Source: Arachnia propionica
GTDB taxonomy: Bacteria > Actinomycetota > Actinomycetes > Propionibacteriales > Propionibacteriaceae
Reading direction: 5' to 3'
Length of the DNA stretch: 33,835 nt
Assembly (NCBI RefSeq): GCF_003932785.1
Contig: NZ_RQYT01000033.1
Coordinates: forward strand, 1 to 33,835
Shown here: one piece after another, positions 1 to 33,835 of the stretch
Numbering within the stretch: the first letter of the stretch is position 1
Layout: each line of letters starts with the position of its first letter
Made by a program: the position numbers and the translations under genes
The notes under the pieces: model-generated
Told to the model about the DNA's origin: nothing
The model's database searches: none
The model's input: only the letters and a program-made list of their open reading frames with translations

Positions 1-842
1 CCACCAACCTCCACGACCCAACCGGCCTCCAACCCATCACCACAGAACAACTCGACGCCTACCGCAAAGCCAACTCCCCCAAATGGGGCACCGCACTCGC
101 CATCGCCGCAGGCATCGGACTGGCCTTCGTCCCCGGCGCCCAAGGCTTCGCCGCAGCCCTCTTCGCCGGAGCAGTCCTCGGAGGCGGAGCCAGCCTCATC
201 GACCAAGCCTGCAGCGGCTACCCCATCAACCCGCAACAAGTCGTAACAGACGCCCTCTGGGGAGTGGCAGGCGGAGCAGCGGGCTGGGGCCTCGGCAAAG
301 CCTTCCAATGGGCAGCCAAAACCCCATTGGGACAAAGCGCCATAGGCTGGGCAAGGCAACAGGCCAACAAAGTGCCGGTCCTCCGCGATGTCATCCACCG
401 ACTCGGGCCGAACGGAAGACCATCCCGACCCGGGGCAGTGGACCTGGCTTCACCTCAACGGAGAACACATATCCTCGACGGAGACGCTACCGGCGGCGGG
501 CATCGATGGCCCGGATTACCGGGGAAGACGCCATTCCCGCGTCACTGGAGCGACGACAGAATCATGGAGACCATCAGCGAAATCGCCACGGATCCTGCAG
601 CATATGTACGGAACCAGACGGGCCCCCCGAACTCATTGACCACCAATGCAGGATCTCCTGCAGTACACGTTATGGAGTCAACCAAAGAAGGAGTCCCGAT
701 CAGAGTCATCACAAAACCGCTATCAAATGATGGGATCGTCACTGGGTTCCCAACCAAGTGGCCGCCCGTGAGAGCAACCCCAGGAGAGCTGGCACTCAGA
801 AATGAACTCGCACTCGCAACCTCAAAAGTTGGGGAAGAATGA
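1..842 (+). CDS. Polymorphic toxin C-terminus with bacterial EndoU nuclease domain (5' partial)
   Basis: The frame is open from base 3, so this is the 3' part of a larger protein that begins before the window. The first residues (TNLHDPTGLQP, then a Gly/Ala-rich hydrophobic stretch) look like the post-core linker of Rhs-type or similar secreted toxins. The last ~120 residues carry HILDGDATGGGHRWPG followed by GKTPFPRHW and a DDRIMETISEIATDP segment, the hallmark of the bacterial EndoU ribonuclease family used as a toxin warhead. The two His of this motif fit the EndoU catalytic histidines. The expected role is RNA cleavage in a neighbouring competitor cell after delivery. It is followed within 2 bases by a MafI-like immunity gene, the pairing known from Neisseria MafB/MafI. 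The delivery domain is outside the window, so Rhs versus another carrier is undecided. Confidence 0.8.
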   Translation, partial: TNLHDPTGLQPITTEQLDAYRKANSPKWGTALAIAAGIGLAFVPGAQGFAAALFAGAVLGGGASLIDQACSGYPINPQQVVTDALWGVAGGAAGWGLGKAFQWAAKTPLGQSAIGWARQQANKVPVLRDVIHRLGPNGRPSRPGAVDLASPQRRTHILDGDATGGGHRWPGLPGKTPFPRHWSDDRIMETISEIATDPAAYVRNQTGPPNSLTTNAGSPAVHVMESTKEGVPIRVITKPLSNDGIVTGFPTKWPPVRATPGELALRNELALATSKVGEE

Positions 843-843
843 G

Positions 844-1278
844 ATGATCTTCACGCAGTGGCGAGAGAGGAGAGGCCAGGCCAAGCGGCGCCGCCATTTA
901 TATGAAGAGGTCCGCAAGATTTGCCATCGATACAAAGGTCATTGGCCCCCTTATGTAGCACCACTAATCGAAGAAACATTCCTCCACGGAGAAGAAGGCA
1001 TTGCCCTGGAGACGATCATATCGTGGCTCCATGAAACAAATATTGACCCCACCAAGGAAGAAAAGCAGGCGATAACGGAACTGGCTCGGCTGATAAACCT
1101 TCCGGAGGACGCCATCTATTTCACTCCAGAGTCTTCAACAAACAAACCAAGAACACAAAATCCCGGTCACCCCGAACCGGAGTTGACCCAAGTTCGACAG
1201 ACCCTGCTGACACACTTCCATGAACTATTGAAGGCGCGCATGAAATCGCTCGATGCTTTCCAGAGGAAAAGGACATGA
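844..1278 (+). CDS. MafI-like immunity protein for the EndoU toxin
   Basis: This 144-residue protein starts at ATG 844, one base after the toxin stop, with GGGGAAG about 7 bases upstream. An in-frame ATG at 802 lies inside the toxin and is less likely. The middle (residues ~45-80, HGEEGIALETIISWLHE, then KEEKQAITELARLINLP) resembles MafI-family immunity proteins, small helical cytoplasmic proteins that bind and block MafB-type toxins. Position and translational coupling behind an EndoU toxin support this. The C-terminal ~60 residues (Pro/Asn-rich linker, then a helix) are not explained by the family. Base composition is lower in GC than in the housekeeping genes, as is common for exchangeable immunity genes. 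Confidence 0.6.
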   Translation: MIFTQWRERRGQAKRRRHLYEEVRKICHRYKGHWPPYVAPLIEETFLHGEEGIALETIISWLHETNIDPTKEEKQAITELARLINLPEDAIYFTPESSTNKPRTQNPGHPEPELTQVRQTLLTHFHELLKARMKSLDAFQRKRT

Positions 1279-1643
1279 CACTCTACGCAGCCCTTCCCGA
1301 GTACCGACACGTGGCCCTCGAGGAGAGCTACGTTCTCGGCATCACCATGACTCCGTATCGACTGGACTTCCAGCTGGAGCTGGTGGTGAAGCGGGAGCAT
1401 CCGCTCTTCCGGGAGCCATGCGGCGGCGAAGTCTACTCTCCGGTCCACGGAACACTGCGGTTCGATCCACTGAAGGAGATTTCATGGGAGAGCGGAGGCC
1501 CCCCTGCCATTGACGCCGACGGCTCCAAGGACTACGGCAATTTGGAAGTGCTGGCCTGGGGAGGAAGCTACTACCGTTTCGAAGGTGGCTTCGGGACGAT
1601 CAAACTTCGAGCCAACCGACCCACCCTCATATATCACGATTAG
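1275..1643 (+). CDS. Hypothetical small protein in the toxin-immunity operon
   Basis: This 122-residue ORF overlaps the end of the immunity gene by ATGA, so it is translationally coupled to it. I do not recognise the family. It has no signal peptide or membrane segment and is predicted to be beta-rich, with aromatic and acidic residues (EESYVLGITMTPYRLDF; LAWGGSYYRFEGG). It may be a second immunity protein, because tandem immunity genes are usual behind polymorphic toxins. Its TAG stop at 1641-1643 lies exactly where sequence resembling an IS1634-type end begins (GGGCCTGACTTTGC), so the native C-terminus may have been cut off by the insertion. Confidence 0.6.
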   Translation: MTLYAALPEYRHVALEESYVLGITMTPYRLDFQLELVVKREHPLFREPCGGEVYSPVHGTLRFDPLKEISWESGGPPAIDADGSKDYGNLEVLAWGGSYYRFEGGFGTIKLRANRPTLIYHD

Positions 1644-1692
1644 GGCCTGACTTTGCTCATTTAGTGCGTTCCTTGGATGGCGTGGAGCCAGG

Positions 1693-2286
1693 TCAGTCAT
1701 GTTTGGGGGAGGGGGTCTTCGGCGGTGATGATGTGGTTGCCGGCTTGGATGGTGATGGTGCGGAGCGGCGGAGGGTGTTGACGAGGTGTCGGATGCTGAC
1801 TTTGGTGCGTGTCTCGAGCCAGCGGGCGATGGCCAGGGCTGCGAAGACGATGGTGAGGTGAGCGTTTTTGGAGTCTCGTTTGTGGTGGTAGATCGGGCGG
1901 GCGGCCAGGTCACTTTTCGACATTCGGAATGATTTCTCGATCTGCCAGAGTTGGTGGTAGGCGTTGATCACGAAGTCCGGGGTGGGGTCAGGAAGGTTGG
2001 TGATGTAGCCCTTCCAGCCTGCCAGGGCACGGGCCTTGGCCTCGAGGGCCCGGTTGATGCTGGTGGTGGCTTCCTTGACCTGGAGGAAACGGTTCCGCTT
2101 GGGTGTGGTCCTGCCCGCCAGGATGTCCTCCGCCTTACGGATCTGCTCATCGATGCCCTTGACAGCGCGGCGGGCCCGGCTGCTGCGGTACTGGTACCAG
2201 ATCATCTCCGGACTCTGGGACGTCTTGGGGCCGCGGGCCCAACGTTGTTCAACGACCAGGTGATCCTCAGGCTCCTGCCTGGAGCA
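1693..2286 (-). pseudogene. IS1634-type transposase, C-terminal remnant
   Basis: The minus frame is open from a stop at 2287-2289 down to 1693. The protein carries KSFRMSKSDLAARPIYHHKRDS and AHLTIVFAALAIARWLE, typical of the C-terminal catalytic part of IS1634/IS4-superfamily DDE transposases of actinobacteria. The E of the LWQIEKSFRM segment is the expected catalytic glutamate. Only ~200 of the usual 450-550 residues remain and the N-terminal two thirds are missing, so the element is dead. The right end probably lies near 1643. The left breakpoint is around 2280, just before a fragment resembling the N-terminus of the same family on the other strand. Confidence 0.75.
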
Positions 2287-2311
2287 CTAATGGCGTGGTT
2301 AGGATGGTGGG

Positions 2312-2347
2312 GTGAGCCCGGTTCTACGGAAGGTGAGGACGCGTCGA
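2312..2347 (+). mobile_element. Possible N-terminal stub of an IS1634-type transposase
   Basis: From GTG 2312 the plus strand reads VSPVLRKVRTRRG, which matches my memory of how actinobacterial IS1634 transposases begin (V/M-SPFLRKVRT). The similarity stops after about 12 codons. A TAGGAT hexamer lies just upstream at 2300-2305. It faces the C-terminal remnant on the opposite strand, so the 1.64-2.38 kb interval looks like two truncated copies, or one rearranged copy. The match is short and the call uncertain. Confidence 0.35.
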
Positions 2348-2396
2348 GGGCGACGGTTCAACACATCCCGCTCGACGATTGGCCAGGAGGGGAGAT

Positions 2397-2807
2397 ATGG
2401 AACAAACCACAAGAGAGGCTATCGAGTTTCCTTGGATGAGATCTCAACTCATTGATGCAGTGAGATCTCTTAGCGATCCTGTACATCAACGCACCAAATG
2501 GGGCCACTACGACCCCATGGAGCACTACTATGACAACCTCGATATCAACATCCACATCCTCTACGACGACTTCAGGGTTCTCCCGAACCCAGAGAAGAGT
2601 ATTGCCTCCCTGATCTACGAATCCGAGGTTCTGCCTCTCAAGGCACTCGACGAGATCCTCGGCCCCCTGATCAAGGACCTTGGCGATGCACCCGACCACG
2701 TCTACCTGGATGACCCTCGCTGGCCAGCTGTGATCCACGCCGCTGCCGACGCACTGGCGGCCATGGAAGCCAATGAGCCCCGGGACGGAGCCCACCAACC
2801 CAAGTAG
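2397..2807 (+). CDS. Small conserved hypothetical protein, possibly immunity-like
   Basis: This 136-residue acidic cytoplasmic protein starts at ATG 2397, behind a strong AGGAGGGG ribosome-binding site ending ~3 bases upstream. An in-frame TTG at 2379 is less likely. The layout resembles small actinobacterial hypotheticals of the SCO4402 type: HILYDDFRVLPNPEKSIASLIYESEVLPLKALDEILGPLIKDLGDAPDHVYLDDPRWPAV without gaps, that is, a central DDF segment, an alpha-helical middle and a final helix after a DDPRWPAV motif. I recall such proteins near toxin loci but cannot verify the assignment. There is no partner toxin beside it, so it would be an orphan. Confidence 0.65.
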   Translation: MEQTTREAIEFPWMRSQLIDAVRSLSDPVHQRTKWGHYDPMEHYYDNLDINIHILYDDFRVLPNPEKSIASLIYESEVLPLKALDEILGPLIKDLGDAPDHVYLDDPRWPAVIHAAADALAAMEANEPRDGAHQPK

Positions 2808-2882
2808 CCCGCCGTCGACAATGCCGACATCAGGTGCTGCTCCCCATTCAGGCTGGCCTTGTCACAAGCGACAGACGACCAA

Positions 2883-4043
2883 TCAGCCGCACACGCCGCG
2901 GACGTCCCCCGCGAACACCAGCGGGCGGGTGGCGGAGCACAGGGTCGGTGCGACCAGCGTCGCCTCGTCGGCCCTCAACGCCGGGGAGACCCCCCAGGCA
3001 CGCTCGGCACCGAGCAACGACTCCAGTGCTGAGGGTGCCCTGACTGTCTCCACCACGGTGTCGTCCGGGTTGAGACCAGCCGTCGTTGCGGCGTGCCGGA
3101 AGAACTCCTCCCTGCCCATCACCTGGTCGATGAGGCCCTTGGCCACCGCATCGTCAGCCGTGAAAACTGCCGCCCCGAACCCCCGGATGGTCTCCTCAGG
3201 GATGTTGCGGTGTTTGCTGACGTGCTGCACGAAGTGGTTGTACTCCCCGTCGACGAGTGCCTGGAGGCTGGCGATCTCCTCCTCGGTGGCGGATCGATAC
3301 GGGTTGCCGAGGTCCTTGGAGCTGCCGGCGGTGATGTAGCGCTGGGTGATCCCTCCAGTGGTGGTCACCCCTGGGGTGGTGAGGGTGCTCCCGAGGGCGA
3401 CGACGTCACGGTATTCGGTGAACGGCCCCATCATCACACCGATGCTCCCGATCGTCGATCCGTGATCGGCGGTGACCTCCGTGGCGGAGACCATCGAGTA
3501 GACCCCACCGGATGCGGACAGGCCCTCGACGTGGACGAGGACGGGCAGTCCCGTGCGAGCCCGGTAGCGCTCCACCGCGTCGCTGATCGCTCGGGACCCG
3601 GTGACGGAGCCGCCCGGCGAGTTGATGAGCAGGACCACCCCGGCGGCATCGTCGGCCGTCAGCTCGTCGAGCTGCTGCGCGATCTCGTAGCCGTAGGTTC
3701 CCGACGCGAGCAGCCCGCCCTCCCCCGGGGAGGTGAGGATCGTGCCGGAGACGGTGATGGCGCGCAGGCGCCCCTTGGCTCCCGCCGCACCCCACAAGGG
3801 ACTCAGCGAGGTGCTGGCGCCGTCGGGGGTGATGCCCCGCACCAGGATCCCAGCCATGGCGATGGCGAACAGCCCGGACACGATCGACAGCACCACCGCC
3901 CCGAGCATGAGGCCCAGGCCGATGCCCGTGCCCAGGCCGAACCCGGAGCGGAACCCCGGGGTCCGGTTGGCGACGGCAGGGGCATACGGCCGTGGCGGCG
4001 GGAGGTAGGGAGAGTTTGACTGGGGCTCCTCCGAATGGCTCAT
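2883..4043 (-). CDS. sppA: SppA-like S49 signal peptide peptidase
   Basis: This 386-residue membrane protease starts at ATG 4043; a TTG at 4055 is an alternative. A proline-rich cytoplasmic N-tail is followed by one long hydrophobic segment (residues ~35-70) and then the S49 domain. The catalytic serine is in GLSASGGVYS (~residue 178), followed by the family GSIGVMMG strand. The lysine of the Ser/Lys dyad is probably in AGSSKDLGNP (~residue 241), as in the short Bacillus-type SppA. The family degrades released signal peptides and other membrane peptides. The gene is last in the run lacI-GH36-GH20-sppA, with 38 bases to the GH20 stop, and could be co-transcribed with it. A functional link to sugar use is not evident. 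Confidence 0.9.
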   Translation of the reverse strand: MSHSEEPQSNSPYLPPPRPYAPAVANRTPGFRSGFGLGTGIGLGLMLGAVVLSIVSGLFAIAMAGILVRGITPDGASTSLSPLWGAAGAKGRLRAITVSGTILTSPGEGGLLASGTYGYEIAQQLDELTADDAAGVVLLINSPGGSVTGSRAISDAVERYRARTGLPVLVHVEGLSASGGVYSMVSATEVTADHGSTIGSIGVMMGPFTEYRDVVALGSTLTTPGVTTTGGITQRYITAGSSKDLGNPYRSATEEEIASLQALVDGEYNHFVQHVSKHRNIPEETIRGFGAAVFTADDAVAKGLIDQVMGREEFFRHAATTAGLNPDDTVVETVRAPSALESLLGAERAWGVSPALRADEATLVAPTLCSATRPLVFAGDVRGVCG

Positions 4044-4081
4044 GGCCCCAGTCAATCACGCCGAAGCGACGCCCGCTGGGA

Positions 4082-5659
4082 TTAGGACGGCGGGTTCTCC
4101 CCATCGCCCGGCGGGCGCTTGCGCCATCCCTCGCCGCCGAGCTGCCACGGGTGCGAGCCCTCGAGCGGGCGGTAGTTCACCCCGCCTGCAGCCAACCGTT
4201 CCAGATGACCCTCCAGACGCACCTTGAACTCATCGACGTCGCGGCCCTCGGGATCGCTCCAGGCCACCTCGGCGAGAGCACAGCCGCGCGGCCACGCCGA
4301 ATACTGGACGTGACGGTAGTTCTGCAGGAACTCGGACCACAGCTGGAACTGGGTGCCCAGCACCCGAGCCGCTCCCTCGGGGGACAGCCCCTCCGTCGGG
4401 TCGAAGGAGAGGGCCTTCTGCCAGGTGGTGATGGCCCACTGGGCGTAGGGCTCCTGCGGATCAGCGGACTGGTAGAAGTCGTAGTAGGTGTGGCTGGAGG
4501 GACTCATGATGACCTTCATCCCGTCCTCAGCGGCCTTCCCACCGATCTCCGCTCCGCGCCAGCAGTGGCAGATCATGCCCTCGACAATCCCGTCGGCGAC
4601 GACCTCGTCCCAACCGATGGGGGTGACGCCGCGCTCGTTGAGCCAGTCCCTCATGTGGAGGGTGAACCAGCGCTGGATGTCAGCCACGTTCTCGACACCG
4701 AAGGACTTCGCACGCTCGGCCACCTCCTCGGAGGCCACCCAGTGGGTGGTCGGCACCTCGTCGCCACCGATGTGGACGTGTCGGGCCCCCGTCGCCTCAA
4801 TCACCTGCTCCCAGATGCCGTGGACGAAGTCCATGACCTCGTCGGAGAAGTTGAGCACGTTGTGGTGGATCTCCGGGTAGTGGGCCACGCCGTCAAGCGC
4901 CGAGGGATCCGTGGCGAACTCAGGGTAGGCGGCCAGGAGGGCCGTCACGTGACCGGGGAAGTCCAGTTCAGGCACGGTCTCGATGCCGAGTGAGCGGGCA
5001 TAGTCGGCGATGACCCGGATCTGGTCCAGCGTGTAGTACCCACCGTGCGGGGTCCCGTCGTCGCCCCAGAACCGGTTGGAGGTCTTGGTGCGCCAGGAGG
5101 CCACCTCCGCCAGGCGGGGATACTCATCCCAGGCCACCCGCCAACCCTGGTCGTCCGAGAGGTGCAGATGCAGGATGTTCAGCTTGTGGCGGGCCATCCA
5201 GTTGATGAAGTCCAACACGTCGTGAACTGGCAGGAAGTGACGCGACGGGTCGAGCATGGCACCCCGCCACGCGAAGCGGGGGGAGTCCTCGATGCGCGCC
5301 GCCACCAGGGGAACCGCCACCCCGAGCGGCGCGGTGAAGATCTCCGCCGGCGCCAGCTGCAGGAGGGTCTGCGCAGCCCAACCCGCGCCGCGCGGGGATC
5401 CTGCGACGATCGTGACCCGATCGGCGGTGACGTCGAGCCGGTACCCCTCCTCGGGCAGGTCGGAATCGAGGCCGACCTCGATCTCCCCCGAAGGGGCGAT
5501 CGGCAGTGGCAGCCCCGTCGTCAGGCCCAGGGCCCGCTGCACGGCCTGCGCAGCCGACTCGGCCTCGGGACCGGAGGCCACGATCCGTGTGTTGCGGTCC
5601 AGCGTGAGACCCGTCCCTCCGAACTCGGCGGAGGTCGGGGCGGGTAGCAGTGCGGTCAA
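4082..5659 (-). CDS. Family GH20 beta-N-acetylhexosaminidase
   Basis: This 525-residue protein has no signal peptide, so it should act on imported oligosaccharides in the cytoplasm, releasing terminal GlcNAc/GalNAc. Residues ~1-115 form the GH20b-like beta domain. The TIM barrel starts at RGAMLDPSRHFLPVHDVLDFINWMA in family style, continues through KLNILHLHLSDDQGWR and ELDFPGHVTALLAAYPE, and has the catalytic Asp-Glu pair in HIGGDEVP (~residues 298-299). A tryptophan-rich C-terminal half closes the active site. The start is TTG 5659, overlapping the GH36 stop as TTGA, with AAGGAG 8 bases upstream, so translation is coupled to the alpha-galactosidase. The pair suggests use of host or mucin-type glycans carrying both galactose and hexosamine. 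Confidence 0.93.
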   Translation of the reverse strand: MTALLPAPTSAEFGGTGLTLDRNTRIVASGPEAESAAQAVQRALGLTTGLPLPIAPSGEIEVGLDSDLPEEGYRLDVTADRVTIVAGSPRGAGWAAQTLLQLAPAEIFTAPLGVAVPLVAARIEDSPRFAWRGAMLDPSRHFLPVHDVLDFINWMARHKLNILHLHLSDDQGWRVAWDEYPRLAEVASWRTKTSNRFWGDDGTPHGGYYTLDQIRVIADYARSLGIETVPELDFPGHVTALLAAYPEFATDPSALDGVAHYPEIHHNVLNFSDEVMDFVHGIWEQVIEATGARHVHIGGDEVPTTHWVASEEVAERAKSFGVENVADIQRWFTLHMRDWLNERGVTPIGWDEVVADGIVEGMICHCWRGAEIGGKAAEDGMKVIMSPSSHTYYDFYQSADPQEPYAQWAITTWQKALSFDPTEGLSPEGAARVLGTQFQLWSEFLQNYRHVQYSAWPRGCALAEVAWSDPEGRDVDEFKVRLEGHLERLAAGGVNYRPLEGSHPWQLGGEGWRKRPPGDGENPPS

Positions 5660-7845
5660 GATTCGACTCCTTCGTCATTGGGGATGATGGCTGAGGCTTC
5701 CAGGATCAGGACCTGATCCGGGTGGAGGGTAGGGGCAGTGACCCCCACGGCTTGCAGGACCGCCCCCGTGGCCTCGATCCCCGAGGCCAGCCACGGGGGC
5801 GCGATGAACCCGGCCGGGAGTCGGCCGGGATGGTTGGCCCGGACGCGGTAGCGGAGGTCGGCTTGCAGGCCGGGGAACCTGACCCGGCCCGCCACCTCGT
5901 CGGGTCCGGAACCGATGCTCGCGATGGAGTACAGGGCGCGACGACGATCCGGCGCGACAACCCCGTGCAGCCACAGCGGGCCCTGGCCCACGACCTCACG
6001 GACCATGTCGCCGCCGAGGATGAGCCCCCGCTCGACCTTGAACCAGTCGAACCAGTCCTTGAGTTCCGCCAGCTCCTCCTCGGTGGCCTCCGTCAGGTCC
6101 CATTCCACCCCGAGATGCCCCCAGATGGCGGTCCCGGCCCGGAAACTGAGGTCGTGCTCCCTGGAGGTGGTCTGGCTGCGTCCTGACGCCACATGGCTGC
6201 CGAGGCACTCGGGGGGCATGAGCTGCATGGTCCATCGGAGCATGTGTTGCCGCTCAAGCGGATCGATGCAGTCCGAGACCCAGAAACGCTGGACGTGGCG
6301 GGCCATCTCGAGGTCTATCCGGGCCCCACCCGAGGCACAGCTCTCGATCTCGAGGCCGGGGTGATCCCTGCGGAGACGATCCATGATCTCCAACGCCGCG
6401 GCGACCTGCCGCCCGTTGACGGCGCGTCCGCCACTGGCCTGGCTTCCTGCATCGAAGGTGTCGCGGTTGTGATCCCACTTGATGTAGTCGAGACGGTACT
6501 CCCGCACGAGGGCGTCCATGCGCGACCAGACGAGATCCCGGGCCTCGTCGATGGTGAGGTCCAGCACCTGCTGACGGCGCCACGGCAAGGGCCATTCCTC
6601 GTGCGCCGCCAGGATCCACTCGGGGTGCTCCCTCGCGAGTTCGGAATCGGGGTTGACCATCTCGGGTTCGAACCACAGCCCGAACTGCATGCCGAGCCCC
6701 CGCACGTGATCGACGAGGGGATGCAGGCCGTCGGGCCACACGGTTGGGTCGACCGCCCAGTCCCCGAGCCCCGCGGCGTCGTCGCGCCGCCCGAGGAACC
6801 AGCCGTCGTCGAGCACGTAGCGTTCCACCCCGATCGCGGCGGCGGCGTCGGCCAGTTCCAAGAGTTTCGGCAGGGTGTGGTCGAAACCCACCGCCTCCCA
6901 CACGTTGAGCGTGACGGGACGCCTGGCATCGGGGGTGCCGGGCAGGGCCCGCACCCAGGCGTGGAAGCGACGCGCCGCCTCGTCGAGACCCTCGCCGTGG
7001 GTGAACCGGAGCACGGGTCCGGTGTGGGTCTCGCCCGGTTGGAGGCTCACCTCACCGGGATGGAGGGAATCCCCGCCCCCCAGTACCTGGTGGCCACCGG
7101 CCAGGCGCTCGACGTAGGTCCGGGAGTTGCCTCCCGTACCGATGTGAAGGCCCCACACCCGTCCGTGTCGGAACCCGAACCCCTGCCGGCCACACAGCAT
7201 GACGGTCGGCGAGTCGAAACCGGGGCGCCCTCGCCGTTGCTCCCTCAGATGCGCACCGACGGTCACTGCCCGCCGTTGCGGGGCCCGTTCCCGGGTCCAC
7301 CGTCCGGTGAAGTCGAGGAGTTCATCCGCCTCCAGCGGGACCGGGAGCGCCAGGTTCAGGGCGACGAGGTCGTAACGGTCCGCTCCGGTGTTCGTGACGG
7401 AGGCTTGCGCCTCAACCACTCCCCCGGCCGCGATCCGCAGGATCACGCTGGCCGTGAGGCCGCAATGGGGGTCCTCCAGATCGAAGACAGCCTCGTTGCC
7501 TCCCTCGACGGTGGTTCCCACCTCGACGGGACTCCCGTCGACGTGGACCGCGACCGTCCGGAGCCTCGGCGACCAGCACGTCCCGTCGGGTCGGTGGCCG
7601 CTGATCCCCGGCTGTCCCGTCCACCCCGTCCACACGGCGGGCAGCACTCCCGCCTCCAGCGGGATGTCGGGAACGTTGTCGACGTAGGCCCTCGCGAGGA
7701 GCTGCCCCGCGGACGCGAGGTCCGCGTCGTCCATCGCGCCCCAGTCCTCTCCCCAGTGCAGCACGGCTGGGAGCCCCGAGTCGCCCACGTCGATGAGGAC
7801 GGCGGTCCCACCGCCACGCAGGTGGACGGTCCAGGCTTCGGGCAT
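5656..7845 (-). CDS. Family GH36 alpha-galactosidase
   Basis: This 729-residue protein has the usual length for GH36 retaining alpha-galactosidases, which release terminal alpha-galactose from melibiose, raffinose or glycans. Residues ~1-310 form the N-terminal beta-sandwich. The barrel contains YVLDDGWFLGRRDD (~residue 343), FGLWFEPEMVNPDS, the nucleophile Asp in YIKWDHNRD (~455), the CASGG substrate loop and the acid/base Asp in SDCIDPLER (~521). There is no signal peptide, so it is cytoplasmic. ATG 7845 is preceded by AGGAGA about 6 bases upstream. It lies 22 bases behind the LacI-family gene and overlaps the GH20 gene, so the three form one operon under the operator at 8929-8942. Related GH36 members act on GalNAc, so the substrate is inferred. 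Confidence 0.93.
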   Translation of the reverse strand: MPEAWTVHLRGGGTAVLIDVGDSGLPAVLHWGEDWGAMDDADLASAGQLLARAYVDNVPDIPLEAGVLPAVWTGWTGQPGISGHRPDGTCWSPRLRTVAVHVDGSPVEVGTTVEGGNEAVFDLEDPHCGLTASVILRIAAGGVVEAQASVTNTGADRYDLVALNLALPVPLEADELLDFTGRWTRERAPQRRAVTVGAHLREQRRGRPGFDSPTVMLCGRQGFGFRHGRVWGLHIGTGGNSRTYVERLAGGHQVLGGGDSLHPGEVSLQPGETHTGPVLRFTHGEGLDEAARRFHAWVRALPGTPDARRPVTLNVWEAVGFDHTLPKLLELADAAAAIGVERYVLDDGWFLGRRDDAAGLGDWAVDPTVWPDGLHPLVDHVRGLGMQFGLWFEPEMVNPDSELAREHPEWILAAHEEWPLPWRRQQVLDLTIDEARDLVWSRMDALVREYRLDYIKWDHNRDTFDAGSQASGGRAVNGRQVAAALEIMDRLRRDHPGLEIESCASGGARIDLEMARHVQRFWVSDCIDPLERQHMLRWTMQLMPPECLGSHVASGRSQTTSREHDLSFRAGTAIWGHLGVEWDLTEATEEELAELKDWFDWFKVERGLILGGDMVREVVGQGPLWLHGVVAPDRRRALYSIASIGSGPDEVAGRVRFPGLQADLRYRVRANHPGRLPAGFIAPPWLASGIEATGAVLQAVGVTAPTLHPDQVLILEASAIIPNDEGVES

Positions 7846-7867
7846 CGAGTGTCTCCTTGGGTTGTGG

Positions 7868-8908
7868 TCAGGCCGGGCCGGTGGAGCCGCGGATGATGAG
7901 TTCCGGTTGCAGGATGAGGGGGCCCGAGGGCGGGGTGCCGTCGATCTCGGCGAGGATGCGTTCCGTCGCCGCGATCGCGAGCTCCCGCCACGGGTTGGTG
8001 AGGGTGGTGAGCGCGGGTGTCGTCACGCGGGAGATGGCCGCGTCGTCGAAGCCCACGAGCTTCACGTCACCGGGGACCTGGACACCGTTCTCGGTGAGAA
8101 CCGCCAGTGCGGCGGCAGCCATGTGGTCGGAGGCCACGAACAGTCCGTCGAACTCCACCCCCGAGTTGAGCAGCTCGAGGGCTGCGGTGCGTCCCGAGTC
8201 GGGATCGTAGTTGCCGTGCAGGACGGCCACGGGCTCGAGCCCTGCGTCAGCCAGGGCCGCACGGAAGCCCGTGGAACGCTCCCTCGCGGAGGCGATGTCC
8301 ATGTGTCCCGAGATGGTGGCGATGCGACGGCATCCCCGTTCGACGAGGTGCGCACCGGCCGCCCTGCCCCCGGCCACGTTGTCCACGTCGACAAATCGTT
8401 CCGCGACGGAGAAGCCGCCGTCCTCTCGGGGCTGCGCCGCCGGTCGGCCCAGGAACACGCAGGGTCGACCGACCCGCTCCAGCAGGCTCGGCAGTTGGTC
8501 CTCGTCATGGTGGGAGACGACGAGGACCGCGTCCACATGGCCACCGACGAGGTACTCCTCCAGTTTGCGGCGGAAACTGCCGTAGGACAGGTAGAGCGCC
8601 ATGTGCTGGTCGGTGTCCTCGAGCCGTTCGGCCACCGCGGCGACGGAGATGGAGAAGAAGGGATCGTGGAAGACGCGTCGGTGCGGTTCCGAGACGATGA
8701 CTGCGATGGTGTTGGACCGCCGGAGCGCCAGCGATCTCGCTGCCTGGTTGGGCACGTAGCCGAGTTCCTGAATGGCCGCCTCGATGGCCTGCTGGGCCTG
8801 GGCGCTGACCCGATGTCCCCCACGGACGGCCCTCGACACAGTCGCCCGGGACACGCCCGCGACCCGTGCGACGTCGTCCAACGTCGGAGCCGGATTCCTT
8901 GCCGTCAT
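7868..8908 (-). CDS. LacI-family transcriptional regulator of the glycosidase operon
   Basis: This 346-residue protein uses ATG 8908, with GGAGG six bases upstream; ATGs at 8920 and 8950 are in frame but lack a site. The N-terminal helix-turn-helix (TLDDVARVAGVSRATVSRAV, residues ~9-28) and the hinge helix (YVPNQAARSLALRRS) are typical. Residues ~60-346 form the periplasmic-binding-protein-like sugar sensor (AVIVSEPHRRVFHDPFFS; LVGFDDAAISRVTTPALTT). It is the first gene of the operon and carries a CelR-type operator at its own transcription start, so autorepression plus control of the two glycosidases is expected. The inducer is probably a galactoside or hexosaminide, by neighbourhood only. 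Confidence 0.92.
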   Translation of the reverse strand: MTARNPAPTLDDVARVAGVSRATVSRAVRGGHRVSAQAQQAIEAAIQELGYVPNQAARSLALRRSNTIAVIVSEPHRRVFHDPFFSISVAAVAERLEDTDQHMALYLSYGSFRRKLEEYLVGGHVDAVLVVSHHDEDQLPSLLERVGRPCVFLGRPAAQPREDGGFSVAERFVDVDNVAGGRAAGAHLVERGCRRIATISGHMDIASARERSTGFRAALADAGLEPVAVLHGNYDPDSGRTAALELLNSGVEFDGLFVASDHMAAAALAVLTENGVQVPGDVKLVGFDDAAISRVTTPALTTLTNPWRELAIAATERILAEIDGTPPSGPLILQPELIIRGSTGPA

Positions 8909-8928
8909 TGCCACCTCCATCCGACGTG

Positions 8929-8942
8929 TGGGAGCGCTCCCA
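8929..8942 (-). promoter_or_regulatory. LacI/CelR-type operator, perfect 14-bp palindrome
   Basis: TGGGAGCGCTCCCA is a perfect palindrome with the central CG step used by LacI-family proteins. It is identical to the operator described for CelR of Thermobifida. It covers roughly +1 to +14 of the promoter at 8950-8978, the right place to block initiation. Confidence 0.88.
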
Positions 8943-8949
8943 GGAGCCA

Positions 8950-8978
8950 AGAATCGCGTGATCCCACAGGTTTGTCAA
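8950..8978 (-). promoter_or_regulatory. Promoter of the lacI-GH36-GH20 operon
   Basis: On the minus strand there is a consensus -35 TTGACA (8973-8978), a 17-base spacer and a -10 GATTCT (8950-8955). Transcription would start near 8943, directly at the operator. This is one of the best-matching promoters in the window. Confidence 0.8.
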
Positions 8979-9017
8979 CACAGCGTCCCGCAGCGGGAAA
9001 ACCCCGGGTGACGGGCC

Positions 9018-10091
9018 TCACAGTGGCCTGCCCCTCAGCACCCGCACGATGGGATGCGTCAGGGTAGCGACGTCCACGCGGGGGTCCCGGTCGGTGACGA
9101 TGAGGTCCGCGCTGGCCCCGACCGCAAGGCCCTCGGCCCCCAGCCACCGACGGGCCCCCCAGCTGGATGCCCTGACGGCGAACTCCGCTCCGCCCAGGGA
9201 GGCCAGTTCCGCAACCTCGGCGAGGATCTCACCGTGGGGCACGACCGTACCGGCGTCGGTCCCGGACCAGACGGGAACCCCGGCCTCGATGGCCTTGCCG
9301 ATGGTCTCGTGTCGCCGGGCGTGGAGGTCCATGAGGTGCGCAGCGAAACGCGGGTACTTCTCCCTGCCCGGCTCGGCGTACTGGGGGAACCGGTTGAGAT
9401 TGATGATGGTCGGGACCAAGGAGGTGCCTCGGCGGGCCATCTCGTCGATGACGTCGTCGCTCATGCCCGTCCCGTGCTCGATGCAGTCGATGCCTGCGGC
9501 GACCAGTTCGGCAACGGATTGTTCGCCGAAGCAGTGCGCGGTGACCCGTGCGCCCTCCTCGTGGGCGGCGGCGATGGCCTCGGCGGCCACTGCGGCGCCG
9601 AAGGACGGCTCCAGATCCCCTGTCGCTCGATCGATCCAGTCGCCGACGAGTTTGACCCACCCGTCACCATCGCGTGCCTCGTGCCGCACCTGCTCGACGA
9701 GCTGCTCCGGCTCCACCTCCACCGCGAGATGGCGGATGTAGCGCCGCGTCCGTGCGATGTGACGTCCGGAGCGCACGAGCCGCGGCAGTCCTGCCTCCTG
9801 CTGCACCCACCGCGTGTCGGAGGGCGAGCCGGCATCCCGCACCAGCATCGTCCCCGCTGCCAGGTCCGCACGTGCCTGGGCGAGGGTGGTCTCGCGGCTG
9901 ACCTGTCCCTCCACCCCGAGGCCGAGGTGACAGTGGGCGTCCACGAGCCCTGGGACGATGAAGGCGTCCCGGGCCACCGTTCTCGCGCCGGGGACGGGCT
10001 CGTCGGTCAACACACCGTCGCGGATCCACAGGTCCCGAGGCTCATCGTCGGGGATGAAGGTGCCATGGATGTGGAGGGGCTCTGCCGTCAT
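9018..10091 (-). CDS. Metal-dependent amidohydrolase-family protein
   Basis: This 357-residue protein of the amidohydrolase superfamily (imidazolonepropionase/prolidase-like branch) has metal ligands visible in order: VDAHCHLG (H53, H55), a candidate lysine in GWVKLVGDW, ARVTAHCFGE, DCIEHGTGM and the catalytic Asp of VWSGTDAG. A C-terminal beta strand returns to the small composite domain (GASADLIVTDRDP). It is cytoplasmic, with unknown substrate. It lies directly downstream of ffh on the same strand. An amidohydrolase-domain gene beside ffh is also found in Mycobacterium (Rv2915c next to Rv2916c), so this is a conserved core neighbour and not part of the sugar operon. Confidence 0.85.
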   Translation of the reverse strand: MTAEPLHIHGTFIPDDEPRDLWIRDGVLTDEPVPGARTVARDAFIVPGLVDAHCHLGLGVEGQVSRETTLAQARADLAAGTMLVRDAGSPSDTRWVQQEAGLPRLVRSGRHIARTRRYIRHLAVEVEPEQLVEQVRHEARDGDGWVKLVGDWIDRATGDLEPSFGAAVAAEAIAAAHEEGARVTAHCFGEQSVAELVAAGIDCIEHGTGMSDDVIDEMARRGTSLVPTIINLNRFPQYAEPGREKYPRFAAHLMDLHARRHETIGKAIEAGVPVWSGTDAGTVVPHGEILAEVAELASLGGAEFAVRASSWGARRWLGAEGLAVGASADLIVTDRDPRVDVATLTHPIVRVLRGRPL

Positions 10092-10117
10092 GGCAGACAG
10101 CCTACGGCGAACAGGGG

Positions 10118-10133
10118 CCGGGCGCGCGCCCGG
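10118..10133 (-). terminator. GC-only palindrome immediately after ffh
   Basis: A perfect 16-bp palindrome, CCGGGCGCGCGCCCGG, abuts the ffh stop codon. It has no T-run, so it could be an I-shaped actinobacterial terminator or an mRNA-stabilising hairpin at the ffh 3' end. The next gene starts only 27 bases on. Confidence 0.4.
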
Positions 10134-11648
10134 TCACTGCGAGTCGAGCATCCGCTTCAACTCCGGGGGCAACTCGAAGTCGTCCATGGACTGGGGCGCC
10201 GGCGCGGTCCGCCCCAGGGCACGCTCGGCGGCCTGTTGCTTGCGCTTGGCAGGATTCCCGGAGACCTTGGAGGCCCGCTTGGTCTGCTTCGCCTGCTTGC
10301 GGGCCTGTCGCTGTGCGGGCATGCCCGGCATCCCGGGCATCATGCCCCCGGCCATGCGCTCCATCATCTTACGGGCCTCGACGAAGCGGTTGACGAGGTT
10401 GTTGACGTCGGAGACCTGGACGCCCGCACCCTTGGCGATGCGGGACCGCCGCGATCCGTTGAGGATGCCGACGTCGTCACGCTCGGCTGGCGTCATGGAG
10501 CAGATGATCGCCTCGATCCGATCGACCTCCTTCTCGTCGATGGCGTTGATGGCGTCCTTGAACTGTCCCGCTCCGGGCAGTTTGCCGAGGAGCTTGGACA
10601 GCGGACCCAGCTTCCGCAGCTGCTGCATCTGGCCGAGGAAGTCCTGGAGGCCGAACTGTCCCTTGCCCTGACTCAGCTTCTCCGCGGCCTTCCGCGACTC
10701 CTCCGCGTCGAAGGTCCGCTCAGCCTGTTCGATGAGGGTCAGCACATCCCCCATACCGAGGATTCGACTCGCCATCCGGTCGGGATGGAACATGTCGAAG
10801 TCCGAGAGGGCCTCGCCGTCTGAGGCGAACATGATCGGCTTCCCGATCACCCGGGCGATCGACAGGGCGGCACCGCCGCGGGCATCGCCGTCGAGCTTGG
10901 TGAGGACGACGCCGTCGAAACCGATGCCCTCATCGAAGGCCTTCGCCGTGTTGACGGCGTCCTGACCGATCATGGCATCCACGACGAAGAGAACCTCGTC
11001 GGGGTTGACGGCCGCCTTGATGTCCGCCGCCTGCTGCATCAGCACCTCGTCGATGCCGAGTCGTCCTGCCGTGTCGACGACCACGACGTCGTAGAGGTTG
11101 CGTTCCGCATGCTCGATGGCCTGCCTGGCCACCTCGACGGGGTCGCCGATCCCATTGCCCGGCTGTGGCGCGAAAACGTGCACCCCGGCACGTTCACCGA
11201 CGATCTGGAGCTGGTTGACCGCGTTGGGTCGCTGGAGGTCACAGGCCACGAGCAGCGGGCTGTGCTTGTCCTCCTTCAACCAGCGGGCCAGCTTGCCCGC
11301 CAGGGTGGTCTTGCCGGCACCCTGGAGGCCGGCGAGCATGAGGACGGTCGGCGGTTTCTTCGCGAAGCGGATCGGACGCGCCTGACCGCCGAGGATCGCG
11401 ATGAGTTCCTCGTTGACGATCTTGATGATCTGCTGGGACGGGTTGAGGGCCTTGCTGACCTCGACGCCCAGGCACCGCTCCTTGACGGCTGCGATGAACT
11501 CCTTGACGACCGCGAGGTTGACGTCCGCCTCGAGCAGGGCGATGCGGATCTCGCGGGTGGTGGCGTCGATGTCAGCGGCCGTGAGGCGCCCCTTGTGGCG
11601 GAGCCCCTTGAAGACGTCGGCCAGCCTGTCCTGAAGCGTGTCGAACAA
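10134..11648 (-). CDS. ffh: Signal recognition particle GTPase Ffh
   Basis: This 504-residue protein binds signal sequences on the ribosome with the SRP RNA and docks with FtsY. The N domain (1-90) is followed by the G domain with P-loop GLQGAGKTT (107-115), DTAGRLGID and TKLDGDARGG. The methionine-rich M domain (~310-480) ends in a basic tail with a GMMPGMPGMP segment. The start is TTG 11648, with GAGGGA 8 bases upstream, and aligns with the usual MFDTL..RL N-terminus. Its partner FtsY is encoded 3.5 kb away; the interval is occupied by the peptide/kinase/regulator genes. Confidence 0.97.
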   Translation of the reverse strand: MFDTLQDRLADVFKGLRHKGRLTAADIDATTREIRIALLEADVNLAVVKEFIAAVKERCLGVEVSKALNPSQQIIKIVNEELIAILGGQARPIRFAKKPPTVLMLAGLQGAGKTTLAGKLARWLKEDKHSPLLVACDLQRPNAVNQLQIVGERAGVHVFAPQPGNGIGDPVEVARQAIEHAERNLYDVVVVDTAGRLGIDEVLMQQAADIKAAVNPDEVLFVVDAMIGQDAVNTAKAFDEGIGFDGVVLTKLDGDARGGAALSIARVIGKPIMFASDGEALSDFDMFHPDRMASRILGMGDVLTLIEQAERTFDAEESRKAAEKLSQGKGQFGLQDFLGQMQQLRKLGPLSKLLGKLPGAGQFKDAINAIDEKEVDRIEAIICSMTPAERDDVGILNGSRRSRIAKGAGVQVSDVNNLVNRFVEARKMMERMAGGMMPGMPGMPAQRQARKQAKQTKRASKVSGNPAKRKQQAAERALGRTAPAPQSMDDFELPPELKRMLDSQ

Positions 11649-11681
11649 ATCAGTGTCCCTCGGTTGATCTGGTGCGGCCCA

Positions 11682-11710
11682 AGAATACCGCGCCCGGGAC
11701 GTCGGTCAGC
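11682..11710 (-). promoter_or_regulatory. Possible ffh promoter
   Basis: On the minus strand, TATTCT (11682-11687) forms a good -10 about 34 bases upstream of the TTG start. A weak -35, GCTGAC (11705-11710), lies 17 bases further, at the end of the kinase gene. The -35 is poor, so confidence is modest. Confidence 0.45.
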
Positions 11711-14024
11711 GCGTGTAGGCGCTGGGTCCACCGACGGTTTCCGCTTCCCTCACCCCGGGGGCGAGGTCGACCCGAACCACCCATTCGCCGTTCTCCGGGC
11801 CGGCGTGGAACGTTCCCCCGGAGAGGTCGACGCGCTCCCGGATGCCCGTCAATCCGTAGCCCAGCGACAGCTGGGAGCTGCGCTGGTGGTTCGGCATCAT
11901 GCTGCGGATCTCGAGCGAGACCTGCCCTCCGTGCACGCCCAGGTCGAAGGAGCACACGCTGCCCCGTCGCGCATATCTCATGATGTTCGTGGCGCCCTCC
12001 TGCATGGCCCTGGTGAGGGTGCGCTGCGTGATCGGAGGCAGTTCGTCACAGGCGCCGGAGATCCGCATGGTGGGTCGGAAGCCGGCGTCGACGAGGTTGC
12101 GTTCGAGTTGGCAACTGACGGAGGTCGGGCGGACCAGCGCCTGGGAATCCACGGTCTGGTCCTCGGACATGACATTGGTGAGCAACGCCAATTCCTGCTC
12201 GGCATCGCCAATGGACTTCTCGATCCTGGTCAGCGCGACCCGCAGTTCCTCCGGGTCCTCGCTCTCGCCGTAGGCCATGCACTGGAGAAGAATCACCGAC
12301 AGGTGGTGTGCGAGCACGTCATGGAGTTCGCGGGCGAGAAGATTGCGTTCCTCGACGCGGGCCTGCTGGGCGGCCTCGAACAGTTCCTCGGCCTTCTCGC
12401 GTTGGGCCTGGCGCAGGGTGAGGAATTGCCGGAGAACCGCGAGACCGAACATCGCGAAGACCATGATCCCGATCGCGGACAACGCCTCCAGGGAGGGCGT
12501 CAGCAGACCCACGATGAGGACCGCGACGGTCCCGATGGTCACGAGTCCCACCCCGAGGCGACGCAGCGGACGGCCGGCGTTGAGCGTCTTCCAGGCCCCC
12601 ATGAGGACCACCATGACGAGCGGGAAGAGGTGGGGCTCGGAGGAGAAGAACAGCGCCCCGAAGGAGATCACCGCGGGCACGGTGCCGACGGGGGCGTACC
12701 AGTAGAGCACCAGCACGGCGAGGTAGGCGATGGGTTCCCAGATGTTGTCCACCGAGGTTGGCCGGAACCACACGCTGTGGAAGAAGATCCCCATGGTGAC
12801 GAGGGAGACCAGGGCGGGTTCGACATACTCCAGCCAGGAGCGTCCACGTGGTGTCCCCTCGTCGTCCCGGGAGGAGACCGGGGTTGGCTGGTCCGGCAGC
12901 ACGAGGACGAGTTCCCACACCGCGTCACCGCGATCGACGCTGAGGGAACCGCCGAGCGCCTGCACCCGCTGGACGATGCGCACGAGTTCCTTCTCCTCGG
13001 CGAGCCGGGGTTCGAGCGGATCGGTGACCCGGACCATCAGCCGGGTCTCACCGGGCGGGCAGGCGAGGCGGATGCACACCTGGTGCGGGTGGAGTCCGGC
13101 TGCGGCGGCTGAGATCTGTTCGGCCACCCTGGCCAGGGTGAGCTGCGTGACGAGGTTGCGGGAGTCCACCTTGAGGTCGATCTGGCGATCCACCTCGATT
13201 CCCTGCTCCCGGAGTCGCCGCACGAGACCGTCGAGCACCTGTGAGGCGACGGGTGCCGCCATCGACTCGTCGCAGCCCTCGGCCACCTCGTCCTCCCGGA
13301 GCATCCCGACCAGGGCCCGGACCCGGGTGACGGCGTCCAGGCAGGCCGCCCGGATCTCCTCGAGCCGGTTCCGAAGTTGCTCGACAGCCAGCTCCGAGCG
13401 GGCCTCCTCGAGGGACTGCATGGACTGGGCGAGCCGGTGACTGACCAACACGCGCAGCTCCCCGGCGAGTCGCAACCGCTCGGCACCACGAATGGCGCTG
13501 GCGTCCTGGGCGAGGATGGAAACCTGAGCCTCACCACGCCTCAGGCTAATGGTTAATTTCCTTACGGCCAATCCCAATGCGGCACCCACCAAAGTGGTGA
13601 ACGTATAGGTGGCATAGGTCGTGAGAGTCGCCCCCAGATCACCAATCTGAAGACCACGAATGGAGGCATATGCAAGAGCGACTATTTCCACGAACAGGAA
13701 TTGCCGGAAACTGCCCACGGCAGCGAAGACCCCGGGCAGCAGCCAAGTGAGCATACCGTCAGCATCGAGGTTGCTCTCCGCCAATGACATCAGGGCTGGG
13801 ACGATGGCCAGGAGGGCGCCGCGCACGGGGCGCCAGAGGAGGACCACGCAGGCTGCCAGCTCCGCCAGCTGCGCGAGGAGGAAGAGGGGGTTGCGATCGG
13901 GATGCCCGAACCAGTCGAGGAAGCCGAGCACGTAAAGCGAGCACAGCAGCACGACCAGCAACGGTCGCCCGATCGCCAACCAGCGGTCGACGGAGCGACG
14001 AGGCTCGAAGACAGTCCTGTTCAT
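11706..14024 (-). CDS. Fused double sensor histidine kinase (degenerate N-terminal module, intact C-terminal module)
   Basis: This 772-residue membrane protein contains two NarL/DesK-type kinase modules in one chain. Module 1 has an N-terminal multi-pass membrane domain (~20-160), then a DHp-like helix in which the usual ELHDVVAH box reads ELRVLVSH (~residue 190): the phospho-acceptor His is Arg and the next Asp is Val. Its ATPase-like region lacks a recognisable N-box Asn and G-box. Module 2 begins near 400 with a second membrane domain and has an intact LARELHDVLAHHLS (His ~565), an N-box in QEGATNIMRYA (~678) and a G-box in GYGLTGIRERV. The gene follows the small secreted-peptide gene by 46 bases with no terminator and faces a LuxR-type response regulator. 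The inferred role is to sense an extracellular signal, plausibly the peptide, and phosphorylate that regulator. The 13.5-13.7 kb part is AT-richer. Confidence 0.88.
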   Translation of the reverse strand: MNRTVFEPRRSVDRWLAIGRPLLVVLLCSLYVLGFLDWFGHPDRNPLFLLAQLAELAACVVLLWRPVRGALLAIVPALMSLAESNLDADGMLTWLLPGVFAAVGSFRQFLFVEIVALAYASIRGLQIGDLGATLTTYATYTFTTLVGAALGLAVRKLTISLRRGEAQVSILAQDASAIRGAERLRLAGELRVLVSHRLAQSMQSLEEARSELAVEQLRNRLEEIRAACLDAVTRVRALVGMLREDEVAEGCDESMAAPVASQVLDGLVRRLREQGIEVDRQIDLKVDSRNLVTQLTLARVAEQISAAAAGLHPHQVCIRLACPPGETRLMVRVTDPLEPRLAEEKELVRIVQRVQALGGSLSVDRGDAVWELVLVLPDQPTPVSSRDDEGTPRGRSWLEYVEPALVSLVTMGIFFHSVWFRPTSVDNIWEPIAYLAVLVLYWYAPVGTVPAVISFGALFFSSEPHLFPLVMVVLMGAWKTLNAGRPLRRLGVGLVTIGTVAVLIVGLLTPSLEALSAIGIMVFAMFGLAVLRQFLTLRQAQREKAEELFEAAQQARVEERNLLARELHDVLAHHLSVILLQCMAYGESEDPEELRVALTRIEKSIGDAEQELALLTNVMSEDQTVDSQALVRPTSVSCQLERNLVDAGFRPTMRISGACDELPPITQRTLTRAMQEGATNIMRYARRGSVCSFDLGVHGGQVSLEIRSMMPNHQRSSQLSLGYGLTGIRERVDLSGGTFHAGPENGEWVVRVDLAPGVREAETVGGPSAYTR

Positions 14025-14070
14025 GTTGTTGTGAGTTCTGCTCGAACCCCGTCCCCCCCTAGGTTATGTT

Positions 14071-14256
14071 TCAGCGGATGTAACCACAGAGCCGCGGGAT
14101 GCGGAACAGGCACCAGAAGCCCTGCGGGGTCGCCTGGGAGACGACGGTACCGGCAGGAGCAGCGTGCTCGGGGGTGACGGCCGTGGCGGACTGCGCGCCG
14201 ACGACGGACAGGCCAGCTGCCAGCGTCAGGGCAGCGGCTGCGATGCGGATCTTCAT
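14071..14256 (-). CDS. Small secreted peptide precursor, candidate signalling peptide
   Basis: This 61-residue ORF starts at ATG 14256 with AGGAG 8 bases upstream. Residues 1-26 are a textbook Sec signal peptide: basic MKIR, a hydrophobic core, and SATA before the predicted cut. The mature ~35 residues begin with a Pro/Thr/Ala-rich spacer and end in GFWCLFRIPRLCGYIR, a basic aromatic segment with two Cys separated by seven residues that could form a disulfide ring. No known peptide family is recognised. Placement directly upstream of a membrane sensor kinase and divergent from a response regulator suggests a pheromone or a bacteriocin-like peptide sensed by the kinase. No exporter or processing enzyme is adjacent; the Sec route would suffice. 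A longer in-frame start at 14418 overlaps the regulator and lacks support. Confidence 0.72.
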   Translation of the reverse strand: MKIRIAAAALTLAAGLSVVGAQSATAVTPEHAAPAGTVVSQATPQGFWCLFRIPRLCGYIR

Positions 14257-14284
14257 GACAACTACTCCTGAGGAGAAAAACAGG

Positions 14285-14296
14285 CTCGGTACCGAG
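14285..14296. promoter_or_regulatory. Perfect 12-bp palindrome between the peptide and regulator genes
   Basis: CTCGGTACCGAG is a perfect palindrome in the 118-base divergent intergenic region, 29 bases upstream of the peptide start codon. A -10-like TAGTAT for the peptide gene lies at 14306-14311 (minus strand), which would place the palindrome near its transcription start. It may be the binding site of the adjacent LuxR-type regulator or of another repressor. No second copy is seen nearby. Confidence 0.4.
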
Positions 14297-14361
14297 TCCC
14301 GACGCATACTACACGTGCAGACACGAAGTTCATCAGTGACATTCGGAGGTAATTCCTCGTT

Positions 14362-14375
14362 TAAAGTATGGCCCA
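14362..14375 (+). promoter_or_regulatory. -10 element of a probably leaderless response-regulator transcript
   Basis: TAAAGT at 14362-14367 ends 7 bases before ATG 14375, so transcription would start at or next to the first base of the gene. There is no ribosome-binding site at a usable distance: the nearest GGAGG, at 14345-14349, is 25 bases away. The -35 is weak, which would suit activator dependence. Leaderless mRNAs are common in actinobacteria. Confidence 0.5.
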
Positions 14376-15061
14376 TGAGTGAAGCTTGCCGCGTCTTGGT
14401 CGTCGACGACGACCCCATGGTCCGTGAGGCCTACCGAATGTTCCTGTCCCGCCACCAGGACCACGTGGTGGTCGGTGAGGCCCGCAATGGCAGGGAGGCC
14501 GTCGAGGCCTACGACCAGCTGCTCCCGGACGTGGTGCTCATGGATCTCCAGATGCCCGAGATGTCCGGCGTCGACGCCACCCGCGAGATCTGCCGTCGCC
14601 ACCCCGAGGCCTGCGTGGTGGCCCTGACCACCTTCGGCACCCAGGAGTACATCGTCTCGGCACTACGGGCCGGGGCCTCCGGTTACCTCATGAAGGACTG
14701 CGGCGGCGCCGCCCTGCTCTCCGGCATTCAGCAAGCCGTGGCCGGTGACATGCCACTGGCCCCCGGGGTCCGACGCGAACTGGTCACCGACCTCATCGCC
14801 GGCCACATCCGGGGACCCGTGGACTCGGAGACCACCAACTCCCTCGCCCCCCGCGAGAAGGAACTGCTGGTATGGCTGGGGCAGGGCATGACCAACGCCC
14901 AGATAGCGACGAAGATGTTCATCTCCGAGGGGTCGGTGAAGCAGTACCTCTCCCACATCGGCGACAAGCTGGGGCTGAAGTCGCGCACCCAGATCCTGGT
15001 GCGGGCCATTCAGCTGGGTCTCATCGACCCGTCACTCATGACCACCACGAGCAATCGCTGA
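14375..15061 (+). CDS. NarL/LuxR-type response regulator
   Basis: This 228-residue regulator has a receiver domain (1-~120) with the acidic pocket VVDDDP, phospho-acceptor Asp57 in VVLMDLQMP, Thr85/86 in ALTTFGT and Lys107 in GYLMKD. The LuxR-type helix-turn-helix (~160-220) contains LAPREKELLVWLGQGMTNAQ, IATKMFISEGSVKQYLSHI and DKLGLKSRTQIL. ATG 14375 gives the usual N-terminus; upstream open frame to 14099 overlaps the peptide gene and is not used. It is the only response regulator here and is divergent from the peptide and double-kinase genes, so it is their likely partner. Targets probably include the shared intergenic region. The gene runs convergently into ftsY across the hairpin at 15075-15120. 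Confidence 0.94.
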   Translation: MSEACRVLVVDDDPMVREAYRMFLSRHQDHVVVGEARNGREAVEAYDQLLPDVVLMDLQMPEMSGVDATREICRRHPEACVVALTTFGTQEYIVSALRAGASGYLMKDCGGAALLSGIQQAVAGDMPLAPGVRRELVTDLIAGHIRGPVDSETTNSLAPREKELLVWLGQGMTNAQIATKMFISEGSVKQYLSHIGDKLGLKSRTQILVRAIQLGLIDPSLMTTTSNR

Positions 15062-15074
15062 CACCGGTTTCACA

Positions 15075-15120
15075 CGACGAGCCCCGAGGCGACGACAGGC
15101 GTCGTCCTCGGGGCTCGTCG
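15075..15120. terminator. Bidirectional hairpin between the response regulator and ftsY
   Basis: A perfect 15-bp inverted repeat, CGACGAGCCCCGAGG (15075-15089) with CCTCGGGGCTCGTCG (15106-15120), encloses a further GACGA/TCGTC stem. It lies between convergent genes, 14 bases after the regulator stop. There is no clear T-run, so it acts either as a strong GC-type terminator or as a transcript-end stabiliser in both directions. Confidence 0.75.
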
Positions 15121-15175
15121 GTGTCGTTGTCGTCACGCGAAGGGCTGCTGTTTGTTTCCCATCACGAAACAGGCG

Positions 15176-16336
15176 TCACTCCCCGAGGATGCCCGCGACA
15201 AAACCCTCCGGATCGAACGGGGCCAGGTCGTCGACGCCCTCGCCGAGGCCGATCAACTTCACGGGAACACCCAGCTCACGCTGCACCTGGATGACGATGC
15301 CGCCCTTGGCGGAACCGTCGAGCTTGGTCAGCACGATGCCCGTGACATCCACGACCTCCGCGAAGATCCTCGCCTGGGTCATGCCGTTCTGACCGGTGGT
15401 GGCGTCCAGGACCAGAAGCACCTCCCCGACGGGAGCCTTCTTCTCGATGACGCGCTTCACCTTGCCCAACTCATCCATGAGCCCGACCTTGGTGTGGAGC
15501 CTCCCCGCCGTGTCGACGAGGACCACATCCACCCCGGTCTCCTTGCCCTGGCTCACCGCGTCGAAGGCGACGGAGGCCGGATCCGCACCCTCCTCGCCAC
15601 GCACGGTCTCCACACCGACCCGTTCCCCCCAGGTGGCCAGCTGCTCGGCCGCAGCCGCACGGAAGGTGTCCGCGGCGCCCAGCACCACGGACCGTCCGTC
15701 GGCGACGAGGACTCGAGCGAGCTTGCCCACCGTCGTCGTCTTGCCGGTGCCGTTGACGCCGACGACCATCACCACAGCCGGGTCACCGTCGGCGGAGTCC
15801 AGCCGGAGCGTTCGATCCATGGTCGGGTCGACGAGACGCAGCAGCTCGGTGCGCAACACCTCCCGCGCCTTGGCGGGGTCGGTCACCCCATCGATGCTGA
15901 GTTCCTTGCGCAGGGCCTCGGTGAGCTCCGTGGTCGGGCCGACACCGAGGTCCGACGAGATGAGGGTCGCCTCGAAGTCGTCCCACGTATCGGCGTCGAT
16001 GCGATCGACGCTCAGCAGCTGCCCGAGCGCCCGGGCCAGCGCGTTGTTGCTCGTGGCCAGGCGTCGCCTCAGCCGGGCGAAGCGTGAACGGGGAGCCTCA
16101 GGCTGATCCAGCGAGGGCGCGGGCAGAGGAGCCTCCGCCTCCGCCCCGACGGGAGCCTCCTCCGGCTCAGGCCCCGCCTCCTCGACGACGCCCTCCCCCG
16201 GCTCTGTCCCCGGGGGTTCGATGGCCTCCGGCTCCTCGGGTGCGGGCAGTTCACGGTTGCCCTTGATGATGATGACGGATGCAGCGATGAGTGCGGCGCC
16301 GACGAGCGCCACGATCAACCAGAAAAACCAATCCAC
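15176..16336 (-). CDS. ftsY: Signal recognition particle receptor FtsY
   Basis: This 386-residue receptor docks SRP-ribosome complexes at the membrane. A single N-terminal transmembrane segment (residues ~3-24, WFFWLIVALVGAALIAASVI) is typical of actinobacterial FtsY. It is followed by an acidic Pro/Glu linker (~30-75) and the NG GTPase domain: GVNGTGKTTT (~191-200), DTAGRLHTK and TKLDGSAKGG. The start is GTG 16336. No ribosome-binding site is visible and a -10 sits 7 bases upstream, so the mRNA may be leaderless. It is downstream of smc on the same strand with 113 bases between them. Confidence 0.97.
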   Translation of the reverse strand: MDWFFWLIVALVGAALIAASVIIIKGNRELPAPEEPEAIEPPGTEPGEGVVEEAGPEPEEAPVGAEAEAPLPAPSLDQPEAPRSRFARLRRRLATSNNALARALGQLLSVDRIDADTWDDFEATLISSDLGVGPTTELTEALRKELSIDGVTDPAKAREVLRTELLRLVDPTMDRTLRLDSADGDPAVVMVVGVNGTGKTTTVGKLARVLVADGRSVVLGAADTFRAAAAEQLATWGERVGVETVRGEEGADPASVAFDAVSQGKETGVDVVLVDTAGRLHTKVGLMDELGKVKRVIEKKAPVGEVLLVLDATTGQNGMTQARIFAEVVDVTGIVLTKLDGSAKGGIVIQVQRELGVPVKLIGLGEGVDDLAPFDPEGFVAGILGE

Positions 16337-16348
16337 CCAGCCATCCTA
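16336..16348 (-). promoter_or_regulatory. Possible leaderless ftsY promoter (-10 element)
   Basis: TAGGAT (16343-16348, minus strand) lies 6-7 bases before GTG 16336, so transcription would begin at the start codon. The -35 region (GAGGCC-like) is weak. The rest of the 113-base smc-ftsY gap shows no gene. Confidence 0.45.
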
Positions 16349-16449
16349 GGAGATGCCGACGCCTCGGCCTCGCGACATGGACCCGCGTGGTCACGTCCTG
16401 ACAAGACGGAGGACGAGAAGGCCCCGGCGGGATTCGGCTTCCCTGGCGC

Positions 16450-19400
16450 TCACAGCCGCTGACTGACGACCGTCGAGATGCCGTCGCCGCGCATCGTGAC
16501 CCCGTAGAGGGTGTCCGCGATCTCCATGGTCCGTTTCTGATGGGTGATGACGAGCAGCTGCGAGTTCTCCCGCAGTTCCTCGTAGATGCCGAGGAGCCGC
16601 CCCAGGTTGGCGTCGTCGAGGGCCGCCTCCACCTCGTCGAGGATGTAGAACGGGCTGGGTCGGGCGATGAAGAGGCTCACGAGGAAGGCCACCGCCACCA
16701 GCGAGCGCTCACCGCCCGACAGCAGGGACAGCCGTTTCACCTGTTTGCCCGCGGGTCGGGCCTCCACGTCCACCCCCGTCTCGAGCCAGTTCCCGGGCTC
16801 GGTGAGGATGAGTCTGCCCTCGCCGCCCGGGAACAACCGTGAGAAGACCTTCTCGAACGTGGCCTCCACATCCAACCAAGCGGCCCGGAACACCTCCTGG
16901 ACCCGTCGGTCCACGTCGTCGATCAACGCCAGGAGGTCGGCGCGGGTCTGACGCAGGTCCTGGAGCTGCTCCGCCAGGAACGCGTGACGGGTCTTGAGCG
17001 CCTCGAACTCCTCCAGGGCCAGCGGATTGACCTTGCCCAGCGCCGTGAGGGCACGCTCCGCCCGCCGCAGCCTCTTCTCCTGCTCACCCCGGTCATAGTC
17101 GACGGGTTCGGGAATCTCGTCGCCCTCCTGCAGGGCTGACCCGTCCGGCCGTGTCAGCACCGGGACCGGGAGATCCGGCCCGTACTCGGTGAGGAGGACA
17201 TCGGGTTCGAGCCCCAGCTCCGCCATCGCCTTCTCGACGAGCTGCTCGTGACGCATCCGGTGCTCGATCCGCACGAGTTCGTCCCGGTGCGCGCCGCGCA
17301 CCAGTTCCTCCAGGCGCATCCCCGCCTGTCGGCTGCGTTCCCGCGCCGTCGTCGTCGCGGCCTCGGCCTCGGTGCGACGCTCCTCCGCCTCGGCCCGCTG
17401 GTCAGCCGCGCGTTGCAGCACCTGCTCCGCCTCGTCCAGCAACCGGGCCGCAGCAGCATGAACGGCCTCGGCGACGGCGGCCTCACGACGCAGTTCCTCC
17501 GCCTTGGCCGCCGCCTTGGCCCGGGACTGACGCTCCGCGGCCGCGGCCCGCAGCAATCCATCGGCCCGTCCCGCAAGGGCCCGCGCCTGCTCCTCGAGCG
17601 ACCGCAGGGCGAGTCTGGCCTCCATCTCGGCCTGCCTCGCCAGTCGCGCCCTCACGGCCTGCTCGTCACGGGCGGTCGGGTCCGGCTCCTCCAGCTCCTC
17701 CGCGGATGCGGCAGCGACCCGCGTCTCCAGCTCGGCGCGTTGCTCCTCGAGCCCGGCCGCTGCGTGTTCCGCCTCCGCCAGGGCCCGCCCCAACCGTTCG
17801 GCCTCCTTGGTGGCCGCTGCCTGCGTCTGCCGGAACCCGGCGAGGGCATCCGCCACGGCAGCGAGTTCCGCATCCGAGGCGTGGAGGGCGTTCAGCGACG
17901 CCTCGACGGCGGCTTCCAACTCCGTCAGCCGCCCGCGGGCCTGCTCCAGGGCGAAACGGTTCCGATCCCAGTCCGCCCCCAACCCGTCCAGTTCCTCCTC
18001 GGCACGGGCCAACTCGGCGTTGAGGGCCAGCAGGGAGGGCCGCGCCGCCGATCCGCCCTCCACGAGCCAGGCCGCCATCCGATCCCCCTGCCGTGTCACG
18101 GCAATCGCGTCCGGGTCGGCGTCCACCACCCGACGGGCCTCCCCGAGGTCTTCGACGACCACCACCCCGGCCAGGAGCCGCGACAGCAGCCCGCGGACTT
18201 CCTCCGGGGCCACGAGGAGCTCCATCACCGGGGACTCGCGTCCCGGCTCCGCCCCCGCTGCCAGGACCGCGGCCCGGCCGAGATCCTGTTCGTCGAGGTG
18301 CCGGACCGCGGCGACGGCGTCGTCAAGGCCCGCCGCGACAACAGCCTCGGCGGCAGCGCCGAGTCCCGCCGCCACTGCCTGCTCCCAACCCGGCGTCACC
18401 GAGATGAGGTCCCCCAGGCGCCCGAGGACGTCCGGACGCTCGAGCAGATCCGCGGACCCGTCGCGCTGGCTGCTCGCCAGCCGGAGGGCCTCGACGCGGG
18501 CGGTGACCGCAGCACGTTCCCGACCCAGCCGAACCTCCTCCTCCGCGAGGCGGCTCACCTCCGCTGCTTCCGCATCGTGGGCCGTGGAGGCCTCGTCGTG
18601 GGCGGCGTCCAGCTCCGACTCGTCCCTGCCGAGCCCGGACAGGCGCAGTTCCGTCTCCTGGTAGCGGTTGCCGGCCTCCCTTGCCCGGGACAGCACCTCC
18701 TCGCGACGCTCGGCCAGCCGTTCCCGTTCCTCCCGTCCCGCGTCCATCCGCGAACTGATGGAGGCCAGCTGGCCGGCGAGACGGGCCATGCCCTCACGAC
18801 GGTCCGACAGGGCACGCAACGCGGTGGCGTAGGCACGTTCCTCATCCATCTGGGCCTGCTCGGCGGCTCCCCGCTCGGCCGTCGCCTCCTCCAGACGTGT
18901 CCTGGCCTCACGGATCGCCTCTCCCAGCTCCGCCTCACGTTCGCGGATTCCCGCGGCCTCCGCCTCGAGCTGTTCCGGGTCCCGGCTGGAGACGTCGAGC
19001 ATCGGTTGGGCGTCGGCGAAACGCATCCGTTCCGCGGCAACGGTGAGTGTGGAGGCAATGCGCTCCCGCAACGCGGCCGCCGCGTACCAGTGTTCCTGGC
19101 TCGTATCGAAGCTGCGCGAGGCCTGGGTCAGGTCCCGTTCGCATCCCTGTTCAGCCTCGGCGGCCGCCGCGACCTCCGCCTCGGCACGGATCCGCGCCTG
19201 CTCGGCCTCCTTCTCATCCGCCTCGGCCTCAGCCATCATGCGCATCGCCTGGTGGAGGTCGTCGGCGAGCAGCCGTGCCTTGGCGTCGCGCAGCTCGGCC
19301 TGGATCACGGCTGCCCTGCGCGCCGCCTCGGCCTGCCGGCCCAAGGGCTTGAGCTGACGTTGCAGCTCACCGATCAGGTCCTCGAGCCGTTCCAGGTTGG

Positions 19401-19956
19401 CACGGGTCCCCTCCAGCTTCCGTTCCGCCTTCTCCTTGCGCTTGCGGTGCTTGAGCACCCCCGCCGCCTCCTCGATGAAGCCGCGCCGCGACTCCGGGGT
19501 GGCCTGGAGGATCGCGTCGAGCTGCCCCTGCCCGACGATGACGTGCATCTCTCGTCCGATACCTGAGTCGCTGAGCAGTTCGGTGACGTCGAGCAGGCGT
19601 GCCGGGGACCCGTTGATCGAGTACTCCGACCCGCCGCTGCGGAACATCGTCCGGGTGATCGTGACCTCGGCGTAGTCGATGGGCAGGGCCCCGTCGGAGT
19701 TGTCGATGGTGAGTTGCACCTCGGCACGCCCCAGCGGCGCCCGCTTCGCGGTTCCGGCGAAGATGACGTCCTCCATCTTGCCGCCCCGCAGCGACTTCGC
19801 GCCCTGCTCACCCATCACCCAGCTCAACGCGTCGACGACGTTGGACTTTCCGGAACCGTTCGGCCCGACGATGCAGGTGATGCCCGGCTCGAAGTTCAGC
19901 GTGGTGGCCGAGGCGAACGACTTGAATCCCCGCAGCGTCAGCTGCTTGAGGTACAT
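16450..19956 (-). CDS. smc: Chromosome segregation protein SMC
   Basis: This 1168-residue SMC ATPase has the normal length. Walker A, GPNGSGKS, is at residues 31-38, followed by FKSFA..TTLNFEPG-type head sequence and the Q-loop region (IVGQGQLDAILQATPESRRG). Long coiled coils (~165-500 and ~670-1000, rich in Glu/Arg/Ala) flank a hinge at ~510-660. The C-terminal head has the signature LLSGGERSLVAVAFL and Walker B YILDEVEAALDD. With kleisin partners it compacts and separates chromosomes. Its start overlaps the end of the GtrA-family gene by 19 bases, so the two are translationally coupled. Confidence 0.97.
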   Translation of the reverse strand: MYLKQLTLRGFKSFASATTLNFEPGITCIVGPNGSGKSNVVDALSWVMGEQGAKSLRGGKMEDVIFAGTAKRAPLGRAEVQLTIDNSDGALPIDYAEVTITRTMFRSGGSEYSINGSPARLLDVTELLSDSGIGREMHVIVGQGQLDAILQATPESRRGFIEEAAGVLKHRKRKEKAERKLEGTRANLERLEDLIGELQRQLKPLGRQAEAARRAAVIQAELRDAKARLLADDLHQAMRMMAEAEADEKEAEQARIRAEAEVAAAAEAEQGCERDLTQASRSFDTSQEHWYAAAALRERIASTLTVAAERMRFADAQPMLDVSSRDPEQLEAEAAGIREREAELGEAIREARTRLEEATAERGAAEQAQMDEERAYATALRALSDRREGMARLAGQLASISSRMDAGREERERLAERREEVLSRAREAGNRYQETELRLSGLGRDESELDAAHDEASTAHDAEAAEVSRLAEEEVRLGRERAAVTARVEALRLASSQRDGSADLLERPDVLGRLGDLISVTPGWEQAVAAGLGAAAEAVVAAGLDDAVAAVRHLDEQDLGRAAVLAAGAEPGRESPVMELLVAPEEVRGLLSRLLAGVVVVEDLGEARRVVDADPDAIAVTRQGDRMAAWLVEGGSAARPSLLALNAELARAEEELDGLGADWDRNRFALEQARGRLTELEAAVEASLNALHASDAELAAVADALAGFRQTQAAATKEAERLGRALAEAEHAAAGLEEQRAELETRVAAASAEELEEPDPTARDEQAVRARLARQAEMEARLALRSLEEQARALAGRADGLLRAAAAERQSRAKAAAKAEELRREAAVAEAVHAAAARLLDEAEQVLQRAADQRAEAEERRTEAEAATTTARERSRQAGMRLEELVRGAHRDELVRIEHRMRHEQLVEKAMAELGLEPDVLLTEYGPDLPVPVLTRPDGSALQEGDEIPEPVDYDRGEQEKRLRRAERALTALGKVNPLALEEFEALKTRHAFLAEQLQDLRQTRADLLALIDDVDRRVQEVFRAAWLDVEATFEKVFSRLFPGGEGRLILTEPGNWLETGVDVEARPAGKQVKRLSLLSGGERSLVAVAFLVSLFIARPSPFYILDEVEAALDDANLGRLLGIYEELRENSQLLVITHQKRTMEIADTLYGVTMRGDGISTVVSQRL

Positions 19957-20510
19957 GCCTCAACCTTGCTCGGGGTCCTGACCGACCGGAACGTCCAGAA
20001 CTTGTTGACCAGGAAGGAGATCGGGATCGTGGCCGCGATCGAGATGAGGTTCGCCCAGTAGTGCCGGTTCCGGAAACCGGTGGATCCGTCGAGGATGTCC
20101 GTGGGCAGCGCCACCGGGGAGTGCGGGTGCATGAGGGCGGTGATGATGAGCTGGCCCGCGCCCAACGAGACCAGTCCAACCGTCAGGAACGGCCAGTACT
20201 CCTTGAACCAGGTGGCGGAGTTGTGGGACTTGAACGTCCACCACCGGTTCAGCTGAAAGTTGAAGAGGTTGGCCACGAGGAACGCCACCGCGGACATGAC
20301 GTGGTACCACCGGACGTTGAACGGTGTACCGGGGATCGCCGACCACACCCCCTCGCCCTCGGGGACCGCGGCGCTGCCCCACAGGAGGGGGAAGATCTTC
20401 GCGACGAGGATGAGCACGGCCATGTTGACGAAGACACCCGCGCCACCCACGACCGCGAAACGGAGCAACTGGGCCACGGACCCACTGTGGCGGGCCAGCA
20501 GTCGTCTCAT
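19938..20510 (-). CDS. GtrA-family four-helix membrane protein
   Basis: This 190-residue protein starts at ATG 20510, overlapping the mutM stop as ATGA. Four hydrophobic segments and the family signatures are visible: LLRFAVVGGAGVFVNMAV at the start of the first helix, FLVANLFNFQLNRWWTF, and SFLVNKFWTFR near the C-terminus. GtrA proteins are thought to flip or accommodate polyprenyl-linked sugars for wall glycosylation. The second loop (~45-80) is long. Its position between mutM and smc, overlapping both, is unusual. Confidence 0.88.
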   Translation of the reverse strand: MRRLLARHSGSVAQLLRFAVVGGAGVFVNMAVLILVAKIFPLLWGSAAVPEGEGVWSAIPGTPFNVRWYHVMSAVAFLVANLFNFQLNRWWTFKSHNSATWFKEYWPFLTVGLVSLGAGQLIITALMHPHSPVALPTDILDGSTGFRNRHYWANLISIAATIPISFLVNKFWTFRSVRTPSKVEACTSSS

Positions 20511-21355
20511 ACCATGGTCCTGACGTCTCGGGGCAGCGTCTGGCAGCTGGGGCACAGGAAGCTGCTGCGGTTGGTGAACTTCCGCCGGACGATCGGGGTG
20601 GCGCATCGGCGGCAGGGCCGATCCTCCCGCCCGTAGACGTCCAGGCTCCTCTCAAAATACCCCGACTCGCCGTTGACGTTCACGTACAGGTCATCGAAGG
20701 AGGTGCCCCCGGCCGCCAGGGCCTCGTCCATGACCTCCGCCGCGTGGCGGAGCAGCTCCTCCGCCTGGCCCTGCGTCAACAGGTCGGCGGGATGCTCGAA
20801 ATGGAGCCGCGAGCGCCACAGGGACTCGTCGGCGTAGATGTTGCCCACCCCCGAGACCAGCCCCTGGTCGAGCAGCGCCCGCTTGACCGCGCTGCGGCGA
20901 CGCCGCATCGTCGCCACCACCCGGTCGCGGTCGTAGCCGGGGTCGAACGGGTCCGGTGCGATGTGCGGCACCGGGCAGGTCGCGCCGTCACGGACGACCT
21001 CGAGACCGCCGAACATCCGCTGGTCGACGAACCTCAGCTGGCTCCCGTCGTCGAGGTCGAAACGCAGCCGGGTGTTGCGAAGTGCGGGGTCCGCCGGGTC
21101 GTTGATGCGGAACTGACCGCTCATTCCCAGATGGATCACCAGGGCGTCATCGCCCATCACGAGCCACAGGTACTTGCCGCGCCGACGGACATCGTCCACC
21201 AGACGTCCCGTCATCTCGGCGGAGAACCCCTGGGCCCCCTCCGGGTGGGAACGCACGGGACGATCATGATGGATGTGCACCGTCTCGATGCGGCGGCCCG
21301 TCAGATGATGCGCGAGACCCCGCCGCACCACCTCCACCTCCGGAAGCTCAGGCAT
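20507..21355 (-). CDS. mutM: Formamidopyrimidine-DNA glycosylase MutM (Fpg)
   Basis: This 282-residue enzyme removes 8-oxoguanine and formamidopyrimidines and has AP-lyase activity. The start is fixed at ATG 21355 by the invariant MPELPEVEVVRRGL N-terminus (Pro2 nucleophile after Met removal, Glu3). The conserved Lys sits in GRRGKYLW-type sequence (RRRGKYLWL), followed by the helix-two-turn-helix (LLDQGLVSGVGNIYADESLW). A C-terminal zinc finger has Cys pairs in CRRCATPIVRR and FLCPSCQ. It overlaps rnc by 8 bases and the GtrA-family gene by 4, the usual actinobacterial rnc-mutM-smc order. Confidence 0.96.
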   Translation of the reverse strand: MPELPEVEVVRRGLAHHLTGRRIETVHIHHDRPVRSHPEGAQGFSAEMTGRLVDDVRRRGKYLWLVMGDDALVIHLGMSGQFRINDPADPALRNTRLRFDLDDGSQLRFVDQRMFGGLEVVRDGATCPVPHIAPDPFDPGYDRDRVVATMRRRRSAVKRALLDQGLVSGVGNIYADESLWRSRLHFEHPADLLTQGQAEELLRHAAEVMDEALAAGGTSFDDLYVNVNGESGYFERSLDVYGREDRPCRRCATPIVRRKFTNRSSFLCPSCQTLPRDVRTMV

Positions 21356-21989
21356 CGGTACCGAGCTCCCGACAGGCCTGTTCCGCGGCGATCTGCTCGG
21401 CCCGTTTCTTGCTGGTCGCCTCACCCCGTCCGGCGGGGCGTTCATCCACCATGACGACGGCCGTGAAGACCCGCTGATGATCCGGCCCCTCCCCCGTCAC
21501 CTCGTAACGGGGCGGGGCGAACCCCTGGCGGGCACAGTACTCCTGGAGCGCGGTCTTGAAATCCGTGTAATGACCCTCGTGTTGCTTCGCGGCGATCCGT
21601 TCGTCGAGGATCGCATGGACGAACCGGGCGGCGGCCTCGGCACCTGCGCTCAGATGCACGGCCCCGACCACGGCCTCCATGGTGTCCGCGAGGATCGAGG
21701 TCTTCTCGGCTCCCTTGGTGAGGATCTCGCCCTGGCCGAGTTTGATGAGGGGGCCGAGCTCCAGGCCCCGGGCGACCTCCGCCAGGGCGTGGGCACTCAC
21801 GACGGAGGCGCGCAGCTTCGCGAGCTGCCCCTCCGCGAGTTCCGGGAAGCTCGTGAAGATGTGTTCCGTGACGACGATCTGCACCACCGCGTCGCCGAGG
21901 AACTCCAAGCGCTCGTTGCTGGGGATGCGCCCGTTCTCGAAGGCGTAGCTGCGATGAGTGAACGCCAACTCGAGGAGCTGGGGGTCCAC
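21348..21989 (-). CDS. rnc: Ribonuclease III
   Basis: RNase III cleaves double-stranded RNA in rRNA maturation and mRNA control. The signature NERLEFLGDAVV (~residues 24-35) and the second acidic cluster (DTMEAVVGAV) provide the metal site. The double-stranded-RNA-binding domain is at ~145-210 (DFKTALQEYCARQG ... GRGEATSKKRAEQIAAEQA). From GTG 21989 it is 213 residues, slightly short: most relatives have ~10-15 more residues before VDPQLLELAFTHRS. The frame is open upstream to CTG 22031, which overlaps the rpmF stop as CTGA and would add LSRLADVLEELGVR. The true start is therefore uncertain. The GTG sits at the tip of the hairpin at 21969-22010. Confidence 0.95.
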   Translation of the reverse strand: MDPQLLELAFTHRSYAFENGRIPSNERLEFLGDAVVQIVVTEHIFTSFPELAEGQLAKLRASVVSAHALAEVARGLELGPLIKLGQGEILTKGAEKTSILADTMEAVVGAVHLSAGAEAAARFVHAILDERIAAKQHEGHYTDFKTALQEYCARQGFAPPRYEVTGEGPDHQRVFTAVVMVDERPAGRGEATSKKRAEQIAAEQACRELGTDA

Positions 21990-22010
21990 CCGGACCCCCA
22001 GCTCCTCGAG
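21969..22010 (-). promoter_or_regulatory. 19-bp perfect hairpin at the 5' end of rnc
   Basis: CTCGAGGAGCTGGGGGTCC (21969-21987) is the exact reverse complement of 21992-22010, separated by four bases. In the minus-strand mRNA this gives a 19-bp stem with a GGGU tetraloop, and the candidate GTG start 21989-21987 begins in the loop. RNase III genes of Escherichia coli and Streptomyces coelicolor are known to be autoregulated by cleavage of hairpins in their own transcripts, so this is a likely site for such control. It has no T-run and is not a terminator. Confidence 0.7.
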
Positions 22011-22027
22011 TACGTCAGCGAGCCTGC

Positions 22028-22219
22028 TCAGGCCTCGACGACCTGGCGACGGGCCCCCTTGGCACCGTACTGGCCGCAGGACGGGCAGGCGGTGTGGGAC
22101 AGGTGCTGCTCACGGCAGGCGGGGTTCACGCAGGTGACGGTGGGGACGACGGAAGTCTTCCACTGCGCACGACGCGAACGGGTGTTGCTGCGCGACATCT
22201 TGCGCTTGGGAACGGCCAC
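22028..22219 (-). CDS. rpmF: 50S ribosomal protein L32
   Basis: This 63-residue protein has the invariant MAVPKRKMSRSNTRSRRAQW N-terminus. The zinc ribbon (CVNPAC and CPSCG) defines the Cys-containing form of L32. The start is GTG 22219, with GAGGAG 7-9 bases upstream. It follows the DUF177 gene by 24 bases and precedes rnc, the standard yceD-rpmF arrangement. Confidence 0.97.
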   Translation of the reverse strand: MAVPKRKMSRSNTRSRRAQWKTSVVPTVTCVNPACREQHLSHTACPSCGQYGAKGARRQVVEA

Positions 22220-22243
22220 GATCTTCTCCTCGAACGAATATGG

Positions 22244-22792
22244 TCAGTTGTCGCTGCCGAGATCCAGCCCAGCGAGCTTGCCCCACCTCGGGTCAACCCT
22301 GTCGGCATGCCCGTGATCGGGATCCTCGTTGAGGTTGAACCCGCAGTCCTGGCACAGGCCCGGACAGTCGGGGTCGCACAGCGGCGAGAACGGCAACTCC
22401 AGCACCACAGCATCCCGCAGGACCTCCTCGAGGTCGATCGTCTCATCCACGATGAGACTCTCCTCCTCGTCCACCTCCTTGCCGGGGTGGAAGAAGAGTT
22501 CCTGCAGCTCGAAGGAACGCTCTCCCTCGATGGGCTCCAGGCAACGCGAGCATTGGCCGGAGACCTCCGCGAACGCCGTTCCCGTCACCAGCACTCCTTC
22601 GACAACCGCCTCCAACCGGAGGTCGAGGTCAACCTCGGAGTCCTGTGGCACTGAGATCACGTCGTAGCCCAGACCGGCCGGGGCCGGGACACGGAGCTGG
22701 ATCTCCTTCATCACTCCCGGACGCCGACCCAGCTCGAGCACGTCGAGGACCAGGGGTGAACGGCGATCAGGATGACGAGGCGAGGAGCTCAT
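22244..22792 (-). CDS. DUF177 (YceD) family protein
   Basis: This 182-residue protein starts at ATG 22792, with GAAGGGAA about 8 bases upstream; an ATG at 22831 lacks a site. YceD proteins accompany L32 and are linked to 23S rRNA accumulation. The family signatures are VSGQCSRCLEPIEG in the middle, and DETIDLEEVLRDAVVLELPFSPLC leading without a break into DPDCPGLCQDCG, with four C-terminal Cys that may bind metal. The C-terminus ends in DPRWGKLAGLDLG, as expected. It is first in the run DUF177-rpmF-rnc-mutM-gtrA-smc. Confidence 0.94.
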   Translation of the reverse strand: MSSSPRHPDRRSPLVLDVLELGRRPGVMKEIQLRVPAPAGLGYDVISVPQDSEVDLDLRLEAVVEGVLVTGTAFAEVSGQCSRCLEPIEGERSFELQELFFHPGKEVDEEESLIVDETIDLEEVLRDAVVLELPFSPLCDPDCPGLCQDCGFNLNEDPDHGHADRVDPRWGKLAGLDLGSDN

Positions 22793-22843
22793 GGCTGTGT
22801 TCCCTTCGTCGACCGACCATGACTTCGTCATGACCGAGGAACA

Positions 22844-22872
22844 ACTCTACCGTCGCCCGCGGCAATCACCAA
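22844..22872 (-). promoter_or_regulatory. Promoter of the DUF177-rpmF-rnc-mutM-smc operon
   Basis: On the minus strand, TTGGTG (22867-22872) is followed by a 17-base spacer and TAGAGT (22844-22849). Transcription would start near 22837, giving a ~45-base leader to DUF177. No other candidate with both hexamers was seen in this 128-base gap. Confidence 0.62.
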
Positions 22873-22920
22873 AAAGGGACGAGGAACATCGCGGCCGCGC
22901 CGCGCACCCGCATCATGTCG

Positions 22921-23403
22921 CTAATGATTCCGATTGTCAATTCTCTGCCACGTCTCCACCACGCAGGCCGGCACGTGGGGTGACACGTCGCCGCCGAGTT
23001 TGAGGACCTCACGCACCAGGGTGCTCGACAGGGTCACGTGTCCCACCGATGCGGGCAGCAGCACCGTCTCCAGCCCTGTCATGGAGTGGTTCATGTGGGC
23101 CAGCTGCAGTTCGAAGTCGAAGTCGGCCCCGAAACGCAGGCCCTTGACGACGGTCGAGATCCCTCGGTCCCTGGCGAAGTCGACGAGCAGCCCAGACATC
23201 TCCTCGACGGTCACGCCCGCCAGGTGGGAGGTGGCCTCGCGCACGAGAGCCACCCGATGCTGACCGAAGAGATAGCTGGACTTGAGGCTGTTCACCCCGA
23301 CCGCCACGACCACCTCTCCGAAGATGTCACGGGCACGCGTGATGATGTCGACGTGGCCGTTGGTGATCGGATCGTAGGATCCGGGACACAGCACCGTGGT
23401 CAT
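22921..23403 (-). CDS. coaD: Phosphopantetheine adenylyltransferase
   Basis: This 160-residue enzyme catalyses the fourth step of CoA synthesis, transferring AMP from ATP to 4'-phosphopantetheine. The nucleotidyl-transferase motif is GSYDPITNGHVDII (TNGH at 14-17). Also present are VVKGLRFGADFDFELQLAHMN, the substrate loop of the family, and the C-terminal LSSTLVREVLKLGGDVSPHVP. ATG 23403 overlaps the rsmD stop as ATGA, so the two genes are coupled. The length is normal. Confidence 0.97.
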   Translation of the reverse strand: MTTVLCPGSYDPITNGHVDIITRARDIFGEVVVAVGVNSLKSSYLFGQHRVALVREATSHLAGVTVEEMSGLLVDFARDRGISTVVKGLRFGADFDFELQLAHMNHSMTGLETVLLPASVGHVTLSSTLVREVLKLGGDVSPHVPACVVETWQRIDNRNH

Positions 23404-23978
23404 GATTCCCCTGCCTGTTGAGTTGCTGCGAAGTGGAGCGTCGTCTCACCGTAGTTCCGACGCCAGGTGTCGTCGAGCCCATCCGGCCAAGCCGGGGCCG
23501 GGGATCGTCGGGATCGTTCCACGACCACCAGTGCCCGGGGAGCGAGTACTCCCGGTTCGAAGAGGGGGAGCAGCACCCGGTCGAGCGCAGCCGAGGCCAC
23601 GTCGTACGGGGGATCCACGAAGACGAGATCGAAGGGTCCGGTCGGCAGTTGCCCTTCGACCCGACTCCCCTGCACCTCCACGACCAGCCGGGCCCTGCGG
23701 GCATTCGCGCGGATGACGTCGGCGGTGTGGGAGTCCACGGCGACGACGCGGCGCGCACCACGGCTCGCGGCCTCCAGGGCCACGGCACCCGTCCCGGCGT
23801 AGAGATCGAGGACATCGATCCCTTCCAGGTGATGCTCCGCGGACAGTTCGGCGGTGCCGAACCAGGTCGCCAAGGTGGAGAACAGGGCTTCGCGCACCCG
23901 GTCACTGGTGGGTCGGGTGCCGCTGCGTGGCGCCGAGAGCCGCACCCCCTTGGCCCGGCCCGCGATGACCCGGGTCAC
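23400..23978 (-). CDS. rsmD: 16S rRNA (guanine966-N2)-methyltransferase RsmD
   Basis: This 192-residue protein uses GTG 23978, which overlaps the recG stop as GTGA, has GGAG upstream and gives the normal N-terminus TRVIAGRAKGVRL. Starts further upstream would lie deep in recG. It has the SAM-binding motif DVLDLYAGTGAVALEAASRGA, the catalytic motif VFVDPPYD and the family GTRPTSDRVREALFS segment near the N-terminus. It methylates G966 of 16S rRNA. The rsmD-coaD pair is widely conserved. Confidence 0.94.
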   Translation of the reverse strand: MTRVIAGRAKGVRLSAPRSGTRPTSDRVREALFSTLATWFGTAELSAEHHLEGIDVLDLYAGTGAVALEAASRGARRVVAVDSHTADVIRANARRARLVVEVQGSRVEGQLPTGPFDLVFVDPPYDVASAALDRVLLPLFEPGVLAPRALVVVERSRRSPAPAWPDGLDDTWRRNYGETTLHFAATQQAGES

Positions 23979-26185
23979 GTCTTCTCCAACCATTCCCCGG
24001 CCGAGATCGCCTCGGCGGCGTCGATGAGATCGGAAAGCCACGGGTCCGATGCGGCACGCGGGTCGGCGAGAACGTCGTCGACCACACGTTTGGAGTGCTC
24101 GATGAGATCCCGATCGGCGAGGACCCGGAGCAGTTTCAGTGAGGACGCCCCGGACTGGGCCGCCCCGAGCACATCCCCCTCCCGGCGCAGGGTCAGGTCA
24201 CGCTCGGCCAACTCGAACCCGTCCGAGGAGTCCACCAGGGCCTGCAGCCGGAGCTCCGCGCCCCAGGTCGCCTCCTTCGTGGCCGCAAGCAGCAGGCACA
24301 GTCCCGGATGCTGCCCCCTGCCGATCCTTCCCCGCAGCTGGTGCAGCTGGGAGATCCCGAACCGATCAGCGTCGAGGACCACCATGACCGAGGCGTTGGG
24401 GATGTCGACCCCCACCTCGATGACGGTCGTGGCGACGAGGACGTCGATGGTCCCCGCGACGAAGGCGGCCATGGTGCCGTCGCGCTCGCCAGCGCTCTGA
24501 CGACCGTGGACCATCCCGATCCGCAGCCCGGACAGGGGCCCCTCGGCGAGCATCGGGGCGACATCGGTGACGGCCTTCAGCCCCGAGGCCGATTCCAGAT
24601 CACCCTCCGTGCGGGACCCGGTGATCGCAGGGCAGACGACGAACGCCTGACGTCCAGCCGCCACCTCCTCCCTGATCCGTTCCCAGGCGCGCTCGACCCA
24701 GTGCGGGTTCCGGCTCGTGTCGACGAAGACCGTCCTCACCTCGGCCCGTCCCGCTGGTCGGTCCCGGAGCTCGAAGGTGTCGAGATCCCCGAAGACCGTC
24801 ATCGCCACCGAGCGCGGGATCGGGGTCGCGGTCATGACGAGCGTGTGCGGCTGGAGTTCCGCCTTGGCCGCGAGTGCCGCCCGCTGCTCGACACCGAACC
24901 GATGCTGCTCGTCGACGACGACGAGACCGAGGTCCTGGAACTCCACTCCCTCCGAGAACAGGGCATGGGTGCCGACGACGATGCCCGCCTCCCCCGAGGC
25001 CACGGCTGCCCGGGCCCGGCGCCGCGCGGCGGTGGTGAGCGACCCGGTGAGCAGCTCGACCCGGGTCCCGACGGGGTGGGCATCGAGGGTTCCCCCCTCG
25101 GCCAGGTCTCCCAGCAACGCGGTGATGACGGCGTGGTGTTGACGGGCCAGGACCTCCGTCGGCGCCAACAACGCAGCCTGCCCACCGGCATCCACGACCG
25201 CGAGCATGGCACGCAGCGCCACCAGGGTCTTCCCGGAGCCGACCTCACCCTGGAGCAGCAGATTCATGGGCCTCGGTTCAGCGATGGCCCGGGAGATGAC
25301 CTCGCCCGCCTCGCGTTGGCCGGGGGTCAGTTCGTAGGGCAGGGCCTCGTCGAAGACGTCGAGGAGCCCCCCCTCGCGACGGGGGCGGGGGGTTGCCCTC
25401 CGGCTCGCCAGCTCCGCACGACGCCTGGCCATGGCCAGTTGCATCCCGAAGGCCTCATCGAACTTCAGGCGCCGCACCCCACGCTCGGCGTCCTCCGCGG
25501 TCACGGGTTCATGGACCTCACGCAGGGCATCCGGCAGCGGCAGGACACCGGCGCGTTCAACCACCCAGTCCGGCAGCGTGTCCCCCAGCGGCAGCACCTG
25601 GGGCAGCACCATGGCGATGACCTCAGCGACCTGCCAGGTGGCCAATTTCCCCGTCGCGGGATAGAGACCGACGAGCCGAGCTCGTTGCACCACGTTCATC
25701 ATGGCCCGTTTCTCCGCAGCCTTGCGTCCGGTGATGGTGCCGTGTTCGTTGATGATGACGTAGTTCGGATGGGTGAGCTGGAGTGAATCCTTGAACACCC
25801 CCACCTTGCCGACGAAGATCCCTCGGGCGCCGGGAGCCAGCTGCGCCGCCCAGTAACGGCCGTACTTGGGATGTTTCTCCGGAACGAACAGGGTGAGCAG
25901 CAGATCCCCACGCCCGTCGGTCAGCACCGTCTGGACCCGCGTGGCCTTGCCGTCCACGAGTTCGGTCGAGCGGACCCTGGCCACGACGGCCGCCTCCTCC
26001 CCAACCCGCAGCGTCGAGAAGTCGCTCATCTCCGTGCCCGCCAGGTAACGCCGGGGAGTGTGGCGCACGAGGTCACCCAGGGTGTGGAGCCCGAGCTTTC
26101 CGAGTTCCTCCGCGGTGGGACCACCGACGACATCGGGCAAGCGACGGCTGAGCTCACGATGGATGCTGGTCCTGGCACGGTTCAC
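23975..26185 (-). CDS. recG: ATP-dependent DNA helicase RecG
   Basis: This is a ~736-residue branch-migration helicase that remodels stalled forks and Holliday junctions. The N-terminal wedge/OB region (~1-240) is followed by the helicase core: Walker A, LLQGEVGSGKT; AALLAPTEVLARQH; the DEQH-type box VVVDEQHRFGVEQR; and VMTATPIPRSVAMT. The C-terminal helicase domain has VVLDADRFGISQLHQLRGRIGRG (motifs V/VI). GTG 26185 is chosen, and GTG 26215 is an alternative; neither has a strong ribosome-binding site. A TAGGCT hexamer 7 bases before GTG 26185 could make the mRNA leaderless. The stop overlaps rsmD. Confidence 0.96.
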   Translation of the reverse strand: MNRARTSIHRELSRRLPDVVGGPTAEELGKLGLHTLGDLVRHTPRRYLAGTEMSDFSTLRVGEEAAVVARVRSTELVDGKATRVQTVLTDGRGDLLLTLFVPEKHPKYGRYWAAQLAPGARGIFVGKVGVFKDSLQLTHPNYVIINEHGTITGRKAAEKRAMMNVVQRARLVGLYPATGKLATWQVAEVIAMVLPQVLPLGDTLPDWVVERAGVLPLPDALREVHEPVTAEDAERGVRRLKFDEAFGMQLAMARRRAELASRRATPRPRREGGLLDVFDEALPYELTPGQREAGEVISRAIAEPRPMNLLLQGEVGSGKTLVALRAMLAVVDAGGQAALLAPTEVLARQHHAVITALLGDLAEGGTLDAHPVGTRVELLTGSLTTAARRRARAAVASGEAGIVVGTHALFSEGVEFQDLGLVVVDEQHRFGVEQRAALAAKAELQPHTLVMTATPIPRSVAMTVFGDLDTFELRDRPAGRAEVRTVFVDTSRNPHWVERAWERIREEVAAGRQAFVVCPAITGSRTEGDLESASGLKAVTDVAPMLAEGPLSGLRIGMVHGRQSAGERDGTMAAFVAGTIDVLVATTVIEVGVDIPNASVMVVLDADRFGISQLHQLRGRIGRGQHPGLCLLLAATKEATWGAELRLQALVDSSDGFELAERDLTLRREGDVLGAAQSGASSLKLLRVLADRDLIEHSKRVVDDVLADPRAASDPWLSDLIDAAEAISAGEWLEKT

Positions 26186-26250
26186 GCCACGAAGCCTACC
26201 CACCCGTCCCGGCACGGGGTGGCACCGAGCTGGGTGTCAGCCCCGGCCCC

Positions 26251-26293
26251 AAAACATCGTGACCCGCATCCCGAGGGGATGCGGGTCACGATG
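26251..26293 (-). terminator. Intrinsic terminator of rpmB
   Basis: An 18-bp perfect inverted repeat (26255-26272 with 26276-26293) is followed on the minus strand by TTTTGGGG. It begins 10 bases after the rpmB stop, so it ends the rpmB transcript before recG. Confidence 0.88.
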
Positions 26294-26302
26294 ACGCTGG
26301 GA

Positions 26303-26488
26303 TCAGCGGGTGACCTTGCCGGCCTTGAGGCAGGAGGTGCACACGTTGAGGCGCTTCGGGGTGCCGTCAACGGTCGCGCGAACGCGCTGGATGTTCGGGT
26401 TCCAGCGGCGGTTGGTCTTCTTCTTCGACCAGGGCACGTTGTGACCGAAGCCGGGCCCCTTGGCGCAGACATCACACACGGCAGCCAT
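26303..26488 (-). CDS. rpmB: 50S ribosomal protein L28
   Basis: This 61-residue L28 has the Cys pairs of the zinc-binding form (VCDVC near the N-terminus, VCTSCLKAGKV at the C-terminus) and the basic core TNRRWNPNIQRVRATVDGTPKR. ATG 26488 has AAGGAG 6 bases upstream. It appears to be a single-gene transcript, with its own promoter and leader upstream and a strong terminator downstream. Confidence 0.97.
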   Translation of the reverse strand: MAAVCDVCAKGPGFGHNVPWSKKKTNRRWNPNIQRVRATVDGTPKRLNVCTSCLKAGKVTR

Positions 26489-26510
26489 CGGAATCTCCTT
26501 GTTGCTTGGG

Positions 26511-26529
26511 CCAGACGCTGAGCGTCTGG
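26511..26529 (-). promoter_or_regulatory. Palindrome in the rpmB leader
   Basis: CCAGACGCTGAGCGTCTGG is a 9-bp inverted repeat around one base, 23 bases before the rpmB start. In RNA it folds as a 7-bp stem with a five-base loop. A second GC hairpin (26543-26560) precedes it. It could be a protein-binding site or an autogenous leader structure for L28. Confidence 0.45.
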
Positions 26530-26569
26530 TTCACTCTTCGGGGCCGCCCGCTGGGCGGGCAACCGGTTG

Positions 26570-26599
26570 ATCATAACCTGCGGGGGGCAGGAACCCCAA
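26570..26599 (-). promoter_or_regulatory. rpmB promoter
   Basis: On the minus strand, the -10 TATGAT (26570-26575) and -35 TTGGGG (26594-26599) are 18 bases apart, right after the rnj stop. Transcription would start near 26563, giving a ~75-base leader. Confidence 0.55.
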
Positions 26600-26603
26600 A
26601 CCC

Positions 26604-28280
26604 TCAGGTGGCGACCACCACGGGAACGATCATGGGCCGACGACGCAGCCGCTTGGACACCCAGGCCCCGATGGTGCGGCGGATGGCCTGCTGGAGTCGG
26701 TACTCGTCGTCCACGCCATCCGCGAGGGCCTGTTCGATGACCGTGACGATCTGGTCCCGCACGTCGTCGAAGACGGAGGCCTCCTCCGCGAAACCGCGCG
26801 TGTGGATGTCCGGGCCGGCGACGAGCTGGCGGCTGTGGAGGTTGACCACGGCCACCACCGAGATGAACCCCTCCTCACCGAGGATGAGCCGATCCGAGAT
26901 GGAGTCGGTGATGTCACCGACGGTGGAGCCGTCGACGAAGACGTAGGAGGCGTCCACCCGCCCCACCTTGCGGGCCCGACCATCGGCGAGGTCCACCACG
27001 TCGCCATCCTCGCAGACGACGGTGTTCTCGGCCGGTACCCCCGTCGCGATGGCCAGCTTGGCATTCGCGATGAGGTGACGGATCTCCCCGTGGACGGGCA
27101 TGACGTTGCGAGGCTTGAGGATGTTGTAGCAGTAGAGCAGTTCCCCTGCGGAGGCGTGCCCGGAGACGTGGACGAGGGCGTTGCCCTTGTGCACCACCTG
27201 GGCCCCGAGCTTGGTGAGCCCGTTGATGACCCGGTAGACGGAGTTCTCGTTGCCGGGAATGAGCGAGCTCGCAAGCAGCACCACGTCGCCCGGCCCGAGT
27301 TCGATGACCGGGTGTTCGCGGTTGGCGATCCGGCTGAGGGCCGCCAAGGGCTCGCCCTGGGATCCGGTGGAGATGACCACCACCTCGTCGTCGCGGTACT
27401 TGTCGATGTCCTTCATCTCGATGAGGACGTTCCCGGGGACCTGGAGGTAGCCGAGATCCCGGGCGGTGGTCATGTTGCGGACCATGGAGCGGCCCACGTA
27501 GGCCACCTTGCGTCCGTGCTTGACCGCCAGGTTGAGCACCTGCTGGACCCGGTGCACGTGGCTGGCGAAGCAGGCGACGACGAGCTTCTGCCTGGCCTGG
27601 TCGAACACGCGGGCCAGGGCGGGTTCGATGTCCTTCTCCAGCGGCGTGAAACCGGGGGTCTCCGCATTGGTGGAATCGGGCATGAAGAGGTCGACGCCCT
27701 CGTCGGCGAGACGGGCGAAACCACGCAGGTCCGTGAGACGACCGTCGAGGGGAAGCTGATCCATCTTGAAGTCGCCGGTGTGCAGTACCGTCCCCGCCGG
27801 GGTGCGCAGCGCCACGGCCAGGCTGTCCGGGATGGAGTGGTTGACGGCGAAGAACTCCAGCTCGAACTGGCCGGTGCGGTGCCGCTCCCCCTCGGTGACC
27901 TCGATCAGTTTGAAGCCACGGATGCGGTGTTCCTTGAGTTTCGCGGCGACGAGGGCCAGGGTCAGCTTCGAGCCGTAGATCGGGATGTCGGCCCGCTGCT
28001 TGAGCAGGTACGGCACCGCGCCGATGTGATCCTCGTGGCCGTGGGTCAACACGAGGGCCCGGATGTCGTCGAGACGCCCGTCGAGGATGTCCAGGGCAGG
28101 CAGGATGAGGTCCACTCCGGGGTGACGCTCCTCCGGGAACAGCACTCCGCAGTCGACCATGACGATCTCGCCGTTGATCTCGAAGGAGGCGCTGTTGCGG
28201 CCGACGTCCCCGAGCCCGCCGAGCGGGATGATGCGGAGGGTGTCGGGCTTCAGTTCTGGGGGCGTGCGAAGTTCACTCAC
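26604..28280 (-). CDS. rnj: Ribonuclease J
   Basis: This 558-residue metallo-beta-lactamase/beta-CASP ribonuclease acts in mRNA decay and rRNA maturation with endo- and 5'-exonuclease activity. The metal-binding motif is LTHGHEDHIGAVPYLL (~residue 80). Other landmarks are VLHTGDFKMDQLP, MPDSTNAETPGFTP, ACFASHVHRVQQ, the beta-CASP loop STGSQGEPLAAL, and HVSGHASAGEL with MPVHGE near the C-terminal metal site. The start is GTG 28280; a GAGGGG stretch lies very close, so the start or leader is unusual. It is divergent from the sugar ABC operon. Confidence 0.95.
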   Translation of the reverse strand: MSELRTPPELKPDTLRIIPLGGLGDVGRNSASFEINGEIVMVDCGVLFPEERHPGVDLILPALDILDGRLDDIRALVLTHGHEDHIGAVPYLLKQRADIPIYGSKLTLALVAAKLKEHRIRGFKLIEVTEGERHRTGQFELEFFAVNHSIPDSLAVALRTPAGTVLHTGDFKMDQLPLDGRLTDLRGFARLADEGVDLFMPDSTNAETPGFTPLEKDIEPALARVFDQARQKLVVACFASHVHRVQQVLNLAVKHGRKVAYVGRSMVRNMTTARDLGYLQVPGNVLIEMKDIDKYRDDEVVVISTGSQGEPLAALSRIANREHPVIELGPGDVVLLASSLIPGNENSVYRVINGLTKLGAQVVHKGNALVHVSGHASAGELLYCYNILKPRNVMPVHGEIRHLIANAKLAIATGVPAENTVVCEDGDVVDLADGRARKVGRVDASYVFVDGSTVGDITDSISDRLILGEEGFISVVAVVNLHSRQLVAGPDIHTRGFAEEASVFDDVRDQIVTVIEQALADGVDDEYRLQQAIRRTIGAWVSKRLRRRPMIVPVVVAT

Positions 28281-28404
28281 CCCTCAAGGGTAGCCGCCCG
28301 ACCCCTGTCATCTCCCCTCTCGACTCCCCGGCACAGGGCGATGTTCCGGCCTGATCACAGCAACATCAGCCGCACGTCAGGAGGCCCGCCTCGTCTGCTC
28401 GGGA

Positions 28405-28437
28405 GTTGCCCCGCAACGAGAGGAATCCTGTTAGGGT
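28405..28437 (+). promoter_or_regulatory. Possible promoter/operator of the sugar ABC operon
   Basis: In the 192-base divergent gap between rnj and the transporter, TAGGGT (28432-28437) can serve as a -10 about 36 bases before the first gene. GTTGCCCCGCAAC (28405-28417) is a perfect 5-bp inverted repeat around three bases, near the expected -35, and may be an operator. No CelR-type box is present here. Otherwise the gap shows nothing. Confidence 0.35.
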
Positions 28438-28472
28438 GTCAACTGAGCTTGCATCTCGACGAGGAGGCCGCA

Positions 28473-29807
28473 ATGCACCCCACCCTCACTCGACGCACCG
28501 TTCTGGCGGGAGCCGGGGCCACACTGGCCGCAGGGATGACCGCCTGCGCGCCACCCAACCCGGGAGCGGTCAATGCTGCCTCTCCCCTGCCACCGGCCGA
28601 TGGACCGGTCACGATCACGTACTGGGCCTGGCTCAAGGATCTCCAGAAGGTCTGTGACGTCTTCAACGCCACGCAGGACCGGATCCGCGTCGAGGCCACG
28701 TGGATCCCCGGAGGCAACAGCGGCGGCTACGCGAAGATCCTCTCCGCGGTCGCCGCCGGTGGCGGCCCGGACATCGCGCAGGTTGAACTCCGCACCCTGC
28801 CGGAGTTCGCGCTCGCCGGTGCGCTGGTGGACCTGAACCGTTACGGCTTCAGCGACCACTTCGACGCATTCGACCCCGGGGCACTGGCCCAGGCGAGGGT
28901 CGGCGATTCGGTCTGGGGGGTTCCCCAGGACACCGGACCCGTCGCCATGTTCTACAACCGCGAGGTGCTCGAGGGGGAGCTCGGTCTGCGAGTGCCAAGC
29001 ACCTGGGAGGAGTTCCGCGAGATCTGCGGTGCAGCCAAGGACAGCGGGAGAAGCTTCATCTCCTTGGACCCGACGGACGGGTCCTATCTCGTGTCGTGGG
29101 CGATGCAGTCCGGTGCCACCTGGTTCCGACCGCAGGGAGACGGCTGGGTGGTCAACATGACCGATGAGGCATCGATGCGGGTGGCGCAGTTCTGGGACCG
29201 GATCCTCACGGACAAGCTCGTCAACACGGGCTACGGTGCCTTCTCCACGCCTTGGATGGCGGCCGCGGGCGAGGGCAGGGTGCTGTCCACCATCAGTGGG
29301 TCATGGAGTGACGCACTCATCGAATCGGTGCCGGGAGGGGCGGGGAAATGGGCCGTGGCCCCGATGCCCGTCTGGCCCGACGGCCACGCCTCCGGCGCGC
29401 ACGGCGGTTCGTCGGCGGCCATCATCTCCACCAGCGCCCATCCAGCGGAAGCCCTCGAGTTCTGCACCTGGATGTGCACCGACCCGGCGGGCATCGACGC
29501 CATGATCGAGTTCTCCGGAATCGGTTGGTCCCCGGCTGCCGACCACATGGGAGCCACCCGGCAACAGCCCTCCGAGTTCTTCTCCGGACAGAACTACAAC
29601 GAGGAGGTCATCAAGGACATGGCGGCCGGGCAGAACCTGGATTGGACCTGGGCGCCGCTGATGGAACGGGCCATGGCACTCATCGGTGACGGCATGAGCG
29701 CAGCGATCAACGGCGAGAGACCACTGGTCGACATGTTCGCCGACTCACAGGCCAGGCTCGTGACGATCATGCGTGAACTCGGCCTGAACGCGGAGGAGGC
29801 ACGATGA
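28473..29807 (+). CDS. Sugar ABC transporter substrate-binding lipoprotein
   Basis: This 444-residue extracellular solute-binding protein (family 1, MalE/UgpB-like) starts at ATG 28473, with GAGGAGG 7-8 bases upstream. The N-terminus has a twin-arginine-like TRRTVLAG, a hydrophobic core and a lipobox ending in MTAC, so it should be lipidated at Cys ~30. The mature part begins ITYWAWLKDLQKVCDVFNA; motifs such as GGPDIAQVE, GVPQDTGPVAMFYNREV and VPSTWEEFREIC are typical of sugar binders. The ORF is open far upstream (to 26802) only as a shadow of rnj. The stop overlaps the first permease as ATGA. Confidence 0.93.
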   Translation: MHPTLTRRTVLAGAGATLAAGMTACAPPNPGAVNAASPLPPADGPVTITYWAWLKDLQKVCDVFNATQDRIRVEATWIPGGNSGGYAKILSAVAAGGGPDIAQVELRTLPEFALAGALVDLNRYGFSDHFDAFDPGALAQARVGDSVWGVPQDTGPVAMFYNREVLEGELGLRVPSTWEEFREICGAAKDSGRSFISLDPTDGSYLVSWAMQSGATWFRPQGDGWVVNMTDEASMRVAQFWDRILTDKLVNTGYGAFSTPWMAAAGEGRVLSTISGSWSDALIESVPGGAGKWAVAPMPVWPDGHASGAHGGSSAAIISTSAHPAEALEFCTWMCTDPAGIDAMIEFSGIGWSPAADHMGATRQQPSEFFSGQNYNEEVIKDMAAGQNLDWTWAPLMERAMALIGDGMSAAINGERPLVDMFADSQARLVTIMRELGLNAEEAR

Positions 29808-30688
29808 GGTCAAGAACCGCCCCATGGCTCCTGTTGGGTCCGTTCCTGGTGGTCTTCATCGGGACCGTGATCGTGCCGATCTGCATGGCCATCGGTTACT
29901 CCTTCACCCGCGTCGAACGTTCCGGCCTGCTCGGTGAGACCGGAGTGAAAAGCGTCTTCGCCGGTTTCGAGAACTATGCGGCAGCCCTGGCCAACCAGAA
30001 CTTCATCACCTCGATCGGGCGAATGATCCTCTTCGGTGTGGTGCAGGTCACCGTGATGATCGTCGCGGCGACCCTGCTCGCGCTGCTGCTGGAGAGCGTC
30101 AGCGCCCGCTGGCCGGGTTTCTTCCGTGCCGCCTACTTCATGCCCTATGGCATCCCCGGAGTCATCGCGACCATCCTGTGGTCCTTCCTCTACATCCCCG
30201 GTCTCAGCCCCATCGTCGACACCTTGCGACTGGTCGGCATCGAGGTTGACTTCCTGGGTCCCGAGACCGTCCTGTGGTCCATCGCGAACATCGTGACCTG
30301 GACCTACACCGGCTACAACATGCTCATCATCATCGCCCAGCTCAAGTCGATTCCCGGAGACCTCTACGAGGCGGCGCGGATCGACGGGGCAGGCTCCGCG
30401 AGCATCATTCGCCACATTCAGCTGCCGTTGATCCGCCCCGCCCTGATGCTGACGATCATCTTCTCGATCATCGGCACCCTGCAGCTGTTCGCGGAACCAC
30501 GGCTGTTGCAGTCGATGAGCTCCGGCATCGCCTCGGAGTACACCCCGAACATGTCGGCCTATGCCTACGCGTTCCAGTACAACATGATCGGCATGGCCGC
30601 TGCGCAGGCCGTCATCATCGCGGTCTCGGCCTTCATCCTCTCGGCCTTGGCGCTGGGGATCTCACAGTGGACGGAGCGACGTCGATGA
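29804..30688 (+). CDS. Sugar ABC transporter permease (MalF/UgpA type)
   Basis: This 294-residue inner-membrane permease has six predicted transmembrane helices, the first near residues 7-27. The EAA loop that contacts the ATPase is EAARIDGAGSASIIRHIQLP (~188-207). It starts at ATG 29804 and overlaps both neighbours by ATGA. It forms the channel with the next gene. Confidence 0.94.
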   Translation: MRSRTAPWLLLGPFLVVFIGTVIVPICMAIGYSFTRVERSGLLGETGVKSVFAGFENYAAALANQNFITSIGRMILFGVVQVTVMIVAATLLALLLESVSARWPGFFRAAYFMPYGIPGVIATILWSFLYIPGLSPIVDTLRLVGIEVDFLGPETVLWSIANIVTWTYTGYNMLIIIAQLKSIPGDLYEAARIDGAGSASIIRHIQLPLIRPALMLTIIFSIIGTLQLFAEPRLLQSMSSGIASEYTPNMSAYAYAFQYNMIGMAAAQAVIIAVSAFILSALALGISQWTERRR

Positions 30689-31596
30689 ACACCGCTGACA
30701 CCCGAAACAGGCCCCGACGTGGCACCGACGAGCGCTCCGGCGCACGGGCCGCTGGCCGCAAACCCACCACGACGATCATCGTGACCTCACTGCTGGCCAT
30801 CGTCGCGATCTATTTCCTGGTCCCGATCTACTGGGTCGTCGTCAACGCCACGAAGAACACCGAGGATCTCTTCGGGACCAGTGGCTTCTGGTTCGGCAAC
30901 ACGTTCCAGTTCCTCGACAACATGCACGCGGTGCTCACGGCCAATGACGGCATCTTCTCCCGGTGGGCGGTGAACTCACTCATCTACTCCGGCATCGGGT
31001 CCGTGGCGGCCACCTATTTCGCCGTCGCCGGTGGCTATGCGCTGGCCAAGTACCGGTTCCCGGGCCGTCGGTTCGTCTACGCCCTGGTGCTGGGCGGTGT
31101 CCTGGTGCCCGGCACCGCGACCGCATTGCCGTTGTTCTTCCTGTTCTCAAACCTGGGCCTGACCAACACCTACTGGTCGGTCCTCATCCCGTCCATGGCG
31201 AGCCCGTTCGGCCTGTTCCTCGCGTCGATCTACGCCAACGCAGCCCTGCCCGACGAGATGCTGGAATCCGGCCGCATCGACGGGTTGGGCGAGTTGGGGG
31301 TCTTCCACCGGATCGCGCTGCCCCAGCTCACCCCGGCGATCGTCACGATCGTGTTGTTCCAGTTCGTCGGTATCTGGAACAACTACTTCCTGCCCCTGGT
31401 GATGCTGGCGGACGAGAAGCTCTACCCGATCACACTCGGCCTGGACAACTGGCGAGCCCAGACCGACCGACTGCCAGAGTTCTACCAGCTGACGGTCGGT
31501 GGTGCGCTGCTGTCGGTGATCCCGCTGGCGATCCTGATCCTCGTACTGCAGCGGTTCTGGCGAGGTGGCCTGACCGAGGGAGCCGTCAAGGGCTGA
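30685..31596 (+). CDS. Sugar ABC transporter permease (MalG/UgpE type)
   Basis: This 303-residue permease has an Arg-rich cytoplasmic tail (~1-30), six transmembrane helices and the EAA-type loop ESGRIDGLGELGVFHRIALP (~192-211). ATG 30685 overlaps the previous stop. No ATPase gene follows. CUT1 sugar importers often borrow a shared MsmK/MsiK-type ATPase encoded elsewhere, so the system is probably complete in the cell. The substrate is unknown; an oligosaccharide fitting the GH36/GH20 enzymes is possible. Confidence 0.94.
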   Translation: MNTADTRNRPRRGTDERSGARAAGRKPTTTIIVTSLLAIVAIYFLVPIYWVVVNATKNTEDLFGTSGFWFGNTFQFLDNMHAVLTANDGIFSRWAVNSLIYSGIGSVAATYFAVAGGYALAKYRFPGRRFVYALVLGGVLVPGTATALPLFFLFSNLGLTNTYWSVLIPSMASPFGLFLASIYANAALPDEMLESGRIDGLGELGVFHRIALPQLTPAIVTIVLFQFVGIWNNYFLPLVMLADEKLYPITLGLDNWRAQTDRLPEFYQLTVGGALLSVIPLAILILVLQRFWRGGLTEGAVKG

Positions 31597-31665
31597 GCCA
31601 CCGGGGACTCAACACGAACCACCCGCCCCTCAGCCCGGACCCGCGTCGCATTATGTCATTTTAGG

Positions 31666-31695
31666 GGATTATTGGTCCGAAAACCCCAATAATCC
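31666..31695. repeat. 10-bp perfect inverted repeat downstream of the ABC operon
   Basis: GGATTATTGG (31666-31675) and CCAATAATCC (31686-31695) form a 10-bp stem with a 10-base loop, 70 bases after the second permease stop and within the last codons of the broken small ORF. No T-run follows on either strand. It may be a weak bidirectional terminator between convergent units, or the end of an old insertion. Confidence 0.4.
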
Positions 31696-31856
31696 ATACA
31701 TGTGACCACGTGCCCCAAGCCTTCTCCGCGGTAATGCGCATCCATTGCTCAAGACCCTCAACACTGAGAACCAGTCCTGCAACACCCCGCGCACCCCTGC
31801 GGAAGTCCTCCAACAGCTCTTCTCGCACCCGACGCACCGGCTCAAGACCTGATTTA

Positions 31857-32014
31857 GAGGGTGCGCGGATAGGCGTATCTACTGCGGTCACCCCGGTGAC
31901 CCCCTGTCAGCGTTGTCCTCCTCGAACGCACGGTCCAGTGCGCTCTTCGTCGTCCGCCTTGCCACGCAGCCACCGTGACGATCCTCGTCACGATCCCCCT
32001 ATCCGCGCACCCTC
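31857..32014. mobile_element. MITE-like element, 158 bp, 17-bp perfect terminal repeats, TA duplication
   Basis: GAGGGTGCGCGGATAGG at 31857-31873 and its exact reverse complement at 31998-32014 bound a 158-bp segment with no coding capacity. Both ends are flanked by TA (31855-31856 and 32015-32016), the duplication made by IS630/Tc1/mariner transposases, which would have to act in trans. Excision with one TA restores an open reading frame across the site. No copy of a parent transposase is in the window. Confidence 0.72.
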
Positions 32015-32151
32015 TAAGTCGCTCTTCAAATTGCTCCTTGTCCGAGACTCTGCAATCATTCTCTCGTTGTCCCGTCATACCCCCATCCTATCGAAGGTGA
32101 TTCCCTCCCCTCGGCAGTGGTTACGCTTCATTGGCTCTGGCCAGACATGAC

Positions 32152-32496
32152 TCAGTCCCAAGTCCCCGAAATCTCATCGGCGACGACGCACAGTACCCCG
32201 AATCCTTGAAGTTGAAACTCGAAACCGGAACCAGTTGCATCTATTCGCGCACTGAGTCCGTTCAGCGGGGGGCGAAAGTCTTCTTTCGAAAATAGCTGAC
32301 GAATTCCGATCATTGATAGCGAGAGACGATGAACGTCTCTCACGCTCTCTCCTTTGTTTGTAGTCACCATTCCACCCGCTGCAGAGCATAAGACTAGTTG
32401 GAGTCCACCCAAGTCAGGATTGATAACCAAGTAGCGGCACTCAACACTTCCCCATCTCAAAGACTGGATCAGTCCGCGGTGCCTGAACTCAATCAT
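32152..32496 (-). CDS. Hypothetical protein, immunity-like, second of an overlapping pair
   Basis: This 114-residue protein from ATG 32496 (GTG 32505 possible) overlaps the end of the preceding gene by 8 bases. I do not recognise the family. It is predicted beta-rich (CRYLVINPDLGGLQLVLCSAAGG spans the middle without gaps), with no signal peptide. The sequence is clearly AT-richer than the core genes. Small size, coupling and closeness to a possible toxin fragment suggest a toxin-immunity remnant, by context only. Confidence 0.6.
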   Translation of the reverse strand: MIEFRHRGLIQSLRWGSVECRYLVINPDLGGLQLVLCSAAGGMVTTNKGESVRDVHRLSLSMIGIRQLFSKEDFRPPLNGLSARIDATGSGFEFQLQGFGVLCVVADEISGTWD

Positions 32497-33397
32497 GAGA
32501 TTCACCCGTCCAACATTCTTTCACAGTAGCCAACTCCCACGGGTCGACGACAACAACCGCTGCGCACTGAACCTCCAACTGGAAATCACCTTGTTCAATC
32601 TCAATACGATACTGCCCGGGCTCACCGCACATCCTTAAGTGTCCGTCGCCCAAGATCAACAGTCCTTGAATGCGCACTTTGTTGACCTTTTCACAGACAA
32701 TCCGGATCGCGGTTTCCTCCACGCCCCGACGGAATTGCATGGATAAACCTACTCTGTCAGTTCGACCACCAAGATCTACCCCGAAAGCTCGCCAGAATTT
32801 CCATTCACTCCCACCTTGAAGCAACTCGGCCACACTCACAGAATTTCCCAGTAAAGGATCAGGGACCAAGGTCTGTGAACTCAAATGCTTCTCAAGATCA
32901 TCAAGAGCTCTATCCAAAAGCACACCGTGATCATCTCTCCTGAACTCACTCAATAGATTCCTACGCGCCTCTTCAGACGTCTCAAGTCTAGTGGCTAAAT
33001 CAACCGCACCTTGCCGGAAGCGCTCGTCATCGCTCAGTCTCGCCAACTCGTACACCGTTGGCAGCACATTCTTGATCAGGGCAGCACACCGCAGGGCCAG
33101 TCCGTCGTTACCCTCGATCTGCTCTACCGAAGATGGTTCACCGTAGGCAATTTCGACAAGAAGATCAAGCGCTGCCACACTGCAAACCCCGGAACGAATC
33201 AAAGAGGCCAAAGTCAAAGTAACTGCTTCCGCAGCTTCATATAATTCCCGCCCGGGGCACACATTTCTCTCGATTTCCTGAGAAGCCCTGTAAGCGGCTT
33301 CCTCCGAATCATCAAGCATCTGATGTATCAACGCAGGCAGGGTAGTTGAGTCCCCCACAGACCTCAACTTCTCCCATTCAGTATCTCGATTAGGCAT
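32489..33397 (-). CDS. Hypothetical protein with helical-repeat N-terminus, immunity-like
   Basis: This 302-residue protein starts at ATG 33397, with GGGAGG 8 bases upstream. Residues ~10-190 are helix-rich with repeats of ~40 residues reminiscent of HEAT-like immunity proteins (TLPALIHQMLDDSEEAAYRA, then LTLASLIRSGVCSVAALDLL). Residues ~190-300 look beta-rich (VRIQGLLILGDGHLRMCGEP, QGDFQLEVQCAAVVVVDP), so it may be a two-domain fusion. No membrane segment. It overlaps the next gene by 8 bases and the upstream toxin-tail-like ORF by 8. Lower GC than the core suggests transfer. Family not recognised. Confidence 0.65.
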   Translation of the reverse strand: MPNRDTEWEKLRSVGDSTTLPALIHQMLDDSEEAAYRASQEIERNVCPGRELYEAAEAVTLTLASLIRSGVCSVAALDLLVEIAYGEPSSVEQIEGNDGLALRCAALIKNVLPTVYELARLSDDERFRQGAVDLATRLETSEEARRNLLSEFRRDDHGVLLDRALDDLEKHLSSQTLVPDPLLGNSVSVAELLQGGSEWKFWRAFGVDLGGRTDRVGLSMQFRRGVEETAIRIVCEKVNKVRIQGLLILGDGHLRMCGEPGQYRIEIEQGDFQLEVQCAAVVVVDPWELATVKECWTGESHD

Positions 33398-33590
33398 CCC
33401 ATTTTCCTCCCGACTCAAAGAGTACATTTTGCGGGAACTGTCCAGGGTCATAACGGCCTTGACATGTGTGGCAGATAGGAACTTCTTTCATGGTTCTCGG
33501 CCGTATCGCTTCCGTGAAATGCATGTCTTGACGTGGAACGCCCAGCTGCCTCCTCACATCCCCTTCGGCGCACCCCTCTGGTAGCATCAT
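33390..33590 (-). pseudogene. Possible C-terminal remnant of a polymorphic toxin
   Basis: This 66-residue frame has a stop just upstream (33606-33608). Its end, EVPICHTCQGRYDPGQFP followed by a short GGKWDA tail, resembles the Cys-pair ending of some secreted toxins, and its stop overlaps the start of the immunity-like gene as toxin-immunity pairs do. The 5' side lies beside the transposase gene at 33666, so insertion probably removed the rest of the toxin. It could also be a non-coding shadow. Confidence 0.35.
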
Positions 33591-33665
33591 GAAACACGTC
33601 GCAATTTAAACACAAAGAGGCAGCTCATTCCGATAGGATAAATCTTGGAAAGAAACCCTGGAAGA

Positions 33666-33835
33666 ATGAACTGCAACATGCATAATAGCGCAGACCTCAC
33701 CATCGACCAATGCCACGCCCTGTTCGAGAAACTGAACAACCATTCCGAGAAGAACACCATCCCACCGATCCTGGGTCTTCTGGAAGCACTGGTGGTGACT
33801 CTGAAGTACCTCAGACGCAACCACGTGCAGGCCGA
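33666..33835 (+). CDS. Transposase N-terminus (3' partial), IS5-like
   Basis: From ATG 33666 (or 33678) the plus strand reads through to the window end for 56 codons. The end, LLEALVVTLKYLRRNHVQA, matches the helix-turn-helix start of actinobacterial IS5-type transposases (LTLRYLRHNHSQA..LA). The catalytic domain lies outside the window. The element's left end should be within ~33590-33660, but no inverted repeat can be assigned from one end only. Confidence 0.6.
   Translation, partial: MNCNMHNSADLTIDQCHALFEKLNNHSEKNTIPPILGLLEALVVTLKYLRRNHVQA

Follow-up and report, generated by a model that had tools for sequence, protein, structure and literature searches.

A candidate peptide-signalling cassette between ffh and ftsY in Arachnia propionica and its relatives

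The stretch of Arachnia propionica DNA analyzed here (33,835 nucleotides, referred to below as the window) raises the question of what a peptide precursor, a tandem HisKA_3 kinase, and a divergent NarL/LuxR-type regulator, grouped as a trio between ffh and ftsY, do together (Table 1). The initial annotation had described a 61-residue peptide, a kinase separated from it by 46 bases without a terminator, and a divergent regulator, and sequence and domain searches bear this arrangement out. The kinase gene follows the peptide stop codon on the same strand, and the gap contains no terminator-like site (the sole match across 11500-15300 falls within the coding region of the kinase; shuffles average 1.3). 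The regulator start was picked by homology, the mechanical ORF beginning at 14099. In the window, the ffh-ftsY interval contains no exporter gene, and inspection by eye revealed no ORF for an AgrB-type integral membrane protease there. Recurrence of the trio in relatives, sometimes within peptide natural-product clusters, suggests a so far undescribed form of chemical signalling between bacteria; nothing on the cassette family was found among the open-access literature matches listed. Judging from sequence, we consider it probable that these genes form a self-contained peptide-pheromone/two-component system, one that belongs to an actinobacterial family not yet described and resembles ComX-ComP-ComA without ComQ.

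Table 1. Features of the ffh-ftsY interval, in window coordinates
Feature	Position	Strand	Basis or remark
ffh	10134..11648	-	Flank, outside cassette
Tandem-module membrane histidine kinase, 772 aa	11706..14024	-	Pfam HisKA_3, E 2.5e-11; alignment
Kinase module 2, catalytic HisKA_3/ATPase region, residues 555-757	11754..12362	-	Pfam; alignment
His568, kinase module 2	12321-12323	-	Alignment
Kinase module 2, membrane region, residues 395-540	12405..12842	-	Hydropathy; identity comparison
Kinase module 1, degenerate DHp/CA-like region, residues 174-382	12879..13505	-	Alignment
Arg191, in place of His, kinase module 1	13452-13454	-	Alignment
Kinase module 1, membrane region, residues 1-165	13530..14024	-	Simple hydropathy peaks; mean pairwise identity 0.33
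Two-Cys Sec-type peptide precursor, 61 aa, MKIRIAAAALTLAAGLSVVGAQSATAVTPEHAAPAGTVVSQATPQGFWCLFRIPRLCGYIR	14071..14256 (stop codon included)	-	Sequence, homologues, dN/dS
Putative active tail, residues 46-61, GFWCLFRIPRLCGYIR	14074..14121	-	Two-Cys tail common to 28/28 cassettes
Signal-peptide part, residues 1-26, ending SATA/VT (slash, cut point)	14179..14256	-	Hydrophobic N-terminus with K/R; A-x-A
AGGAG ribosome-binding site of peptide gene	14265..14269	-	Sequence; eight bases 5' of ATG
Candidate group-specific operator, weak, TGTCACTGATGAACT	14327..14341	-	Identical 15-mer in locus L061, two differences in L062; divergent promoter region
Divergent NarL/LuxR-type response regulator, 228 aa	14375..15061 (ATG at 14375)	+	Pfam Response_reg 1.8e-28, GerE 4.3e-16; orthologues
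ftsY	15176..16336	-	Flank, outside cassette

One account would make the locus an ordinary two-component system in which the small ORF is spurious, or a leader, with no extracellular function. Pfam has no family for the ORF, and its sole NCBIfam match, to no lanthipeptide model, is nonsignificant (0.11), as this account would have it. The comparative evidence speaks against it. ORFs encoding a hydrophobic N-terminus with Lys, Arg, or His and a C-terminal C-x4-11-C pair occur in 28/28 cassettes versus 0/28 opposite strands, and by chance at 0.01 per locus in dinucleotide shuffles and in 26 of 3106 randomly drawn stretches of 450 bases (each strand counted separately). Since a looser form of this definition had selected the 28 cassettes, occurrence is more fairly judged over all 31 divergent regulator-kinase loci, 28 of which have such an ORF. 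In addition, the peptide ORF is under purifying selection (dN/dS of 0.21 to 0.37 in six close pairs of relatives). The spurious or leader reading was already disfavoured, and we regard it as highly improbable.

The precursors share a common plan. All 28 have a hydrophobic Sec-type leader by a script criterion, 27 carry a loosely defined A-x-A motif, and every cassette encodes a two-Cys tail with 4 to 11 residues between the cysteines; the window precursor has Cys49 and Cys57 near its C-terminus, seven residues apart. Other than at the cysteines the tails are hypervariable. They are aromatic, with Trp in 21/28 (the window tail included), and have net charges from -1 to +6. Tail-only dN/dS ranges from 0.11 to 5.44 and exceeds 1 in two of the six pairs.

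Comparison of ffh-ftsY intervals, a check set beforehand, found the peptide ORF kept with the kinase: the two-Cys peptide is present in 14/14 loci of the genus that have this kinase between ffh and ftsY. More widely, a divergent kinase accompanies the regulator at 31 of the 43 related loci, and in 28 of the 31 a two-Cys peptide precedes it, placed -13 to 139 bases ahead of the kinase start (starts called by script). Twenty-seven of these cassettes lie in genomes of the same family and one in another family. In another genus, a cassette adjoins a hisS-like gene. The three divergent regulator-kinase loci without a peptide (L174, L176, and L179), together with L078 in genome G012, a peptide-less locus with a related regulator and the 15th full-length kinase match in the genus (28% identity), indicate that the kinase family can function without the peptide. 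At the stringent thresholds of two broader searches, the regulator query against 394 genomes of the class (E <= 1e-62) and the L180 kinase against 198 genomes of its family (E <= 1e-40), each query matched only its own genome; more diverged copies may be spread further. The cassette is missing from 25 of 39 congeners, and in the nine of these whose ffh-ftsY interval was read, the interval is compact or holds other genes (helicase-like and pntAB-like, named by eye). No amt-glnB-glnD was seen in those nine, and the earlier proposal that the cassette replaces these genes is not supported.

The kinase and regulator are of recognizable types. The initial annotation was right that the kinase has two modules in tandem, but module 1 is without a phospho-acceptor: its Arg191 aligns with His568 of module 2, and each residue is invariant across 14 aligned orthologues. 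The architecture had also been called unfamiliar; instead, the HisKA_3 domain with His568 and the REC-GerE regulator place the pair among HisKA_3 kinase/NarL-type regulator two-component systems, with DesK chains as the nearest solved relatives. HATPase_c scores below the Pfam cut-off. Like DesK, the cassette kinase is of the HisKA_3 type, the profile similarity to the nearest solved structure (3gig, E 3.8e-12) lying in the ATPase region only. DesK itself has a single module and lacks a peptide partner. Loss of the phospho-acceptor histidine from one half of a tandem kinase is of interest as such.

If the kinase reads the peptide, the two might be expected to vary together, and the proposed check for this gave a positive answer. 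In a sample of 14 related sequences with a short tail, tail similarity tracks the two kinase membrane regions (partial rank r of 0.56 and 0.54, p 0.001 each, with regulator divergence controlled). Correlations also extend to the cytoplasmic regions CA1 (0.50, p 0.001), DHp1 (0.32, p 0.002), and CA2 (0.29, p 0.011), that with DHp2 being nonsignificant (0.16, p 0.106). The L066/L067 pair has identities of 99% in the regulator, 84% in TM2, and 72% in the tail. Along with the 14/14 and 28/31 occurrence and the purifying selection, this co-variation supports the earlier idea that the cassette serves peptide signalling or bacteriocin regulation and has no dedicated exporter.

Tight linkage of peptide and kinase genes would also suit a peptide that is exported but is no diffusible signal, being instead an accessory private to the kinase (as co-sensor or inhibitor) that tunes a response to envelope stress, redox, or another cue. 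The cysteine pair could serve as a redox switch, NCBIfam models for UhpB and for the envelope-stress kinase LiaS match the kinase, far below their cut-offs, and regulator-kinase pairs without a peptide exist. Hypervariable tails with such different cysteine spacings are, however, unlike a conserved redox switch, and the A-x-A cleavage motif in 27/28 precursors also argues against this reading, which we find improbable.

The surroundings of the cassette in other genera bear on what it might control. Outside the genus, six cassettes are embedded in LanKC-bearing clusters of the class III lanthipeptide type (NF038151, 666 bits versus a cut-off of 575, in the one cluster tested). A shared operator motif (log-likelihood of 117.8 versus 53.0 to 61.9 for six shuffled sets) has a site upstream of the peptide operon in 19/28 cassettes, the best site beginning 80 to 126 bases ahead of the peptide start in 17 of the 19; the other nine, the window among them, have no site. 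Operator-like sites also precede LanKC, exporter, and ABC genes in the lanthipeptide clusters. Such cassettes, with their shared operator-like sites, strengthen the suggestion of a bacteriocin-type regulation logic. Within the genus, the cassette may control unlinked LanKC clusters in trans: the four congeners with LanKC (G002, G005, G006, and G037) all have the ffh-ftsY cassette, compared with 14/39 overall (p 0.012, relatedness ignored). One 23.3-bit site, in L247, lies ~765 bases upstream of LanKC; a group-2 dyad, itself spotted by eye, was not found near these clusters. The window genome has no LanKC match at E <= 1e-30, and the window peptide is not a class III lanthipeptide precursor by eye, since both the LxLQ-type leader and the S-xx-S-xxx-C core are absent.

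These neighborhoods could also mean that the two-Cys peptide acts as an antimicrobial in its own right, small and Sec-exported (a class IId-like bacteriocin), with the two-component system sensing the peptide or its damage and so timing production and self-protection. The aromatic, looped tails with their range of net charge would fit, as would the cassettes adjoining lanthipeptide clusters and ABC transporters; ABC genes lie between regulator and ftsY in L068-L072 (labels by eye except for L068, whose ATPase is above the Pfam cut-off, and L072, whose tested ORF has no Pfam match). Against it, no exporter or immunity-type gene adjoining the cassette was seen by eye in the window or in g23 genomes, the lanthipeptide-cluster product has its own, separate precursors with LxLQ-type leaders, and tail and kinase membrane modules vary together. 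We hold an antimicrobial role to be unlikely and favor a pheromone.

Most known peptide pheromones with membrane kinases as their receptors come from Firmicutes, and the regulator of one such system, ComA of Bacillus subtilis, is LuxR-type. In ComQXPA loci, according to one survey, a short, extremely variable pre-peptide directly precedes a multi-TM HisKA_3 (PF07730) kinase accompanied by a response regulator, the variability is strongest in the peptide and the kinase N-terminal domain, and no comQXPA-like loci were found outside Firmicutes (PMC4008528). ComX production is reportedly without positive feedback (PMC7794433), whereas an operator-like site precedes the peptide operon in most of our cassettes. 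The cassette resembles ComQXPA in having a multi-TM HisKA_3 kinase (TM segments by simple hydropathy) directly after a short variable pre-peptide. It differs in that no ComQ-like isoprenyl transferase gene adjoins it, the window neighbours being ffh and ftsY; in its divergent regulator, rather than four genes on one strand; in a Sec-type signal peptide and two cysteines in place of a modified Trp; and, with respect to ComP, in its pseudo-kinase module.

The AgrD-AgrC pairs of agr/fsr systems comprise a short cyclic peptide, which falls into hypervariable pherotypes, and its HPK10-type receptor kinase, encoded in the same operon. Our cassettes likewise have a short, hypervariable peptide operonic with a kinase, the cyclic form being putative here; unlike agr/fsr, they have no AgrB-type gene seen alongside, a HisKA_3 kinase, a Sec leader, and two cysteines. 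In NisRK and PlnA/BlpC-type systems, a peptide inducer, kinase, and regulator control a peptide-antibiotic cluster, as relatives in g12, g18, and G058 suggest for the present family. The cassettes depart from these systems in being actinobacterial, in having neither a double-glycine-type leader (Sec-type instead) nor a dedicated exporter for the putative inducer, and in that this inducer is distinct from the lanthipeptide precursors.

Under the pheromone reading, Sec would export the precursor, and signal peptidase I, perhaps with a further protease, would free a short tail from the C-terminus, probably closed into a disulfide loop by its two cysteines. Linkage and co-variation suggest that the kinase membrane modules sense this tail. 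From the domain architecture, module 1 may act as a pseudo-kinase sensor and the module 2 histidine may phosphorylate the divergent regulator. The regulator would then bind the operator ahead of the peptide-kinase operon, giving autoinduction, and in relatives would additionally control the class III lanthipeptide cluster; operator placement is computed and binding putative in both cases. More tentatively, and with opinion close to balanced but leaning against, we suggest a separate class of Sec-exported, enzymatically unmodified, disulfide-looped, hypervariable pheromones read by pseudo-kinase/kinase receptors. It would have arisen in Propionibacteriaceae, serving class III lanthipeptide clusters as their inducer module, and later have become an independent, stand-alone quorum system, fixed at core sites (ffh-ftsY in the window's genus, or beside a hisS-like gene in another), controlling unlinked genes and splitting species into pherotypes. 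A conserved actinobacterial cassette family whose precursor, receptor, regulator, and candidate operator are all defined would make cell-to-cell signalling testable in this bacterial family, and a synthetic peptide could serve as a handle for turning on silent class III lanthipeptide clusters. It is, besides, a compact example of co-evolution between ligand and receptor.

Where the module occurs at ffh-ftsY in the window's genus, it sits there by itself, which means that its outputs must work in trans. The candidate operator was searched for elsewhere in two forms. With up to three mismatches, a window 19-mer matches the genome once, at itself, and the reversed control likewise once. The 15-mer, with at most one mismatch, has 18 matches in three genomes versus 2 for reversed-pattern controls; the match is exact at the three cassette sites alone, and of the remaining 15 matches, 13 fall within script-called ORFs. 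Despite the excess over control, we do not claim a window regulon from this 15-mer, there being no convincing second site in the genome. Operator matches do lie ahead of cell-wall genes, one each in genomes G030 and G019, and chance may explain them.

The cassette between ffh and ftsY represents a real, conserved and apparently undescribed family of peptide-signalling systems, and the copy in the window is one that stands alone; what sequence comparison documents is the trio, its conservation, selection on its peptide gene, co-variation within it and, in relatives, operator-like sites. The initial annotation had proposed a small secreted peptide, a kinase and a divergent regulator at this site, and the ORFs and Pfam domains bear this out (see table). 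The two-module kinase it described also stands, as does the 46-base gap between the peptide and kinase genes, in which a scan found no terminator-like site. The peptide begins with K/R residues and a hydrophobic stretch ending in SATA|VT, and its tail, the C-terminal part holding both Cys residues, is GFWCLFRIPRLCGYIR. Each kinase module has a membrane and a cytoplasmic part; module 1 has Arg191 in place of His and module 2 keeps His568, each invariant in the 14 sequences aligned. HATPase_c scored under the Pfam cut-off in the window kinase; among solved structures its closest matches are DesK chains, over the ATPase region only.

Genes of the window locus, and operator-like sites in lanthipeptide clusters of relatives (L numbers denote stretches)
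Feature	Position	Strand	Basis or remark
ffh	10134-11648	-	flank
kinase, 772 residues	11706-14024	-	HisKA_3 2.5e-11 (Pfam)
peptide ORF, 61 residues	14071-14256	-	AGGAG eight bases upstream
regulator, 228 residues, divergent	14375-15061	+	Response_reg + GerE (Pfam)
ftsY	15176-16336	-	flank
sites before LanKC	L232 9450; L234 7385		weight matrix
sites before exporter	L230 14183; L234 2649		weight matrix
sites before ABC ATPase genes	L230 7560; L233 8113; L234 9769		weight matrix; ATPase labels by eye

With the kinase as query, 57 of 198 family genomes gave a match at 1e-20, and 14 of the 39 genus genomes carry the full-length tandem kinase at ffh-ftsY (the other 13 are 34-70% identical to the window's). 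Whether the peptide is kept alongside the kinase in relatives had been raised as a check, and it is: at 14/14 of these genus loci a small Sec-type two-Cys ORF lies directly upstream of the kinase and the regulator is divergent. Twelve of the 14 cassettes are bordered by ffh on one side and ftsY on the other; locus L034 has ffh alone and L064 ftsY alone because their contigs end there. Five loci (L068-L072) hold extra genes inside the interval. Among the 25 cassette-free congeners, the nine ffh-ftsY intervals read are compact or hold other genes. A 15th full-length kinase match of the genus, in genome G012 (28% identity), lies at another site without a two-Cys Sec peptide, where its neighbours are another kinase, a related regulator and genes of ABC type.

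The regulator as query found 42 places in 34 of 198 family genomes (1e-62) and matched 27 of 391 genomes of the order (1e-68), adding G400, from another family; among 394 genomes of the class, only the window's own matched at 1e-62. All 43 places were read. In 31, a kinase match lies downstream on the divergent side, preceded in 28 by a two-Cys Sec peptide; the other three (L174, L176, L179) lack one, their listed small ORFs falling inside the kinase region. No divergent kinase match was seen in the stretches of the other 12, some of them short (L191, 341 bases). The 28 cassettes come from 27 family genomes (14 of the window's genus, 3 of g12, 3 of g18, 2 of g21, 4 of g23 and 1 of g29) and G400. 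Precursors are 42-82 residues long with 4-11 residues separating the two Cys, 27/28 contain a loosely defined A-x-A motif, and the gap to the script-called kinase start is -13 to 139 bases. In other genera the kinase nearest the peptide is often single-module, of ~400 residues, with His present in the nine recognised by motif scan; in g12/g18 loci so matched, a tandem-type kinase follows the single-module one.

A strict definition of the peptide ORF recovered it in 28/28 cassettes, which had been picked beforehand by a looser form of it, so that 28/31 is the fairer occurrence, against 0/28 opposite strands and 0.01 per locus in shuffles; random windows gave 26/3106, some of them containing real cassettes. 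In six close pairs, dN/dS was 0.21-0.37 for the whole ORF and 0.11, 0.27, 0.36, 0.39, 2.04 and 5.44 for the tail, the top two resting on very few synonymous changes. By these measures the ORF evolves like a protein-coding gene with a quickly changing tail.

Across the 14 genus sets, mean pairwise identity was 0.76 for the regulator and, in the kinase, 0.65 and 0.54 for the dimerisation-like regions of modules 2 and 1 (DHp2, DHp1), 0.56 and 0.34 for the ATPase-like regions (CA2, CA1), and 0.33 and 0.30 for the membrane regions TM1 and TM2; for the peptide it was 0.46 (signal), 0.22 (spacer) and 0.35 (tail). The suggested co-variation of tail and kinase membrane domains was found: by partial rank correlation given regulator similarity, tail similarity tracked TM1 (0.56), TM2 (0.54) and CA1 (0.50; p 0.001 each) most closely, DHp1 (0.32, p 0.002) and CA2 (0.29, p 0.011) less so, and DHp2 not significantly (0.16, p 0.106). 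Such a pattern would be expected of a ligand and its receptor but is no proof of one, as the 14 sequences are not independent by descent and only a short tail could be aligned.

The precursor would be exported by Sec and cleaved, leaving a tail with a disulfide; the tail would bind the membrane modules of the kinase, leading to phospho-transfer to the regulator, which would autoinduce the peptide operon. As in ComX-ComP-ComA (PMC4008528), a short variable pre-peptide precedes a multi-TM HisKA_3 kinase and a response regulator is present. Unlike that system, the cassette has no ComQ gene beside it, a Sec-type leader, no invariant Trp and a divergent regulator, which rule out membership. Nor is the cassette agr-like, since inspection by eye showed no AgrB-type gene between ffh and ftsY, or of the double-glycine type. 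A limited search of the open-access literature turned up no account of the family.

A motif finder run on the 28 regulator-peptide intergenic regions returned TGGCCGAAAGTcAATG with a log-likelihood of 117.8, against 53.0-61.9 for six dinucleotide-shuffled sets (120 starts vs 250 for the real set). Sites were reported in 19 regions. The best one begins 80-126 bases ahead of the peptide's first codon in 17 of them, 62 in L076 and 30 in L178; no site was reported for the window, L061, L062, L034, L063, L065-L067 and L193. The pattern TGRCCRNWNGTSARTR occurred 16 times in ten genomes and its reversed control 4 times. Scanning 13 cassette-bearing stretches (233547 bases) with a weight matrix built on the peptide promoters gave 27 sites, 13 of them training sites, where a Markov background gave 2.85; the four g23 stretches had none at the threshold used. 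Seven of the 14 non-training sites precede, by 13-105 bases, the script-called start of an ORF in a lanthipeptide cluster (see table); the rest are not so placed (L232 2452, 10314; L234 2820, 2891; L235 1039, 4481; L236 7240). The window's divergent region shares a 15-mer with L061 and nearly with L062. The case for autoinduction in the window copy itself is weaker than in relatives, because the shared motif is unrecognised there and the 15-mer has no other convincing genomic site. Perfect operator-pattern sites lie near a glucosaminidase gene (L197 1501, G030) and an SH3-domain protein gene (L198 1501, G019); at one apiece they may be chance. Cell-wall enzymes would nevertheless make a plausible output for a cassette that stands alone.

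The LANTHIPEPTIDE link, a cassette together with a gene for LanKC, the class III lanthipeptide synthetase, occurs in G195, G049, G055, G190, G189 (at a contig end) and G058; in G197, precursors and exporter adjoin the cassette and LanKC is ~70 kb off. The G195 synthetase scores 666 bits on NF038151 (cut-off 575), and the others were identified by similarity to it. Class III models match 3/4 precursors tested (2/3 of G195, one of G049), all under cut-off, and a further G195 precursor gave no hit. Genes for prolyl oligopeptidase, FtsX and ABC exporters also lie in the G195 cluster. Close LanKC matches (at least 49% identity) occur in 11 family genomes, 11/11 with the cassette against 27/198 overall (hypergeometric 3.8e-11, ignoring relatedness and linkage); weak matches occur in six more, one of which (G235) has a cassette. 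At 1e-30, nothing in the window genome matched LanKC. The cassette of the four g23 genomes has a hisS-like gene as its neighbour, and in two of them an aspS-like gene was called across from it (names by eye); no lanthipeptide cluster accompanies the cassette there, nor in the stretches seen of G079, G400 and G148. L230, L232, L233, L234 and L238 hold class III clusters with 1-6 precursor-like ORFs, LanKC, exporter and FtsX-type ABC genes, and L230 a prolyl oligopeptidase; labels outside L230 are mostly by eye or by similarity. Two congener LanKC clusters have their own related regulator (L250 16198-16833, 57%; L252 7152-7799, 53%), with no two-Cys peptide seen beside it.

Elsewhere in the window, which has no Rfam family or tRNA, an ORF open at the left end (3-842, +) finishes in an EndoU nuclease domain (PF14436, E 1.2e-10) and so resembles the C-terminal part of a toxin of the contact-dependent or polymorphic kind; small unassigned ORFs come after it. 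Near the lower-GC left end, 1693-2205 (-) matches a DDE transposase just under the Pfam cut-off (PF01609, 22.2 of 23 bits). At 32000-33835, GC falls to ~51% (32001-33000), with strong GC skew and short ORFs only, possibly marking a mobile or foreign segment. In G010 an SMC-gene-start stretch is present twice, inverted, on one contig (C1:42571, L217, and 59736, L220), perhaps an assembly artefact.
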